From the NCBI GenBank assembly GCA_947574055.1, contig CANPIC010000005.1:1-64000 (forward strand): a DNA stretch of 64,000 bases, in the 5' to 3' direction. The position numbers and the translations under genes were made by a program. The stretch comes from an uncultured bacterium. GTDB taxonomy: Bacteria > Bacillota > Clostridia > Lachnospirales > Lachnospiraceae. The notes below the pieces were generated by a model. The model was not told the DNA's origin and searched no databases. It saw only the letters and a list, made by a program, of their open reading frames with translations. Below, piece after piece: positions 1-64,000 of the stretch (its first letter is position 1; each line of letters opens with the position of its first letter).

Positions 1-241
1 ACTACCGGCTGCCAAACGGTGGAAATTAAATTTGCGAAAAAATCTTGACACTATCCAAAGCCCCTCTGATTTATTAGAATATATCCCGCCAGAAGAAACA
101 CAGACCCTGCCATAATATCCCTGCCTGGCAAGCATGTTATTGTCATAAACGCCAAAACCCCATGGAAGCCGCAAACTCCCATGGGGTTAACAATATAATT
201 CTTATTTTTTTATTTCCAAAAACATCCGTTCCTTTTCACAT
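1..241. other. Non-coding left edge of window
   Basis: No convincing coding sequence is visible in the first 241 bases. The only clear structure is the inverted repeat described separately at 156-188. The stretch lies downstream of rlmH, and whatever lies further left is outside the window. Confidence 0.6.
156..188 (-). terminator. Probable terminator downstream of rlmH
   Basis: A perfect 10-bp inverted repeat (AACCCCATGG at 156-165, CCATGGGGTT at 179-188) encloses a 13-nt loop. Read on the minus strand it lies about 50 nt past the rlmH stop and runs into GGGGTTTTGG and then a T-rich stretch. On the plus strand a run of T follows at about 200-210, so it could act in both directions. The U tract on the minus strand is short. 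Confidence 0.5.
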
Positions 242-721
242 TTACTTATGGTACGGCGCCCGATTGATAATACGATAACCACGATAGATCTGTTCACACA
301 AAATGACCCTCATCAGCTGATGGGGAAATGTCATATCTGAAAAACTGAGTTTTATATCTGCCTTCTCGCTGACCAGGTGGTGAAGCCCCAGGGACCCGCC
401 TATCACAAACTGGATATGACTTTTTCCCTCCGTGCCGATCTTTTGTAACAAATCCGCGAACTGCAGTGAATCCATCTTTTTCCCTGTTATCTCCAGTGTA
501 ATGACAAAGGCATCTGGTCTGATTCTGGAGAGGAGCCGCTCTCCTTCTTTTTTTCGCACCAGCTCCTCCTGCGCCGCCCCGGCCCCGTCTCTTGTCATTT
601 CGTCGGCCACTTCGACCACTTCCGTTTTACAGTATCCGGAAAGGCGCTTACTATATTCCTCTACTGCCTGCCGGTAAAAGGATTCTTTTATTTTACCTAC
701 ACAAAGGATTGTTATTTTCAT
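242..721 (-). CDS. rlmH: 23S rRNA (pseudouridine1915-N3)-methyltransferase RlmH
   Basis: This 159-residue protein has the length and motifs of RlmH, a SPOUT-class methyltransferase that uses S-adenosylmethionine to methylate pseudouridine 1915 in helix 69 of 23S rRNA. The N-terminus begins MKITILCVGKIKE. The cofactor-binding knot contains FVIGGSLGL at about residues 105-113, and the protein ends in the family's Arg/Tyr-rich tail (YRIINRAPYHK). The C-terminal His and Tyr region is complete, so the gene looks intact. It starts 11 nt after the zinc-ribbon gene stop, so it is probably the last gene of the nfnAB-led transcript. An inverted repeat follows it. Confidence 0.95.
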   Translation of the reverse strand: MKITILCVGKIKESFYRQAVEEYSKRLSGYCKTEVVEVADEMTRDGAGAAQEELVRKKEGERLLSRIRPDAFVITLEITGKKMDSLQFADLLQKIGTEGKSHIQFVIGGSLGLHHLVSEKADIKLSFSDMTFPHQLMRVILCEQIYRGYRIINRAPYHK

Positions 722-732
722 CTCCTGCCGTC

Positions 733-1425
733 TTACGCCTCAAAAATCTCCGGATAAAATTCATCGATCAGATTATCCAGAAATCCCTCTTCGATATTGA
801 TAAAACTGTGTGAAATGCGTTCGCGGATCAGTTCCGTACGCTTAAAGTATTTTTCTTCTTCCGCTGTGTCCGCCAATGACAGCCCGTTATCTATATTTTC
901 TGCCGTCAGGTTTTCCCGGCACCAGTTCATAATCTGCTCTTTGAGACTGTTTTCAGTCAGTGCTTTTTTCTTATAGGCTTTTGCCGACTGCATGGAACGG
1001 ATCCCTATTACAAGGAAAAGCAGGAACATGGCACCCATAACACCATAACTCAAAAAAGCCGCACTGCCACCCATACGGACAGGGAGCACACCCATAGCTG
1101 ATAACACCACGGCCAACAGGCCCAGTATCCCTACTCCTGTCAGTGTATAACCGGAATCCTTAAAGTCGGCCGCCTTCTGTGCATTGTCTTTGTAAGCCCC
1201 TGGCATTGCCGCCCTTGTCCGTATGATACCATCCGCAGGCGTCTTAGCGTCATCCGCTCCGTCCATCTCGGACACGGACTCCCCCTGCAAGGATTGCGGC
1301 TCTGTCTCCTGCGGCCATCTTTCCTCTGTTTCCTGTGGCAGCGTCTCTACCAGTTCACTGCCACAGTCAGCACATACCGTAATCCCTTCCACATACTCAT
1401 TTCTGCAATTCGGACACCATGCCAT
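733..1425 (-). CDS. Zinc-ribbon protein with two transmembrane segments
   Basis: The 230-residue product starts with a zinc ribbon (MAWCPNCRNEY, then CADCG around residues 18-21), giving a CX2C...CX2C metal site. A low-complexity, Glu/Gln/Thr-rich linker runs to about residue 90. Two hydrophobic helices follow (about residues 98-115 and 122-142), then a charged helical C-terminal domain ending ...FYPEIFEA. I do not recognise a named family beyond the ribbon, and the role is unknown. The start is fixed by AGGAGG eight nucleotides before the ATG. It sits between nfnB and rlmH, and the whole 134-nt gap to nfnB is filled by the structured element described at 1426-1540. Confidence 0.8.
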   Translation of the reverse strand: MAWCPNCRNEYVEGITVCADCGSELVETLPQETEERWPQETEPQSLQGESVSEMDGADDAKTPADGIIRTRAAMPGAYKDNAQKAADFKDSGYTLTGVGILGLLAVVLSAMGVLPVRMGGSAAFLSYGVMGAMFLLFLVIGIRSMQSAKAYKKKALTENSLKEQIMNWCRENLTAENIDNGLSLADTAEEEKYFKRTELIRERISHSFINIEEGFLDNLIDEFYPEIFEA

Positions 1426-1540
1426 GGTTGTTCCTCCTATTCCAGTACCGCATCCAGCCTTCCGCTACCTCTTCCCCGGAATGTTTCACGTCTGCTCTGC
1501 AGCCGTTCCTCATTCCATGCAGCGTCCCCGGGATGCTGTT
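1426..1540 (-). promoter_or_regulatory. Candidate structured leader element, copy A (before zinc-ribbon gene)
   Basis: Read as minus-strand RNA this fills the nfnB-to-zinc-ribbon gap and folds as one long hairpin. P1 is GCAUCC/GGAUGC (1531-1536 with 1450-1455). P2 is CGCUGC/GUAGCG. P3 is GGAAUG/CAUUCC. The tip helix is CUGC-AGA-GCAG. The same layout recurs between rnfC and rnfD with different bases in P2 and P3 that still pair. Eleven nucleotides separate GGAUGC from AGGAGG in both places, and the ribosome binding site to start spacing also matches. This is inferred by eye from two sequence types. It could be a cis-acting RNA or a hairpin-type mobile repeat. Confidence 0.6.
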
Positions 1541-1559
1541 TCCAGTACCGCGTTTGTTT

Positions 1560-2945
1560 TTATTTCCCGCTCAGGTATTCGTCAATGCCTTTTGCGCCCG
1601 CTTTGCCGGCTCCCATCGCCAATATGACGGTGGCAGCACCGGTCACGGCGTCACCGCCGGCATAGACGCCTTCTTTTGTAGTCTTGCCGTGCTCTTCGTC
1701 TGCGATGATGCATTTCCATTTATTTACTTCCAGTCCTTCTGTCGTGGAAGAGATCAGTGGATTGGGCGATGTTCCCAGGGACATGATCACCGTGTCTGCA
1801 TCAATGACAAATTCCGAATCCGGAATCACGACCGGTCTTCTTCTGCCGGAATCATCCGGTTCTCCCAGTTCCATACGGATACACCTGATACCGCTGACCC
1901 AGCCATTTTCATCAGCAAGAATCTCCACCGGATTTGTCAGCAGATCAAATATGATCCCCTCTTCTTTGGCATGATGTACTTCTTCCACTCTGGCGGGAAG
2001 TTCTTCCTCGCTTCTTCTGTAGACAATATGTACTTCGCTTCCCAGACGCAGTGCTGTCCTGGCCGCGTCCATAGCCACATTGCCTCCGCCCACCACGGCC
2101 ACCTTCTTGCCATGCATGATAGGTGTCCTTGCCTTTTCGTCAAAGGCCTTCATCAGATTGCTTCTCGTCAGATATTCATTGGCAGAAAATACACCATTGG
2201 CCTGTTCTCCCGGAATCCCCATAAACTTGGGAAGACCCGCACCGGAACCGATAAAGACTGCGTCAAATCCTTCCTCTTCCATCAACTCATCAATGGTCGT
2301 GGATTTGCCGATCACCACATCCGTTTCGATCTTTACCCCCAGCGCCATTACGTTTTCAATCTCTCTGCGCACCACTTTTTCCTTGGGAAGACGAAATTCC
2401 GGAATCCCGTACACCAGTACGCCTCCCGCCTCGTGAAGTGCTTCAAAGATGGTCACGTCATAGCCCATTCTCGCCAGATCACCCGCACAGGTAAGCCCTG
2501 CCGGGCCAGAGCCGATCACAGCTACTTTTTTACCCTTCTTTTCCGCCGCCCCGTCCGGCTTTATGCCGTTCTCACCGGCCCAGTCGGCAGCAAAACGTTC
2601 CAGTTTACCGATAGAAACGGGATCTCCTTTGATCCCTCTGATACACTTTCCTTCACACTGGCTCTCCTGGGGGCACACCCGGCCACACACTGCCGGAAGT
2701 GCGCTGGAATTGCTGATAATCCGGTAAGCCTCTTCCATCTTTCCCTCTTTGATCTGTGCGATAAAACCGGGGATATCAATGGCTACCGGACAGCCTTTGA
2801 CACACTGGGCATTTTTGCAGTTGATACACCGCGCCGCTTCCTCCATCGCCTCTTCCCGGTTGTACCCCAGGCATACTTCCTCAAAATTGCAGGCACGCAC
2901 CGCGGGTTCCTGCTCACGTACCGGTACTTTCTTTAACACATCCAT
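1560..2945 (-). CDS. nfnB: NADH-dependent reduced ferredoxin:NADP+ oxidoreductase subunit B (NfnB; GltA-like)
   Basis: The 461-residue flavoprotein belongs to the glutamate synthase small-chain family. The N-terminal third carries two cysteine clusters (CINCKNAQC... near residue 40 and CGRVCPQESQCEGKC near residue 88) for [4Fe-4S] centres. An FAD-binding motif follows (VAVIGSGPAGL, about residue 142), then an NADP-binding motif (VAVVGGGNVAMDAA, about residue 283). GltA-like small chains are often annotated as glutamate synthase. Here the gene directly follows a NfnA/SudB-type subunit with a TAATG stop-start overlap, and that pairing is typical of NfnAB, the electron-bifurcating transhydrogenase. 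No glutamate synthase large subunit is in the window. NfnB would hold the bifurcating FAD and the NADP(H) site. Confidence 0.88.
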   Translation of the reverse strand: MDVLKKVPVREQEPAVRACNFEEVCLGYNREEAMEEAARCINCKNAQCVKGCPVAIDIPGFIAQIKEGKMEEAYRIISNSSALPAVCGRVCPQESQCEGKCIRGIKGDPVSIGKLERFAADWAGENGIKPDGAAEKKGKKVAVIGSGPAGLTCAGDLARMGYDVTIFEALHEAGGVLVYGIPEFRLPKEKVVRREIENVMALGVKIETDVVIGKSTTIDELMEEEGFDAVFIGSGAGLPKFMGIPGEQANGVFSANEYLTRSNLMKAFDEKARTPIMHGKKVAVVGGGNVAMDAARTALRLGSEVHIVYRRSEEELPARVEEVHHAKEEGIIFDLLTNPVEILADENGWVSGIRCIRMELGEPDDSGRRRPVVIPDSEFVIDADTVIMSLGTSPNPLISSTTEGLEVNKWKCIIADEEHGKTTKEGVYAGGDAVTGAATVILAMGAGKAGAKGIDEYLSGK

Positions 2946-3835
2946 TATTTGTCACCTCCGCAGTTTCCGCACCCGCCATGATGGGTGTCACCTTCCTGTT
3001 CCCGTAAAAGCGCTCTGCCTTCCGCCGTCTTATAGATCTGCTGACGCTTCATCGCCTGGTCAAAATCCACTTTATGTCCGTCAAATTCCGGCCCGTCCAC
3101 ACAGGCAAACTTCACTTCGCCGCCTACTGTCACTCGGCAGGCTCCGCACATACCTGTCCCGTCCACCATTATGGGATTCAGGCTCACCACTGTGGGAATA
3201 TGTAACTGCTCTGTCATCTTGCAGACAAATTTCATCATGATCATCGGTCCGATGGCTATGCACACATCATAGATCTTGCCTTCTTTTTCCACCAGATCCT
3301 GTATGGTCTGTGTCACCATCCCGCTCCTACCATAAGAACCATCATCTGTCGTAACATACAGATTGCCCGCCACAGCTTTCATTTCCTCTTCCAGTATGAG
3401 CAGTTCTTTCGTCTTGGCACCTACAATCACATCTGCCTGCACCCCGTTTTCATGCAGCCATTTCACCTGAGGATATACCGGAGCTGTCCCTACGCCGCCG
3501 GCCACAAACAGGATTTTCTTTTGTTGCAGTGCTGCCGGTTCTTCTGAGATCAGTTCAGAGGCACATCCAAGAGGCCCTGCAAAATCGCGGAAACCATCGC
3601 CCGCCTGCAGGCCGGCCATCCGTTTTGTCTCGGCTCCCACCCCCTGAAATACAATGGTCACAGTGCCTGCCTGCCTGTCATAGTCACAGATTGTCAGGGG
3701 AATCCGCTCCCCCTCCTCATCCATTCGCACGATCACAAACTGCCCTGGCTGGCACGATTTTGCCACCCGGGCCGCCTTAACGACCATCAGATAGATATTT
3801 TCCGTCAATTCTCTGGCTTCCAAAATCTGAAACAT
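2945..3835 (-). CDS. nfnA: NADH-dependent reduced ferredoxin:NADP+ oxidoreductase subunit A (NfnA)
   Basis: The 296-residue protein is of the ferredoxin-NADP reductase/dihydroorotate dehydrogenase electron-transfer type. An FAD-binding beta barrel comes first (RIPLTICDYD near residue 45), then the NAD-binding domain (FVAGGVGTAPVYPQVK near residue 112). The C-terminal region has the cysteines GTGMCGACRV and FACVDGPEFD that ligate a [2Fe-2S] cluster. In NfnAB this subunit takes electrons from NADH and passes them to NfnB, so that NADH plus reduced ferredoxin reduce two NADP+. Its last base overlaps the nfnB start (TAATG), which implies coupled translation. A good promoter lies 50 nt upstream. 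Confidence 0.9.
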   Translation of the reverse strand: MFQILEARELTENIYLMVVKAARVAKSCQPGQFVIVRMDEEGERIPLTICDYDRQAGTVTIVFQGVGAETKRMAGLQAGDGFRDFAGPLGCASELISEEPAALQQKKILFVAGGVGTAPVYPQVKWLHENGVQADVIVGAKTKELLILEEEMKAVAGNLYVTTDDGSYGRSGMVTQTIQDLVEKEGKIYDVCIAIGPMIMMKFVCKMTEQLHIPTVVSLNPIMVDGTGMCGACRVTVGGEVKFACVDGPEFDGHKVDFDQAMKRQQIYKTAEGRALLREQEGDTHHGGCGNCGGDK

Positions 3836-3860
3836 AATTTTCTCCTTTTTCTTTACAAAT

Positions 3861-3889
3861 ATAGTAAATTATCCTGCCGCCAAATGCAA
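3861..3889 (-). promoter_or_regulatory. Predicted sigma-A promoter for nfnAB
   Basis: On the minus strand TTGCAT (3884-3889) and TACTAT (3861-3866) are separated by 17 nt and point to nfnA, leaving a short leader with AAAGGAG before its ATG. It probably also serves nfnB, the zinc-ribbon gene and rlmH, since no other obvious promoter interrupts them. Confidence 0.55.
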
Positions 3890-3905
3890 CATTCATCTTT
3901 TTCCA

Positions 3906-5315
3906 TCAAAAAGAGACAACAGAATAATGCCCGTCATCCGTTGTGGCCGCCGTATAAAGCCCCCCTGTCTCCGCATCCACACAATACATATTTCCTGTCC
4001 TTGTGTTTACACCGGTTGGATCTTCATAATATTCCACCACAAGAAAATAATTTCTCTCATTGATCGAAATGGCACTGCTGCACACGTACAGATTCCGTCC
4101 GCCCTTTCCCGGTACGGAACAGTCTGTATCCGCAATCACCCCTTTTTCCATCAACCCCACCACAAGCAGATTCATGGCACTTTCCAGATTGAGGACGGAT
4201 TCAAAGACAAAGGCATAATCCCGTCTGACCACTTCACTGGCTGCCCCATCCTCACTGTAAGAAATAAACCGATAGGAACTGCCGCCTATAGGAAGGGCAA
4301 TGGGATTGTTATAAGGAATACTGTCTCTGGTCGGCGTACTGCCGTCGACCGTATAATACACCTGCTCTCCCTTGGGAACCGTCACTGAGATCATTTGCGG
4401 ACTTGTATACTCGCCAGAATCCGGCATGACTTCCGGTTCATGTGCCTTATCCAGATGGATCTGATAAATCTGTACCGCCGTTTCACTCTGTATGCCATAG
4501 TCATTGACAAAATACGCTCTTACCGTATAAATTCCGTCTTCCAGAACGATAGAGTTGCGATAAACGGCACTCTTTTCATCCGGCTGACTGCCATCCAACG
4601 TATAATACACGGTTCCGGTGGTATTTGTAGTCAGCTTCAGTGACAATATCTCGTCATAAGTACCCTGTTCATGACTGAACTGGGGAGGATTGGCAATATA
4701 TTTGGTAAAAGTATTGATAATCTTCTCCGAACCACCGGAACGGATCAGTGCATTGATCTTTTCATACTCTCCTTCTTTTTCATAAATAGCAATCAGATTT
4801 CGGTAAGCATCCTCATTTTCCCGGTCTGTGTCCAGTACACTCTCAAATGTGGCGATCGCATATTCTGTCTGCCCATCCAGAACATAATACGCCCCCAGCA
4901 TATTTTTTATATTCAGATCGGTATTGTCCAGCTCAACGGCCCGCAGCATGTATGCAATCGCTTTATCATACTTCTTTTCTTCTGCGTTTTCCTGCGCTTT
5001 TGCAAGCTGTTTTTCCAGACTGTTTCTCTGATCCGCCACAAAAAATCCTGCAGCCAACGCTATTATCAGAATCACTGCCGTGACGGCAGAATAAAAACGC
5101 AGTTTTCCGTTTTTCTTTTCCTCCCATGCCTGACGCCGCTGTTCTTCTTCCTGCTGTTCACTCTCTATCAGATTGCTGGTAATGCCTTCCAGGACATCAC
5201 TTACCTTCTCTTCTATCTCCGGCTCAAAATCAGGGACAAGCTGTATCTCATATCCGCAGTGGGAACAGTACAGTTTTCCCTCATCTATCTCATTTCCGCA
5301 GTTCAAGCATTTCAT
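3906..5315 (-). CDS. Zinc-ribbon, TPR and chitobiase-C-like repeat membrane protein
   Basis: The 469-residue protein begins with a zinc ribbon (CLNCGNEI... CSHCGYEI, residues 3-22). An acidic, Glu/Gln-rich stretch follows, then one membrane helix at about residues 78-96. A TPR-like region (about 98-190; motifs such as YDKAIAYMLRAVEL) comes next. Two copies of a YYTLDGS/YYTVDGS module (near residues 240 and 325) look like the chitobiase/beta-hexosaminidase C-terminal repeat fold. The C-terminal 110 residues form a domain I do not recognise. The predicted topology is a cytoplasmic ribbon with the TPR and repeat modules outside. Function is unknown. Neighbours are folD upstream and nfnA downstream. 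Confidence 0.75.
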   Translation of the reverse strand: MKCLNCGNEIDEGKLYCSHCGYEIQLVPDFEPEIEEKVSDVLEGITSNLIESEQQEEEQRRQAWEEKKNGKLRFYSAVTAVILIIALAAGFFVADQRNSLEKQLAKAQENAEEKKYDKAIAYMLRAVELDNTDLNIKNMLGAYYVLDGQTEYAIATFESVLDTDRENEDAYRNLIAIYEKEGEYEKINALIRSGGSEKIINTFTKYIANPPQFSHEQGTYDEILSLKLTTNTTGTVYYTLDGSQPDEKSAVYRNSIVLEDGIYTVRAYFVNDYGIQSETAVQIYQIHLDKAHEPEVMPDSGEYTSPQMISVTVPKGEQVYYTVDGSTPTRDSIPYNNPIALPIGGSSYRFISYSEDGAASEVVRRDYAFVFESVLNLESAMNLLVVGLMEKGVIADTDCSVPGKGGRNLYVCSSAISINERNYFLVVEYYEDPTGVNTRTGNMYCVDAETGGLYTAATTDDGHYSVVSF

Positions 5316-5357
5316 TCCTACGTACCCTTTCTGTAGAAGTGGGATAAAGGAAACGCC

Positions 5358-6218
5358 TTACCTGCCGGCCTCTCTTCCTTTCCCGCACACCGCCAGCATA
5401 CAGTTTTTCATCAGCATGGCTATTGTCATGGGGCCCACCCCACCGGGAACGGGCGTAATGGCACTGCACCTTTCCTCCACATCCGCAAAATCCACATCAC
5501 CGCACAGTTTTCCGGCTTCATTTCTGTGAATTCCCACATCGACAACCACCGCACCCTCTTTGATATATTCCCTGTTTATCATTTTCGGTTTGCCAACGGC
5601 AACCACCAGGATATCCGCCTGCCTGCACAGCGCTTTCAGATTTTCGGTTTTGGAATGGGCGATGGTCACAGTGGCATTTTCCCGCAGAAGCAGCAATGCC
5701 ACAGGTTTACCCACGATATTGCTCCGTCCCACTACCACACAATTTCTGCCAGCCAGTTCCACACCGGAGCGCCTGAGCAGTTCCACAATTCCCGCCGGTG
5801 TACAGGGCAGAAAGCCCGGACGACCGATACAGAGCGCACCTGTATTGCTCTGATGGAATCCGTCCACATCCTTATCCGGCGAGATAGCATCGATCACTTT
5901 GTCCTCATCAATATGCACAGGCAGAGGAAGCTGCACAAGAATACCGTTACATTCCTCCATCCGGTTAAGTTTATCAATCAATGCCAGCAGTTCTTCCTCC
6001 GTCGTCTCTTCCGGCAACTCATATGCCAGGGATTTGATCCCTACATAGGCGCAGGCTTTTTTCTTATTATTGACGTAAACACAGGAGGCCGGATCACTGC
6101 CAACCTGAACCACTGCCAGAGTGACTTCTTTTCCTTCCCTGCGCAGCGCCTCTATCTTCTCTTTTACCTCATCCCTAATCTGTCCGGAAACCGCCTTTCC
6201 GTCTATTATTTTCGCCAT
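5358..6218 (-). CDS. folD: Bifunctional methylenetetrahydrofolate dehydrogenase/methenyltetrahydrofolate cyclohydrolase FolD
   Basis: At 286 residues this has the usual FolD length. It interconverts 5,10-methylene-THF, 5,10-methenyl-THF and 10-formyl-THF using NADP(H). Visible motifs are YVNNKKKAC near residue 49 (containing the catalytic Lys), QLPLPVHID near residue 98, the nucleotide-binding GRSNIVGKP near residue 163 and VPGGVGPMT near residue 262. It lies 14 nt after fhs, so formate activation and the next two one-carbon steps are made together. That arrangement suits purine and methionine supply. The window contains no other Wood-Ljungdahl gene, so acetogenesis cannot be claimed. Confidence 0.96.
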   Translation of the reverse strand: MAKIIDGKAVSGQIRDEVKEKIEALRREGKEVTLAVVQVGSDPASCVYVNNKKKACAYVGIKSLAYELPEETTEEELLALIDKLNRMEECNGILVQLPLPVHIDEDKVIDAISPDKDVDGFHQSNTGALCIGRPGFLPCTPAGIVELLRRSGVELAGRNCVVVGRSNIVGKPVALLLLRENATVTIAHSKTENLKALCRQADILVVAVGKPKMINREYIKEGAVVVDVGIHRNEAGKLCGDVDFADVEERCSAITPVPGGVGPMTIAMLMKNCMLAVCGKGREAGR

Positions 6219-6232
6219 ATATCTCCTTCTTT

Positions 6233-7903
6233 CTAAAACAATCCTGTTATCCGTCCTGTCTCATCCACATCAATATCATACGCCGCCGGATGCGCCGGAA
6301 GTCCGGGCATGGTCATGACCGTTCCGGTTAGTGCCACAAGAAAACCGGCCCCCGCACAGACATAAACCTCTCTTACGGTAAGCGTAAAGCCCTCCGGCCT
6401 GCCAAGCAGAGCCGGATCATCCGACAGCGAATACTGTGTCTTGGCCATGCAGACCGGCAGATTACCATATCCCTGTGCTTCCAGTCTGTCTATCTGTTTT
6501 CCTGCATTTCCTGTATAGACTACGGCGCCGGCGCCATAGATTTCCCTGGCAACGGTCCCGATCTTCTCCCTGATGGGCAGATTCTCATCATACAATGGTC
6601 TGAAATGGCTCTCTTTTGTCTCCAGCGTGTGAAGGACCTTTTCCGCCAGAGATATGCCGCCTTCCCCGCCTTTTTCCCAGACACGGGCCAGCGCGAACTC
6701 ACAGCCCCGTGCCTGACAGAACTCTCTTACAAAAGCCACCTCTGCCTCCGTATCCGTAACGAAGGCATTCAGGGCCACTACTACAGGCACACCATATTTA
6801 TGCAGGTTTTCCATATGCTTTTCCAGATTGGAGATTCCTGCCGCCAGCGCTTTGAGATTTTCGCTTCCAAGCTGCGCTTTGGGCACACCGCCATTATATT
6901 TCAGTGCCCGGATGGTCGCCACCAGCACTGCCGCATCCACATCCAGACCGGCCGCACGGCATTTGATATCAAAAAACTTCTCGGCTCCCAAATCTGCCCC
7001 GAAGCCGGCTTCCGTTATGATATAATCCGCCATCCCCAGAGCTGCCTTGGTGGCGCGCACGGAATTACATCCATGCGCAATGTTGGCGAAAGGACCACCA
7101 TGAATTAAGACCGGCGTATGCTCCAGGGTCTGTATCAGATTCGGTTTCATGGCATCCTTCAGCAGCGCCGCCATTGCACCCACCGCCTGCAACTGCCCGG
7201 CCGTTACCGCCTGCCCGTCATACGTATATGCCACCACCATCCTCGAAAGACGCTTCTTCAGATCTTTCATATCTTCCGCCAGACAGAGCACCGCCATGAT
7301 CTCGGAAGCGACCGTGATCACAAAGTGATCTTCCCGCACCACGCCGTCCGCCTTACTGCCCAGACCAATGACAAGATGACGCAACGTGCGGTCATTCATA
7401 TCCAGGCACCGTTTCCAGACCACACTCCCCGGATCAATCCCCAGACTGTTTCCCTGCTGCATATGATTGTCAAGCAGGGCAGCCAGCAGATTGTTGGCAG
7501 ATGTAACCGCATGAAAATCACCTGTAAAATGCAGATTCAGATCTTCCATCGGTACCACCTGCGCATAACCGCCCCCGGCTGCACCGCCTTTGATACCAAA
7601 GCAGGGACCCAGAGACGGCTCCCGAAGCACCGTCACCGCCCGTTTTCCCAGTCTGCCAAAAGCCTGCCCCAGTCCTACGCTGACCGTCGTCTTGCCTTCC
7701 CCTGCCGGCGTGGGATTGATGGCTGTCACCAGTATTAATTTCCCCCGGGGGTGCTGTCCGGCTCTTGCCAGCGCGGCGTCGGAAATCTTGGCTTTATATC
7801 TGCCATACAGTTCCAGTTCCTCTTCGGCAAGGGACAGCTTTTTTGCGATCCCGATTATCGGTTCCATTCTGGCTTCCTGCGCGATCTGAATATCAGTCTT
7901 CAT
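6233..7903 (-). CDS. fhs: Formate--tetrahydrofolate ligase
   Basis: This is the ATP-dependent ligase that makes 10-formyl-THF from formate. The product is 556 residues long from the chosen start. The P-loop [16 protein letters not shown] is near residue 65, and the glycine-rich [14 protein letters not shown] near residue 107 is characteristic of the family. An upstream in-frame start at 7945 would overlap the end of ftsK. The ATG at 7903 is preceded by GGAGAG at 8 nt and matches the family N-terminus ([11 protein letters not shown]), so it is preferred. It is followed by folD in the same direction. Confidence 0.96.
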
Positions 7904-7937
7904 CCTTTTCTCTCCTTCGGTGACGGGGTTTTCCTTC

Positions 7938-10754
7938 CTATACACATTCTTCTATAAACTGTTCAAACGCTTCCATACTCATCAGAATCTTCCGGGGTTT
8001 CGTCCCTTCTTCTTCCCCTACCACACCGGCCTCGTACAACTGATCCATAATCCTGGCCGCACGGTTAAAGCCGATTTTAAAAGCCCTTTGCAACTGTCCG
8101 ATCGACGCTTTCTCTTTATCAATGATAAATCTGCCGGCATCCACAAAATATTCATCCCGGCCGGCCGCATTGCCGCCCGCTCCCTGCCCTCCAGATGTGC
8201 TTCTCATACTCTGAATCTGCTCCTGCACATCCTCATTATATACATTACCTATGGCCTGGTTTTTCAGAAAATCAACGACATCGCTCACTTCCTTATCAGA
8301 AACAAAAGCACCCTGAACACGGACCGGCTTGGGATACCCCTGGGGATAAAACAGCATATCGCCTTTGCCCAACAGCTTTTCCGCACCGTTCATATCCAGA
8401 ATCGTCCGGGAATCCACACCGCTGGAAACGGCAAAAGCCACACGGCTGGGCATATTGGCCTTAATCAGCCCGGTAATGACATCCACACTGGGCCTCTGTG
8501 TGGCAATGATCAGGTGAATACCGGCGGCTCTGGCCAGCTGTGCCAGACGGCAGATCGACTCTTCCACCTCTCCGGGCGCCACCATCATCAGGTCTGCCAA
8601 CTCATCCACAATGATTACGATCTGCGGCATCTTGGCTGGCGCATCCTCTCCGGTCATAACCTCCACTTTTTTGTTATAGCCCTTCATATCCCGTACATTA
8701 AGATCCGCAAACTTCTTATAACGGTCTGTCATTTCCGCCACACCCCAGTGCAGAGCGCCGGCGGCTTTTTTCGGATCGGTAACGACCGGTATCAGCAAAT
8801 GGGGAATCCCGTTATACACACTCAGTTCCACCACTTTGGGATCTATCATGATCAGCTTCACATCATCCGGTGAGGCCTTGTACAAAATACTCATAATCAA
8901 TGTATTGATACATACACTCTTGCCGGAGCCGGTGGAGCCGGCAATGAGCATATGCGGCATCTTGGCAATATCCGTCACGACCGTTTTCCCTGCAATATCT
9001 TTACCAACCGCAAAGGCAAGATTGGCGGGAAAGGTCTGAAATTCTTTGCTCTCCAGCAAATCCCGCAAAAATACCATCGCGTTTTCCCGGTTTGGCACCT
9101 CGATGCCGACCGCCGCTTTGCCCGGAATCGGCGCTTCGATCCGGATGTCCGTTGCCGCCAGGTTCAGTTTGATATCATCAGTGAGACTGACAATCTTACT
9201 TACCTTTACCCCCGGCTCCGGCTGTAATTCATAACGGGTCACCGCCGGTCCCTGACTGATATCGGTAACGGTTACTTTTACCCCAAATGTCTGGAGGGTC
9301 TGCTGCAAATGAATGGCTGTCTCCCGCAGCTGTGCTTTCGTATCGCCCGAACCTTTGTTATCCCCTTTATTGAGCAGATTAAGCGGCGGAAATGCATATT
9401 TTTCCAGCCGCGTCGTATGCTTTTTCTCACCGTTTGCCGCCTGCGGCGCTGCCACCGCTGTCTGCGCGGCGCCGGAACTGTTCCCTGCCTTTTTCTCTCT
9501 GCCGCTCTCAAAAGCCTGTGGTCTGCGATCTGCCGACGCCTTCTCTTCTCCGGGCAAAGGCTCCGGCTCAGTGGCCGGAACGTCCGGCTCCCGGAATCCG
9601 GATACTGCCTGTCCTTCTTCAAAAACAAAGGAGGTATCCTCCGGTATATGCACGGAGTCCGTCCCTTCCTCCGCCTCCATATAAGACAGATCTTCCGGCA
9701 GGGAGACTTCCGTCATATTCCCCGGCTGATATGGCTGGATATGAAGCTGCGGCATGGCAGAGACCGGCTCCGGTCCTCCGGCGGATGCAACCGTCCTGTC
9801 TTCTCCGGCCTTTTTTCGCCTCTTTCCCGCCGCACTTTCTTCCTCTGCACCGGCTGTATGGATGCGTATCCGCTCCGTCCCGGCAGTCTCTTCCTCATTT
9901 AAGACAATCTCATGAATATCATCCCCATGCGCGGATTCCCGCCCCGGCTTCTCCTTTGCCAGCGCCGTATCCAATATGACGCCACTGACCTTCCGGTCCA
10001 TGCGCAGTATCTTCTCCTGCTCTTCCTGCTCCCGCTTCAGCCGCATCTCTTCCTGGCGCCGATGCTCCTCTAACCGCCGGCGCTCACTGCGCTCCCGCCT
10101 GCGGTTAGAGTCCTCCACGGCACTCTCATATACCTTACGGCTGCCTGCCCGGACCCCTTTTAAAAGAGATTTCTCCGTGATGATTACAATACAGATAATC
10201 GCCAGTACAATCAGGACCAGTATCGTTCCTGTCTTATCCAGCAAGTGATTGAGCAGATAGGCAACAGAACCAAACAGGATGCCTCCGCCCCGCCGGTTCT
10301 CACTGCTGTGTTCATAAAAAGCCAGAATATCATACTCACGCAGACCTGAGACAATCCCCCCTGTCATATCCAGGATGATACCTGCCAGAAAAACAAGGAC
10401 TACCCCGGCGGCCAGTTTGATCATGGCCACACTCTCGCCCCTGTTTGCCAGTCTGAATGCCACTGCCAGAAAAATAAGGATCGGCGCCGCATAAGCTGGC
10501 ATGCCGAAGATACCAAACAGAAAATGGCTCACGGCATCACCCACCGGCCCGATCAGTCCGAAATTGCACAAAAATAAAAGGACAGCCAGCGCCAGCACAA
10601 CGATCAGCGATATCTCGTCGCGCAGACTGCTCTCAGGCACACTGCTTCGCGCCGCAGAGGTACTCTGCCTGCCCTTTCCCTTACCGTTTCCTGTATTTTG
10701 TTTTTTTCTGCTTCCTTTTGCTGCTGCCACACTCTCACCTGCCGCTGATATCAC
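7938..10754 (-). CDS. ftsK: DNA translocase FtsK/SpoIIIE
   Basis: The 938-residue protein has the full FtsK/SpoIIIE architecture. Four membrane helices span roughly residues 48-195. A long charged Glu/Arg-rich linker follows. The RecA-like motor has Walker [11 protein letters not shown] near residue 590 and Walker [12 protein letters not shown] near residue 700. The C-terminal winged-helix gamma domain ends near residue 935. Such proteins pump chromosomal DNA across the closing septum in division or sporulation. The start is uncertain: the GTG at 10754 has only a weak ribosome binding site, and a second GTG eight codons in is possible. A strong promoter lies at 10813-10841. Confidence 0.95.
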
Positions 10755-10812
10755 AAAACACCACCGTACAAAGACACTGCCGACGGCTTATATCCAAAAT
10801 TGCACATTGTTG

Positions 10813-10841
10813 AGTATAGCACTTTTTTCCTCTGCTTGCAA
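10813..10841 (-). promoter_or_regulatory. Predicted sigma-A promoter for ftsK
   Basis: On the minus strand TTGCAA (10836-10841) and TATACT (10813-10818) are spaced by 17 nt, about 60 nt before the ftsK start. It may also feed fhs and folD, which follow ftsK closely. Confidence 0.65.
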
Positions 10842-10869
10842 CGAGAAACCTTTCATAAGCAGCGGCTTT

Positions 10870-11370
10870 TTATTTGCTGTCTGTTTTACCGCTGTTGATA
10901 TAATTAATCAGCCCCTCCGCCTGGATGATTCTTTGCATAAACTCGGGAAATGCCTGTCCCTGCCAGGATTTTCCACTGGTAACATCCGTTATCAGACCAC
11001 TGTCAAAGTCGATTTCCACCAGATCTCCCGCTTCGATCTCCCGTGCCGCACCGGGACATTCAATGATGGGGAGGCCGATATTAATGGCGTTGCGATAAAA
11101 GATGCGGGCAAAGGTTTCCGCTATCACGCAGCTGACCCCCGCCGCCTTGATGGCTATGGGCGCATGCTCCCGGGAAGAACCACATCCAAAATTTTTATTG
11201 GCTACAATCATATCGCCTTCTTTCACCTTTTGGATAAATTCCTGGTCAATATCCTCCATGCAATGAGCCGCCAATTCCTTCGGATCAGAAGAATTGAGAT
11301 ACCTGGCGGGAATGATCACGTCTGTATCCACATTGTCTCCATATTTAAAAACACTGCCTTTTGCTTTCAT
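10870..11370 (-). CDS. leuD: 3-isopropylmalate dehydratase small subunit
   Basis: The 166-residue LeuD subunit forms the swivel domain of isopropylmalate isomerase in leucine synthesis. Family motifs include [16 protein letters not shown] near residue 9, [11 protein letters not shown] near residue 61 and [12 protein letters not shown] near residue 93. The length fits the short LeuD type that pairs with LeuC proteins of about 420 residues. It overlaps the end of leuC by 4 nt (ATGA), which implies coupled translation in one operon. Confidence 0.95.
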
Positions 11371-12650
11371 CTTTCAATGACTCCTTTCTCAAGCTGCTCT
11401 GGTCCGGAAATCTTCCCCGTCACTGCGCTGGCTGCCGCCACTGCAGGACTGGCCAGATAAATTTCTGAATCCACATGCCCCATACGTCCCACAAAATTAC
11501 GATTGGTTGTGGAAACGCACCGCTCACCTGCCGCCAGAATCCCCATATAACCGCCCAGACAGGGGCCGCAGGTGGGCGTACTGACAACACATCCCGCTTC
11601 GATCAGACTCTTCAGCAGCCCTTCTTCCATCGCCTGCAGATAAATAGCCTGCGTCGCAGGTAAAATAATGCAACGCATCCCTTTTGCCACATGCCGGCCC
11701 TTCAGAATCTGCGCTGCGGTGCGGATATCATCCAGTCTGCCATTGGTACAGGAACCGATCACCACCTGATCAATTTTAATATCTTCTTTGATCTCGTCAA
11801 TAGTCTTCGTATTTTCGGGAAGATGCGGAAACGCCACCGTAGGACGCAGACTGCTCAGATCAATGGTATATTCCGCCTCGTATACCGCATCTTCATCTGC
11901 CTCATAAATGGTGTATGGTTTCTTTGCATGTTCCTTCATATAAGAAATAGCCTTGTCATCCACCGGGAAAATACCGTTTTTGCCGCCTGCCTCGATGGCC
12001 ATATTGGCAATGGTAAAACGGTCATCCATCGACAGGCTGGCAATACCGTCCCCCGTAAATTCCATGGACTGATACAGCGCACCATCCACACCGATCATAC
12101 CGATGATATGTAGAATAATATCCTTGCCGCTGACCCATTTGGAAGGTTTTCCCGTCAGACAAAACCGGATCGCTGAAGGCACTTTAAACCAGGCTTTGCC
12201 GGTTGCCATGCCCGCCGCCATGTCCGTACTGCCCACCCCTGTGGAAAAAGCGCCCAGCGCGCCATAGGTACAGGTATGGGAATCCGCACCGATAATCACA
12301 TCCCCTGCCACCGTCAATCCCTTCTCCGGCAGCAGTGCATGCTCAATTCCCATTTCCCCCACTTCAAAATAATTGGTAATCTCATGCTTACAGGCAAATT
12401 CACGGACACATTTGCAATGTTCCGCCGATTTGATATCCTTATTGGGTACAAAATGATCAGGCACAAGCGCTATCTTGTCTTTATCAAATACCCCGCTGGT
12501 ATGCATCTTTTCCATTTCCCGGATGGCCACCGGGCTGGTAATATCATTGCCCAGTACCAGATCCAGATCCGCCTCGATCAGCTGACCGGCCTCTACCTGA
12601 TCAAGACCGGCGTGGGCGGCGAGAATTTTCTGTGTCATTGTCATTCCCAT
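11367..12650 (-). CDS. leuC: 3-isopropylmalate dehydratase large subunit
   Basis: The 427-residue aconitase-family subunit carries the [4Fe-4S] cluster that isomerises 2-isopropylmalate to 3-isopropylmalate. The cluster ligands are visible as GSCTNGR near residue 300 and [13 protein letters not shown] near residue 360, with [18 protein letters not shown] near residue 121. AGGAG stands 9 nt before the ATG at 12650; an in-frame ATG three codons on is also possible. The gene is divergent from a LysR-type regulator, with two dyads in between, so leuCD is probably controlled by it. Other leu genes are not in the window. Confidence 0.95.
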
Positions 12651-12715
12651 TTTTTTGCTCTCCTGTTCTTATTTTCGATTCTGTTTTTCAGTTCAGCATC
12701 TGCTTTTTTATGGTT

Positions 12716-12744
12716 ATCTTATCATGAATGGAGGATATTGAAAA
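12716..12744 (-). promoter_or_regulatory. Possible weak promoter for leuCD
   Basis: On the minus strand TTTTCA (12739-12744) and TAAGAT (12716-12721) are 17 nt apart. The -35 box is poor, as expected for a promoter that needs an activator. The two dyads used by LysR-type regulators would lie just upstream of it. Confidence 0.4.
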
Positions 12745-12755
12745 ATACCTGTTGC

Positions 12756-12770
12756 TTATATTTACTATAA
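12756..12770. promoter_or_regulatory. LysR-type operator candidate 1 (T-N11-A dyad)
   Basis: The bases TTATA-N5-TATAA form a perfect interrupted dyad with the T-N11-A pattern typical of LysR-type binding sites. It lies between leuC and the divergent LysR gene, roughly 50 bp upstream of the guessed leuC transcription start. Confidence 0.45.
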
Positions 12771-12782
12771 CTATTTTTTATG

Positions 12783-12796
12783 ATAAACTCGTTTAT
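12783..12796. promoter_or_regulatory. LysR-type operator candidate 2 (ATAAAC-TC-GTTTAT)
   Basis: This is a perfect 6+6 dyad around a 2-nt centre, 37 nt before the LysR start codon. It may serve autoregulation or be the high-affinity recognition site for leuCD control. Confidence 0.4.
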
Positions 12797-12832
12797 TATA
12801 ACCTGTAACAACTTGCAGGCAGGAGGACGAAA

Positions 12833-13747
12833 ATGGAACACAATCTCAACCTTTATCATATTTTTCACACCGTGGCCAGATGCGGCAATATCTCGGCGGC
12901 GGCAAGTCAGCTCTTTATCAGTCAGCCGGCCATCAGCAAATCCATTTCCCGGCTGGAGCAAAATCTGGGAACGGTCCTTTTTATCCGCAGTTCAAGGGGC
13001 GTTTCTCTGACGCCGGAAGGAGAACTCCTTTTCCGGCAGGTAGATGCCGCCTTCGCTTCGATTCGGCTGGGGGAAGAACAGCTTCGCAGAGCCGGGGAAC
13101 TGGGACTGGGACATCTGTCTGTCGGAGTCAGCACTACACTCTGCCGCTATGTACTCCTGCCCTACCTGCGTGCTTTTATCCATGACAATCCCCATATCAG
13201 AATCTCCGTTTCCTGCCAGCCCAGCTACCAGACCATCCGCGCCCTCGAAAGCGGTGACATCGACCTTGGCCTGATCGGTGAACCTTCCAAAACGGGCAAA
13301 CTGCAGTTTTATCCCCTGCGGGAAATCCAGGATATCTTTGTGACTACCAGAACATACCTTGAAAATTTAAAAAAACGCAGTAAAATCGAGCATACCGTCC
13401 CGGCTTGCTCCCTTTTTTCCTGGGCGGCGCTCATCCTTTTGGACAAAGATAACCTGACCCGGCAATATGTCAATCAATATCTGCCACGGGATATGATGGA
13501 AAATGACCGGTTGATCGAAGTCTCCACTATGGATTTGCTCATAGAGTTTGCAAAAATTGATATGGGAATCGCCTGCGTTATCTCTGATTTTGTCAGAGAC
13601 GAACTGGAAAACGGAAAACTGATCCGCCTGAAATCTCCCGTTCCAATCCCCAAACGCAAAATCGGATTTGCCTGCAGCAAAGCGGCAGGCGAAAGCCGCT
13701 CGGTGAAACGTTTTTTTCAACTGATTGGCCTTGCAACGCATGAATGA
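12833..13747 (+). CDS. LysR family transcriptional regulator
   Basis: The 304-residue protein has an N-terminal winged helix-turn-helix (residues 3-62, including SAAASQLFISQPAISKSIS) and a periplasmic-binding-protein-like effector domain from about residue 90. The start is supported by AGGAGG 8 nt upstream. It is transcribed divergently from leuCD with two dyads in the shared 182-nt gap. The simplest reading is that it activates leuCD in response to a branched-chain pathway intermediate. The effector is inferred from position only. Confidence 0.92.
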   Translation: MEHNLNLYHIFHTVARCGNISAAASQLFISQPAISKSISRLEQNLGTVLFIRSSRGVSLTPEGELLFRQVDAAFASIRLGEEQLRRAGELGLGHLSVGVSTTLCRYVLLPYLRAFIHDNPHIRISVSCQPSYQTIRALESGDIDLGLIGEPSKTGKLQFYPLREIQDIFVTTRTYLENLKKRSKIEHTVPACSLFSWAALILLDKDNLTRQYVNQYLPRDMMENDRLIEVSTMDLLIEFAKIDMGIACVISDFVRDELENGKLIRLKSPVPIPKRKIGFACSKAAGESRSVKRFFQLIGLATHE

Positions 13748-13923
13748 ATTCAAGGCGGCCCCCGGCACACCCCGGCCATTCCACCCGCAAAGTCAAATTA
13801 TCACCATAGCAACTTTGAGACATTTTGTCACAAGGGGTGGATGGGCAACAGCAAAAGAATATGCTATCCTTAATTTTTAATATAAGCTGATTATCAGTGA
13901 TAGAGACGGTGTGGAGGTATCTT

Positions 13924-14430
13924 ATGAATTTACAAATATTTGAAAACTTTAGAAATGAATGCAACCAGAATTTACCAAAGGTTGTTGATGAAATACTAAG
14001 TACAGGCAAACATGAAAAGCGTTGTGCGATTGGACTGATTACCACTGATGATTTTTACGGGTTTTATATAACATGGGATTTTGGTAATGATTTGAATACT
14101 AGAGAATATTTTGAATGGGCACCTGATGATATTAGCACAGATACAAATTTCCTCTATCAGCCGCTCGCGGACATTATTGATAGTTGCAAAGATATGGATT
14201 TTTGTAGCCCATCAAAAGAAAAATGGGACTTTGCTGTGAGTCTGCTTACAGTATTGCAAGAAGTTATCAACCAACTTCCCTATGAAATATTCCAAAAAAA
14301 CAACTTTAAGAGAGAAGATGTCCTTTTCTTTGCTACAATGGGCGATGGTGATTATATAGATCAAATGCTTGATACTTCTACCAAGATGCTTAATGTCAAA
14401 GAAACATTAGAAGCATTTGGAGTTATATAA
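13924..14430 (+). CDS. DUF4303-like protein, AT-rich
   Basis: The 168-residue soluble protein resembles the DUF4303 family: a conserved GFYITWD segment near residue 45, a YFEWAPDD segment, and a late LFFATMGDGDY motif near residue 137. GTGGAGGT places the start at this ATG rather than at the upstream in-frame GTG. Base composition is visibly more AT-rich than the neighbours, and codon use differs, which suggests recent acquisition. Proteins of this kind often occur alone near polymorphic toxin loci, so an orphan immunity role is possible but unproven. No toxin gene is adjacent. Confidence 0.6.
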   Translation: MNLQIFENFRNECNQNLPKVVDEILSTGKHEKRCAIGLITTDDFYGFYITWDFGNDLNTREYFEWAPDDISTDTNFLYQPLADIIDSCKDMDFCSPSKEKWDFAVSLLTVLQEVINQLPYEIFQKNNFKREDVLFFATMGDGDYIDQMLDTSTKMLNVKETLEAFGVI

Positions 14431-14770
14431 AACTAAAATTCCAGGTAGACCATATCGAGGTTTACGAAAACGGCATTATCAGCGTTCATGATTTGTATAC
14501 AATAGTTAAGTTTTAAAACAGACTGTAGGTATCATAACTGTTTCAATTTCTGGCCCTCATACATGCTATGTTCACCACTGATTCACCCATGTGTTTGTCT
14601 CACTTTACCTCCACTCTGTCTTGACATTAAGGCAAAAAATTGATAAGATGAATCATTCATTCCTGCAAACATTCACTGAGTACAGGTCTGTAGCAGGATA
14701 TCTGCCCCAACACATCCAAAACCGCTTGCACCACTGTACATAGAAGCAGGCGTTAAAAAGGAGTTCCTCT
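14431..14770 (+). other. Intergenic region with degenerate coding fragment and tetR promoter
   Basis: An open frame from about 14433 to 14517 reads FQVDHIEVYENGIISV... and stops after VKF. It has no start codon or ribosome binding site. The phrase resembles the C-terminal end of some Firmicutes serine recombinases, but it is too short to assign. The rest, up to the tetR promoter at 14621-14649, shows no gene. Confidence 0.35.
14621..14660 (+). promoter_or_regulatory. tetR promoter with overlapping dyad
   Basis: TTGACA (14621-14626) and TAAGAT (14644-14649) are separated by 17 nt. The dyad ATGAA-TCA-TTCAT (14648-14660) overlaps the -10 edge and the expected start point, a common place for a TetR autorepression site. 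Confidence 0.5.
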
Positions 14771-15433
14771 ATGAACGAACGCATCAAATCCATAGCCAGT
14801 GCTGCTACCACACTCTTTTTACAGCAGGGTTACGCCAAAACACAGATCAGTCATATTGCAAAAGCCGTCGGCATTTCTGTCGGCACAATCTACCACGATT
14901 TTACCGGCAAAGAAGAAATCATGCATTTCGTACTGAAATGCACCATTGACCCTGATTTTGCGGATCAGGATTTTGAAAGACCCATAACCGACGATCTCTT
15001 TATCGGTCTGGAACATGAAATCATCTCTCTGCTGGAAGACAAGCTGGAAGATTTTGCCGGGCATCTGTCAGACCATGCTGCCGCTTACAGTTTTGAATCG
15101 CTCATTTCGGATACTTTTGATCTGCTGTCCAGATATGCAGAGGGCTGCCTGTTTATAGAAAAGAACCAGTATGATTTCAGATTTCTGGCCAAGCATTACC
15201 GGAAAAGCCGCCGCAGATTCCTTAAAATTATGACAGAATATATTATGGTCTTTATCGAAAACGGCGCTTTACGTCCCCTGGAGCACATTGACTTATCTGC
15301 CTCCCTGATCGTACAGCTGTTATCATGGTGGGCTATGGGAATCCGCTACTCTTCCTTTGAGACACAGCATATTCCCCCTGCTCTCGCCAAAAGCATCTGC
15401 ATGGACAATATCCTGACAGCATACCAGTTGTAA
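14771..15433 (+). CDS. TetR/AcrR family transcriptional regulator
   Basis: The 220-residue protein has the N-terminal TetR helix-turn-helix (residues 5-50; ISHIAKAVGISVGTIYHDF) and an all-helical ligand-binding domain with little similarity elsewhere. AAGGAG lies 8 nt before the ATG. No efflux gene is adjacent. The next gene is convergent and separated by a strong terminator, so the target is unknown. The promoter overlaps a dyad that may be its own operator. Confidence 0.88.
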   Translation: MNERIKSIASAATTLFLQQGYAKTQISHIAKAVGISVGTIYHDFTGKEEIMHFVLKCTIDPDFADQDFERPITDDLFIGLEHEIISLLEDKLEDFAGHLSDHAAAYSFESLISDTFDLLSRYAEGCLFIEKNQYDFRFLAKHYRKSRRRFLKIMTEYIMVFIENGALRPLEHIDLSASLIVQLLSWWAMGIRYSSFETQHIPPALAKSICMDNILTAYQL

Positions 15434-15512
15434 GAGCTGGTCTGGATTCCGGATTCCATTCACATATGATTTCTCCTCCCCGGCACTTTTCCCTGTCTGT
15501 TTCAGGAAATAA

Positions 15513-15563
15513 AACGGGGCAGCTTCTGGCAGATTATCATAATCTGTCAGAAGCTGCCCCGTT
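15513..15563. terminator. Strong bidirectional terminator hairpin
   Basis: A very long inverted repeat (AACGGGGCAGCTTCTG... with its complement ending at 15563) forms a stem of about 22 bp with one wobble pair around a short loop. It separates the plus-strand tetR gene from the convergent beta-propeller gene. Confidence 0.75.
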
Positions 15564-15591
15564 GTCTGTTGCATTTTCCACCCGGTAAGAG

Positions 15592-16656
15592 TTACACCAG
15601 TTTATGAAAGATTACACAATTAGGCTTATCCACCGGTATTTCCTTTCCATTCATCACAAGCAGCCCTTTTTCCAGATCCACATTAAAAAATGTCATCGTA
15701 TTGGATTCATGATTCAGTGATACAATATGGCGCAGATCCGGGAAGAAATTGGCATCCTTCGGATAATCGCCACTGATCGGCAGACAAAACAGCTTTGTCA
15801 ACTCCCCCGACTCATGATTTACCTGATATACCACCACACTGTTATCTCCGGCATTAGAACTGATCAGATAATTATCGTCCGCCGAGAAATTCAGCGTACA
15901 GGCAGCCGAACCGGTTGAATGATAATCATTTAATGTGGAAATGGTCTGTAACTTCTCAAACTCAGGATTTCCCTTAACTACTTTGTAGCTGTATACATCA
16001 ATAATATTCTTCAGTTCATGTACAATATAAAGGAACTTCCCGTCCTTGGTGAACTTCACCTGGCGGGGCGCAGATTCAATCTCACTGCGGATCACATCAA
16101 TCTGCTTTATCCTCCCCGTATTTTCCTGAAACTGATAAACATTCACATGATCCATACCCAGATCTGCCGCCAGCACATACTGATTGTCTCTTGTCATCTT
16201 CACACAGCTTATATGTGGTCTGAAATTTCGCTCTGCTATGCTGCCAAGCCCTTTATGGAACACCTCATCAGTGATCTCCCCGATGCTGCCGTCTTCCTTC
16301 AGCCTCAGCACTGTCAGCTTGCCATCATGATATCCTGCCACAAATAAAAATCTGTCATTATAATCCGTCGACAGATAACACCCTCTCATACCGTTGATAG
16401 AACCATGTCCGAGAATCTTCAGTTCTCCGCTGGCAGGATTGATCTCATAGGCCTCCACTCCCGTATCGGTGATCGAATACAGATATTTCAGATTATGAGA
16501 GATCGTAACATAAGAAGAATTGCTGATTTTGACCTGATCTTTCTCTATAAATCTGCCGTTTTCCATATCCACATCATAGATCTTAATGCCATGAGCATCT
16601 CCCGATGTTGTGTAGGTAGATACATATGCAACATATTTATCATGACTCATTCCCAT
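15592..16656 (-). CDS. Lactonase-family seven-bladed beta-propeller protein
   Basis: The 354-residue protein matches the 6-phosphogluconolactonase-type propeller family (lactonase, 7-bladed). Repeated blade strands such as YLYSITDTGVEAYEI, FLFVAGYHDGKLTVL and YLISSNAGDNSVVVYQV occur about every 50 residues. There is no signal peptide. Bacterial members include Pgl enzymes that hydrolyse 6-phosphogluconolactone, but many paralogues are uncharacterised and no pentose phosphate gene is adjacent. GGAGG before the ATG supports the start. A consensus promoter lies upstream. Confidence 0.8.
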   Translation of the reverse strand: MGMSHDKYVAYVSTYTTSGDAHGIKIYDVDMENGRFIEKDQVKISNSSYVTISHNLKYLYSITDTGVEAYEINPASGELKILGHGSINGMRGCYLSTDYNDRFLFVAGYHDGKLTVLRLKEDGSIGEITDEVFHKGLGSIAERNFRPHISCVKMTRDNQYVLAADLGMDHVNVYQFQENTGRIKQIDVIRSEIESAPRQVKFTKDGKFLYIVHELKNIIDVYSYKVVKGNPEFEKLQTISTLNDYHSTGSAACTLNFSADDNYLISSNAGDNSVVVYQVNHESGELTKLFCLPISGDYPKDANFFPDLRHIVSLNHESNTMTFFNVDLEKGLLVMNGKEIPVDKPNCVIFHKLV

Positions 16657-16737
16657 CTTTATCCTCCATCATACCCGTTATACCAAAGGACTCGCCGAGT
16701 GTTGCGCTCCGACTCCTGTCTGTATTATTTTCCCAAT

Positions 16738-16766
16738 ATTATAACATGCGCGGGTGCTAATCTCAA
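16738..16766 (-). promoter_or_regulatory. Predicted sigma-A promoter for the beta-propeller gene
   Basis: On the minus strand TTGAGA (16761-16766) and TATAAT (16738-16743) are 17 nt apart, with an extended -10 TG. The leader to the ATG is about 75 nt. Confidence 0.65.
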
Positions 16767-16814
16767 TAGGGACATCCTCTAAAATTTTCATCCTTTCTTT
16801 TTTTACAAAATTCG

Positions 16815-16874
16815 TTGACAACAGGCAAAAACACGGTATAATAGTTATCGGCGTTTGTTTAGTTTTATTAAACT
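16815..16874 (+). promoter_or_regulatory. Promoter and dyad for the XRE-cupin regulator
   Basis: TTGACA (16815-16820) and TATAAT (16837-16842) are separated by 16 nt, a near-consensus promoter. Downstream the dyad AGTTT-TATT-AAACT (16861-16874) sits in the leader before the ATG and is a plausible operator for autoregulation. Confidence 0.65.
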
Positions 16875-16909
16875 TTATGTTTATTATTGTTTACCGGGGG
16901 GGGATTGAT

Positions 16910-17449
16910 ATGAATATTGGAAATAAGATTAAGGCTCTGCGTGTTCAGAAAGGGCTGACCCAGGAGGAACTGGCTGCCCGGTCAGAACTCTCCAAAGGGT
17001 TTATCTCTCAGCTGGAACGGGATCTGACCTCACCGTCCATCGCCACTCTTATGGATATTCTGCAGTGTCTTGGCACAGATTTAAAAGATTTTTTCAGCGA
17101 AGAGACGGAAGAACAGATTGTATTCCATAAAGACGACTTTTTTGAAAAACTGGAAACTGACCGGAAATATATGACTGAATGGATCATTCCCAATGCACAG
17201 AAAAATATCATGGAACCGATCCGACTGACTCTGGAACCGGAAAGTGCCACCTATCCCGACAATCCCCACGAAGGGGAAGAATTTGGCTATGTACTCTCCG
17301 GCAGTATTATTCTGCACCTTGGTAAGAAATCTTATCCTGTAAAAAAGGGGGAGACTTTCTATTTCACCCCTAATGCAACCCACTACATTGCATGCGGGAA
17401 AAAATCCGGTGCCACTGTCATCTGGGTCAGCAGTCCGCCCAGTTTTTAA
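16910..17449 (+). CDS. XRE family regulator with cupin sensor domain
   Basis: The 179-residue protein has an N-terminal helix-turn-helix of the XRE type (residues 6-60; LTQEELAARSELSKGFISQLE) and a C-terminal cupin (about 105-176; EFGYVLSGSIILHLG and FYFTPNATHYI). This architecture is typical of PuuR-like regulators of polyamine uptake and use. It stands directly upstream of potABCD, so it most likely senses a polyamine and controls the transporter. The ATG at 16910 follows a GGGGGGGG tract serving as ribosome binding site. Longer upstream frames cross the promoter and are rejected. Confidence 0.88.
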   Translation: MNIGNKIKALRVQKGLTQEELAARSELSKGFISQLERDLTSPSIATLMDILQCLGTDLKDFFSEETEEQIVFHKDDFFEKLETDRKYMTEWIIPNAQKNIMEPIRLTLEPESATYPDNPHEGEEFGYVLSGSIILHLGKKSYPVKKGETFYFTPNATHYIACGKKSGATVIWVSSPPSF

Positions 17450-17593
17450 GATACAATTATAATTTACGGTAAAAGTCTTGACATCAAATCAGGACTGCGC
17501 ATTCGCTGCGCTGTCCGTATATGCGGCCTGTTGCATGATGCACGCGCAGGTCAGTCGCCTTATGACTGATGGCAAGTAAGGGAGGGAATGTTT

Positions 17594-18664
17594 GTGCATA
17601 AACTGATTGATCTTCAGCATATCACCAAGGCATTTGATCAGAATATTGTGCTGGATGATATGAGTCTTTACATACGGGAAAATGAATTTCTTACCCTGTT
17701 GGGTCCCAGTGGATGTGGTAAGACTACGACACTGCGTATTATCGGTGGTTTTGAAAGTCCTGATACGGGGCAGGTTATCTTTGACGGAACAGATATCACA
17801 TCCTGGCCGCCTAACAGGCGTCCTCTGAATACCGTGTTCCAGAAATATGCCCTCTTTCCCCACATGGATATCGGGGAAAATATTGCCTTTGGGCTGCGGA
17901 TCAAGAACAAACCCCAGACATATATCCGGGACAAGATCCGCTATGCTCTCAAACTGGTCAATCTGGAAGGATATGAGAAGCGGATGCCCGATTCTCTCAG
18001 CGGCGGTCAGCAGCAGCGAATCGCCATCGCCAGGGCAATCGTCAATGAACCACGGGTGCTTCTGCTGGACGAACCGCTGGGCGCACTGGATCTGAAACTG
18101 CGACAGGATATGCAGTATGAACTGATCCGTCTGAAAAATGAACTGGGAATCACTTTTATCTATGTCACTCATGATCAGGAAGAAGCTCTTACCATGTCAG
18201 ACACCATTGTCGTCATGAATCAGGGCTATATTCAGCAGATCGGTACGCCGGAAATGATTTATAACGAACCCGAAAACGCCTTTGTAGCTGATTTCATCGG
18301 TGACAGCAATATCATAGACGGCACGATGATCCGCGATGAACTGGTGGAAATACTGGGTGCCCGCTTTGCCTGTGTGGACAGGGGATTCGGCGAAAACAAG
18401 CCGGTGGATGTCGTCATCCGCCCCGAGGATGTGGAGCTGACCCTGCCTGAGAAAGGTATCCTGCAGGGTGTCGTAAGCCATGTGATTTTCAAAGGAGTTC
18501 ACTATGAGATGGAAGTCATGGCTGCCGGTTTTGAATGGCTGGTGCAGTCCACAAAAATGTTTTCTGTCGGTACACAGGTCGGGTTGTCTGTCGAGCCGTT
18601 TAACATTCAGATCATGAATAAGCCAGCGTCCGAGGATGAGGAGGCAATCGGAGTCAATGAATAA
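17594..18664 (+). CDS. potA: Spermidine/putrescine ABC transporter ATP-binding protein PotA
   Basis: This is the ATPase of a polyamine importer, 356 residues from the chosen start. It has Walker [13 protein letters not shown] near residue 37, signature [14 protein letters not shown] near residue 134, Walker [13 protein letters not shown] near residue 154, the switch His in YVTHDQEEA, and a C-terminal TOBE-like domain. The GTG at 17594 has GGAGGG 7 nt upstream. The ATG six bases earlier is too close to that site, so GTG is preferred. It overlaps potB. Confidence 0.94.
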
Positions 18665-19469
18665 AAAAACACTTGCTTTTCCCTATGTATTTTGGGCTGC
18701 CGCTTTTATCGTCATCCCGCTGTGTATGGTATTTTACTATGGCATGACAGATAAAACCGGTGCCTTTACGCTGTCCAATATCATAACGATAGCAACCGCA
18801 GAACATTCTAAGGCGCTCCTGCTATCCCTTGAATTGTCATTTGTCAGCACTGTCATCTGTTTTATTCTGGCCTATCCTCTTGCCATGATGCTGACAAATA
18901 TGCATGTGAGCACTCACAGCTTTATCGTGCTGATCTTCATCCTTCCCATGTGGATGAACTTTCTGCTCCGCACGCTTGCCTGGCAGACCTTATTAGAAAA
19001 AACAGGTGTTATTAATAATGTTCTGGCATTTTTGCACCTGCCGGCTTTGGATATCATCAATACCCCCGGCGCCATTATCCTCGGTATGGTCTATAACTTC
19101 CTGCCATTTATGGTACTGCCCATTTATAACGCCCTCTGCAAGATCGACGGCAATGTAATCAATGCCGCAAGGGATCTGGGGGCAAATGGCATACAGACCT
19201 TTTTGCGCATCACGCTTCCGCTGTCGCTGCCGGGTATTATCAGCGGTATTACCATGGTATTTATCCCGGCGCTGACCACCTTTGTCATCAGTACCCTGCT
19301 GGGGGGCAGTAAGATCCTGCTGATCGGCAATGTGATCGAACAGGAATTCACACAGACCGGTAACTGGCACCTGGGCAGCGGACTTTCCATCGTTTTGATG
19401 ATCTTTATTATTGTCAATATGGTCGTGGAAGCCGTATTTGACCGGGAAGGAGAGGGAAACAAGCTATGA
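18657..19469 (+). CDS. potB: Spermidine/putrescine ABC transporter permease PotB
   Basis: The 270-residue integral membrane protein has six predicted helices. The EAA loop ([20 protein letters not shown], near residue 170) is typical of binding-protein-dependent permeases and contacts PotA. Its ATG at 18657 overlaps the potA stop by 8 nt with GGAG just upstream; an earlier in-frame ATG inside potA is less likely. It ends in a 4-nt overlap with potC, so the permeases are translated together. Confidence 0.93.
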
Positions 19470-20248
19470 AAAAGACACTGCGTAATTTTTATATCGCGCT
19501 TATATTTCTGTTTTTATATGCGCCTATTGTGACTTTGATCGTGCTGTCCTTCAACGCCAGCCGCTCCCGGGCAAAATGGGGCGGTTTCACGCTGAAATGG
19601 TATCAGTCCATGTTCCGCAACGATGCCATCCTGCAGGCATTGTCCAATACATTGCTGATCGCGTTTCTCTCTGCGCTGGCAGCCACTGTTATCGGAACGG
19701 TGGCCTGTCTCTCCATGCAGGCGATGAAACGCAGGCACCGGGCCGTTATTATGGGTATCACCAATATTCCCATGCTCAATGCGGACATTGTCACCGGTAT
19801 CTCCCTTATGCTTCTGTTCATCACACTGGGGCTGCGGTTTGGATTTATGACCATACTGCTCTCTCACATTACCTTCAATATCCCTTATGTGATCCTGAGC
19901 GTCATGCCGCGCATGAGACAGCTCAACCCCAGCCTTTATGAAGCAGCACTTGACCTGGGAGCCTCTCATATGCAGGCATTTTTTAAAGTCGTGTTTCCGG
20001 ATATCCTGCCCGGCGTTCTCTCCGGCTTCCTGATGGCCTTTACCATGTCTCTGGATGATTTTATTATCACCCACTTTACGAAAGGCCCCGGCGTGGATAC
20101 CCTGTCCACCAAAATATACACGGAAGTCAAAAAGGGCATCAAGCCGGAAATGTATGCACTGTCTACGCTGATCTTTGTGACAGTACTGATTCTGCTCTTT
20201 CTGGTCAACAGACCATCGGCTGTGAAAAAGGAAACACAGACCTCATAG
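19466..20248 (+). CDS. potC: Spermidine/putrescine ABC transporter permease PotC
   Basis: The 260-residue second permease subunit has six predicted helices. Its EAA loop contains YEAALDLGASHMQAFFKVVF near residue 157, and SLDDFIITHF near residue 194 is characteristic of PotC. The start ATGA overlaps the potB stop by 4 nt and follows GGAGAGG. PotB and PotC form the membrane channel. Confidence 0.93.
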   Translation: MKKTLRNFYIALIFLFLYAPIVTLIVLSFNASRSRAKWGGFTLKWYQSMFRNDAILQALSNTLLIAFLSALAATVIGTVACLSMQAMKRRHRAVIMGITNIPMLNADIVTGISLMLLFITLGLRFGFMTILLSHITFNIPYVILSVMPRMRQLNPSLYEAALDLGASHMQAFFKVVFPDILPGVLSGFLMAFTMSLDDFIITHFTKGPGVDTLSTKIYTEVKKGIKPEMYALSTLIFVTVLILLFLVNRPSAVKKETQTS

Positions 20249-20326
20249 ACTTTGACCAATTATGATAAATAACATCTATTATTTCATAATCAACCTATAA
20301 AATTTATGATAAGTGAGGTAAAAAAC

Positions 20327-21388
20327 ATGAAAAAAAGAATTCTGACTCTGCTCCTGCTTGGCATAAGCATCCTGTCACTCACAGCCTGCGGCAAAAATCA
20401 AAGCGGTGAAAACGGAGAAGTCGTTGTCTACAACTGGGGAGAATATATAGATCCCGATGTGATCACCTCTTTTGAAGAGGAAACAGGAATCCGGGTTATC
20501 TATGATGAATTTGAGACTAATGAGATTATGTACCCCAAAGTGGAAGCCGGCGCCTCAGCCTATGATGTTGTCTGCCCTTCCGACTATATGATCAAAAAAA
20601 TGATCGACAATGATCTGCTGGCCAAACTCGACTTTGAGAAAATCCCCAACGCCAAGAAATACATCGGCCAACAGTATTATGACCAGTCCCGCGAATTTGA
20701 TCCCGGCAATGAATACTCCATCCCCTACTGCTGGGGCACGGTAGGAATCCTTTATAACAAAACAATGGTGACAGAGCCCGTGGATTCATGGGATATTCTC
20801 TGGGATGAAACATATGCAGATAACATCCTGATGCAGGATTCCGTCAGAGATGCCTTCATGGTTGCCCTGAAACGTGCCGGCGCTTCCATGAACTCTCTCG
20901 ATGAGACTCAGCTGCAGGAGGCAAAAGATATGCTGATCGCCCAGAAACCGCTGGTACAGGCTTATGTCATCGACCAGGTCAGAGATAAAATGATTGGTGG
21001 TGAGGCCGCTCTGGGTGTGATTTATTCCGGCGAAGCCATCTATACCCAGCGTGAAAATGCAGACCTGGAATATGTGATTCCCAAAGAAGGCACCAATGTC
21101 TGGATTGATTCCTGGGTCATCCCCAAAAACGCACCCAACCGGGAAAACGCGGAAAAATTTATTGATTACATGTGCCGCCCGGAAATTGCCCTGCAAAACT
21201 TTGAATATATCACCTACTCCACCCCCAACGAGGGCGCCCGGGAACTGATTGAAGATGAGGATATCAAAAATTCCCCCATCGCTTTCCCAGACCTCTCCCA
21301 GTACCAGAATCTGGAAACCTTCTCCTACCTGGGCGAAGAAGGCGATGCACTTTACAATGAACTGTGGAAAGAAGTAAAATCAGAATAA
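20327..21388 (+). CDS. potD: Spermidine/putrescine-binding lipoprotein PotD
   Basis: The 353-residue substrate-binding lipoprotein has a signal peptide with lipobox LTAC (Cys near residue 21), so it is anchored outside the membrane. The mature part has the bilobed binding fold with VVVYNWGEYIDPDV near residue 34 and YNKTMV near the hinge, which are typical of PotD/PotF. The ATG at 20327 is preceded by GAGG; the earlier in-frame ATG lacks a site. It closes the operon before a strong terminator. Confidence 0.93.
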   Translation: MKKRILTLLLLGISILSLTACGKNQSGENGEVVVYNWGEYIDPDVITSFEEETGIRVIYDEFETNEIMYPKVEAGASAYDVVCPSDYMIKKMIDNDLLAKLDFEKIPNAKKYIGQQYYDQSREFDPGNEYSIPYCWGTVGILYNKTMVTEPVDSWDILWDETYADNILMQDSVRDAFMVALKRAGASMNSLDETQLQEAKDMLIAQKPLVQAYVIDQVRDKMIGGEAALGVIYSGEAIYTQRENADLEYVIPKEGTNVWIDSWVIPKNAPNRENAEKFIDYMCRPEIALQNFEYITYSTPNEGARELIEDEDIKNSPIAFPDLSQYQNLETFSYLGEEGDALYNELWKEVKSE

Positions 21389-21401
21389 TGATCCCAAAAA
21401 C

Positions 21402-21457
21402 GTGCGCCGCAAGGCGCACTATGAAAAAAACGGCAGGCATGTGCGCTGCCGTTTTTT
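21402..21457. terminator. Double hairpin terminator between potD and trpS
   Basis: A first hairpin GTGCGCC-GCAA-GGCGCAC (21402-21419) has a GNRA-type tetraloop. A second, AAAAAACGGCAG...CTGCCGTTTTTT (21425-21457), has A and T tracts on both sides, so it can stop transcription from potD and from the convergent trpS. Confidence 0.8.
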
Positions 21458-21514
21458 CGGTTCTGCCGCGACGTATCTCTTTCCAAAGACAATCCGTTTC
21501 TTACCGGCCATCGT

Positions 21515-22519
21515 TTATCTGATCCGTTCCGGAAAGCCGATTTTCTTCTGCACCTTGCGCAGTGTTTTAGTGGCATAATATCCGGCTTTTTCCGCATTGT
21601 TTTTAATCACGCTGTCTATATATGCTTTATCTCTGGAAAGTTCCTCAAATCTCTTCTGCAGGGGCTGCAGCACATCTGCCACTGCCTCACCGACAGCCAG
21701 CTTAAATTCCCCATATCCCTTTCCTGCAAACTCCTGCACCGTTTCCTCCGGAGTTTTGCCGGTACATGCGCAGTAAATATCAATCAGATTGCGGATCCCC
21801 GGCTGCTCTTCCCGATAAGCGACCACCGTTTCCGAATCAGTTACAGCACGCTTGCACTTGCGGATCACCGTGTCTTTGTCATCCGTCAGATAAATACTGG
21901 CATTGGGATTCTCATCGGACTTCGACATCTTTTTTGCAGGATTCTGCAGACTCATAATCTTGGCCCCTACCTTGCCGATATATGGCTCCGGAATCGTAAA
22001 CACATCCCCGTAGATGGCGTTAAAACGCTGTGCAATATCCCTTGTAATCTCCAGATGCTGCAGCTGGTCTTTTCCCACCGGCACCACATCTGCCTGATAC
22101 AGCAAAATATCCGCCGCCATCAGCACCGGATATGTATACAATCCCGCATTGATATTATCCGCATGCTTTGCCGCCTTATCCTTGAACTGTGTCATCCGGT
22201 TCAGCTCACCCATATACGTAAAACAATTCAGTATCCAGGCCAACTCCGCATGACCCGATACATGAGACTGATAATAAATACAGTTTTTCTCCGGGTCCAG
22301 CCCCGCCGCAATATATAAAGTCAAAAGACTCCTGGCCCGCTTTCTCAGTTCCGCCGGATCCTGTCTGACTGTAATGGAATGCATGTCCACCACGGAATAA
22401 AAACATTCATACTCATCACTCAGAGAAACCCAGTTTTTCAGCGCACCCAGATAGTTTCCCAGTGTCAGAGAACCTGTGGCCTGCATACCACTGAAAAGCA
22501 CCTTTTTATCACCCAGCAT
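21515..22519 (-). CDS. trpS: Tryptophan--tRNA ligase
   Basis: The 334-residue class I synthetase charges tRNA-Trp. Its HIGH-like motif is TGSLTLGNYLG near residue 16, and the KMSKS motif is KKMSKSDEN near residue 193. The amino-acid pocket is visible in VLMAADILLYQADVVPVGKDQLQHLE. A good promoter lies about 80 nt upstream. No T-box core was found in the leader, so the common T-box control of trpS in this group seems to be absent here. Confidence 0.96.
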   Translation of the reverse strand: MLGDKKVLFSGMQATGSLTLGNYLGALKNWVSLSDEYECFYSVVDMHSITVRQDPAELRKRARSLLTLYIAAGLDPEKNCIYYQSHVSGHAELAWILNCFTYMGELNRMTQFKDKAAKHADNINAGLYTYPVLMAADILLYQADVVPVGKDQLQHLEITRDIAQRFNAIYGDVFTIPEPYIGKVGAKIMSLQNPAKKMSKSDENPNASIYLTDDKDTVIRKCKRAVTDSETVVAYREEQPGIRNLIDIYCACTGKTPEETVQEFAGKGYGEFKLAVGEAVADVLQPLQKRFEELSRDKAYIDSVIKNNAEKAGYYATKTLRKVQKKIGFPERIR

Positions 22520-22589
22520 TACGATACCTCCGCTTCTAATTCAGTTTGTTTTTTCTGTTTCTTCTTTTAGTCTTTCGCTGATTCCACTC

Positions 22590-22619
22590 ATTATAACAGC
22601 CATAACAGCCGTTATGCAA
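22590..22619 (-). promoter_or_regulatory. Predicted sigma-A promoter for trpS
   Basis: On the minus strand TTGCAT (22614-22619) and TATAAT (22590-22595) are spaced by 18 nt, and TG precedes the -10 box by one base (extended -10). Confidence 0.6.
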
Positions 22620-22659
22620 CGCTTCCTTGCGGCCGGCATTGTTTACACCTTCAAAACCC

Positions 22660-22687
22660 GTCCGCAGAACCAAAAGGTTCTGCGGAC
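22660..22687 (-). terminator. Hairpin downstream of the cysteine-rich gene
   Basis: A perfect 12-bp inverted repeat with a 4-nt loop (GTCCGCAGAACC, AAAA, GGTTCTGCGGAC on the plus strand) lies about 43 nt past the stop of the cysteine-rich gene. On the minus strand it is followed by GGGTTTTG, so termination is plausible though the U tract is short. Confidence 0.6.
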
Positions 22688-22729
22688 CACTGGCAATCGC
22701 CAATCCTGTTTTTTCCGGTTTCACAACAG

Positions 22730-23149
22730 TCAGTCATTGCACCCGCAGGGGGAACAGGGAAATACAGGCGGTCTGGGAGGCATCGGCGGCACCGGATCAC
22801 ACCCGCAGCCACAGTTATTGTCACAATCGCAGCCCGTATGACAGCCGCAGTTATTAGTATTGTCATTGCCGCAGCCACAGCCGATATTGATGCCACAATT
22901 ATTATTATTATCATTGCCACAATTACAGCCACAGCCGATGTTGATGCCGCAATTATTGTCATTGCCACTGTCACAGCCACAGCCCACATTGGCACCACAA
23001 TTATTATTGTCATTACACCCGCAGCCAACGTTGATATTGCAGTCCGTATGACAGCCACAGCCATTGTTATTGCCACAGCCACAGCCGATGCTGCATCCCT
23101 TACCATGATGACAGCAACAGATTAAAATGAGCCAGCATAAAAAATTCAT
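22730..23149 (-). CDS. Cysteine/glycine/asparagine-rich repeat protein, possible spore-surface protein
   Basis: I count 32 cysteines in 139 residues. The N-terminus (MNFLCWLILICCCHH) is hydrophobic. The body is built from imperfect repeats of about 16 residues with the pattern NNCGINIGCGCN. The tail is Pro-rich, ending PCSPCGCND. AGGAG stands 10 nt before the ATG, and a sigma-K-like promoter lies upstream, so the frame is believable although both strands have long open frames in this repeat. I know no named family. Candidates are a disulfide-crosslinked spore coat or exosporium protein, or a metal-binding protein. The regular repeats and the promoter favour the first. Confidence 0.7.
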   Translation of the reverse strand: MNFLCWLILICCCHHGKGCSIGCGCGNNNGCGCHTDCNINVGCGCNDNNNCGANVGCGCDSGNDNNCGINIGCGCNCGNDNNNNCGINIGCGCGNDNTNNCGCHTGCDCDNNCGCGCDPVPPMPPRPPVFPCSPCGCND

Positions 23150-23177
23150 ATTTCTTTTACTCCTTTTTTTATATGAA

Positions 23178-23204
23178 TATTCTATGCTTCTGCCCGGTTT
23201 TCGT
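23178..23204 (-). promoter_or_regulatory. Sigma-K-like promoter for the cysteine-rich gene
   Basis: On the minus strand the -10 CATAGAATA (23178-23186) fits CATANNNTA, and AC (23203-23204) stands 16 nt upstream, matching the sigma-K pattern known from Bacillus. The predicted start leaves a leader of about 25 nt with the AGGAG site. The match rests on few bases. Confidence 0.45.
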
Positions 23205-23206
23205 GA

Positions 23207-23767
23207 CTACCTGGCAATATGATACCCTTTTTTCCTTTGGGCGCGGATATAGGCAAATGTTTTTCTTTCACCCTTTTCGGCCAGCAGCCGCAATAACTTT
23301 TCCAGTCTCTTTCTTGTATAGGGATGCAGGAAAGACTCCATTCTGCCCACACCCTTTTCATAATACGTAAGAGGATCCCGGTCCGTATAAGCCCTGCCGT
23401 TATAAATCTTGGATGCGGCGATCCTGTCCATAAGCATCTCTATGATATAACGGTCCGGCATGGGAGCAGGCTGCATCCCGTTTTTGCACTGCCGCTCATC
23501 CGAACTGTAATCCAGCCAGTATTCATAATGATGTTTATTCCTCCCTTTATGATGAAGCCATGCGGAAGAATAGCCTCTTGCTTCCCGCTCTGCATTGTTG
23601 GGACTGCGGTTCCCCTGGAAATATCTGGCGCCCACCCAGAATTCAGAGGGAGAATATTTGGACAGATCATGCAACAGACCCTGTTTATACAGCCCAACGG
23701 CAAAGCAGCCCTTCATTACCAGCAGTTTGTGACTGGTAATCGTCTTGAAATGTTTCCATATATGCAT
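23207..23767 (-). CDS. DUF5662-like protein
   Basis: The 186-residue protein has conserved LLHDLSKYSPSEFW near residue 31 and WLHHKGRNKHHYEYWLDY near residue 70, rich in His and Asp. That pattern, which I associate with DUF5662, looks like a metal site of the HD type, but no activity is known to me. There is no signal peptide. It overlaps the start of the isoamylase-like gene by one base, so the two are co-translated. Confidence 0.7.
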   Translation of the reverse strand: MHIWKHFKTITSHKLLVMKGCFAVGLYKQGLLHDLSKYSPSEFWVGARYFQGNRSPNNAEREARGYSSAWLHHKGRNKHHYEYWLDYSSDERQCKNGMQPAPMPDRYIIEMLMDRIAASKIYNGRAYTDRDPLTYYEKGVGRMESFLHPYTRKRLEKLLRLLAEKGERKTFAYIRAQRKKGYHIAR

Positions 23768-25584
23768 TACTTTTCTTCCTTTTTTCTTTTCTTTTCCGCC
23801 CGGTACACCCGGACAGAGCGCCCCTCCGCCACTATCACACTGCCGGCCCGGACTTCTTCTTCCTGCACCGCTTCACTGAGCGCTGTATCCAGACAAAGTT
23901 GCCACTGCATATCCCGTGAAATTTTGGGCAGCGCAAATTCATGCGGTTCCCAGTGCATATTATAAGCTGTATAAAAAGAAGAATCCTCCCGGCCATCCGG
24001 ATTTTTTACATATCTTCCACAGTACATAACCCCGGCATAAAAGCTGTCGCTGTCCAGGGAAGGACGCCATGCCTCCCGACCATGCACCGAGATATCGGGA
24101 CAACCATAACTGAGATAATCCATGCCCTGCAGCGGCTTTTCCTGCCTAAACACCCCATGCGCAAGCCGGAATGCGATCAGATTTCTTGTAAATTCATACA
24201 TTTTCCGGCCCGAGCGCAGCAGCTTCCAGTCAATCCAGGTAACAGCATTATCCTGACAATATGGATTGTTATTGCCTTCCTGCGTCTGTCCAAATTCATC
24301 CCCGCTCTGCAGATAGGGTGTCCCCTGAGAAAGAAACAGCAAAGACAATGCGTTGCGCACCTGCTTTTGCCGGAGCATCTGTACCGTCCGCTTTCTGGAA
24401 CGGCCTTCCGCGCCGCAGTTCCAGCTGTTATTTTGGTCTGTACCGTCCCGATTGTCCTCTCCGTTATCCTCGTTATGCTTTCTGTCATAAGAGACAAGAT
24501 CCATCAGGGTAAAACCGTTGTATCCTGCCATACAATTAATGATGCCCACATTTTCCTCATTGTTTCGTAGGCAGTGCAGCATAACTCTCACACATCCGCT
24601 GTCCCCTTTCAGCGCCCGCCGCATATCACGGGTAAAGCCCTCCTGCCAGAATCCCAGATTTTTCCCCGAAACCTTGGCGGCTTCCCGGTGGATCTCCTCG
24701 CGGGAAAAATACTCAAAGATCAACTTGGTATCCTGCAAAAAAGGGTCCGGAAAAAGCAGGGAAGGCGGCAGCCTCTTTCCAATCAGATGAAACCCATCCA
24801 CATGATATTCCTCCACCCAGAAATGAAGGATATCCGGTATCTCTCCCACCGGATAATCTTCCGGAAAATAAAGCTGCATCAGCACTTCAATCCCTGCCTT
24901 GTGAAGTGCTCTGACCATATCCTTCACTTCAGACGATGCATCTTTCCCATAAGCATATGCACTCTTAGGGGCATAATAATACCCCTGCTTAAATCCCCAG
25001 TAATTAATTTTCTCCCTGTCTTCTTTCTGGTACTGCCCCTGTATCCGCTCGAACTCATCAAACTCCCAGGCTGGCATCAGCGCCACCGCCGTAATGCCCA
25101 GTTCTTTTAAATAAGGTATTTTTTCCTGAACTCCGGCAAATGTTCCCTTTTTTTTCACGCCGGAAGAAGTGTGCCTGGTAAATCCCCTCACATGGATACC
25201 ATAAATCACCGACTCACTGTATGGCCGTCTGGGAGCCTTATCCTCTGTCCAGTCATAGACCTTACCCGGCAGCTGATAACGGATTTCTCCTTTTTCACGT
25301 CCGTATTCCCGCATGCCGGTCACACCTCTGGCATAAAGATCCGCTACCGCCACACCGTCCACATAATAGCGATAGCTGTCGGCCTCCCGCGGAATATCCT
25401 CCACCAACACACTGTACATCCTTCCCTGTCTGTAACTGTCCGGCACCGGGATACTCATAAGTTCTTTTTCTCCGGCATAAACCATGATCCTCACATCGCT
25501 GGCCGGACTCTTTATCTGAAATACAAATTGGAACGATTTCCCCGTTGCCGTAACACCTTTTGGATAAAAATTTCCCTTCCTCAT
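23767..25584 (-). CDS. GH13 isoamylase/debranching-enzyme-like protein, probably inactive
   Basis: The 605-residue protein aligns with glycogen debranching enzymes: an N-terminal carbohydrate-binding-like domain, then the barrel with YGIHVRGFT near residue 130 and the isoamylase block KHNEDNGEDNRDG near residue 380. Two of three catalytic positions are changed. The nucleophile segment, normally VDGFRFD, reads VDGFHLI. The transition-state segment, normally AHDGFTL, reads GYNGFTL. The acid/base Glu may remain in LIFEYF. The gene is full length, so this looks like a pseudoenzyme rather than a decaying gene; carbohydrate binding or a scaffold role is possible. GGAAGG supports the start. Confidence 0.8.
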   Translation of the reverse strand: MRKGNFYPKGVTATGKSFQFVFQIKSPASDVRIMVYAGEKELMSIPVPDSYRQGRMYSVLVEDIPREADSYRYYVDGVAVADLYARGVTGMREYGREKGEIRYQLPGKVYDWTEDKAPRRPYSESVIYGIHVRGFTRHTSSGVKKKGTFAGVQEKIPYLKELGITAVALMPAWEFDEFERIQGQYQKEDREKINYWGFKQGYYYAPKSAYAYGKDASSEVKDMVRALHKAGIEVLMQLYFPEDYPVGEIPDILHFWVEEYHVDGFHLIGKRLPPSLLFPDPFLQDTKLIFEYFSREEIHREAAKVSGKNLGFWQEGFTRDMRRALKGDSGCVRVMLHCLRNNEENVGIINCMAGYNGFTLMDLVSYDRKHNEDNGEDNRDGTDQNNSWNCGAEGRSRKRTVQMLRQKQVRNALSLLFLSQGTPYLQSGDEFGQTQEGNNNPYCQDNAVTWIDWKLLRSGRKMYEFTRNLIAFRLAHGVFRQEKPLQGMDYLSYGCPDISVHGREAWRPSLDSDSFYAGVMYCGRYVKNPDGREDSSFYTAYNMHWEPHEFALPKISRDMQWQLCLDTALSEAVQEEEVRAGSVIVAEGRSVRVYRAEKKRKKEEK

Positions 25585-25922
25585 TGGCTGCCTTCCTTTT
25601 CAAGTAATGAAATCCATAAAATCCATGGTATGTTTACTGGTTTCCTGCTTCTTCGTTCGTGTCTGCCCATGTTAAACATATAATAACAGCATGTCCGCAA
25701 ACGGACATCTTCACTCGGATAATAGTGTCATCAGCTGCCGGACTGCCGGCATGCTGCTGTGCGCCCAGCCCAAGTAATCGTTCCTATTATAACATATAAA
25801 AGGGAGTCGATGCGACGATTTTATTTGATTTTGTACAATAGTTTTTATCACACTTTACATTTCTCTGATCTTTTTGTACAATGAGAGGGAACAATAAACT
25901 CTGGGAAAGGAAGGTATATGGT
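25585..25922. other. Divergent intergenic region
   Basis: No gene is seen between the isoamylase-like gene and the DUF1292 gene. It holds a short hairpin, TGTCCG-CAAA-CGGACA at 25693-25708, without a U tract, and the promoter of the DUF1292 gene. Confidence 0.5.
25854..25882 (+). promoter_or_regulatory. Predicted sigma-A promoter for the DUF1292 gene
   Basis: TTTACA (25854-25859) and TACAAT (25877-25882) are 17 nt apart. Its position rules out the upstream in-frame start at 25881 and supports the ATG at 25923. Confidence 0.6.
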
Positions 25923-26246
25923 ATGGGAAACCGCGGGGAACTGGATGAAGAGATGACAGTGGAACTGGATCTGGAAGACGGTTCAAAAGTGACATGTGCC
26001 ATTATCACGATTCTGACTCTGCAAAATCAGGATTACATTGCCCTTCTTCCATTGGATGAAAAAGGTGAGAATACGGACGGAGAAGTATGGTTCTATCGTT
26101 ATCACGAAGACGAGAATGACCCTGATGCGGAGCCGGAACTGACTTACATCGAGGATGAAGCGGAATATGAGATCGTTGCTGATGTTTTTGACGAATATCT
26201 GGATCATGAAGAATTTGACGAACTCGTGGAAGAAGAAGATTTTTAA
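25923..26246 (+). CDS. DUF1292 family protein
   Basis: The 107-residue, very acidic protein fits DUF1292 (YrzB-like), small Firmicutes proteins with a beta-rich core (VTCAIITILTLQNQDYIALLP near residue 22, with EVWFYRYHED) and an acidic helical tail. The function is unknown. AAGGAAGG precedes the ATG. It stands alone on this strand and ends 9 nt from the convergent helicase gene. Confidence 0.8.
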   Translation: MGNRGELDEEMTVELDLEDGSKVTCAIITILTLQNQDYIALLPLDEKGENTDGEVWFYRYHEDENDPDAEPELTYIEDEAEYEIVADVFDEYLDHEEFDELVEEEDF

Positions 26247-26255
26247 CCATCACAG

Positions 26256-28061
26256 TCAGGAAAGCACTTGCAGGAACCGGGACCTTGTTTCCGGTTCTTC
26301 TTTTGTCCCTGTCCGATAATACAGATACAGCTTCTCCCTGGCCCGGGTCATCCCCACATAGAACATCCGCCGCTCCTCTTCCAATTCCTTTTCCGAGACA
26401 GCCTTTCTGTGCGGGACACTGCCTTCATTCAGATCCGGCATAATCACACAGGCAAATTCCAGACCTTTGCTGGCATGGTACGTCAGGATACGAACCCCCT
26501 TGCCGGCTGCCAGATCCTGCGAAAACATATGCCGGCCATCTCCCTCTGCTCTGATTCTCTGTTCCCAGCTTTCCATCGTTTCCGCCTCCCCCGCCAGCTG
26601 TTGCAGTCTTGCGAGAACCTGCATCGCCTCTTCCTGCATGGAGCCCTGGTATGTACGCTGCAGCCAGGCCTCATATCCCATCCCTTTCCGAATATAGGAA
26701 AGCGCTGCATACAGTCTCATCCCTTCTGCCCGCCTGCAATCCTTTTCCAGCTTCCTGATCTGACTGATCACATCTGTTTCCAGATGATGGTACTGCAGCA
26801 ACTCCCGAAACTCCACCCATTCTCTGCCGCACCCTTCCCTACTGATACCTCTTGCAGGCCGATTCATAATCCGGTAGAAATTTTTTCTTGTCCGGTCCCC
26901 ATATACAAGCCGCAAATAAGCCATCATATCTTCCGTAACGAAATGACCGGCCAGACTTTTCTTCTCATCCGGCTGCCTATAGGGAATCCTCTGCCGCTTC
27001 AGGCATCCGGTAAGGGCCAGTGCATCGGCATTTTTCCGGTACAAAACGGCGGCATCAGACAGCTTTCCCGCCTGTTCCAGATCTCTGAGCAGCCTCACAA
27101 TCTCCCTGTTTTCCGTTTCCCTGTCCGCAAATCCCCGGCAGATCACTTCCTGTTCCCCGGAATCTTCCCGCGCCGCAATCTGCTTTTTGACAAACCGCTG
27201 CCGGTTTTGCGCGATTACCATGCCCGCCGCCCGGATAATCTGCGGCCTGCAGCGATAATTCATCTCCAGTGTGATCTGTCTGGTATTCGGATATTTTTGG
27301 GGAAAAGAGAGCATACTTTCCGTTCCTGCACCCCGGAATCCGTAAATTGACTGATCGTCATCCCCGACCAAAAACAGATTGTTTTCCGGCTGTGCCAGCA
27401 GAAATAACACCTGTTCCTGAACAGGCGACACGTCCTGATATTCATCTGCCAGAATATAGCGACACCTTGCCTGCCACTGCCTTAAAATCTGCGGCCTTTT
27501 TTCAAACAACTGCAGACATGCCCAGGCCATATCATCAAAGTCCAGGCGACCACTTTCGGCGCACAGGCGGCGGAAGCTGGCTAATATCTCCCTAATCTGC
27601 TCGGTGGAAATGCCTTCTATGGGAGACTTTGGACCCAGCACTTCACCGTTTTTCAGCCTGCCCGTCACTTCCAGAAAGGCAGGGACAAGCTGTATATGGA
27701 TCTGTCTGTGAAGCAAAATCTGCTGCATCAGCTTCTGTTTTTCTTTTTCTTTCATTACTGTCAGGGGATGGTTGCCGGCGTTTTCCCGCAGAATACGGTA
27801 ATAGATCGCATGAAAGGTGCCAAACCGGACCGGAAGTTTTGCTCCCATCAGGGAGAGAAATCTTTGCTGCATTTCTGCAGCAGCCGCTTTTGTAAAAGTA
27901 ACAACCGTTATGTCTTCTGCCGGAATATGCAGGACGCCTGTCATATATTCCAGCCGTTTGGTTATCACGGTAGTCTTGCCACTGCCCGGGCCTGCAAGCA
28001 CCAACGCAGGCCCGTCGCCGTGACAGATCGCTTCCCGCTGAGAAGCGTTAAAATTACTCAT
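26256..28061 (-). CDS. UvrD/PcrA-like superfamily 1 ATP-dependent DNA helicase
   Basis: The 601-residue protein has the UvrD/Rep motif set in order: NASQREAICHGDGP, Walker A AGPGSGKTTVITKRL (about residue 24), motif II ADEYQDVSPVQEQ, motif III DDDQSIYGFRGA, motif V TYHASKGLEFACVI (about 535) and motif VI FYVGMTRAREKLYLYY. It is shorter than PcrA (about 720 residues) and resembles the compact UvrD-like helicases of Clostridia. The ATG overlaps the gltX end region with only a distant AGAGGG, so the start is uncertain; a TTG 21 nt upstream is an alternative. Probably in one transcript with gltX and the hydrogenase. Confidence 0.88.
   Translation of the reverse strand: MSNFNASQREAICHGDGPALVLAGPGSGKTTVITKRLEYMTGVLHIPAEDITVVTFTKAAAAEMQQRFLSLMGAKLPVRFGTFHAIYYRILRENAGNHPLTVMKEKEKQKLMQQILLHRQIHIQLVPAFLEVTGRLKNGEVLGPKSPIEGISTEQIREILASFRRLCAESGRLDFDDMAWACLQLFEKRPQILRQWQARCRYILADEYQDVSPVQEQVLFLLAQPENNLFLVGDDDQSIYGFRGAGTESMLSFPQKYPNTRQITLEMNYRCRPQIIRAAGMVIAQNRQRFVKKQIAAREDSGEQEVICRGFADRETENREIVRLLRDLEQAGKLSDAAVLYRKNADALALTGCLKRQRIPYRQPDEKKSLAGHFVTEDMMAYLRLVYGDRTRKNFYRIMNRPARGISREGCGREWVEFRELLQYHHLETDVISQIRKLEKDCRRAEGMRLYAALSYIRKGMGYEAWLQRTYQGSMQEEAMQVLARLQQLAGEAETMESWEQRIRAEGDGRHMFSQDLAAGKGVRILTYHASKGLEFACVIMPDLNEGSVPHRKAVSEKELEEERRMFYVGMTRAREKLYLYYRTGTKEEPETRSRFLQVLS
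26274..26304 (+). terminator. Terminator for DUF1292 gene inside the 3' end of the helicase gene
   Basis: GAACCGG (26274-26280) pairs with CCGGTTC (26291-26297) and is followed by TTCTTTT on the plus strand. It lies within the convergent helicase coding region. Confidence 0.5.
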
Positions 28062-28062
28062 G

Positions 28063-29514
28063 TTACTTATCAAGCAGTGCAATCCCTCTGCGAATCCTCG
28101 CCAGAGATTCCTCTTTCCCGAGTATTTCCATGATCTCCGTAGCGCCCCCGGGAGTCATCTGCTTGCCGGATACGGCTGTCCTGACCGGCCACATCACATA
28201 ACCGTTTTTACAGCCCTTTTTCTCCACATAGGAGAGTAGCACCTGATACAGCGCATCATTGCTGTAATCCTCCTGTGCTTCCAGGATCGGCAGCAATTCC
28301 TGCAGCACTTCCAGCGAAGATTCTTTGGTCGTCTTCATCTTCTTATGACAATACATACCGGGATCATAATCCGGCAGCACCTCAAAGAAGTCCACCATCT
28401 CCCGGATATCCGGAAATACTTCGATCCTCGTTTTGACCATGGCTGCTATTTTGCCAAAATCAACATCCCTGGTGATCCCTTCCTTCAAATAAGGCAGCGC
28501 CATCTCATAAAAGGCATCAAAGTCCATGGCTTTGATATATTCGCCGTTCATCCATTTCAGCTTGGTATAATCAAAAACAGCCGGTGATTTGGACAGATGA
28601 TGGTAGTCAAACACTTCCACCAACTCCTGCAGGGAAAATATTTCCCGGTTATCGGAAGGGCTCCAGCCCAGAAGCGCCACAAAATTCACAATCGCTTCCG
28701 TCAAAAATCCCTGCTCTGTCAGATCTTCATAAGAGGAATGGCCACAGCGCTTGGACAGTTTATGATGCTCCTCATCCGTGATCAGCGGACAATGCACATA
28801 GACAGGCACTTCCCAGCCAAAGGCTTCATAGAGCCTGTTATATTTGGGCGAGGAAGAAAGATACTCATTTCCTCTGACCACATGAGTAATCCCCATCAGA
28901 TGATCATCCACCACATTGGCAAAATTGTAGGTGGGATAGCCATCTGATTTGATCAGGATCATATCATCGAGTTCCCCGTTATCCACAGTGATCTCACCAT
29001 AGATCTCATCCTGAAAGGATGTGGTCCCTTCCGTGGGATTGTTCTGCCGGATCACATAAGGTACGCCCGCCGCCAGTTTCTCTTCCACCTCCTCTTTGGA
29101 AAGAGACAGGCAATGCTTGTCATAGACATTGATCTCTTTTCCTTCCACGACTCTTGTCAGAGAAGAAAGGCGTTCCTTATCACAAAAGCAATAATAAGCC
29201 TCTCCTTTTTCAATCAGCTTCTTTGCATAGGTAAGGTACAACCCCTTTGCCTGCCGCTCACTCTGCACATAAGGCCCCACGCCTTTCTCCTGATCAGGGC
29301 CCTCGTCATGTACAAGCCCTGTCTTTTGCAGGGTGCGGTAGATAATATCCACTGCCCCTTCCACATAACGTTCCTGGTCGGTATCTTCAATCCGCAGGAT
29401 AAAATCGCCGCCTTCGTGTTTGGCAATCAGATAAGCATACAACGCCGTCCGCAGATTTCCCACATGCATACGGCCTGTGGGGCTGGGGGCAAATCTGGTT
29501 CTTATTTTTTTCAT
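28063..29514 (-). CDS. gltX: Glutamate--tRNA ligase
   Basis: The 483-residue class I synthetase has [19 protein letters not shown] (HIGH motif) at residue 8 and [14 protein letters not shown] (KMSKS motif) near residue 255. Whether it is discriminating cannot be told by eye. It overlaps the hydrogenase stop by 4 nt (ATGA), an unusual coupling of a tRNA synthetase to a redox enzyme, and is followed directly by a helicase gene. Confidence 0.95.
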
Positions 29515-31010
29515 TCTCTCTCCTTGGTATCTTCGGGCTCCGGCAGCTTCCGCTCTGCTGCCGCCTTAAATTTTCCTACTTCTTTGGATGCCGCCGCCAC
29601 CGGAATATTCGTACCCGCACCGGCCACACAACCGCCCGGGCAAGCCATGCCTTCGATCAGGCAGCCTTTTTTCTTCCCCACTTTGGCAAGCATCAGCATC
29701 TTCTTACATTCCGCCAGACTCTCCGCATGTTCGATATTGACTTCCACCTCAGGATAGTACTCCCGGATACAGTCTTCAATGGCACTGGCCACACCGCCAG
29801 CCACACCATAGCCCCTTCCGGCTCCGGTAGCGCCTTTGAGTTCATCCATAGCGGCGATCTCTTCCAGCAAAATGCCCCTGGCTTCAAACATTCCGGTCAG
29901 TTCTTCAAATGTGATTACAAAATCCACATCCGAACGTACCGTCCTTCTTGAAGCCTCCAGTTTCTTGGAGGCACAGGGACCGATAAATACCACACTGGCA
30001 TCGGGATGTTCCTCTTTGATGATCCGCGCAGTGGCTACCATAGGCGTCAGTTCATTGGAAATATTGCTGATGGTTTCCGTGAAAAACTTCTTCGCCAGCA
30101 TCGACCAGGAAGGGCAGCAGGAAGTCAGCAGGAAAGGCAGATTGCCTGTGGCCACCTCATGCACATAATGCTCCGCTTCCGCCATAGCGCCAAGATCTGC
30201 ACCGATGGCCGTTTCGTATACATCTGCAAAGCCCAGTTCCTTGAGGGCTGTTTTTAACATATCAGGCGTTACCTTTGGACCGAACTGCCCTGCAAAAGCA
30301 GGTGCTACCTGTGCGATGATCTTCCGTCCCGACTGCATGGCACGGATCAGCTGAAAGATCTGCGACTTGTCCGCAATAGCGCCAAACGGACAACTCACCA
30401 TACACTGCCCACAGGATACGCACAAATCATTATCTATTACCGCTCTGCCCGATTCATCACTCTTTATGGCTCCCACCCCACAGGCACCGGCACAGGGCCT
30501 GACCTGATGAGAAATGGCATCGTAGGGACAGACTGCTTTACACTTACCGCAACGGATACATTTGTCCTGATCAATATAAGACTTTCCGTTTACCATCGTA
30601 ATGGCCCCTTTGGGACAGACTTCATTACAGGGGTGGGCCACACAACCCATACACCGGTTGGTCACTTCATATTCATTGACCGGACAGGCATTGCAGGCAG
30701 AAGGAATCACCTGCATCAGCGGCGGTTCATAATACTTCTCCGAAATATTGCTCTCTTCCAGCCCCTGTGTCACATGTACCGGTACATTCTCCGGACGCAG
30801 ACTCATCCCCATCGCCAGCCGCAGCTGCTCCCGGATAATGGCACGCTCCCGATATACACTCTCCCGGTAGGCAGACTCATTGTAATTCACCATCTTATAG
30901 GGAAGCGCCTCCATATCGTCAATCAGGTTTTCCGAATAATACGCAAGAGATGCGATCTCCTTAAATACGCGCCTCCTGATCTTTCTTACCTGTGTCTCTA
31001 TTCCTCTCAT
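29511..31010 (-). CDS. Monomeric [FeFe] hydrogenase (group B-like)
   Basis: The 499-residue protein has ferredoxin-type clusters in its first half ([38 protein letters not shown]) and then the H-cluster signatures: P1 TSCCPSW (near residue 305), P2 GPCASKKLE (near 352) and P3 [14 protein letters not shown] (near 460). All four H-cluster cysteines are present. Gly replaces Met in the P2 MPC motif and the domain order matches group B hydrogenases, whose role is less well known than group A. The start at 31010 follows GGAGGAG; the ATG at 31022 would contain that site. Electrons would come from or go to ferredoxin. Confidence 0.87.
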
Positions 31011-31026
31011 AAACTCCTCCATCCCA

Positions 31027-31049
31027 AAGTGAAATCACGAATTACACTT
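31027..31049. promoter_or_regulatory. Dyad before the hydrogenase gene
   Basis: AAGTGaAAT-N5-ATTaCACTT pairs at eight of nine positions and lies just upstream of the hydrogenase ribosome binding site. It is a candidate operator for a redox or other regulator. It does not match the Rex consensus well. Confidence 0.35.
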
Positions 31050-31200
31050 ACTCACGTCCTATTTTCACATAAACAGGTGTGGAAATCAAGGCTTTCTGTT
31101 ATTTTTTTATCAAAGTAAATAGAAAAGTAAATACAATGAAATAACTCCCCATTTGCTTTTGTGCTCCTGGAGCATGCAGACGGAAGATGGCCATCACTGC

Positions 31201-31225
31201 AAAAATATGCGATTTAATTGCGCAT
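31201..31225 (-). terminator. Weak terminator after feoB
   Basis: On the minus strand ATGCG...CGCAT (5-bp stem, 9-nt loop) is followed by ATTTTT, about 13 nt past the feoB stop. The stem is short, so read-through toward the hydrogenase is possible. Confidence 0.4.
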
Positions 31226-31237
31226 CTATCTTTTTCT

Positions 31238-33244
31238 TCAAAACAACACCCTTCCGATCTGATACACCGCCGTCGCGGCGCACCAGGCCAAAAGCAGCTG
31301 GAACACAACCATCTTGCCGGTAAATTTCCAGGAACCGCTCTCTTTTTTTACAGTGGCGATGGTAGCAGCGCAGGGGACATACAACAGGCAGAAAACCATA
31401 AGCGCATAGGCATTGAGCGGGCCAAAATCCGGTTTCTGCATATGAATACGATCGACTATCGCCGCCATCCCTGCCGCGGAGTCCGCATTGACCACCCCAA
31501 ACAGCACCGTAAAGCTGGATACCACCACTTCCTTGGCCGAAATACCGGATATCAGTGCCACGGCGATCTGCCACATATCCAGTCCCGCAGGCGCCAGCAA
31601 AGGCATCATACTCCTGCCAATCATCGCACCGAAGCTGTCCGCCGCATCCTCCACCATCCCGTGCATGCCAAAATTCAGGACAAACCAGATGATAATGGAG
31701 GCAAGAAAGATGGTCGTCCCCGCTTTTTCCAGGTAATCCTTTAATTTCGTCCACACATAGATGCCGATCGTCCGAATGTTGGGCCGCTTATACTCCGGCA
31801 GTTCAATCAGCAGACAGTCCGCACTCTCTTTTCCTTTTTCCCGGCCATGAATCACAAGCGCAGACACGATCGCCACGATCATACCAATGGCATACATGGA
31901 AAACGCAGCCAATACTTTGCAATTTGCAAAAAACATATCGGAAAACAGCACATAGATCGGCAGTCTGGCGGAACAGGACATAAACGGCGTGATCAGCATG
32001 GTCTTTCTCCGGTCCCGTTCTGTCTCCAGCGCCCGGGTAGCCATAATAGCAGGGACGGTGCAGCCAAAGCCAAGTACCATGGGCAAAAATGCCTTTCCCG
32101 ACAGCCCCGCACGTCCCATAATATGATCCATGACATAGGCCACTCTGGACATATAACCGCTGTCTTCCAGAATTGCCAGCGCCAAAAACAAAATAACTAT
32201 ATTGGGAATAAATGTAAGGATCCCGCCCACACCAGCCATGATCCCTTCCACGATCAGGGAAATCAGCCAGGGGGCACATCTCACGGAAACAAGCAGCGAT
32301 GAAACCTGCGCCGACAGAAAACCCAGCGCCATCTCAAACCCGCCCTTCAGAAAATCCCCCACTGTAAAGGTGAGGAAAAAAACAAAACACATAATCAGCA
32401 AAAATATGGGCACACCCCAGAACGGATGGGTCAGTGTCCTGTCAATCCGATCTGTGGATGCCGCCTGTTTCTCTTTATGAAACAGCACTTCCCGGATAAT
32501 ATTCTCTATGTAGGCGTATTTTTTCTGAATGATATCTTTCTCATAACTGCGTCCCACGACATTTTCAATCGAAATGGGGTGTTCATTCATCACATCTTCA
32601 TCGTTTTCCAGCAGCTTAAGCGCGTGCCAGCGGATACTGGAATGTTGCGGATAGTGAGCCTGCATCATTTCTTCCAGCCGCGTGATCTTCTCTTCGATCT
32701 CCTTACCATAAGTCAGTACAGGACCGACGGCCCCTTCCTCACAGTGGTGAACCACTGCATGGAGCAAAATCCCCAGCCCCGTCCGCTTTGCGGCAGATAC
32801 CGGCACCACCGGAATACCGCCCAGTAGTTCCGGCAGTCTGTGCAGATCAATCTCCATCCCTCTCTCACTGACGATATCCATCATATTGAGTGCCAATATT
32901 ACCGGTTTCCCAAGTTCCAGCAGCTGCAGTGTCAGATACAGGTTCCGTTCAAGCGAGGAGGCATCCACCACATTGACGACGGCATCGATCTCGTCGTCCA
33001 TCACACACTGTCTTGTCACCTTTTCTTCTATCGTATAGCAGGTCAGAGAATAGATACCCGGTGTATCGACAATGGTCAGACTGCAGTCCTCGTACTGGGC
33101 AGACCCTTCTTTCTTTTCCACTGTCACGCCGGGCCAGTTAGCCACCTTCAGACGCGAACCCGTCACCGCATTAAACAGTGTGGTCTTACCGCAGTTTGGG
33201 TTGCCTACGAATGCCACCCTGATCTTTTTTTCGGATTCTGTCAT
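31238..33244 (-). CDS. feoB: Ferrous iron transporter FeoB
   Basis: The 668-residue membrane GTPase imports Fe2+. The N-terminal G domain shows GNPNCGKTTLFN (G1, residue 11), DTPGIYSL (G3) and NMMD (G4). Two Gate regions follow with GFGCTVPAIMATRALE near residue 395, then membrane helices to the C-terminus. The ATG at 33244 overlaps the feoA stop (ATGA); the upstream open frame runs through feoA and is rejected. Iron uptake fits the many Fe-S proteins encoded here. Confidence 0.95.
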   Translation of the reverse strand: MTESEKKIRVAFVGNPNCGKTTLFNAVTGSRLKVANWPGVTVEKKEGSAQYEDCSLTIVDTPGIYSLTCYTIEEKVTRQCVMDDEIDAVVNVVDASSLERNLYLTLQLLELGKPVILALNMMDIVSERGMEIDLHRLPELLGGIPVVPVSAAKRTGLGILLHAVVHHCEEGAVGPVLTYGKEIEEKITRLEEMMQAHYPQHSSIRWHALKLLENDEDVMNEHPISIENVVGRSYEKDIIQKKYAYIENIIREVLFHKEKQAASTDRIDRTLTHPFWGVPIFLLIMCFVFFLTFTVGDFLKGGFEMALGFLSAQVSSLLVSVRCAPWLISLIVEGIMAGVGGILTFIPNIVILFLALAILEDSGYMSRVAYVMDHIMGRAGLSGKAFLPMVLGFGCTVPAIMATRALETERDRRKTMLITPFMSCSARLPIYVLFSDMFFANCKVLAAFSMYAIGMIVAIVSALVIHGREKGKESADCLLIELPEYKRPNIRTIGIYVWTKLKDYLEKAGTTIFLASIIIWFVLNFGMHGMVEDAADSFGAMIGRSMMPLLAPAGLDMWQIAVALISGISAKEVVVSSFTVLFGVVNADSAAGMAAIVDRIHMQKPDFGPLNAYALMVFCLLYVPCAATIATVKKESGSWKFTGKMVVFQLLLAWCAATAVYQIGRVLF

Positions 33245-33483
33245 ATGGCACACTCCTTTTCCCTCAATTCCGTCACTTCGATACAGGACGAGATATGCCT
33301 GCCCAGCGCCAGTCTTGTTCCTCTCACCTGTATAATCATGGCACCCTGCCGCTTCCGGTTCAGTATCTTCACACATGTCCCGTCATTGATCCCCAGCGCC
33401 TGCAGCCTGCGTGTTACGGCTGCTTCCACAAATACGCTTTTTACCTGATAAGAAGCCCCTGTTGTTCCGTCATACAGCGTCAT
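33241..33483 (-). CDS. feoA: Ferrous iron transport protein FeoA
   Basis: The 80-residue SH3-like protein has the FeoA pattern: RLQALGINDGTCVKILNR and GTRLALGRHISSCIEV. It is a small cytoplasmic partner thought to regulate FeoB. It ends ECAI with a 4-nt overlap into feoB, so the two are coupled. No Fur box was recognised in the short upstream region. Confidence 0.9.
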   Translation of the reverse strand: MTLYDGTTGASYQVKSVFVEAAVTRRLQALGINDGTCVKILNRKRQGAMIIQVRGTRLALGRHISSCIEVTELREKECAI

Positions 33484-33587
33484 TTGTCAAATCCCCCTGC
33501 CTTTTTATTCTGCCACTACCTGATCCGCCAGACAGATGACAGCTTTTGTGTCTATTATAGCAGGTTTCTCTTCTTTTTGAAACTCCT

Positions 33588-35015
33588 CTATTTCTTTGCA
33601 CCGGGCAGACGCAGACGGAACACCCGCCGCATCAGTTCCTTCCCGTGAAAGGGAATCAGTGGATAAATATAACTGGTATTGGCCACAGTTTTGTTACATG
33701 CAATACTCAGCAGGCACAGGAGTATGGCGCCGATATAGCCCCACAGTCCAAATAACGCCGTGGCTATCAGATTGATAATCCGCATAAATTTCAGCGCATA
33801 GCCCAGTTCATAACTGGACTGGGTATAGTTGGCAATGGCCACAAATGCCATATAGAGCATCACTTCCGAGTTAAACCAGCCACTGTTTACCGAAAACTCT
33901 CCCAGTACCAGTGCCGCCATGACACTGAGCGGTGTGCTGAGCATATTAGGGGTATTGACCGCCGCCAGACGCAGGCCGTCGATGGCGAGCTCTAAGATAA
34001 GAAACTGCCAGAGCAGCGGCAGATTCATCTCATCTTTGATCCGGATGAAAGCAAAGGCTTGTGGTATCCACTGCGGATTCTGCGTCAGCAGCAAATAGGT
34101 AGGCGTCAGAAAATATGTGATAAAGGCAATCAGAAACCTCGAAAACCGCAGATAAGTGCCGGTAATCGGCGGGAAATAATAATCATCCGCTTCATCTATG
34201 ACATCAAACACGGTCGTCGGCGTAATCATGGCCGAAGGGGAATTGTCCACCAGAATCACAATATTGCCTTCCAGTATATGCGCCGCCGCCGTATCGGGAC
34301 GTTCTGTAAATTTGAATTTGGGAAACGGATTGTACCAGCTTCGCTTGTACAGACATTCCGCCAGACTTTCCTGATTCATGGTTAATGCGTCCACGCGGAT
34401 ATTGCGAATCCCGTCTTTGATCTTATTTAAAAAAGCCTGATCCACCCGGGAATCCATATAACAAAGTACGATATCGGTCTGCGAACTTTCGCCCGCATTC
34501 ATCATTTCCATACACAGATCCGTACTTCTGATTCTTCTGCGGATCAAAGCCGTATTAAAGACAACTGTCTCCACAAAGCCGTCTTTGGAGCCCCGCAGCA
34601 CCTTATCTTTTTCCGGCTCAGACACGCTTCTGGCCGGATAGGTACGGGAGTCGATGAGAATGGCCTTCTCATACCCCTCTATCAGCAGAACCAGAACCCC
34701 CGACATAAGATTATGGATGATCTCTTCCCACGTATCATTGACATCCACTTCCACATAGGGCATATGCTTTTTCAGCATTTCATGGACATTCTCTGCCATC
34801 TCCTGCGCTGTCAGCTCCATAAAATACTGCAGCAGTTTCTCCATCAGTTCGTCTTTACAAAACCCGTCAATAAAATAAAAACCGGCCTCTTTTCCGCCGA
34901 TATGAATCACCCGGTATACCATATCGAAATTTTTATCGACGCAGAGCGTCTCCTTCAGATAAGCCATATCATCAGAAAACCTGCCTGTCATCTTTGTCTG
35001 TGTCTGACTTTGCAT
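33588..35015 (-). CDS. spoVAF: GerA-family spore membrane protein SpoVAF
   Basis: The 475-residue protein belongs to the GerA A-subunit family. A soluble N-terminal half contains DIVLCYMDSRVDQAFL near residue 180 and the hallmark VLVDNSP-type segment NIVILVDNSPSAMITP near residue 253. Five or so membrane helices follow from about residue 300. Similarity of layout and length favours SpoVAF over a nutrient receptor, since no GerB or GerC genes are adjacent. SpoVAF is made in the forespore and resides in the spore inner membrane. AAAGGAG before the ATG sets the start, and a sigma-G-like promoter precedes it. Confidence 0.82.
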   Translation of the reverse strand: MQSQTQTKMTGRFSDDMAYLKETLCVDKNFDMVYRVIHIGGKEAGFYFIDGFCKDELMEKLLQYFMELTAQEMAENVHEMLKKHMPYVEVDVNDTWEEIIHNLMSGVLVLLIEGYEKAILIDSRTYPARSVSEPEKDKVLRGSKDGFVETVVFNTALIRRRIRSTDLCMEMMNAGESSQTDIVLCYMDSRVDQAFLNKIKDGIRNIRVDALTMNQESLAECLYKRSWYNPFPKFKFTERPDTAAAHILEGNIVILVDNSPSAMITPTTVFDVIDEADDYYFPPITGTYLRFSRFLIAFITYFLTPTYLLLTQNPQWIPQAFAFIRIKDEMNLPLLWQFLILELAIDGLRLAAVNTPNMLSTPLSVMAALVLGEFSVNSGWFNSEVMLYMAFVAIANYTQSSYELGYALKFMRIINLIATALFGLWGYIGAILLCLLSIACNKTVANTSYIYPLIPFHGKELMRRVFRLRLPGAKK

Positions 35016-35082
35016 AAAAAACTCCTTTCGGACATGGGGGGAAATCCGTATCATGTACCTGCTGCACATGAATACATTTCCT

Positions 35083-35113
35083 TATTATGTCTCGAAAGGA
35101 GTGTTTTCATACA
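35083..35113 (-). promoter_or_regulatory. Sigma-G-like promoter for spoVAF
   Basis: On the minus strand TGTATG (35108-35113) and CATAATA (35083-35089) are spaced by 18 nt. They match the sigma-G pattern known from Bacillus (TGHATR, CATWHTA). The leader would be about 60 nt. This supports forespore expression. Confidence 0.6.
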
Positions 35114-35133
35114 GTCTGATCAATTTCTCCCGC

Positions 35134-35643
35134 TCAGTTCGTGCTGCCAAAGCCGCCCGTACGCACGGTCTCTGTCTCATCATCCGTTGTCAGGCCATAC
35201 TCCAGGAAAATACCCTGTATAAAACCTGCCCCCCGGTCGACCCGCAGTTCCATCCCCACTTTGGAGTCGTTGGTAATCCGGACCATGATATGTCCCTCGT
35301 TATCCGCGTAAAAATAATCGCTGTCAATAATCCCCACAGTATTATTCAGCTGGAAACGATATTTGAACCCCAGGCCGCTTCTGGGATACAGCATCAGCAC
35401 CCAGTCCTCTTCCATCTCCACCCGGATTCCGGTAGGAAGCAAAAGTTCCTTTCCGGGACTGATATTAAAGGTAATCGGGGAATGGAAGTCATAGCCCGCA
35501 CTTCCTTTGGTAGCTCTGGTGGGGAGTTTCAGCTGTTCATAAATCTCATTGATCTCCGCCTCCGTAAAACCGGGTACAGCCTTATGCAGATCTTCTCCAA
35601 ACCGTTCTCTACTTACTTTGTAAAATTTTGCAACTCGTTTCAT
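35134..35643 (-). CDS. dUTP diphosphatase-like protein
   Basis: The 169-residue protein shows the five trimeric dUTPase motifs in order: ATKGSAGYD (near residue 43), PRSGLG, GIIDSDY, RGAGFIQGIF and the C-terminal RTGGFGSTN. It would hydrolyse dUTP to dUMP, protecting DNA and supplying dTMP synthesis. It is somewhat longer than typical because of an N-terminal helical extension, and the dCTP deaminase branch is a possible alternative. GGGAGG before the ATG at 35643 decides the start over a GTG that overlaps nrdG. It follows nrdG, so the deoxynucleotide genes are together. Confidence 0.85.
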   Translation of the reverse strand: MKRVAKFYKVSRERFGEDLHKAVPGFTEAEINEIYEQLKLPTRATKGSAGYDFHSPITFNISPGKELLLPTGIRVEMEEDWVLMLYPRSGLGFKYRFQLNNTVGIIDSDYFYADNEGHIMVRITNDSKVGMELRVDRGAGFIQGIFLEYGLTTDDETETVRTGGFGSTN

Positions 35644-35717
35644 CTTATCCTCCCTTTGTCTTTTGCCTGATCCCTGCAGAACCAGCAAGATGGCGGTTCT
35701 CATACCTTCTCTGCCTT

Positions 35718-36233
35718 TCACTCTGCTGCATAATCGCCGCAGTACAGCACCGGGGACGCTCCCGGGCCCGCCGCCAGACTTTTCCTTACATCAATCACTC
35801 TCTGATTCCTGCTGCCTTTCCACATCAGGTTCGGATCGTGTTCCTCTATGTGAAATTCACCATCCACCAGCACATCAATCTGTGCCATCACCGGATCATC
35901 GCACACATGTTCCCAGACATCCCCTGTATAGAGCCAGATCGTCTTATCCGGCATCTCTGCTCTGATCTCGCGCACCAGATTTCTCACTTCCGCCCGGTTA
36001 GACGGGTGGAGCGGGTCACCGCCGGAAAAAGTAACACCCGATATGTATGGCTTTTCCAGCTGCGCAAACAATTCTGCCCTGGCTGCTTCGTCAAACAGGA
36101 GCCCACCGTTTGGGTCCCATGTGACCGGATTGTGACACTCCCGGCAGCAGTGAGAACAGCCTGCCACCCAGAGCACCACCCGCAGCCCGTCCCCGTTGAG
36201 CATATCATCTTTTGTTATATTATGATAACGCAT
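35718..36233 (-). CDS. nrdG: Anaerobic ribonucleoside-triphosphate reductase activating protein NrdG
   Basis: The 171-residue radical SAM enzyme has the CX3CX2C cluster motif in CSHCCREC near residue 26 and the SAM-binding FSGGDPLHP near residue 69. It uses S-adenosylmethionine and an electron to make the glycyl radical on NrdD. It is encoded 24 nt after nrdD in the same direction. Confidence 0.94.
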   Translation of the reverse strand: MRYHNITKDDMLNGDGLRVVLWVAGCSHCCRECHNPVTWDPNGGLLFDEAARAELFAQLEKPYISGVTFSGGDPLHPSNRAEVRNLVREIRAEMPDKTIWLYTGDVWEHVCDDPVMAQIDVLVDGEFHIEEHDPNLMWKGSRNQRVIDVRKSLAAGPGASPVLYCGDYAAE

Positions 36234-36257
36234 CGCTTCTCTCCTGCCTGCATATTC

Positions 36258-38444
36258 CTACATACTGATCCTGTCTGCAATCTCAGCCATCTTGGCATCA
36301 TTCAGACGGGTATCCCCATGAATGCGGGAATAAGACAGATAGCCGTTCATCCGGTCAATCTTGGTCAGATTATGACTGCCACATTGGGGACAGACGTCCA
36401 TCTCCAGTTCCTGATGCCCGCAGTCATCACAGTATGCCAGGGACAGATTGACCCCCTCATACAGTCCCATATCCATGGCCCGGCGGATCAGCGTCCGGAT
36501 AGCTTCCAGATTATAATCAATGGGATATTTCACATACTGGATTTTGCCGCCGTTTGACATCTCCCAGAAGCGATATTCCTTATCCTGCTTTTCAATGGGG
36601 GTGATATCTTCCGTCACATGACAATGGAAACTGTTGCTCACATACTCCCGGTCGGAAACACCCTCCACAATGCCATATTTTTCCCGGAACTGTCTGACCT
36701 GCAGACCACAAAGATTCTCTGCCGGCGTACCATAGATCGCATAGAGGTTCTGATCCTGCTCCTTAAATTCATTCACCTTCTGGTTGATATGCTCCAGTAC
36801 TTCCAGTGCGAAGGCCCCGTCTTCCACCAGTGACTTGCCGTTATAAAGTTCCTGCAGTTCATGCAAAGCCGTGATGCCAAAAGATGCGGTGGCCGATTTC
36901 AGAATCGGCTTAATCTTATCGCTCAGCTTCAGATGACCGCCCAGGAAACCGCCCTCACAGTAAGCCAGAGGATTCGTCGAGGCACGCATCTCTCCCAGAT
37001 AGGCATATGTCCTGATATGAAGCTGCCGGATCAGATTCAGATAATAGTCCAGCACTTCATAAAAATCCCGGCTTTCCTGTCTGGCCTTGGCCAGAATCAT
37101 GGGCAGATGCAGCGAAACGGCCCCGATGTTAAAGCGGCCCACAAAGACCGGTACATCCTTATCATCCAGGGGATGCATCCCTCCCCTTTCATACCAGGGA
37201 GAGAGAAATGCACGACAGCCCATGGGCGAAATGATCTTGCCATACTGTTTATACATACTGGCAATATATCCCCTGCCCGTCAGCGACAGCCAGTCCGGGT
37301 ACATCGTCCTGGCGGAGCACTTCACGCCCGCCTCAAACACATCTTCCAGTTCCTTTCCCGGTCCGTGCAGATTCTCATCGTACAAAAACACGATTTTCGG
37401 AAACAGGACCGGCTTTTTACACGCCGCTTTGCCCTGCCCTTTGCGCCGCACATCCAGCATGGAAATCGTGGCCAGTTTTGCAAAACGGCCCCTGCCGGTC
37501 CCTGCGCTCACCGTGATAAAGGGATAATCGCCCCGGCTGCTGGCAACGGTATTAAACTTGTATTCCCAGCCCTGAAACCCCTGTTCAAATTCTCTGACCA
37601 CATCGGCCCAGGCTTCCTCCTCCGCCCGCTCACGCGCGATGCCCAGACGCATATATTTGTCGATGGCCCGCCGGTAAGATTTTTCCGCATAGGGTTCCAG
37701 AATCAGATCCACACTGGGCACAGTGAACCCGCCATACTGCTGGCTGGCGGCGCTGAGGACGATATCACCGATTACATCAAATGCCACATCCAGCGTTTTC
37801 GGCTCATTATACCAGATATTTCCCATCTCAAAACCGCCGGATAACACATGTTCCACATCAAAAAGACAGCAGTTCATCGTATCCCTTCTGGCCGACATAT
37901 CATGGACATAAATATAACCATCCCGGCAGGCCTGGATTTCCTCGGTCGTCATAAAAAATTTCTGGTACAGTTCCTTGTTCAGCTGATTGAAAATCAGACT
38001 TCTCTTGGTCGACACCAGCGCGGAGTCCGTGTTAGCATTCTCTTTGTCCCCCACATACATAATGGACTGGCTCTTTTTGTATACATCGTCCAGCATCCGT
38101 ACAAAGTCCTGCTTGTAATTGCGGTAATCGCGATAACTCTTGGCCACAATCGGTTTGACCTGTTCCAGGGCACTCTCCACGATATTGTGCATCACCGGAA
38201 TGGGTACTGCATCCTCCCCCATCTCCTCCACTTTTTCTATTACATACTGACAGATATGCTCCTTTTCCTGATCCGTAAACTTCGTCAGGGCGCGGTAAGC
38301 CGACTTTCCCACCGCGTCAATCACCTTCTGTACATTGAAGGCCTCCCGGCTTTTGTCCTTTTTGATCACCCATATCTGCCGCATAGGTTTGAACTGCAGA
38401 CTGTAATCCGTTGTATCTTCCTTTTCCCTTGCTGTCGTACGCAT
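36258..38444 (-). CDS. nrdD: Anaerobic ribonucleoside-triphosphate reductase NrdD
   Basis: The 728-residue class III reductase makes deoxynucleotides without oxygen. An ATP-cone lies at residues 22-110 (allosteric control), then the ten-stranded barrel. A zinc site (CDDCGHQE and CPQCGSHN) near residue 680 precedes RMNGYLSY, whose Gly is the radical site by family comparison. GGGAGG lies 7 nt before the ATG. The radical loop is complete, so the enzyme looks functional. Confidence 0.95.
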   Translation of the reverse strand: MRTTAREKEDTTDYSLQFKPMRQIWVIKKDKSREAFNVQKVIDAVGKSAYRALTKFTDQEKEHICQYVIEKVEEMGEDAVPIPVMHNIVESALEQVKPIVAKSYRDYRNYKQDFVRMLDDVYKKSQSIMYVGDKENANTDSALVSTKRSLIFNQLNKELYQKFFMTTEEIQACRDGYIYVHDMSARRDTMNCCLFDVEHVLSGGFEMGNIWYNEPKTLDVAFDVIGDIVLSAASQQYGGFTVPSVDLILEPYAEKSYRRAIDKYMRLGIARERAEEEAWADVVREFEQGFQGWEYKFNTVASSRGDYPFITVSAGTGRGRFAKLATISMLDVRRKGQGKAACKKPVLFPKIVFLYDENLHGPGKELEDVFEAGVKCSARTMYPDWLSLTGRGYIASMYKQYGKIISPMGCRAFLSPWYERGGMHPLDDKDVPVFVGRFNIGAVSLHLPMILAKARQESRDFYEVLDYYLNLIRQLHIRTYAYLGEMRASTNPLAYCEGGFLGGHLKLSDKIKPILKSATASFGITALHELQELYNGKSLVEDGAFALEVLEHINQKVNEFKEQDQNLYAIYGTPAENLCGLQVRQFREKYGIVEGVSDREYVSNSFHCHVTEDITPIEKQDKEYRFWEMSNGGKIQYVKYPIDYNLEAIRTLIRRAMDMGLYEGVNLSLAYCDDCGHQELEMDVCPQCGSHNLTKIDRMNGYLSYSRIHGDTRLNDAKMAEIADRISM

Positions 38445-38492
38445 CGGTAATCCTCCCGTGTTTCTGCCGATCTGTTGTGTCCCTGTCCACGG

Positions 38493-38663
38493 TCAGTTTG
38501 CGGTTTCCCCGGCCTCACTGCCAACGGCGGCTGCCGTTTTTTTATCTTTCGCCTTTCTCCACTTCACCCCGGTTATGCAGGCTGTCACTGCCAGCGCCAC
38601 AAAGACCAGAAACAGTATCAGATATGATACGAAATATCCCAGAAAAGCACTTAAGTTTGCCAT
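38493..38663 (-). CDS. Small single-pass membrane protein
   Basis: The 56-residue product has one hydrophobic helix (about residues 9-34) and a Lys/Ala/Glu-rich cytoplasmic tail (KWRKAKDKKTAAA). GGGAG or AAGG before the ATG supports translation. I do not recognise it. It lies just upstream of nrdD in the same direction and could be co-transcribed. Confidence 0.5.
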   Translation of the reverse strand: MANLSAFLGYFVSYLILFLVFVALAVTACITGVKWRKAKDKKTAAAVGSEAGETAN

Positions 38664-38703
38664 ATCCTTTCTCCCTTTCCTCTTCACTGTCTATCCCGGC
38701 ACC

Positions 38704-38721
38704 TGATACCAAAAGGTATCA
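38704..38721. other. Short perfect hairpin between rnhA and the small membrane gene
   Basis: TGATACC-AAAA-GGTATCA forms a 7-bp stem with a 4-nt loop and no U tract. It may be an operator or mRNA processing stem ahead of the nrdD transcript. Confidence 0.35.
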
Positions 38722-38770
38722 TTGCCGGACCATACGCATTTATTATATACAATCCGCTCTCAAAAAGCAA

Positions 38771-39244
38771 TCATGCCTGAAAAATATCGTCAAGCAGATG
38801 CGTCCCATCCGCCGCCGTGGTCGCCAACAGATCACAGCGTTCATTCTCCGGATGCCCGTTATGTCCCTTCACCCAGGTAAACCGTACCTGATGAGGCCGT
38901 CGGGCTGCCAGGAGCCGCTGCCAGAGATCCACATTTTTCACCGGTCCCGCCGAACCCTTCCAGCCCTTTTTCAGCCAGCCGTCAATCCACTTTTTATTAA
39001 AGGCATCCGTCACATACTTGGAATCCGAGATCACTTCCACTTCACAAGGCTTAGTCAGCGCTTCCAGGCCGATGATCACCGCCATCAGTTCCATCCTGTT
39101 ATTCGTCGTCTTTTTATAACCGGCACTGTATTCCCTTGTATGCAATACCCCTGCACGGTCTGTATAGTGCAGGATCGTCCCATACCCGCCCGGGCCGTCC
39201 GGATTGCCTCTGGCTGATCCATCCGTATAAATTGTCACTTTCAT
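38771..39244 (-). CDS. rnhA: Ribonuclease HI
   Basis: The 157-residue RNase HI removes RNA from RNA-DNA hybrids. The catalytic acids are in place: Asp in TDGSARGNP, Glu in NRMELMAVI, Asp in SDSKYV and Asp in ENERCDLLA. It overlaps the MutS-like gene by 4 nt, so it is the last gene of a three-gene coupled set. Confidence 0.95.
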
Positions 39245-40944
39245 ATCCTGATATCCTCCGCTTGAAATCCCCGTATCTCTTCCGCGCGCCGGAATGCCTC
39301 CTCCACAATTTCTTCTCCATACCCTACCGCAGCCAACAGCCGGATCGCATTAGTCGTATCCGCACGCCCGGGCAGCAGTCTGTATGAAAATATCATATCG
39401 CCGCCCTTTACTTCTTCTGTAAAATAATAAGTATCATATTCGTTCTCCAACAGCCAGGTCAGCTCCCTGTCATGGGTTGCCGCAAAGCAGATAACCTCCG
39501 GCGGCCCAAGATGCCGCAGAATCGAGGCGGCGGCCGCGATCCGTTCCACACTTCCTGTCCCGCGCAGAATCTCATCCACAAAGCAGGCCACCGGCAAAGC
39601 TCCCTCCCTTTTGGCATCCAGTATCCGCTTCAGCGAAAGTATTTCTGCCATGTAGCTGCTCTTGCCGCCCTGCAGGTCCCCGCCATCTGCCATGGCAGTA
39701 AAAATATGACAAAACGGGGCGCAAAACGCTGCCGCCAGCGCTGTGTGAATGGTCTGGGCCAGCAGCAGATTCACCGCGATGGTTTTTAAAAACGTGGACT
39801 TTCCCGAAGCATTGGAGCCGGTCAGCAGGATTCCCTTTGTCTCTGTCACCACAATACTGTTGGCGACAGGTTGCTCCAGCAACGGATGCACACAGTCGCA
39901 GACCGTGACTCCCGCGCTGCCACTGCCGCCGCACAGAGTGGGGATACAGTACACATCCAGCGACATGCGATACAGACTGACGCTGATACTGGCATCCACA
40001 TACCCCACAAAAGCATACCCTGCCCGCAGCTCCTCTTCCAGAGAAAGGATCTTTTCCTGCAGTGCCATGAACTGAACAATATCAGGATGAAGCAGCATAC
40101 GGATATAATCTCCCAAAAGAGAAAGCGGGCCATTCCCGCTGCGGCACTGCCTGATCCAGAAACTATGACGCTGCAGCCTCTTCAGCTTCCTGATACAGAC
40201 TGCCATCTCCGAGCAGCGGGAATCCGCTTCTGCCCTGCGGCATATCTCCCGGGGCAGGGCATGGTACAGCTGCTCCAGGCTTCGTATCATAGCAAGCAGC
40301 CATGCGATATGCCTCAGAAACGGCAATACCTGGGCCCGCCTGCTAAAATACGTGACCATCTGTATGATCAGGACGAAAAGCAGCAGGCATATCCCCGGCC
40401 CGCCTGCCCATATGGCCATCAGACCGGCAAGCAGACACGCCACCCAGCCCCCATATTCCCTGATCGGTTTTTCCGGCGGGCGCGCCTTCATGGCACGCAG
40501 ACAGTCCGCAAAGGGACTTCCCTTCTCTTTCCCCACAGCTGCCAGAATCTCCTGTATCCGAATCCGCTCCTCCTCATGTGTGGTAAAATAGGCGACAGCA
40601 TCCTCCCATCTTTGTACCTCCTCTGCCGTTTCCGCCGGCTGATGAAGCGCCCTGTACAAGTATTCCGTCCCCGCCTGGGAAAGGGTATAATCCAGCCTTT
40701 TGAACACAGAGTCCATCTCCAGTTCTTCCCAGGTAATGCGGTCGATACAAAATCTGCCGTTCTCTGCCTTCCTTTCGAAAACGGGAACAGATGTTTCTCT
40801 CCCGTAAGCCCGCGGCGGTTTTCCGCAGCCCTCACGCAGCCGCGTATGCAATGCCCGCTTTCTTTGCCGCTCCTCCCGTATCCCGCTGACCAGCAAAAAG
40901 ACAACAGCCGCCACAACAATGAGCGGTATCAGTGCATAACTCAT
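39241..40944 (-). CDS. Membrane-anchored MutS-family ATPase
   Basis: The 567-residue protein carries a MutS C-terminal ATPase: Walker [14 protein letters not shown] near residue 378, the GKSSYMAEI segment, Walker [12 protein letters not shown] near 448 and [11 protein letters not shown]. It lacks the mismatch-binding domain of MutS and the Smr domain of MutS2. Instead it has a membrane helix at residues 4-20 and two more in the middle (about 180-212). The DNA-facing role is therefore unclear. Four-base overlaps join it to the MBL gene before and rnhA after. Confidence 0.82.
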
Positions 40945-41657
40945 ACCACAAACACCTGTCCAGGCGCCGTGATTTCCCTGATCCTGTCCGCATAAAGCTC
41001 TCCTGCAGGACTTTTCCGAAACCGGGAAATCACATCATACCGCTCCCACATATGCATGGGAAAGACTACTGACGGATCTGTCTGCTGCAAAAATACCTCC
41101 AGCCCCAGTCCGAAACTTTCCCCCAGACGGGGATCCAGCGGCACAAAAGCCACATCAAAATGCCGGCCGGCAATACGGGAAATCTCTTTCTTATAGTCTT
41201 TTCCCATCTGCTCATTCCATGCATCGTCTTCCCCTTCCCAGTGCCACCAGTTCAGATCGCCTCCATGATACATGGCTTTTCCCTCCGCACTGACCAGAAA
41301 TGCCACACCTTCATCTGTGGAACGCAGTGTCTCCACCTCAATCTCCTGCCAACACACCTGCTGATTCTTACCGATACGGGTTATCGCACCGCGCACTGCC
41401 GTATCCACACCGTTTCTCTCCAGATATGCATCACTGAGCCTGATATCCGAAGACAGAACATAATGTATATTTTTATATTGACCAAAGAAGTCAAATATTT
41501 TCATCCGGAAATGATCCTGATGCTGATGCGAAGCAAAAAACACTATCGTCTTTTCACCATCCCATACCGGAAGCGTTCCCTGATAATAATCAAAGACAAG
41601 TACATACTTCTCCAGTTCCACGACAAATCCACTGTGATATAGATACGTAACTTTCAT
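40941..41657 (-). CDS. MBL-fold metallohydrolase
   Basis: The 238-residue protein has the metallo-beta-lactamase motif HQHQDH near residue 45 and the later HGGDLNWW metal ligand region, with MHMWERYD at the end. It resembles UlaG/YycJ-like stand-alone hydrolases; the substrate is unknown. GAGGG precedes the ATG. It leads the mbl-mutS-like-rnhA set with an ATGA overlap. Confidence 0.85.
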   Translation of the reverse strand: MKVTYLYHSGFVVELEKYVLVFDYYQGTLPVWDGEKTIVFFASHQHQDHFRMKIFDFFGQYKNIHYVLSSDIRLSDAYLERNGVDTAVRGAITRIGKNQQVCWQEIEVETLRSTDEGVAFLVSAEGKAMYHGGDLNWWHWEGEDDAWNEQMGKDYKKEISRIAGRHFDVAFVPLDPRLGESFGLGLEVFLQQTDPSVVFPMHMWERYDVISRFRKSPAGELYADRIREITAPGQVFVV

Positions 41658-41879
41658 TTTTTCCCTCTATTTCCGTGCATGTTTCAGCACAACCTTCTCC
41701 CCGCTTCCTTCCCTGCCCAGGCAACGGTTTCATTATACTAAATCCCTCCCGGCATGTAAATCCCCGGCGCGTTTGTCCCTGTTTTGGCACCTCTTACGCT
41801 TTCCCCACAGCAGATCCTGTGATAAAATAAGTCTGTCAGAAGATAACTGTTTTTTATTTGTGAGAAGAAAGGCAACCCC

Positions 41880-42497
41880 ATGAAAAAAGCTGCGAATTCC
41901 TGCCGGGAAGGAATCTTTCATCCCCGGTCGGCCCCTGCTCTCTCCATCCCCTATCGCATCCAAAAAAGCAGGCGTAAAACATGGACACTGTCCCTTTGTC
42001 CCGAACTGACTCTGACAGTCAAAGTCCCTCTGACAGTCTCTTATGCCGATGCCCTGCAAATCCTGTCCGCAAAGGAAAACTGGATCGTCAAAAAATACAG
42101 GGAGTTGGAGCAGGCCGCGCAGAGCATGCCCCGTTCCGAACTGACGCCGACGCAGAGAAAGGCTCTGGAAGAACGTTACCGTCAGGCGGCCCGCGAGTAT
42201 GTTCCGGCAAGAGTCGCTTATTATCAGGAAATCATCGGCGTTACCTGCGGCAATATCACCATCCGGGATCAGAAAACCCGCTGGGGGAGCTGTTCTGCCA
42301 GAGGCAATCTGAACTTTAACTGGCGTCTGATGTTGGCACCGCCCCGGGTACTGGATTATGTCGTCGTTCATGAACTGTGTCATCGCAAAGAGATGAACCA
42401 TTCCCCCGCCTTCTGGAATCTCGTAGAGGCAGTGCTGCCGGATTATGCGCAGCTGCGAAAATGGCTGAAAGATAACGGCAGGACGCTGATTCTGTAG
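41880..42497 (+). CDS. YgjP-like (DUF45) metallopeptidase-domain protein
   Basis: The 205-residue protein has the zinc motif HELCHRKEMNHSPAFW near residue 160 and the family segment TRWGSCSARGNLNFNWRLM near residue 137. Members are SprT/M48-like predicted metallopeptidases of unknown substrate. AGAAAGG precedes the ATG. It is an isolated plus-strand gene flanked by minus-strand genes. Confidence 0.85.
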   Translation: MKKAANSCREGIFHPRSAPALSIPYRIQKSRRKTWTLSLCPELTLTVKVPLTVSYADALQILSAKENWIVKKYRELEQAAQSMPRSELTPTQRKALEERYRQAAREYVPARVAYYQEIIGVTCGNITIRDQKTRWGSCSARGNLNFNWRLMLAPPRVLDYVVVHELCHRKEMNHSPAFWNLVEAVLPDYAQLRKWLKDNGRTLIL

Positions 42498-42553
42498 CTT
42501 TGTCCCGCCGTTTCTCCTCTATGACATATATCGTCTGTGATTCTTTCCCATCC

Positions 42554-43081
42554 TCAATGATTGTCAAGTACAATCTGGCACATCTTCATTGTCACCAAAG
42601 CGGCTTCATGGCTCTCGGGTGTAACGCCTGCGCAACAGGAAGCGTCCACGCAGATCCGGATCTCGGGCATGGCGGCTTTAAGAAGCAGGGCATTGCTGAC
42701 CACACAGATATCAGTACAAAGGCCCACAAGCTCTATTTCCAGCTCTTCCCTGTCATTTTCCTCCTGCAACAGATCTGCCAGGACGATACTCCCGAAAGTC
42801 GGCTTATTGACGATCATGGCACTGCCAAGCGCTGCCGCCACCTCCGGGTGAAGTTCCCATCCCGGCGTTCCCTCCACACAATGCACCACCGGCAGATGCC
42901 TGCCTTCTGCCGTTTCCAGATAGTTTTCCTGATGGGTATCTCTGGTGGCATATACATGTTCCGCCGGATATTCCCGGATCTTTGATACCACGCGGGAAAC
43001 GATCGCCTGTGCCTGCTCTGTTCCCAGCGCACCGTCAATAAAATCTTTCTGCATATCTATTACAACCAGTATTTTTCTCAT
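42554..43081 (-). CDS. Isochorismatase-fold hydrolase (nicotinamidase-like)
   Basis: The 175-residue cysteine hydrolase has the triad positions Asp in VVIDMQKDF (residue 9), Lys in VNKPTFGS and nucleophile Cys in GLCTDICVVSNAL, with a conserved ATRDTH metal region. This fits nicotinamidases (nicotinamide to nicotinate in NAD recycling), although other amidases share the fold. GGAGG lies 12 nt before the chosen ATG at 43081; an in-frame upstream start lacks support. Confidence 0.82.
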   Translation of the reverse strand: MRKILVVIDMQKDFIDGALGTEQAQAIVSRVVSKIREYPAEHVYATRDTHQENYLETAEGRHLPVVHCVEGTPGWELHPEVAAALGSAMIVNKPTFGSIVLADLLQEENDREELEIELVGLCTDICVVSNALLLKAAMPEIRICVDASCCAGVTPESHEAALVTMKMCQIVLDNH

Positions 43082-43182
43082 CTGTTCTCTCTGCCTCCTG
43101 TCTTTGTCCACGCGTTTTACTGACACGCAAAACCCTTATTCCACAGCCTGTTCCAAGATATAAATATCATACATATCCTGTC

Positions 43183-43211
43183 TTGTCAATCCGGATAAAA
43201 TCCGATACACT
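43183..43211 (+). promoter_or_regulatory. Predicted sigma-A promoter for the VanZ gene
   Basis: TTGTCA (43183-43188) and TACACT (43206-43211) are 17 nt apart, leaving a leader with AAAGGAGG before the ATG at 43240. Confidence 0.6.
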
Positions 43212-43239
43212 ATACCTATCGCAAAGGAGGGGCTGCTTT

Positions 43240-43839
43240 ATGACACACGAATATCTGATACCGATCCGCATGGTCTATGCATTGTCCCCGCTGATTACTG
43301 TCCTCTTTCTCATCCCCTATACGGCTTATCAGCATCACAAGTACAAAAAAATCATTCTGTCCCGCATGGCCATCATGTTTTCTTTCATTTTTTATCTGAT
43401 CCTGATGTACTTTTATATCATTACCCCGCTGCCGTCTTTCGACTGGGTAGTGGCCAATCCGCTGCCTATGTACATACAACTCAATCCGTTTGCCTTTCTG
43501 CAAGATATCAGAGAACAGGTCTACTGGATTCTGTCCGGTACCGGCCACGTCAACATCTCCCATTCCGCCTGGTTTCAGATCGGAGGTAATCTGGGGCTGC
43601 TTCTGCCTTTTGGCATCTATCTGCGTGCTTATTTTCACCGCAGTTTCCGACAGACCATCCTGCTCTCTTTCGGTCTTTCCCTCTTTTTTGAACTCACACA
43701 GCTCACCGCCCTTTACGGTATTTACCCGGCGCCTTACAGAATCTTTGATATCAACGACCTGATGTTTAATACAATAGGAGGGGCCATCGGTTATCGCATT
43801 ACCCCCTGCCTGCGACGTCCTTTTCATTTTTTATTATGA
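43240..43839 (+). CDS. VanZ-like membrane protein
   Basis: The 199-residue protein has four to five membrane helices and the VanZ-type pattern: LNPFAFLQD near residue 83, then GNLGLLLPFGIYL near 118 and FDINDLMFNTIGGAIGY near 173. VanZ proteins are linked to low-level teicoplanin resistance and envelope functions, but most homologues are uncharacterised. No glycopeptide resistance genes are nearby. AAAGGAGG decides the start. Confidence 0.85.
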   Translation: MTHEYLIPIRMVYALSPLITVLFLIPYTAYQHHKYKKIILSRMAIMFSFIFYLILMYFYIITPLPSFDWVVANPLPMYIQLNPFAFLQDIREQVYWILSGTGHVNISHSAWFQIGGNLGLLLPFGIYLRAYFHRSFRQTILLSFGLSLFFELTQLTALYGIYPAPYRIFDINDLMFNTIGGAIGYRITPCLRRPFHFLL

Positions 43840-43856
43840 ATTTCTTTCTTTTCTTT

Positions 43857-44012
43857 TTAGAATTCTGACACGATTTGGACATATTTTCCACTTATAATAA
43901 AGTCATCAAATGGAGTTAGTACTGTTGCACGGCGCGTATGCATGGTATTAGCTTCGACTACCAACAATCTTAATCCATCTGGATTAAGTTCTTCATAAAT
44001 ACTCCCCCTCAT
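43857..44012 (-). pseudogene. AT-rich orphan fragment
   Basis: An open frame of about 51 codons (MRGSIYEELNPDG... ending VQIVSEF) has no ribosome binding site. The longer frame begins inside the terminator hairpin at 44026-44057, so it is unlikely to be translated as such. It is visibly more AT-rich than its neighbours. It may be the tail of a lost gene; no family is recognised. Confidence 0.3.
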
Positions 44013-44025
44013 AGTATAGTGACGA

Positions 44026-44057
44026 AAAAGGAAGATGCAGCCATCTTCCTTTTTCAT
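44026..44057. terminator. Bidirectional terminator after the lipoprotein gene
   Basis: AAAAAGGAAGATG pairs perfectly with CATCTTCCTTTTT (13 bp) across a 4-nt loop, with A and T tracts at its ends. It is about 57 nt past the stop of the lipoprotein gene. Confidence 0.75.
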
Positions 44058-44113
44058 TTCACAAACGTATTTTATCGCTTTCTTTCCCGTCCTTCATAAA
44101 AACGGCAAAATCC

Positions 44114-44686
44114 CTATTTTGCCTCATAACTCTTTGAAAATTCATGCCGCACATCAATATCCGTGAGCACCCCGTTATGACATTGGAAACTTATGGAATA
44201 CGATCCACTGTCCAGGTTATGAAACTTCCATTCAGACGACTCATCATCGTCCATTTCCAGCTCCGGATATGCTGCCTTCAGTTCCTCCTCTGTCATGCCG
44301 ATGGGATTCGCTCCATTGAGCGTAATATTCAGATCTGCATTCTCACCGTCCAGTGAAAAGAAGCCCACTTCCTCAATAACACAGGAATACACGTTTTTGC
44401 TCTCTTTGCTGTCATTCACCAGTGTAAGACTGCAATAATTCTTTCCGTCTTTCTCCAGAAAAATAGCAGAAGTCCAGGATCTGTCAGGCAATTCCAAGAT
44501 CATGGCGCCCAGGTCATTGGTCTCAAACCCCTGCTGTGTCAGGTCAACCGGCATACTCTCGCCTACGATCAGACTTGTCCCATCCACCAGCAGCTCCGGC
44601 GGTGTCCCTTTCTCCGCGCCGCATCCCGTGCATAAAACCACGAGCAGCATGGTCAAAACGGCTGTCAACTTTTTTATGTAATTCAT
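44114..44686 (-). CDS. Predicted lipoprotein of unknown function
   Basis: The 190-residue product has a signal peptide and lipobox VLCTGC (Cys near residue 22), so it is probably surface-anchored. The mature part has a beta-rich domain with NPIGMTEEELKAAYPELE near residue 130, a phrase seen in small assembly-type lipoproteins. GGAG 6 nt before the ATG at 44686 favours this start. It lies downstream of tpiA behind a stem-loop. Confidence 0.7.
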   Translation of the reverse strand: MNYIKKLTAVLTMLLVVLCTGCGAEKGTPPELLVDGTSLIVGESMPVDLTQQGFETNDLGAMILELPDRSWTSAIFLEKDGKNYCSLTLVNDSKESKNVYSCVIEEVGFFSLDGENADLNITLNGANPIGMTEEELKAAYPELEMDDDESSEWKFHNLDSGSYSISFQCHNGVLTDIDVRHEFSKSYEAK

Positions 44687-44713
44687 CTTTTTCTCCATTC
44701 TTCCATAATAACT

Positions 44714-44746
44714 TTCCCGGAAGATCCTTGCAGAATCTTCCGGGAA
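44714..44746 (-). terminator. Stem-loop after tpiA region (before the lipoprotein gene)
   Basis: TTCCCGGAAGAT (44714-44725) pairs perfectly with ATCTTCCGGGAA (44735-44746) around a 9-nt loop. On the minus strand it follows the tpiA stop and ends in AAAGTTATT, so it is a weak terminator or a processing stem. Confidence 0.55.
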
Positions 44747-44763
44747 CCATAACCATTCATCAT

Positions 44764-45513
44764 TTATTCATAGTTGACGATCTTACCAAAATCAGCCTTC
44801 AGAGAAGCACCGCCTACCAGACCGCCATCAATATCAGGCTGTGCAAACAGTTCTGCCGCATTGCCTGCATTGACAGATCCGCCGTACTGGATGCGTACTG
44901 CCTGCGCCGTAGCATCATCATACATCTCAGCGATACAGTCACGTACGCCCTTGCATACTTCCTGTGCCTGCTCTGTGGTAGCTGTCTTGCCTGTACCGAT
45001 TGCCCAGATCGGCTCATAAGCGATTACCATGGATTTTACCTGATCTGCAGTGATATCTACCAGATCGGATTTGATCTGCAGTCTGATCCAGTCCATAGTC
45101 ACGCCCATCTCTCTCTGCTCCAGAGTCTCGCCGCAGCAAAGGATCGGTGTCAAACCGGCTTCAAAAGCCTTTTTCACTTTCTTATTCAGCAGGGCGTCAT
45201 CCTCTTTGAAATAGTCCCTTCTCTCGGAATGACCGATAATGACATATTTCACACCTGCATCTACAAGCATTTCTGCGGAAATCTCACCTGTGTAAGCGCC
45301 TTTTTCTTCGAAATACATATTTTCAGCGCCCACTTCCACATTGGTTCCCTTTACCGCTTCCACGACCGGAACGATATCAATGGCCGGTACACAATAAACA
45401 ACATCCACATCATCTGATTTTACCAGATCTTTTAATTCTCCGCATAATGCAACCGCCTGGCTGGGTGTCATATTCATCTTCCAGTTGCCGGCTACGATCT
45501 TTCTTCTCGCCAT
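44764..45513 (-). CDS. tpiA: Triosephosphate isomerase
   Basis: The 249-residue TIM barrel enzyme interconverts dihydroxyacetone phosphate and glyceraldehyde 3-phosphate. It shows VAGNWKMN (residue 6), the catalytic His region [11 protein letters not shown] (near 93), and the catalytic Glu in [12 protein letters not shown] (near 166) with loop 6. It follows pgk by 42 nt, forming a gap-pgk-tpiA glycolytic set. Confidence 0.97.
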
Positions 45514-45555
45514 TGTCCTATTCTCCTTCTTAATCTGTCTCTGTCATCCAAATGT

Positions 45556-46779
45556 TTATTTATCGTCAGCAGCCATAACGCCGGGCAGTTCTTTGCCTTC
45601 CAGGAATTCCAGGGAAGCGCCGCCGCCAGTGGAAATATGGCTCATCTTATCCGCGAAGCCAAGCTGATTTACCGCTGCTGCGGAATCACCGCCGCCGATG
45701 ATCGTGGTGGCATCTGTCTCAGCCAGAGATTTTGCCACTGCAATCGTACCTGCAGCCAGTGTGGGATTCTCAAATACGCCCATCGGTCCGTTCCATACCA
45801 CTGTCTTGGCAGATTTTACAGCATCGGCATACAGTTTGGAAGTCTCGGTTCCGATATCAAGACCCTCCATATCTGCAGGAATCGCATCCGCTGCAACTAC
45901 CTTCACCTCGATCGGTCCGTCGATCGGATCCGGGAAATGAGAAGCGATGGTGGTATCTACAGGAAGCAGCAGCTTCTTGCCCAGTTTCTCAGCCTTTTCC
46001 ATCATTTCTCTGCAGTAGTCAAGTTTCTCATTGTCAACGAGAGAATTTCCCACTTCCAGCCCTTTGGCTTTCAGGAAAGTAAACGCCATACCGCCGCCGA
46101 TAATCAGTGTATCACATTTCTCCAGCAGGTTATTGATTACGTTCAGTTTATCAGCCACTTTTGCTCCACCCAGGATGGCAACAAAAGGTCTTACCGGATT
46201 CTCAACCGCATTGCCCAGGAAATCGATCTCTTTCTGCATCAGATATCCTACCGCATTCTCTCCGCCCTTCTCGGTGATACATTTTGTCACACCTGCCACG
46301 CTGGCATGTGCTCTGTGAGAAGAACCAAAGGCATCACATACATATACATCAGCCAGGTCAGCCAACTCTTTGGAGAAAGCCTCGCCGTTCTTTGTCTCTT
46401 CGGCGCCGCGGAAACGTGTATTCTGAAGCAGTACCACATCTCCTTCCTTCATTGCTTCCACTGCCTGAGTTGCAGCTTCGCCGGTTACGCCGTAATCAGA
46501 TACAAAATTCACCTCTTTGCCCAGTTTCTCGGACAGTCTCTTAGCCACCGGTGCCAGGGATTCTTTTTCATTGGGGCCGTTCTTTACCTTGCCCAGGTGA
46601 GAGCAGAGAATCACTTTACCGCCGTCTGCCAGCAGTTTATTGATTGTGGGAAGTGCCGCAACGATACGTGTCTCATCTGTGATCTCGCCATTTTTCAGCG
46701 GTACGTTGAAATCACATCTTACCAGGACACGTTTGCCTTTTACATTAATGTCATCTACGGATTTCTTATTCAATCCCAT
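45556..46779 (-). CDS. pgk: Phosphoglycerate kinase
   Basis: The 407-residue kinase makes ATP from 1,3-bisphosphoglycerate. Its signature [15 protein letters not shown] is near residue 17, and the C-terminal nucleotide region has [12 protein letters not shown] and the late [22 protein letters not shown] precedes the ATG at 46779, so the upstream ATG is rejected. It lies after gap, separated by a strong palindrome. Confidence 0.97.
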
Positions 46780-46854
46780 GGTTTTACCCTCCATACTGTA
46801 TCATAATAGTTATCTCTTCCGGCATGTTCACATGCATCCCGGAAAACAGCCAAA

Positions 46855-46880
46855 AGGTCCGGTCCATATGGACCGGACCT
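46855..46880. other. Perfect 26-bp palindrome between gap and pgk
   Basis: The sequence AGGTCCGGTCCAT followed by its exact complement forms a 13-bp stem with no loop bases. On the minus strand TTTTGG and a T-rich run follow, so it may be a partial terminator or RNA-processing stem that sets different levels of gap and pgk. Confidence 0.6.
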
Positions 46881-46914
46881 GAAAGATCAATACTGTATTA
46901 TCGCCTGACCGTTA

Positions 46915-47943
46915 TTAACCTAACTCAGCGAAGTATTTGATTGTACGAACCATCTGGCTTGTGTAGGAGTTCTCATTGTCATACCAGGAAACAACTTCTA
47001 CCTGAGTCTTGCCATCCGGAAGCGGGCTTACCATTGTCTGTGTTGCATCGAACAGAGAACCATATCTCATACCGATGATATCGGAAGAAACGATCTCGTC
47101 TTCGTTGTAACCGAAGGACTCGTTAGCCTGTGCTTTCATAGCTGCGTTTACTTCTTCTTTTGTCACAGTTTTGTTTACAACTGCGAACAGAAGTGTGGTG
47201 GAACCTGTAGGAGTAGGAACACGCTGAGCAGCACCGATCAGTTTACCGTTCAGTTCAGGAATTACAAGGCCGATCGCTTTTGCAGCACCTGTGGAGTTGG
47301 GAACGATATTAACAGCGCCTGCGCGGCTTCTTCTCAGATCGCCTTTTCTCTGCGGTCCGTCAAGGATCATCTGATCACCTGTATAAGCATGGATTGTACA
47401 CATAATACCGGACTCGATGGGAGCCAGATCATTCAGTGCTTTCGCCATAGGAGCCAGGCAGTTTGTGGTGCAGGATGCTGCAGAGATGATGGTATCTTCT
47501 TTTGTCAGTGTGTTGTGGTTTACATTGTAAACAACGGTAGGAAGATCGTTTCCTGCAGGAGCAGAGATAACAACTTTCTTAGCACCGGCATTGATATGAG
47601 CCTGCGCCTTTGCTTTGGATGTATAGAAACCGGAGCACTCAAGAACAACATCCACACCGATTTCGCCCCAAGGACAGTTATTAGCATCCGGCTCTTTGTA
47701 AATTCTGATCGTCTTACCTTTTACAGTGATCGTACCGGCTTCGTCGTCAGCGGTAACCTGATCCTCTTCGCCAACGCCAACATATCTGCCCTGAGAAGAG
47801 TCATACTTCAATAAGTGAGCTAACATCTTGGGAGATGTTAAGTCGTTGATTGCTACTACCTCGTATCCTTCTGCGCCAAACATCTGTCTGAATGCAAGAC
47901 GTCCGATACGGCCAAAACCATTGATCGCTACTTTAACTGCCAT
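46915..47943 (-). CDS. gap: Glyceraldehyde-3-phosphate dehydrogenase (type I)
   Basis: The 342-residue enzyme oxidises glyceraldehyde 3-phosphate with NAD+ and phosphate. It has [13 protein letters not shown] (residue 8), the catalytic Cys in [13 protein letters not shown] (near 155) and the C-terminal [20 protein letters not shown] lies upstream of the ATG. It heads the gap-pgk-tpiA run from a good promoter. Confidence 0.97.
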
Positions 47944-48244
47944 TTTTTATTCCTCCTAAATGAATTTTATAAGATTCTGACATCATCTGGAAAATGATTG
48001 TCAAAATTTTGTCAGCATGTATATTTTACCTAATTTGTCCAAAAATATCAAGATGTAAAACAAAAAAATTATAGGAGTGCCGTGGGAAAAAACTACTATT
48101 TTGCAGGAAGGTTTGTGCATCTTGCACGCTCATGCCCTTAATAGAAAACGAAATTGTGCATTTTTCCCTTCTGTAGTGAAAACATCGCCTGTAAATGGAC
48201 TAAATTACCATGGAACAGCCGGGAATCTTGTGAAAACCGACAGT
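47944..48244. promoter_or_regulatory. gap promoter region and gap-to-permease spacer
   Basis: On the minus strand TTGATA (48046-48051) and TAAAAT (48023-48028) are spaced by 17 nt. Between -10 and the gap start there is a dyad-like run with three TGACA or TGTCA units (about 47978-48015) that could bind a central glycolytic regulator; it does not clearly match CggR. From 48060 to 48244 I see no gene. Confidence 0.5.
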
Positions 48245-49102
48245 TCACATCATCCCGGCGGCATTGGCGGCAATGCCGCAGACCACACCGATCAGATACA
48301 GACCCGCCGTAATCCCCAGATTCTCCCTCCAGTTATGGTTGACACGATATAACACCAAAAGACCGATGCCGGACCCTGTCAGCAGGCCACTGAGCATAGC
48401 GCCAAAGTCCAGTACTCCTTCCAGATAAAGCTGCGTGACCAGCACTGATGAGGCGCAGTTGGGAAACAATCCGATCAATCCCGACAAAAGCACACCCAGG
48501 ATACCGTTTTGAGAAAACAGATCCGTAAGAAACGCTTCCCCGATCAGATATACGGCCAGGTTCAGCCCGAATGTAATAAGCAGCACAAAACAGGTAATCT
48601 GCAGGGTATGATACAGCGCCGGCCGTACAATCCCCCTGTCATCTGCCCCGCAATGACAATGCTCATGACTACACAACTCACCGATATGGATCTGCTCCTC
48701 TGCTTTTCTCTGTCTGCGAAGCAGCAGATCAATCACAAATCCCATCCCCATACCGATCACAATCTTACAGCCAAGAATCCTGATGATCAGCCCGGCCCCG
48801 GCCGCCTCGGAAATCAGAACCGGCAACATCTCATCCGAGGTAGAGAGGTAGATGGCAAACAAAGTCCCCAGCGTGATTACCCGGCCCGCATAGAGACTCC
48901 CCGCGGCAGCCGAAAAACCGCACTGAGGAAATGCCCCCAGCACAGCCCCGATCAGCGGCCCGAAATGCCCTGCCTTTTCCACAGCCTTTTTAGTCATATC
49001 GCCCGTTTTATGCTCCAGCCATTCCATGACCAGATAAGTCAAAAACAAAAACGGTACCATCCGCATCCCATCTGTCACACTGTCCAAAATGATTTCTTTC
49101 AT
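48245..49102 (-). CDS. Predicted heavy-metal/arsenic-type permease with His/Cys loop
   Basis: The 285-residue protein has about eight membrane helices and two FP[QN]C-type motifs (GAFPQCGFSAA near residue 54 and GLFPNCASSVLV near residue 220). That fits the ArsP_2/putative manganese transporter family. A cytoplasmic loop near residue 138 reads CSHEHCHCGADD, rich in His and Cys, and probably binds metal. GGGAG before the ATG at 49102 decides the start. It lies after rnfB but 121 nt away, so co-transcription is uncertain. Confidence 0.75.
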   Translation of the reverse strand: MKEIILDSVTDGMRMVPFLFLTYLVMEWLEHKTGDMTKKAVEKAGHFGPLIGAVLGAFPQCGFSAAAGSLYAGRVITLGTLFAIYLSTSDEMLPVLISEAAGAGLIIRILGCKIVIGMGMGFVIDLLLRRQRKAEEQIHIGELCSHEHCHCGADDRGIVRPALYHTLQITCFVLLITFGLNLAVYLIGEAFLTDLFSQNGILGVLLSGLIGLFPNCASSVLVTQLYLEGVLDFGAMLSGLLTGSGIGLLVLYRVNHNWRENLGITAGLYLIGVVCGIAANAAGMM

Positions 49103-49223
49103 TATCATCTCCCGATGTAGCATACAAGTAATCCGAAACAGACTTATCATACAACGAATCAGGAAACGGTGCAACCAGAAAAAGAAAACAGCAATCAGGC
49201 GAACAGACAACATCCCTTCGTTG

Positions 49224-50009
49224 TCACAAAATTACCTTCTTCGGGCATTTCTCTTTGCAGACCCCACAGCCCGTACATTTCTCATAATCTATCCTGGCAT
49301 GGAAATCCTCGATCACAATGGCATCGCTGGGGCAGTTTTTCTTACAAAGCTGGCAGGCAATGCACCCGGTCTGACAGGCTTTCATTGTCACGGGTCCCTT
49401 GTCCCTGGAACTGCAGGCCACCTGATGCTTTGCCTCATAGGGAATCAGTTCGATCAGATGTCTGGGGCAGACAGCCACGCATTTGCCACAGGCTTTGCAG
49501 GCTTCCTTATCCACCACCGCCACGCCGTCCACCACATGGATGGCATCAAAAGGGCAGGCAGCCGCACAGCTCCCATATCCCAGACAGCCATAACTGCAGC
49601 TTTTAGGCCCACCGGCCGGTACAAAGGAAACCATCCGGCAGTCCTGGCTGCCATGATACTCATAGTTTGTTTGCGCCTTCTCACAAGTACCGATACATTT
49701 GACAAAAGCCACTTTCCTGCCGCCGGCCTGTGCTTCCACGCCCATAATCTGTGCAATCCTGGCACCCACACTCTCTCCGCCCACCGGACAGGCGTTGACC
49801 GGTGCCTCCCCTTTGGCAATGGCTGCCGCCAGACCGGAACAGCCCGCGTAACCACAGCCGCCGCAGTTATTGCCGGGCAGCGCACCCAGGACGGCTTCTT
49901 CTTTTTCATCTACCTTAACTTCGAATTTGATCGCGGCAGCGCCAAGGAACAGACCGATGAACAGGCCAACAAACCCCACCACTGCCGTTGCTGTTATAAT
50001 TCCTGTCAT
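49224..50009 (-). CDS. rnfB: Rnf complex subunit RnfB
   Basis: The 261-residue iron-sulfur subunit takes electrons from ferredoxin. An N-terminal membrane helix (about 3-25) is followed by the cluster motif CGGCGYAGC near residue 47. Ferredoxin-type clusters then follow (CLGYGSCAAACP, CKACGKCVAVCP, CIACQLCKKNCP, CTGCGVCKEKCP). It is the last gene of the C-D-G-E-A-B operon, 7 nt after rnfA. Confidence 0.96.
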   Translation of the reverse strand: MTGIITATAVVGFVGLFIGLFLGAAAIKFEVKVDEKEEAVLGALPGNNCGGCGYAGCSGLAAAIAKGEAPVNACPVGGESVGARIAQIMGVEAQAGGRKVAFVKCIGTCEKAQTNYEYHGSQDCRMVSFVPAGGPKSCSYGCLGYGSCAAACPFDAIHVVDGVAVVDKEACKACGKCVAVCPRHLIELIPYEAKHQVACSSRDKGPVTMKACQTGCIACQLCKKNCPSDAIVIEDFHARIDYEKCTGCGVCKEKCPKKVIL

Positions 50010-50016
50010 ACTACCT

Positions 50017-50610
50017 CTACCCCCTTAATAATCCTGCAAAACCGCAGAAAACAATCGCCATCAGTCCTGCCGTTACCAGTACGATAGGCATCCCCTTAAA
50101 CGACTGAGGCACATCGTTGTATTCAATTTTTTCCCGGATACCGGCAAGAATCACGATTGCCACGGTAAAACCGGCCGCTGTGGCAAAACCGTTTACAATA
50201 CTCGGCAATATACCATACTGCTTCTGCACATTTTTCAGCGCCACGCCAAGTACCGCGCAGTTGGTCGTAATCAGCGGCAGATACACACCAAGCGCAACAT
50301 ACAGGCCCGGCATAAATTTTTTCAGTACCATTTCCACAAACTGTACCAATGCCGCGATCACCAGGATAAAGACAATGGTCTGCAGATATGTAATATCAAG
50401 CGGAACAAGGATATATTGATAAATCAGTCCCGCCACGGCTGATGCCAGTGTGATGACAAAGATAACCGCAGTCCCCATACCGGCGGCCGTCTCCACTTTT
50501 TTGGAAACACCCAGGAAGGGGCACAGGCCCAGAAACTGACTAAGCACCACATTGCTTACCAGACTGGAACTGATCAGAATAACCAGTAATTCTTTCCATG
50601 TTGATGCCAT
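50017..50610 (-). CDS. rnfA: Rnf complex subunit RnfA
   Basis: The 197-residue membrane protein has six helices and the conserved LSQFLGLCPFLGVS near residue 23, whose Cys contributes to the intramembrane [2Fe-2S] site shared with RnfE. It starts just after the rnfE stop. Confidence 0.96.
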   Translation of the reverse strand: MASTWKELLVILISSSLVSNVVLSQFLGLCPFLGVSKKVETAAGMGTAVIFVITLASAVAGLIYQYILVPLDITYLQTIVFILVIAALVQFVEMVLKKFMPGLYVALGVYLPLITTNCAVLGVALKNVQKQYGILPSIVNGFATAAGFTVAIVILAGIREKIEYNDVPQSFKGMPIVLVTAGLMAIVFCGFAGLLRG

Positions 50611-50611
50611 C

Positions 50612-51376
50612 CTACTTTACCTCCCCTTGCGTATGTTCTCTGCCGGCGGCCTTTTTGTCAGCGGCTTCCTCTTTGCCGCTCCCGCCGTAAAACCTGCGCC
50701 CGCAGCCGCTGTCCGTACAGGACGCACAGTCTGAATGACATCCCGACTGGATTTTGGACATATCCCGGCCCTTCTTCTCTCCCATGATCTTGACCTTGTT
50801 CTGTATCGCAGTCAGCACTGCCAGCACAAAAAAGGCTCCCGGAGCCAGCACAAAAATGCTGAAAGGCACATATGACGCCGGCATAAAGTGAAAACCGAAT
50901 ACCTCTCCCGCACCCAGTATCTCCCGCACCGCGCCGATGATGGTCAGTGCCACGGAAAAGCCAAGCCCCATACCGATGCCGTCAAACAAAGAAGGGAGCA
51001 CCGGATTTTTGGACGCATAGGATTCTGCCCTGCCAAGTATGATACAATTCACAACGATCAGCGGAATATAGATGCCAAGCGCATCATACAAAAAAGGCAG
51101 ATATGCCTGCAAAACCATCTGCACCACCGTCACAAATGAGGCGATGATCACGATAAAGGCAGGAATCCTCACCTTATCCGGAATGATCCCCCGAAGCAGG
51201 GAAATAATGGCATTGCTCAGCGCCAGCACCACCATTGTCGTCAGCCCCATTCCCAGGCCGTTGATCGCAGAAGTGGTAACTGCCAGTGTGGGACACATGC
51301 CCAGCATCAGCACCAGCGTGGGATTTTCCTTAATAATCCCGTTGTAAAGACGTTCACCTGCACTGTCATGATTCAT
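50612..51376 (-). CDS. rnfE: Rnf complex subunit RnfE with a cysteine-rich C-terminal tail
   Basis: The first 205 residues are a typical six-helix RnfE, with the cluster Cys in LMLGMCPTLAVT near residue 25. About 50 extra residues follow, starting near 207: SGCHSDCASCTDSGC and then a Lys/Glu/Gly-rich stretch. This CX3CX2CX4C tail is absent from the RnfE core and should lie in the cytoplasm. GGAGGAGGG inside rnfG provides the ribosome binding site, and the start overlaps rnfG by 11 nt. Confidence 0.92.
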   Translation of the reverse strand: MNHDSAGERLYNGIIKENPTLVLMLGMCPTLAVTTSAINGLGMGLTTMVVLALSNAIISLLRGIIPDKVRIPAFIVIIASFVTVVQMVLQAYLPFLYDALGIYIPLIVVNCIILGRAESYASKNPVLPSLFDGIGMGLGFSVALTIIGAVREILGAGEVFGFHFMPASYVPFSIFVLAPGAFFVLAVLTAIQNKVKIMGEKKGRDMSKIQSGCHSDCASCTDSGCGRRFYGGSGKEEAADKKAAGREHTQGEVK

Positions 51377-51980
51377 TGCTCATCCCTCCTCCCAGTACAT
51401 TCTGAAAATAACACAGACCTGCATTGACTGCATCCACGACTGCATTGGTCGTAATCGTGGCGCCGCTGATGGCATCAATCTGATCTCCGGATACGGCACC
51501 TGTCTTTGTATAGGTAAAGGCAGCCGCCTGCTTCTCCGCAAACTGCGGCTTCAGGACCTCTTCCGCCCGCATCCCCAGGCCCGGTGTCTCGGAAATAGCC
51601 AGCAGAGAAATACCGTTGAGTGTTCCGTCTTTGCGGACCCCCATGGAGAAGCGGATGTCCCCGTTATAACCATCATGAGATGTCATGATAATCACATAAC
51701 CAAGATCATCTCCCGCACTTCCTTTGGCCGCCATCACTTCGTCAATGGACGCTTTGTCATAGCCGTTCTGGGCAAGTACGGCATAGGAGGCGTCCTCACT
51801 GCCGGTCAGTGTCTCAAACTCCGCCGCGTCCGCAAATACTTCCTGGCAGGATTCCCGCTTCGCTCTGGCCTCCTGCTCTGCAATGGGCTCCTTTGTCACA
51901 TCATAGACGAAACCGAGAATGGCACCCGCTATGACAGTAATGGCAAAAAGGATCGCTGCATCTTTTAACATACTTTTCAT
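51366..51980 (-). CDS. rnfG: Rnf complex subunit RnfG
   Basis: The 204-residue subunit has one N-terminal membrane helix (residues 9-28) and an extracytoplasmic FMN domain. The flavinylation motif is visible as DAISGATIT near residue 175, where Thr carries covalent FMN. It overlaps rnfD by 4 nt (ATGA) and rnfE by 11 nt. Confidence 0.94.
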   Translation of the reverse strand: MKSMLKDAAILFAITVIAGAILGFVYDVTKEPIAEQEARAKRESCQEVFADAAEFETLTGSEDASYAVLAQNGYDKASIDEVMAAKGSAGDDLGYVIIMTSHDGYNGDIRFSMGVRKDGTLNGISLLAISETPGLGMRAEEVLKPQFAEKQAAAFTYTKTGAVSGDQIDAISGATITTNAVVDAVNAGLCYFQNVLGGGMSNES

Positions 51981-52909
51981 GCCTTCTCCCCTCCTTTACC
52001 AAACGCTTTGGGAAGCGTTACTTTCTCAATCAAAGGCACCAGAAGGTTTCCCAGTATAATGGCATAGGACACGCCCTCTGCCCCCGGTGCAAACAAGCGG
52101 AAAATCCCTGTCATAATGCCCAGGAAAATCCCGAATACATACTGTCCTTTTTTCGTAATGGGCCTCGTCACATAATCCGTAGCCATGAAAAAAGCCCCCA
52201 GCATTAGGCCGCCGCCCGCAAGCTGCGCAGAAAGATAGGCACTGTCAAAGCCCCTGCCGCCAAATAAAACAAGAAAGATCACAAAACTGACTATGTAGCT
52301 GCCCGGTATCCGCAGGTCAATGATATCTAACAGAATCAACAGACAGGCCCCCATCACCAGTGCCACCATGGAGGTCTCCCCGATCGTTCCGCCGGTATGT
52401 CCCACTATCATATCCATCACATTGACAGTCTCTCCTGCCTTCAGCGCTGTCAAAGGTGTGGCCCCCGTATAGGCATCGCAGTCAAAATTTGTCATAATGG
52501 ATGTAAATGAGATCAGCAGAAAACATCTGGCTCCCAGCGCAGGATTCATAAAATTCTGTCCCAGTCCGCCAAACAGCATTTTCACCACCAAAATGGCAAA
52601 CACACTGCCGACCACGCCGATCCAGAGCGGTGCCCCCGGCGGCAGATTCAGCGCCAGCAAGAGACCGGTGACAGTAGCCGACAGATCATAGACCGTCACC
52701 CTTTTTTTCATCAGCAGTTCATAAATATACTCCGTCAATACGGCAGACGCTACCGTCACCAATATGAGGAGCAGTGCATGCAATCCGAAATTATATACGC
52801 CAAAAAACGTGGCCGGAAGCAACGACAACACAACTGCGCCCATAATGCTTCCTGTCGTGGCCTTGGAACGAATATGCGGATTGGATGACACTTTCATCAG
52901 ATCGCTCAT
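51977..52909 (-). CDS. rnfD: Rnf complex subunit RnfD
   Basis: The 310-residue membrane subunit has about ten helices and the FMN attachment motif DAYTGATPLTAL near residue 145. AGGAGG 7 nt before the ATG at 52909 fixes the start. A longer open frame extends upstream through the duplicated element and is rejected. The leader carries the structured element described at 52929-53138. Confidence 0.95.
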   Translation of the reverse strand: MSDLMKVSSNPHIRSKATTGSIMGAVVLSLLPATFFGVYNFGLHALLLILVTVASAVLTEYIYELLMKKRVTVYDLSATVTGLLLALNLPPGAPLWIGVVGSVFAILVVKMLFGGLGQNFMNPALGARCFLLISFTSIMTNFDCDAYTGATPLTALKAGETVNVMDMIVGHTGGTIGETSMVALVMGACLLILLDIIDLRIPGSYIVSFVIFLVLFGGRGFDSAYLSAQLAGGGLMLGAFFMATDYVTRPITKKGQYVFGIFLGIMTGIFRLFAPGAEGVSYAIILGNLLVPLIEKVTLPKAFGKGGEKA

Positions 52910-52928
52910 TATAGTTCCTCCTAATATA

Positions 52929-53034
52929 GTTCCGCATCCGCCCTCCCAATGCCCCTTCTCTCGAACGTTTTCTGTCTGCTTCGCAGCCATAAATCGTTCC
53001 GGCACTGTACGGGCTTGATGCTGTTTTTATTTCT
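52929..53034 (-). repeat. Structured element, copy B1 (tandem duplication, proximal to rnfD)
   Basis: This 106-bp unit is followed by a second copy that is identical over 104 bp. On the minus strand its fold keeps the plan of copy A: P1 GCAUC/GAUGC (53017-53021 with 52934-52938), P2 CAGUGCC/GGCAUUG, P3 GAACG/CGUUC and tip CUGC-GAA-GCAG. GGAUGC lies 11 nt before AGGAGG of rnfD, as in copy A. Confidence 0.75.
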
Positions 53035-53138
53035 GTTCCGCATCCGCCCTCCCAATGCCCCTTCTCTCGAACGTTTTCTGTCTGCTTCGCAGCCATAAAT
53101 CGTTCCGGCACTGTACGGGCTTGATGCTGTTTTTATTT
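53035..53138 (-). repeat. Structured element, copy B2 (tandem duplication, distal to rnfD)
   Basis: This is the 104-bp exact duplicate of copy B1, with its P1 arms at 53040-53044 and 53123-53127. It has no ribosome binding site of its own. Perfect identity means a recent duplication or active homogenisation. Confidence 0.8.
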
Positions 53139-53169
53139 GTAACATGTCAGCTTCTCTGCGCTGTTATAT

Positions 53170-54486
53170 TTATTTTTTCTTTTTAGCAAGCTGCATTTTG
53201 CGCATGGATTTTATTTCCTGGGTCAGGGGGCGCTTGGCCGGGCAGATATAGCTGCAGCAGCCACATTCACAGCACTCCATGCCATGATAAGCAAGGAATT
53301 TCTCTTCCTCGCCATGCTCCGCAAAATCGGCCAGTTTGCTGGGCAGCACCCGGCCGGGACATACTTCTACGCATCTTCCGCAGTTGATGCAGGGGCCCGG
53401 GGTGTATCTGGCCACCTCATCCCTTGTCATACACAGCAAGGCCGATGAAGTCTTGGTTGTAGGCACATCCAGTCCAAACAGGGCAAATCCCATCATCGGA
53501 CCACCGGATACTATTTTTTCCGGTTCTGTCTTAAAACCACCTGCCTCTTCGATCAGTTCATGATAATTGGTGCCGATCCTGACAATGAAATTACGCGGAT
53601 CAGCCACCGCATCCCCTGTCACTGTGACAATGCGATGCATAAGTGGCTTATTCTCCCGCACTGCCTGATTGATTGCCACGATCGTATCCACATTATCCAC
53701 GATACATCCCGCATCCGCCGGAAGCATGCTCGAATTGATCGCCCGCCCTGTAGTCGCATAAATCAGCTGCCGCTCGGCTCCCTGGGGATATTTGGTCTGC
53801 AGAGCCTTCACCTGAATATCCGGTTCGTCTTTCACCAGTTTCTTCAGCGCCTCAATGCAGTCCGGCTTGTTATCTTCCACGGCCAGAATCCCTTTCGCAC
53901 GGTCAAAGAGGCGCAGGATCACCTTCATACCCGCCACGATCTTCTCCGGCTCTTCGAGCATACGGCGATAATCCGATGTCAGATAGGGTTCACATTCCGC
54001 ACAATTGGCAATGACATATTCTATTTTTTCCGGTTCCTTTGGTGACAGCTTGACATGCGTGGGGAACCCGGCGCCGCCCATTCCCACTATGCCGGCCTCG
54101 CGGATCTTTCCCACAATCTCTTCTTTTGTCATTTCTTCCAGCTGCCTGCAGGGACCATAGTCCACCTCTTCATACAGACCATCATTTTCCACAACAATAC
54201 AGTTCACCATGTCACCTGTCACCACACGCCTGGGTTCGATCACTTTGACCGTCCCCGACACCGTGGCATAAATCGGCGCAGATACAAATCCGCCGGCCTC
54301 CGCGATCTTCTGCCCGGTCAGCACACGATCTCCCTTCGCCACAACAGGCACTGCCGGCGCACCGATATGCTGTGACATGGGATATACCAGGTCACCTTTC
54401 GGCAATATGGCTTTCATCGGTTTATCCTTGGACAGATCTTTTCCGTCATAGGGATGTATCCCGCCCGTAAATGTCAGTCTCGCCAT
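53170..54486 (-). CDS. rnfC: Rnf complex subunit RnfC
   Basis: The 438-residue subunit binds NADH and FMN. The nucleotide motif GMGGAGFPTHVK is near residue 136, and the C-terminal clusters CINCGRCVEVCP and CCECGCCSYICP start near residue 365. It opens the operon, with GAGGGG before its ATG. It passes electrons from reduced ferredoxin on to NAD+. Confidence 0.96.
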   Translation of the reverse strand: MARLTFTGGIHPYDGKDLSKDKPMKAILPKGDLVYPMSQHIGAPAVPVVAKGDRVLTGQKIAEAGGFVSAPIYATVSGTVKVIEPRRVVTGDMVNCIVVENDGLYEEVDYGPCRQLEEMTKEEIVGKIREAGIVGMGGAGFPTHVKLSPKEPEKIEYVIANCAECEPYLTSDYRRMLEEPEKIVAGMKVILRLFDRAKGILAVEDNKPDCIEALKKLVKDEPDIQVKALQTKYPQGAERQLIYATTGRAINSSMLPADAGCIVDNVDTIVAINQAVRENKPLMHRIVTVTGDAVADPRNFIVRIGTNYHELIEEAGGFKTEPEKIVSGGPMMGFALFGLDVPTTKTSSALLCMTRDEVARYTPGPCINCGRCVEVCPGRVLPSKLADFAEHGEEEKFLAYHGMECCECGCCSYICPAKRPLTQEIKSMRKMQLAKKKK

Positions 54487-54667
54487 TTTTTACCCCTCTT
54501 TCTTTTTCTTTTGATAAAAAAACTCTTTTTACAATCATACTATTTTTTCTGCCAAAATACCACTATAATTTTCCACGGAACAATGTTATAATAAGGCAGT
54601 TAACAACAGTTCAGACAAGCAGTTATCCATTGATCTGATCCACTATTCTCAGGAGGTTACCGTTTGC
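54487..54667. promoter_or_regulatory. Divergent region between rnfC and the YprB-like gene
   Basis: An extended -10 element TGTTATAAT (54584-54592) points to the plus-strand nuclease gene; the -35 box is weak. A convincing rnf promoter on the minus strand could not be chosen by eye. Nothing else is seen. Confidence 0.45.
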
Positions 54668-55765
54668 ATGCGAACAATTCGTAGACAACTTGCAGATATC
54701 ACTCTCACCTATCCGCTGGACAGAGAGGTTCCACTGGAGAGGGCACTTTTCATGGATATCGAAACAACCGGCTTTACCGCCAAAAATTCCGTTCTCTATC
54801 TGATTGGCTGCGCCTTTCAGGAAGAGGGACAATGGTATACCATCCAGTGGCTGGCCACTTCCTACGAAGAAGAGGTGGAAGTGATCCGGGCCTTTTTTAC
54901 TTTTGCCCGTGGCCGCTTTACCCATCTGATCCACTTCAACGGAAACAATTTTGATCTGCCTTTTATTCTGCAAAAATGTGCCCAGCATGAACTGCCCTTT
55001 GATTTTTCCGGGTTTTCCGGTATCGATATTTACAAGCGGGTGGCACCTTTCAGGAAATTTTTAAATCTGCCGAACTGTAAACAAAAGACGCTGGAACAGT
55101 TTCTTGGCATCCACCGGGAAGATCCCTATGACGGTGGCCAACTGATCAGCATCTTCCATGAATTTGTCAGGCAACAGACCGGCTATGCCTATAACGCCAT
55201 TCTCAGCCATAATTATGAAGACCTGGCAGGCATGTTTCATATCCTGCCTGTCCTTGCCTATGGTGATATCTTTTCCGAACAGACGAAAGCAAAGAAAGTA
55301 CAGGCCAACTATTACAAAGACGCGGAAGGCAACAGGCGGCAGGAACTTCTTATAAAACTCAGTTTTCCCGTGCCGCTTCCAAAAGAAATATCCCGTTCTG
55401 AAAATGACTGTTATTTTACTGCAAGAGAAGGAAGCGGGACTATACGCGTCCCTCTCTATGAAGAGGAAATGAAATATTTCTATTCCAATTACAAAGACTA
55501 TTACTATCTTCCTATTGAAGATGTGGCCATTCACAAATCCATTGCCTCATTTGTGGACAAGGAACACCGTGCCCAGGCAAAAGCACATAACTGCTATACA
55601 AGAAAGGCTTCTTCTTATCTGCCGCAGTGGGATGTCCTTTTTGAACCTTTTTTCAAACGCGCGTACAACGATTCTGCACTGTTTTTTGAAATCACGGATC
55701 CGTTCAAAAAAGACCGCAAAGCCTTCCAGACTTATGCACTTCATATTCTGAAAATGATGCAGTAA
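54668..55765 (+). CDS. YprB-like DEDD-type 3'-5' exonuclease/RNase H-fold protein
   Basis: The 365-residue protein has a DnaQ-like nuclease domain with FMDIETTGF (Asp and Glu, residue 28), HFNGNNFDLPF (Asp, near 97) and HNYEDLAGM (Asp, near 180). It matches the YprB family, with a further C-terminal region of unknown role. AGGAGG lies 11 nt before the ATG. It probably trims DNA or RNA ends. Confidence 0.85.
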   Translation: MRTIRRQLADITLTYPLDREVPLERALFMDIETTGFTAKNSVLYLIGCAFQEEGQWYTIQWLATSYEEEVEVIRAFFTFARGRFTHLIHFNGNNFDLPFILQKCAQHELPFDFSGFSGIDIYKRVAPFRKFLNLPNCKQKTLEQFLGIHREDPYDGGQLISIFHEFVRQQTGYAYNAILSHNYEDLAGMFHILPVLAYGDIFSEQTKAKKVQANYYKDAEGNRRQELLIKLSFPVPLPKEISRSENDCYFTAREGSGTIRVPLYEEEMKYFYSNYKDYYYLPIEDVAIHKSIASFVDKEHRAQAKAHNCYTRKASSYLPQWDVLFEPFFKRAYNDSALFFEITDPFKKDRKAFQTYALHILKMMQ

Positions 55766-55806
55766 AAAAAGGCTGTCACACAATAACCGGTGTGACAACC
55801 TTTTTT
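55764..55806. terminator. Terminator between the YprB-like gene and cheR
   Basis: GGCTGTCACAC (55771-55781) pairs with GTGTGACAACC (55790-55800) with one mismatch. A run of A precedes it and TTTTTT follows, so it can serve both convergent genes. Confidence 0.8.
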
Positions 55807-55812
55807 CTTACC

Positions 55813-56589
55813 TTACATTTTTTCATAAAAGAAGGAATTCTTTCTTTCCAGTCCGATTTCCTTATAATTCATAATCTGTTCTGTACTACCGATAAAAAGG
55901 ATGCCTCCCTTGGCAAGGCTCTGCTGAAATTTAACAAATACCGCATCCTTCGCTTCTTCCGTAAAATAGATCAATACATTCCTGCATACGATCATATGAT
56001 AATTGGTCGGATATGTATCCTTCAGAAGGTTATGTTCCTTAAATTCCACCCTTGATTTAATCTCATCGGATATCTGATAGGAAAGACCTACTTTCGTAAA
56101 ATACTTCTTTTTCAGATCCGGTGGTACACTGGCTATACTTTTCTCCGAATATAACCCCACCTTCGCTTTGGCAATCACCTGTTTATCCAGATCAGTGGCA
56201 AATATCTTGATCTGATTCAAAGGCAGATGCCTGGAAAGTGCCATCACAAGAGAATATGGCTCGTCTCCTGTCGAACAGGCTGCGCTCCATATTTTCAGAT
56301 TTTTTCCGAACTTGCGAATCAGTTCCGGAATCATCCCCTTATCCATCACATCCCACTGAGAAGGATTCCGGTAAAATTCCGAAACATTAATCGTAAGATA
56401 ATTGACAAACTCCTCAAACATCGTCTGATCTGTTTTCAGACTCTTCACATAATTATCATATCCCACAATGTGGTGCTTTGAAATCAGCGTATCAATACGC
56501 CGCTTCATCTGCTTTTCTTTGTACGCATTCAGATCAATCTTGGTCAGATCAAAAACCGCTTTTTTCAAATATTCATAATCGTATGCCAC
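55813..56589 (-). CDS. CheR-family protein-glutamate methyltransferase
   Basis: The 258-residue enzyme uses S-adenosylmethionine to methylate chemoreceptor Glu residues. The helical N-terminal domain is followed by SAACSTGDEPYSLVMAL near residue 100 (SAM site) and the late CRNVLIYFTEEAK near residue 203. The GTG at 56589 has AAGGAG 6 nt upstream and gives a typical CheR length; the ATG at 56646 has a weaker site. No chemotaxis operon is adjacent, so the partner receptors are unknown. Confidence 0.88.
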   Translation of the reverse strand: MAYDYEYLKKAVFDLTKIDLNAYKEKQMKRRIDTLISKHHIVGYDNYVKSLKTDQTMFEEFVNYLTINVSEFYRNPSQWDVMDKGMIPELIRKFGKNLKIWSAACSTGDEPYSLVMALSRHLPLNQIKIFATDLDKQVIAKAKVGLYSEKSIASVPPDLKKKYFTKVGLSYQISDEIKSRVEFKEHNLLKDTYPTNYHMIVCRNVLIYFTEEAKDAVFVKFQQSLAKGGILFIGSTEQIMNYKEIGLERKNSFFYEKM

Positions 56590-56652
56590 GGCGCGCTCCT
56601 TGAAAACATGATTTTTATACGGATCTGATGCCCCACTGAGGAGCATCCTGCT

Positions 56653-56692
56653 CCCGCGGCAGCGTACCCATTCCTCCAGCTGCCGCTGCGGG
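56653..56692 (-). other. Stem-loop between rpsA and cheR
   Basis: GCGGCAGC/GCTGCCGC (8 bp) plus a CCC/GGG extension past a 3-nt bulge lies 8 nt beyond the rpsA stop. It has no U tract, so attenuation or RNA processing is more likely than efficient termination. Confidence 0.45.
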
Positions 56693-56699
56693 ATTCTGA

Positions 56700-57842
56700 C
56701 TATTCAGCAGCATCCTCCTGAGCGATCACTGCATCAATATCAACCGAAACAACATCCTCATCTTCTTCTGCCTTCGCTTCCTTCTGCTCCGAAGCCATCA
56801 GCGCTTTGATACTCAGGCTGATCTTTCTGCTCTCTTCGTTGAAGTCCACAACCTTGGCTGTAATACTCTGACCGATCTTCAGCACATCAGACGGCTTTTC
56901 CACATGCTCTCTGGAAATCTGGGATACATGAAGCAGGGCATCCACACCGGTCTCAAGTTCCACGAAAGCGCCAAAATCAGTCATTCTTGCCACTCTGCCT
57001 GTCACAACATTGCCGGCAGCATACTTGGAAGCGGCATCTTTCCACGGATTGGCATCCGCAAACTTCAGGCTGAGGGCAATCTTGGTACCGGAAATCTCCT
57101 TGATCAGCGCCTTCACTTCATCGCCCACTTTAAATACTTTTCTGGGATTTTCCACCCGGCCCCAGGACATCTCGGAAATGTGCAGCAGTCCGTCCACACC
57201 GCCCAGATCAATAAACACACCAAAATCAGTTACATTCTTTACGGTACCCGTTACCGTATCGCCTTCCTGAATACGGGCAAACAATTCTTTCTGCAGTTCT
57301 GCCTTTCTGGCAAGAATCAGCTGCTTGCGATCACCGATATATCTCCTTCTTCTGGGATTGTATTCACTGATCACAAACTCAATATCCTGACCCGCATATT
57401 TGGTCAGATCCTTCTCATACGTATCAGATACCAGGCTGGCAGGGATAAAGATTCTGACTTCTTCCACAACCACGCTCAGACCACCGTCCAGTACCTGTGC
57501 GACTTTAGCCGTTAATACCTCTTTGTTATTGTATGCTTCTTCAATACGTTTGTTTCCACGATCAGCCGCAAGGCGCTTGTACGTCAGAAGAACCTGTCCT
57601 TCACCATCATTTACCTTGAATACCTTAACTTCCATCGTGTCGCCCACATGCAGTACCGTGGTCAAATCAACGTTAGGTTCATTTGTATATTCGTTTCTGG
57701 TAAGGATTCCGTCGGATTTATAACCGATATTGAGTATGGCCTCATCCGGCTTCACATCAATGATCGTACCCTCGACTACCTCCCCTGAACGGATTGTTTT
57801 AAATGATTCATTTAACATTTGTTCAAAAGTTAAATCTGACAT
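56700..57842 (-). CDS. rpsA: 30S ribosomal protein S1
   Basis: The 380-residue protein has four S1 RNA-binding repeats. Typical strands are EGTIIDVKPDEAILNIGYKS, VTGTVKNVTDFGVFIDLGG and VTGRVARMTDFGAFVELE. The C-terminus is acidic. It helps mRNA bind the ribosome. GAGGAGG stands 9 nt before the ATG at 57842. It overlaps the end of ispH by 20 nt, a close pairing that is found as a fused gene in some Clostridia. Confidence 0.94.
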   Translation of the reverse strand: MSDLTFEQMLNESFKTIRSGEVVEGTIIDVKPDEAILNIGYKSDGILTRNEYTNEPNVDLTTVLHVGDTMEVKVFKVNDGEGQVLLTYKRLAADRGNKRIEEAYNNKEVLTAKVAQVLDGGLSVVVEEVRIFIPASLVSDTYEKDLTKYAGQDIEFVISEYNPRRRRYIGDRKQLILARKAELQKELFARIQEGDTVTGTVKNVTDFGVFIDLGGVDGLLHISEMSWGRVENPRKVFKVGDEVKALIKEISGTKIALSLKFADANPWKDAASKYAAGNVVTGRVARMTDFGAFVELETGVDALLHVSQISREHVEKPSDVLKIGQSITAKVVDFNEESRKISLSIKALMASEQKEAKAEEDEDVVSVDIDAVIAQEDAAE

Positions 57843-58668
57843 AATTTTGAACCTCCTCAATAATATAATTCGGGGTCGATGCCCCTGCTGTAATACCTAC
57901 TCGAAAAACAGAATCAGGGAAGTCTAATTGCAAGTCATCCAGTGTCTGTATAAAACAGGTATACTCACATTCCTTCCTGCATATTTCATACAGCTTTCTT
58001 GTATTGGAACTGTGAGTTCCGCCTATTACTATCATAGCATCAACTTGAGAAGCAATCAACTTTGCTTCCGCCTGTCTCTCCTCAGTTGCGTTGCAGATGG
58101 TATTCGCAACACTAACATTGTAACCTTTTTTTTGAATAATTTCAACTAATTCTTGAAATTTATTGTAGTTAAATGTCGTCTGGGACACAAGGCAGATGTC
58201 CCGCCCCTCGGAAACATGCAGATTTTCAGCCTCTTTCGCCGACTCGATCACCACTGCCGGTGTCTCAGACCAGCCCATGATGCCTTCCACTTCGGGATGC
58301 CCCGGATTGCCGATGATAACGATCTGCTTTCCTGCCCGGCTTTCTTTTTCCACAATGTTATGGATTCGTTTCACAAAAGGACAGGTGGCGTCCACACATC
58401 CGAGGCCTCTCTCTTCAATCCTGCAGCACACCACCTTGGACACACCATGCGAGCGGATGATGACAGTGCCCTCTTGCAGGCTGTCAAGTTCCTCTTCTTC
58501 CAGTACCCTGACACCCTTTTTTTCCAGATCTCTGACCACCTCTTCATTGTGGATAATCGGGCCGTACGTAAAAATCTGCCCGCCGCCTGCCACCTGTTCA
58601 TACACGGTATCCACTGCCCTTTTTACCCCAAAGCAAAAGCCTGCACTCTTTGCCAGTATCACTTCCAT
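57823..58668 (-). CDS. ispH: 4-hydroxy-3-methylbut-2-enyl diphosphate reductase IspH
   Basis: The 281-residue enzyme is the last step of the MEP isoprenoid pathway, forming isopentenyl and dimethylallyl diphosphate. The three cluster cysteines are in AGFCFGVKRA (residue 13), DATCPFV (near 95) and NTICNATEER (near 191). The ATG at 58668 overlaps the cmk end by 10 nt; a GTG two codons earlier is possible. It ends 20 nt inside rpsA. Confidence 0.96.
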   Translation of the reverse strand: MEVILAKSAGFCFGVKRAVDTVYEQVAGGGQIFTYGPIIHNEEVVRDLEKKGVRVLEEEELDSLQEGTVIIRSHGVSKVVCCRIEERGLGCVDATCPFVKRIHNIVEKESRAGKQIVIIGNPGHPEVEGIMGWSETPAVVIESAKEAENLHVSEGRDICLVSQTTFNYNKFQELVEIIQKKGYNVSVANTICNATEERQAEAKLIASQVDAMIVIGGTHSSNTRKLYEICRKECEYTCFIQTLDDLQLDFPDSVFRVGITAGASTPNYIIEEVQNYVRFNF

Positions 58669-59321
58669 GTACACAAACCAATGACCGCATCCACGACATC
58701 GTCAATACTCATATTGGAAGAATCAATCAGTACTGCATCCTCTGCCTGGCGCAGTGGTGAAATCTCTCTTGTCATATCCTGGCGATCCCTTTCTTCGATA
58801 TCCTTCTCTATTTCGGAAAGGTCACATACCTCTCCCCTGGCCAGCAGTTCTTCATACCTTCTGCGCGCCCGTACGCCGACACCGGCCGTCAGGTAAACCT
58901 TGACTGCCGCATCCGGCAGGACACAGGTGCCGATATCCCGGCCGTCCATCACCACATCTTCTCTGGCTGCCAGTGCCTGCTGGAGTCTGACCAGTTTCTT
59001 ACGCACCTGCGGATTGGCAGAACTGCCCGATGCCATATGACTCACCTCTTCGGTGCGGATCAGCCCGTTTACGTTTTCTCCGTTCAGTAACACAACCTGC
59101 TCGCCGTTTTCATAACAGATGGTGATATCCGCCTCTTCGCATTTGGCACTGATCTTCTCCGTTTCCTGGGGGCCGATCCCCTGACGCAGCAGAAACAGCG
59201 CCATGGCGCGGTACATGGCACCCGTGTCCACATAAATGACTTTCCGTTTTTGCGCTATTTTTTTCGCTATGGTACTTTTTCCCGCTCCCGCAGGGCCGTC
59301 TATCGCGATGTTGTGATTCAT
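58659..59321 (-). CDS. cmk: (d)CMP kinase
   Basis: The 220-residue kinase phosphorylates CMP and dCMP. Walker A is IDGPAGAGKSTIAKK (residue 6), with YVDTGAMYRAMALFL near residue 32 and the CMP-binding GRDIGTCVLPDA near 150. AGGAGG before the ATG at 59321 decides the start; the longer open frame runs into the gap and is rejected. Confidence 0.95.
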   Translation of the reverse strand: MNHNIAIDGPAGAGKSTIAKKIAQKRKVIYVDTGAMYRAMALFLLRQGIGPQETEKISAKCEEADITICYENGEQVVLLNGENVNGLIRTEEVSHMASGSSANPQVRKKLVRLQQALAAREDVVMDGRDIGTCVLPDAAVKVYLTAGVGVRARRRYEELLARGEVCDLSEIEKDIEERDRQDMTREISPLRQAEDAVLIDSSNMSIDDVVDAVIGLCTWK

Positions 59322-59363
59322 ATTACGCCTCCTGTATCTCTTTTCCTCTGATCCTATTCTCAG

Positions 59364-59400
59364 CTGCCGGCCAGCACATTCTGCAACTGCCGGCCGGCAG
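59364..59400 (-). other. GC-rich hairpin between baiN-like gene and cmk
   Basis: CTGCCGGCC (59364-59372) pairs perfectly with GGCCGGCAG (59392-59400). There is no U tract on the minus strand, so it is probably not a full terminator. Confidence 0.45.
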
Positions 59401-59416
59401 AATCGTTCTCTGCTGT

Positions 59417-60652
59417 TTATACGCTCCCAAGAGCCGCGTGTTCTCCTGCCAGATACCCCGTAGACCACGCAATCTGCAGGTTAAATCCGCCGGTCAGCGC
59501 ATCCACATCCAGTACTTCCCCGGCAAAATACAGGCCGGGCATCTTCAAAGATTCCATCGTGGAAGGATTGACCTCCTTTACATGTACACCGCCTCTTGTG
59601 ATCACTGCCTCTCCATAATCCCCGGTTCCCGAGACATGCATCCGCCAGTTTTTGATCAGAAAGCCAAACTGTCTTCTTTCCTCTTTGGTAATCTCATTGA
59701 CCGGCTTCCCCGGTTCTATCCCCGACAGACGTATCATCACCGGGATCAGCCTTGCCGGGAACAGGCCGTCCAGCACATTTTTAAACTGTTTGTTCTGGTG
59801 TTCGGAAAAATCCCGCAGCAACCGTTTATCAAGCTGCTGGGCCGTCAGTGCCGGCTTCAGATCCAGCTTCAGCACACAATCGTCCGCTTCCATATAGCTG
59901 CTGGCACTGAGTATCAGCGGCCCGCTCACCCCGTAATGGGTAAACAACATCTCCCCGAACCCTTTGTACAGCATTTTTTTCTCTCCTGCCGCATATAAAA
60001 ATGCTTCCACATTTTTCAGGGACAGCCCCTGCAGACCCTGTATCCAGTCTTCCCGGATCGCCAGTGGCACAAGCGACGGTACTGTCTCTATAATCCGGTG
60101 CCCAGCTTTTTCCGCCATGGCATATCCGTCCCCGGTGGAACCGGTAGAAGGATAGGAGAGCCCTCCCGTTGCCACGATAACCGCGTCTCCACGAACCCGT
60201 TCTCCATTTTTCAGAATAACTCCTGCCACACGGCCATCCCGCTGCCAGATATCCGCCACTTCCGTATGCAGCCGCAGTACAACGCCGTCAGCCCGCATCT
60301 GCCGCTCCAATCCCCGGATGATATCTGACGAGTGATCCGATATGGGAAATACCCGGTTCCCCCGCTCGACTTTGAGGGGACAGCCCAGTTTCTCAAAAAA
60401 ATCCCTTACCATATCATTGGAGAATCCATATATGGCACTGTATAAAAACCTCGGATTGCGCACAATATGATCAAACAAATCCTGCGTATCGCAGGCATTG
60501 GTCAGATTACATCGTCCCTTTCCGGTAATAAACAGCTTTTTCCCCGCTTTTTCATTTTTTTCCAGCACAAGCACCTGTGCCCCACACTGCGCCGCCCGAC
60601 AGGCAGCCATCATACCTGCAGCCCCTGCGCCGATTATAATTACGTTTCCCAT
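59417..60652 (-). CDS. HI0933/BaiN-type FAD-dependent oxidoreductase
   Basis: The 411-residue flavoprotein has an N-terminal FAD motif IIGAGAAGMMAACRAAQ (residue 6) and the family block GKKLFITGKGRCNLTNA near residue 38. A late TRGGVHVKEVNPSTMES and LYFAGEVLDVDALTGGFN complete the pattern. Homologues are annotated as aminoacetone oxidase-like or BaiN, and the substrate is uncertain. It commonly precedes cmk in Clostridia, as here. Confidence 0.88.
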   Translation of the reverse strand: MGNVIIIGAGAAGMMAACRAAQCGAQVLVLEKNEKAGKKLFITGKGRCNLTNACDTQDLFDHIVRNPRFLYSAIYGFSNDMVRDFFEKLGCPLKVERGNRVFPISDHSSDIIRGLERQMRADGVVLRLHTEVADIWQRDGRVAGVILKNGERVRGDAVIVATGGLSYPSTGSTGDGYAMAEKAGHRIIETVPSLVPLAIREDWIQGLQGLSLKNVEAFLYAAGEKKMLYKGFGEMLFTHYGVSGPLILSASSYMEADDCVLKLDLKPALTAQQLDKRLLRDFSEHQNKQFKNVLDGLFPARLIPVMIRLSGIEPGKPVNEITKEERRQFGFLIKNWRMHVSGTGDYGEAVITRGGVHVKEVNPSTMESLKMPGLYFAGEVLDVDALTGGFNLQIAWSTGYLAGEHAALGSV

Positions 60653-60696
60653 CTTCCGTCACTTTCTCATATACAGGCTTTCCCCTGCGGCAAAAC

Positions 60697-61593
60697 TTAT
60701 ATCGGCTCGTCCCCGATAAAATTAATCTCGTCATTCATATTGACCTGATACGTATTCCAGGCATCCTCCAGCAGCAAAAGCCCCTGTTTGACTTCCTCAG
60801 GCCGTTTCATACAAAGCGCCACCACCAGCGCATTGATCAGGCTCAGGGGTGCCACCAGGGAATCCACGATGGATACCATATCACTCCTGGCCAGCAGATT
60901 GCAGGAAGAATACAGGTTCATGGGCGAATGAATACTGTCTGTCACGGCGATCACCCGCGCATTTCTGTCATTGGCAAATTCCATTGTCTTTAAGGTACGC
61001 ATGGAATAGCGCGGAAAACTGATCCCGATCAGCGCATCTTTTTCCCCAATCCGGATCATCTGTTCGAATATTTCACTGATACTCGTGGTGCGGATCTGAC
61101 GCACATTGCCCCGTATCATATGCAGGTAAAAACTCAGAAAATCCGCCAGCGGCTCACTGCTGCGGATACCGACCACATAGACTGTCTCTGCCTCCAGGAT
61201 GATATCCACCGCCGTTTCAAAAGCCCCCGGGTCCACATGTTCGAGTGTATCCTGTATCTTTTCCATATCGGCTGTAAGGACAGCGCGCAAGATCTCGGAC
61301 TGCGTGCTTGTGCCATACTTCACATGCATCTTCTGCACTGTGTTGAGCTTGTCCCGCACCCATGCCTCCAGTGCCTTCTGAAATTCCGGATACCCTTCAT
61401 ACCCCAGCCCCGCGGCAAACCGGACGACCGTGGACTCACTGATTCCCAGATGCTCCCCCAGCCGCGCCGCCGTCATAAACACTGCCTGATCATAGTGCTC
61501 CCTGATAAAATCCGCAATCTTTTTCCGGTTTTTACTCATGGAAGGATAAGATTCATGGATCCGTGTGATCACATCCGCTTCCCTTTGTCCCAT
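60697..61593 (-). CDS. MurR/RpiR family transcriptional regulator
   Basis: The 298-residue protein has an N-terminal RpiR helix-turn-helix (residues 1-77; LGEHLGISESTVVRFAAGLGY) and a SIS sugar-phosphate domain from about residue 125 (VYVVGIRSSEPLADFL). It should sense a phosphorylated sugar. It begins 2 nt after the tetR stop with a weak site, so translation is probably coupled to tetR. The target is not evident nearby. Confidence 0.9.
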   Translation of the reverse strand: MGQREADVITRIHESYPSMSKNRKKIADFIREHYDQAVFMTAARLGEHLGISESTVVRFAAGLGYEGYPEFQKALEAWVRDKLNTVQKMHVKYGTSTQSEILRAVLTADMEKIQDTLEHVDPGAFETAVDIILEAETVYVVGIRSSEPLADFLSFYLHMIRGNVRQIRTTSISEIFEQMIRIGEKDALIGISFPRYSMRTLKTMEFANDRNARVIAVTDSIHSPMNLYSSCNLLARSDMVSIVDSLVAPLSLINALVVALCMKRPEEVKQGLLLLEDAWNTYQVNMNDEINFIGDEPI

Positions 61594-61595
61594 AG

Positions 61596-62150
61596 TTACA
61601 TCGCTTTCGTATATGACTGATAAATACTCTGCAGCAGCTCCCTTGTCTGCTCCTGCGTCAGGTCAAAATCGCCTGTCAGCGACATGCAGGCACAACCATG
61701 GATAAAAATCCATATTTTCATAAATAGTTCGCCGGGACTGCGCACGCCTGCCGCTTTTGCCCGGGATACCTCTCTGCCTACATTTCCTTTCGTCCCGCTG
61801 AGCAGTTCATACATCCCCTTCCCTCCGGGAAAACCGGAGAGGAACAAAAGCCGGAAGACATGCTTTTCTTCCGCCGCGAAATGAATATATGCCATTCCCA
61901 GGTCAAGAAAAGGTGTCTCACTCTTCTTCGGACTCCCTTCGCAAAACTCCTCAAAAAACTCTGCCGCTCTCTGATAGACGTCCTCGGTAAGCCGATCCAT
62001 ATTTTCATACAGCCGGAAGATGGGCTGTGTAGAGCAGCCTGTCTTTGCCGCAAGTTTCCTTGCCGTAACCTGTTCAAATCCCTCTTCCCGCAGCAGCGCA
62101 AAGGCATTGTCAAGGATCATACTTTTCGTAACACTCGCTTTTCTCGACAT
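61596..62150 (-). CDS. TetR/AcrR family transcriptional regulator
   Basis: The 184-residue protein has the TetR helix-turn-helix (residues 10-55; ARKLAAKTGCSTQPIFRLYENM) and a C-terminal ligand domain with the WHG-like segment ELFMKIWIFIHGCACM near residue 145. AAGGAG 7 nt before the ATG at 62150 decides the start. A palindrome overlapping the predicted transcription start suggests autorepression. It is transcribed together with rpiR. Confidence 0.9.
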   Translation of the reverse strand: MSRKASVTKSMILDNAFALLREEGFEQVTARKLAAKTGCSTQPIFRLYENMDRLTEDVYQRAAEFFEEFCEGSPKKSETPFLDLGMAYIHFAAEEKHVFRLLFLSGFPGGKGMYELLSGTKGNVGREVSRAKAAGVRSPGELFMKIWIFIHGCACMSLTGDFDLTQEQTRELLQSIYQSYTKAM

Positions 62151-62184
62151 TTCCCTCTCCTTCCCCCATCTGTATCTATTTGTG

Positions 62185-62225
62185 ATAACATATGTTATTG
62201 TATGTCTTGTTATCCTATTTGTCAA
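62185..62225 (-). promoter_or_regulatory. tetR promoter with perfect palindromic operator
   Basis: On the minus strand TTGACA (62220-62225) and TACAAT (62197-62202) are 17 nt apart, a near-consensus promoter. The perfect 14-bp palindrome ATAACATATGTTAT (62185-62198) overlaps the -10 edge and the start point. Confidence 0.75.
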
Positions 62226-62243
62226 GAACTATCTCCATTTAGC

Positions 62244-63617
62244 TCACGAAACTCTGATCTCCTGCCCAGGATAAATCCTGTCCGGATTGGCAAGTGAGAG
62301 AGATTTTACAAAAGTGCCAAAGCTATGGTAAGGCAGGCATCCCTTTCCGTAGTCAAGATAAATGCTCCACAGGCTCTCTCCCTCCTTCACGATATGAACA
62401 TAGGGGATCTCATGAAAAGTCAGCCGCATGACATCCAGTGTGTGCAGGCAACGTTCTTTGTCCGCGGCCTCTTTCCGGATACGGGATGCCATATACCAGC
62501 CGCCTGCCCCTTCTTCCATCAGCGGGATAGCCAGTGTCAGTTCATAGGTATCCGTCGTCCCTGACCAGACCAGATAATCATACCAAAATCCCTCTTCCCT
62601 GTGGCAGGACCAGTCCGTCTCACGATCTGCCCCTGCCGGAAGCAAGAGATCAAAATCCGCACCCTTTTCCTCCACAAAAGCCCGCACCGTCTCCTCTTTG
62701 GAAAAATCCATCTCCGGCACCTGGCTGATCCAGACTTTTCCACCATCCGAAACCGGGTCCTCCAAAAGCCGCCAGTACCCACTCTCTGCCGACCAGATCC
62801 GGTACTCGGCAGGGCGCCATTCCGGATACCCCTGTGCCTGTATTACCTTCGTGATGTCAAGATGAGCGACCGCTACCGTTTCCCCATTCTCTGCCGTCGT
62901 CACCAGCACATAATCCAGTCCCCACCAGCTCGTGTCATCTTCTTCCCGGTCCGTTCTGCCGCCGCCTGTGAGAATGAGCCGATATTTCCGGCTCTCCGGC
63001 TCCAGTTCCGGATATCCCAGCAAAAAATCTTCCAGCGGCTTCTGAAAATATCCTTCGCGGATCAGTTTACGCGCCGTATCGATCCCATCATCAAATTCCG
63101 GACATTCCTCACCCTCCACATCATGCCATTGCTCTTTCCTCTCCTGCTCGCCTTCCGCATAGTACTCCGTGGAAAAGACAGGCACGCCAAACGCTCTCGT
63201 CCCTCCCTTCGGTACAGAAACCACGATATTATTCAGTTCCATTGTGGACACTTCTTCACGCTCCCCACTGCCGTCCGGCTGTCTGAGCGATATGGTTTCC
63301 GTACGCGGTGAATCCTTCAAATTGCACTGCACTCCGGTATACACCTGATTGTCGGCCAGTTCTGCTCCATCGTCCACGACCTGAAACGGAGCGAACACCA
63401 CCCCTTCCTTTCGGGCCGGCGCCTTTGCCTCCACCAGAATATCCAAATACACACTGCGGCTCTGACTGTGCCATTTCACCACAATAGCATCTTCATCCTG
63501 CAAAATACCGCTGTTTTTACCCGCAAACCCATATTCTGTGCTCCCTGCCAATACCATCAGCAACAAGCAAGCAATGACTGCCGTCCCCGCCGCCTTTCTC
63601 ACCCTTTTCTCAGACAT
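62244..63617 (-). CDS. Secreted or membrane-anchored LysM-domain protein
   Basis: The 457-residue protein has a signal peptide or anchor (residues 8-30), a long region of about 360 residues that I do not recognise, and a C-terminal LysM domain (about 408-457; VHIVKEGESLWSIYLDYGKG... RIYPGQEIRVS) that should bind peptidoglycan. GGGGAG precedes the ATG. The tetR promoter begins just beyond its stop. Confidence 0.8.
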   Translation of the reverse strand: MSEKRVRKAAGTAVIACLLLMVLAGSTEYGFAGKNSGILQDEDAIVVKWHSQSRSVYLDILVEAKAPARKEGVVFAPFQVVDDGAELADNQVYTGVQCNLKDSPRTETISLRQPDGSGEREEVSTMELNNIVVSVPKGGTRAFGVPVFSTEYYAEGEQERKEQWHDVEGEECPEFDDGIDTARKLIREGYFQKPLEDFLLGYPELEPESRKYRLILTGGGRTDREEDDTSWWGLDYVLVTTAENGETVAVAHLDITKVIQAQGYPEWRPAEYRIWSAESGYWRLLEDPVSDGGKVWISQVPEMDFSKEETVRAFVEEKGADFDLLLPAGADRETDWSCHREEGFWYDYLVWSGTTDTYELTLAIPLMEEGAGGWYMASRIRKEAADKERCLHTLDVMRLTFHEIPYVHIVKEGESLWSIYLDYGKGCLPYHSFGTFVKSLSLANPDRIYPGQEIRVS

Positions 63618-63675
63618 CCTTTGTAACTCCCCTCTGCGCGATCTGTAACCATGATAGCATAGTTTCGGCCATATA

Positions 63676-63707
63676 AAAAGAGCCCGCTAGCGGACTCTTT
63701 TTTTCCT
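63676..63707. terminator. Terminator after the carboxylase/decarboxylase subunit
   Basis: GAGCCCGCTAGCGGACTC forms a tight hairpin flanked by an A tract and TTTTTTT, about 20 nt past the stop of the partial gene. It works in either direction. Confidence 0.75.
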
Positions 63708-63724
63708 CTTATCATCCTCTGGTA

Positions 63725-64000
63725 TTATACGGGATAAGCCCCATTCTTACCATCTGCCTGGGCAGGATCAACTTTTTCCTGCTGTGCCTGACGATATTTA
63801 AAGAAGTCGGTGGCAACCTGAGGGAAGAGCGCATAGGACAATACATCTTCATCCTGCTGTTTCCATTCTTTCATCTCAGATTCCAGCTTATCCATCTCGT
63901 TCTCAATCAGGTCAGCCGGACGGCATGTAATTCTCTTCTCACCCGGGATAACCTTATCAATCACTTCCTGATTCATCGGTTTTACAGTCTGGCCATATTC
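63725..64000 (-). CDS. Pyruvate carboxylase subunit B/oxaloacetate decarboxylase alpha subunit, 3' part
   Basis: Only the last 91 codons are in the window; the frame runs off the right edge (EYGQTVKPMNQEV...). The segment GEKRITCRPADLIENEMDKL and the downstream ALFPQVATDFF match the C-terminal part of the conserved carboxylase domain in PycB/OadA proteins. The tail ends without a biotinyl domain, so biotin would be carried by a separate subunit, as in two-part enzymes. The ATG at 63976 is internal. Confidence 0.8.
   Translation of the reverse strand, partial: EYGQTVKPMNQEVIDKVIPGEKRITCRPADLIENEMDKLESEMKEWKQQDEDVLSYALFPQVATDFFKYRQAQQEKVDPAQADGKNGAYPV

Follow-up and report, generated by a model that had tools for sequence, protein, structure and literature searches.

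The stretch of DNA analysed here (the window) comprises 64,000 nucleotides from an uncultured Lachnospiraceae bacterium and carries, on its minus strand, three copies of an element of about 98 nt (AACAGCA…TGCGGAACT). One copy stands in the gap between an nfn-type oxidoreductase gene and a zinc-ribbon-like gene, and two stand in the gap between rnfC and rnfD (Table 1). Copies A and B2 terminate in TGCGG(T/A)ACT-N5-AGGAGG-N7-ATG, with 5 nt between the end of the element and the AGGAGG Shine–Dalgarno sequence (SD), and copy B1, which is identical to B2 over 104 nt, continues into B2. A preliminary description of this DNA had reported the same nested hairpin plan in the two gaps; its three copies were located as described, and the helices that it quoted (P1 GCAUCC/GGAUGC versus GCAUC/GAUGC, P2, and P3) and the identical spacings (11 nt from GGAUGC to AGGAGG and 7 nt from AGGAGG to AUG) read correctly.

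Table 1. Copies of the element, their Shine–Dalgarno sequences, and the adjacent genes in the window.
Feature	Position	Strand	Basis or remark
Zinc-ribbon-like gene, 3′ of copy A (N-terminal CxxC…CxxC, 230 aa, ATG 1425)	733-1425	-	no Pfam match
SD AGGAGG of the zinc-ribbon gene, directly 3′ of the insertion	1433-1438	-	reading
Copy A, single full copy (AACAGCATC…GGATGCGGTACT), from AACAGC at 1540 to GGTACT at 1444	1444-1540	-	reading; covariance-model match 1433-1540, 84.8 bits
Left remnant adjoining copy A on its 5′ side, a 3′-end fragment (GCGGTACTGGA) of another copy	1541-1552	-	reading
nfn-type oxidoreductase gene, 5′ of copy A	1560-2945	-	Fer4_20 + Pyr_redox_2
rnfD (NQR2_RnfD_RnfE), ATG 52909	51977-52909	-	Pfam PF03116, E 3e-109 (scanned from 52906)
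SD AGGAGG of rnfD, insertion directly 5′	52917-52922	-	reading
Copy B2, SD-proximal unit of the tandem pair	52928-53025	-	model match 52917-53025, 97.8 bits
Linker GAAATAAA separating B1 from B2	53026-53033	-	
Copy B1, upstream unit of the tandem pair in the rnfC–rnfD gap	53034-53131	-	model match 81.9 bits
Possible decayed short copy (AACAGC GCAGAGAAGCTG…), rnfC stop to B1	53132-53165	-	inference from reading; extra DNA absent from congeners
rnfC	53170-54486	-	

The consensus fold of the element is one long rod. P1 (AGCAUC/GAUGC) continues through CCC/GGG to a purine loop (GGA opposite GGA), beyond which lie P2, a one-sided bulge (GGAGAAG), a long and variable P3, and a tip that is often of the form CGC-GAAA-GCG. 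The tip CUGC-NNA-GCAG, which had been taken as constant, is present in A, B1, and B2, but genome-wide the commonest form is CGGACGC…GCGNCCG. All three stretches in the window fold more stably than shuffled sequence (z = −3.4, −3.9, and −4.4), and when copy A is folded together with its flanking sequence, the structure of minimum energy has outer pairs other than the P1 pairs GCAUCC/GGAUGC. Rfam 15 has no match in the window at gathering level, and none at E values up to 10 in seven copy-bearing loci.

Two further features of the window were recorded in passing. Five imperfect 51-nt tandem repeats (GCCACAGCC…) at 22823-23086 look, when read by eye, like part of a cysteine- and asparagine-rich repeat protein encoded on the minus strand, and a near-perfect 25-bp inverted repeat with a 1-nt loop at 15513-15563 is probably a strong terminator or a cruciform.

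Further copies in the window's own genome (G000; 2.85 Mb, 88% complete) were already seen by blastn, and a covariance model (R1) built from 15 own-genome copies, with the SD columns included, gives 91 matches at 60 clusters at an E value of 0.01 or better, which is a lower bound because many contigs end within arrays. Many dispersed non-coding copies are thus present in one genome. In addition, a genome of a different genus (G022; 94% complete) holds at least 63 matches (63 candidates scored), about a quarter to a third of which lie in one 100-kb stretch (contig C5, 76941-177121). In the set of 61 genomes searched together with G022, five were matched, the window's own included, two of them by weak single matches. 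Family-wide, 9 of 397 genomes, again including the window's own, were matched at an E value of 1e-4, and searches of the order (392 genomes) and the phylum (398 genomes) gave no match outside the window's own genome; in these large searches, nine candidates were scored per genome under strict filters, which makes for an undercount. Eight of nine congeners have no copy in a lenient model search with 150 candidates scored in each, and the ninth (G001) has eight matches.

A DNA pattern (AACAGCA…TGCGGAACTNNAATAGG) is present in at least 118 stretches from at least 43 assemblies, as counted by accession prefix. Among the matches listed, nearly all of the records belong to Lachnospiraceae, gut Clostridia, or unnamed bacteria, and they include the isolates Acetatifactor muris DSM 23669, 1XD8-76, 1XD21-13, D16-50, and 526-35. 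The occurrence of the element in isolates as well as in metagenome-assembled genomes indicates that it is no assembly artefact. Viral contigs gave a single pattern match, which the model did not confirm at an E value of 0.001, and phage and plasmid records gave no match in a distant blastn search with one query each.

The element is fixed to ribosome-binding sites, as the preliminary description had proposed from two loci: a start codon lies directly 3′ of 230 of the 237 arrays tested. The start codon of an open frame is found within 26 nt of the model end at 55 of 57 arrays in G000 and at all 45 in G022, sets that are less biased towards the SD inasmuch as inner tandem members lacking an SD were also found, and the two exceptional G000 copies precede another copy of their own array. 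The corresponding figure in the named records is 130 of 135 arrays among the matches listed, these stretches having been found by a pattern that holds part of the SD and being biased towards SD sites. By the same loose rule, a start codon is found at 1424 of 4820 random positions. The offsets from array to start codon peak at 5–9 nt, and the orientation at start codons is always sense. Most arrays lie within operons: a long same-strand frame ends within 60 nt upstream in 32 of 53 arrays in G000, in 29 of 45 in G022, and, among the matches listed, in 75 of 122 in the named records.

The genes downstream of the element in this genome number about 60 and, to judge from their translations, are unrelated; they include argH, gpsA, uppP, dnaG, ilvC, folP, and genes for PTS EIIA and HPr. 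The special tie between two ferredoxin/NAD(P)-linked operons that had been suggested is not supported, and the ferredoxin link is coincidental, because the downstream genes are unrelated housekeeping genes. The two element-rich genomes do not have a consistent set of such genes: only 2 of 55 downstream genes in G000 have close orthologues (69–73% identity) among 44 in G022, namely argH and gpsA, which is about the level expected by chance if each genome has about 2500 genes. The arrays at these two orthologues are 65% and 61% alike, i.e., at background level. A gene-specific, riboswitch-like role is therefore unlikely; among the three guesses offered at the outset (cis-regulatory RNA, RNA stability element, or hairpin-type mobile repeat), the last is the one supported. 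In the window's own genome, arrays are also carried by genes of a cluster (C10, 48000-67594) with a 599-aa VgrG/baseplate-like protein and PAAR-like (DUF4280-like), FHA-like, and PP2C-like proteins, which we read by eye as a putative domesticated contractile injection system.

Each unit consists of about 98–102 nt and a short locus-specific linker, and one to four near-identical units form an array (five in one congener array). Stop codons are scarcer in the units than under a first-order Markov model, on both strands: 87 of 91 units have an open frame, compared with 66.7 ± 4.1. Median identity within arrays is 0.97 in G000 (26 pairs) and 0.99 in G022 (13 pairs), whereas the medians between arrays are 0.62 and 0.79, respectively; G000 and G022 copies are 63% identical, and the between-array medians in at least 20 named assemblies with three or more arrays are 62–82%. 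Distinct sites in G000 are at most 78% alike, with three exceptions: 100% for what is probably one array divided between two contigs, 95% for another pair of arrays on C10, and 90% for a partial tandem pair on C35. The low identity between arrays and the high identity within them indicate that dispersal in G000 is old and that arrays were homogenised or amplified later. The arrays at gpsA and gatB in G022 are 96% alike, a likeness in sequence that suggests recent movement.

The left side of the arrays differs from the right. Directly left of the first full copy, 122 of 229 arrays have a remnant of the 3′ end of the element with the array's own linker, compared with 3 of 225 control stretches lying 100 nt further upstream. 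Most remnants are 14–35 nt long, and some are short copies that have lost the inner hairpin. By eye, the 3′ strand of P1 (GGATGC) in a remnant or preceding copy could also pair across the linker with GCATCC, the 5′ strand of P1 in the next copy, as an alternative hairpin. In G001, two arrays (L316, 1-611, and L322, 1-260), read over two contig pairs with the pairing itself inferred, share an inner hairpin that each encloses in its own local P1 stem, as would result if arrays had exchanged hairpins or undergone conversion.

A coding role can be set aside. There is no constant open frame, the three sense frames being open in 46, 53, and 65 of the 91 units, and the tandem periods are not multiples of three as a rule (20, 14, and 11 of 45 leave remainders of 2, 0, and 1).

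Covariation, first noted in P2 and P3 of the window copies, is far above chance when further copies are added: the score of 15 own-genome copies is 0.397, compared with 0.143 ± 0.019 for shuffled alignments, and none of 500 shuffles reaches it. The proposed model search for homologues found many, with compensatory changes and at start codons. In the alignments of 91 own-genome copies (A3) and 60 G022 copies (A4), which, unlike alignment A2, were aligned to the model and so favour its structure, paired cells amount to 87.0% (65.0 ± 0.6 when shuffled) and 93.8% (84.9 ± 0.4), and the scores are 0.444 (0.137 ± 0.007) and 0.252 (0.104), respectively, again with none of 500 shuffles reaching them. 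Cells changed on both sides number 490 in the 91 copies, compared with 146.7 ± 12.7 after shuffling and no more than 135 in slid controls, and 142 in the 60 G022 copies, compared with 42.2 ± 8.0.

On the sense strand, G·U cells exceed A·C cells by 48:17 and 59:9 in two alignments, and this excess points to the transcribed strand as the one that folds. Overall, G·U cells make up 2–4% of cells in A3 and A4, which is unusually rare by the standard of other RNAs, despite much compensatory change. A neutral simulation of an idealised unit, which assumes a star tree, yields about 73% standard pairs at 63% identity, compared with 87% observed, and G·T and A·C at about 1:1. Within arrays, differing sites are fewer at paired (78/2631) than at unpaired positions (88/1745; p = 5e-4, the copy pairs not being independent). 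Hairpin-templated double mutation was considered as a source of the covariation and rejected: aligned copy pairs of more than 93% identity contain no double Watson–Crick change, so that the changes look sequential, and same-locus pairs of at least 85% identity contain four. Sense-strand pairing has been kept by compensatory change while the arrays diverged widely after dispersal, and this long retention argues that the RNA fold matters where the element stands.

Comparison of 12 genes in 39 orthologous gene-start stretches from five congeners reveals empty sites. The rnfC–rnfD gap is 11, 11, 11, 11, and 13 nt in the five congeners and 260 nt in the window, and rnfD of the congeners has a like SD that overlaps the rnfC stop. 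The corresponding congener gaps are 14, 15, and 93 nt for uppP (236 nt here), 17–62 nt for dnaG (347 nt here), 31–69 nt for yebC (220 nt here), and 79–81 nt for ilvC (218 nt here). Related genomes are thus polymorphic for insertion, the gap being short in five of five congeners at rnfD, two of three at uppP (14–15 nt), and four of four at dnaG. There are exceptions, namely deoD (89 nt here, 74–192 nt in congeners), single long congener gaps at gpsA (207 nt) and rsmD (246 nt), and folP, at which one of two congener gaps is 156 nt, compared with 97 nt here. In the clear cases, the usual spacing is kept 3′ of the SD and the extra DNA lies directly 5′ of it, the junction being judged by eye. The short orthologous gaps and the copy-free congeners together indicate that the arrays arrived by insertion at a precise position, immediately 5′ of the SD. 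The ends of the element, AGCATC and GATGC, are complementary and make up the hairpin base, and no clean target duplication was seen by eye in the empty-site comparisons. Copies have been inserted one-way, directly 5′ of the SD of many unrelated genes and mostly within operons.

These features are probably best explained by a dispersed, non-autonomous, SD-docked structured repeat of Lachnospiraceae that is tolerated or partly domesticated, and we regard this as the most likely reading. The element would spread by copying, and the SD AGGAGG, the sole motif common to the target leaders, may serve as a homology or recognition site at the precise right end; the left end, unlike the right, is ragged. 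This combination of ends would fit copying with no shared homology beyond the SD, either through template switching during DNA synthesis or off an RNA template. Arrays would then grow through local tandem duplication of the hairpin-prone unit, and the co-transcribed folded RNA may be tolerated or used by the host gene, selection thereby keeping the fold. If the element were purely selfish, inactive copies should have decayed, and the kept fold could equally mean a regulatory role in the host.

The second reading is rather unlikely. In it, the element is a cis-regulatory RNA shared by a regulon and is bound by a protein or small RNA that controls the translation or stability of about 60 mRNAs, host benefit having driven its spread. 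This reading would account for a fold kept in situ with compensatory changes and sense-strand G·U bias, for the constant distance to the SD, and for the invariable sense orientation. However, the element precedes unrelated genes, different ones in different genomes, eight of nine congeners live without the element, the arrays and remnants resemble insertion products, and the predicted accessibility of the SD is unchanged by the element (0.555 for native sequence, 0.541 when shuffled, and 0.562 with no element; 79 sites), so that a simple effect on translation is not apparent. The rnfD gap has no terminator and one weak promoter-like match on the plus strand. Because SD accessibility does not depend on the element and this gap has no terminator, a protein-bound role, a stability role, or plain tolerance remain.

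A bacterial analogue of SINEs or viroids, i.e., a geneless folded RNA of about 100 nt that is copied into DNA with the SD of the element-bearing mRNA as annealing site, is improbable. If this reading were true, every strongly initiated gene would be a target; the copying would have left its mark in multimer arrays whose 3′ end is precise and whose 5′ end is ragged, and the evolution of the element would be driven by selection for its RNA fold. RNA-templated copying by a retro-element or circular RNA, in which reverse transcription would start from the nicked CCTCCT strand, paired with the SD of an mRNA that carries the element, seems more doubtful still: it would suit the precise right and ragged left ends, the remnants of 14–35 nt, and the near-identical multimers, but RVT_1 was not found in G000, G022, or G205 and is present in G216, G304, G313, G001, and the element-free G007.

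Transposases fare worse. It is very unlikely that the element is a mini-element of the REP/RAYT or IS200/IS605 type, which a Y1 (HUH) transposase would place 3′ of CCTCC in the complementary strand; the hairpin anatomy and the precise, orientation-specific insertion by a short motif without obvious target duplication would be as expected, but Y1_Tnp was found neither in the element-rich G000 (88% complete) and G022 (94%) nor in G313, and it is present in G205, G216, G304, and the element-free G004. Least likely of all is a mini-element of an IS110-type RNA-guided DEDD transposase, since, although DEDD_Tnp_IS110 occurs in G000, G022, G205, G304, and G313 and IS900 of the same family targets translation-initiation signals, the domain was not found in G216, is present in the element-free G002 and G007, and belongs to proteins only 24% identical between G000 and G022, and seven IS110 loci searched contain no element match. 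Y1 transposase, reverse transcriptase, and IS110 were all rejected as movers for want of consistent co-occurrence with the element, with the proviso that incomplete assemblies could hide a gene.

The SD-docked repeat preferred here has several partial counterparts. REP/REPIN sequences, mobilised with a RAYT transposase, are small dispersed intergenic hairpins that are clustered and patchy by species, and the element resembles them in all three respects; it differs in its site, the SD, in its far longer rod, and in that Y1 transposase was not found in the two richest genomes. ERIC and Correia (NEMIS) sequences are operon hairpins of about 100 nt that are co-transcribed between genes, but they are not known to be tied to the SD, and copies of these sequences resemble one another much more closely. 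IS900, of the IS110 family, shares orientation-specific insertion at the ribosome-binding site, but is a coding insertion sequence of well over 1 kb that inserts between the ribosome-binding site and the start codon, whereas the element is non-coding, about 100 nt long, and 5′ of the SD. The accessible text of one article does not describe an SD target of IS900 (PMC8141618). Like the cis-regulatory leaders and riboswitches of Rfam, the element is a covarying structured leader upstream of the SD; unlike them, it has no Rfam match and is not tied to a pathway.

The preliminary description knew of no described family of this form, and none has emerged: Rfam gives no match, and searches of an open-access library on repeats, the SD, Lachnospiraceae and Acetatifactor, and IS900 yielded no description of the element. 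The BOX, RUP, and SPRITE repeats of pneumococci, in the portion of the source consulted, are small, interspersed, high-copy sequences that are structured when transcribed (PMC3049150). On that account, the element is like them in being short, high-copy, modular or tandem, limited to few related species, and probably parasitic but able to affect expression (PMC3049150). It belongs to this broad kind of small structured interspersed repeats, and is set apart from BOX and RUP, as far as they are described there, by its nearly constant position directly 5′ of the SD in sense orientation, by arrays in which whole hairpins are repeated, by a fold kept through strong covariation between arrays, and by ends for which no link to a resident insertion sequence was found (PMC3049150).

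With about 60 arrays, nearly all at ribosome-binding sites, close relatives that do not have them, and a fold kept despite changed letters, the element appears to be a family of small mobile RNA-forming repeats that has had no name so far. Most descriptions of small mobile repeats concern random intergenic sites, the 3′ ends of genes, or DNA motifs. A hairpin docked to the SD of about 60 genes would offer a natural system for how a genome absorbs structured RNA beside its start codons, and would show whether such insertions retune expression genome-wide and what machinery recognises the SD as a landing site. The element also breaks assemblies, many contigs ending in arrays, and may confuse searches for leaders and riboswitches in mouse-gut Lachnospiraceae.
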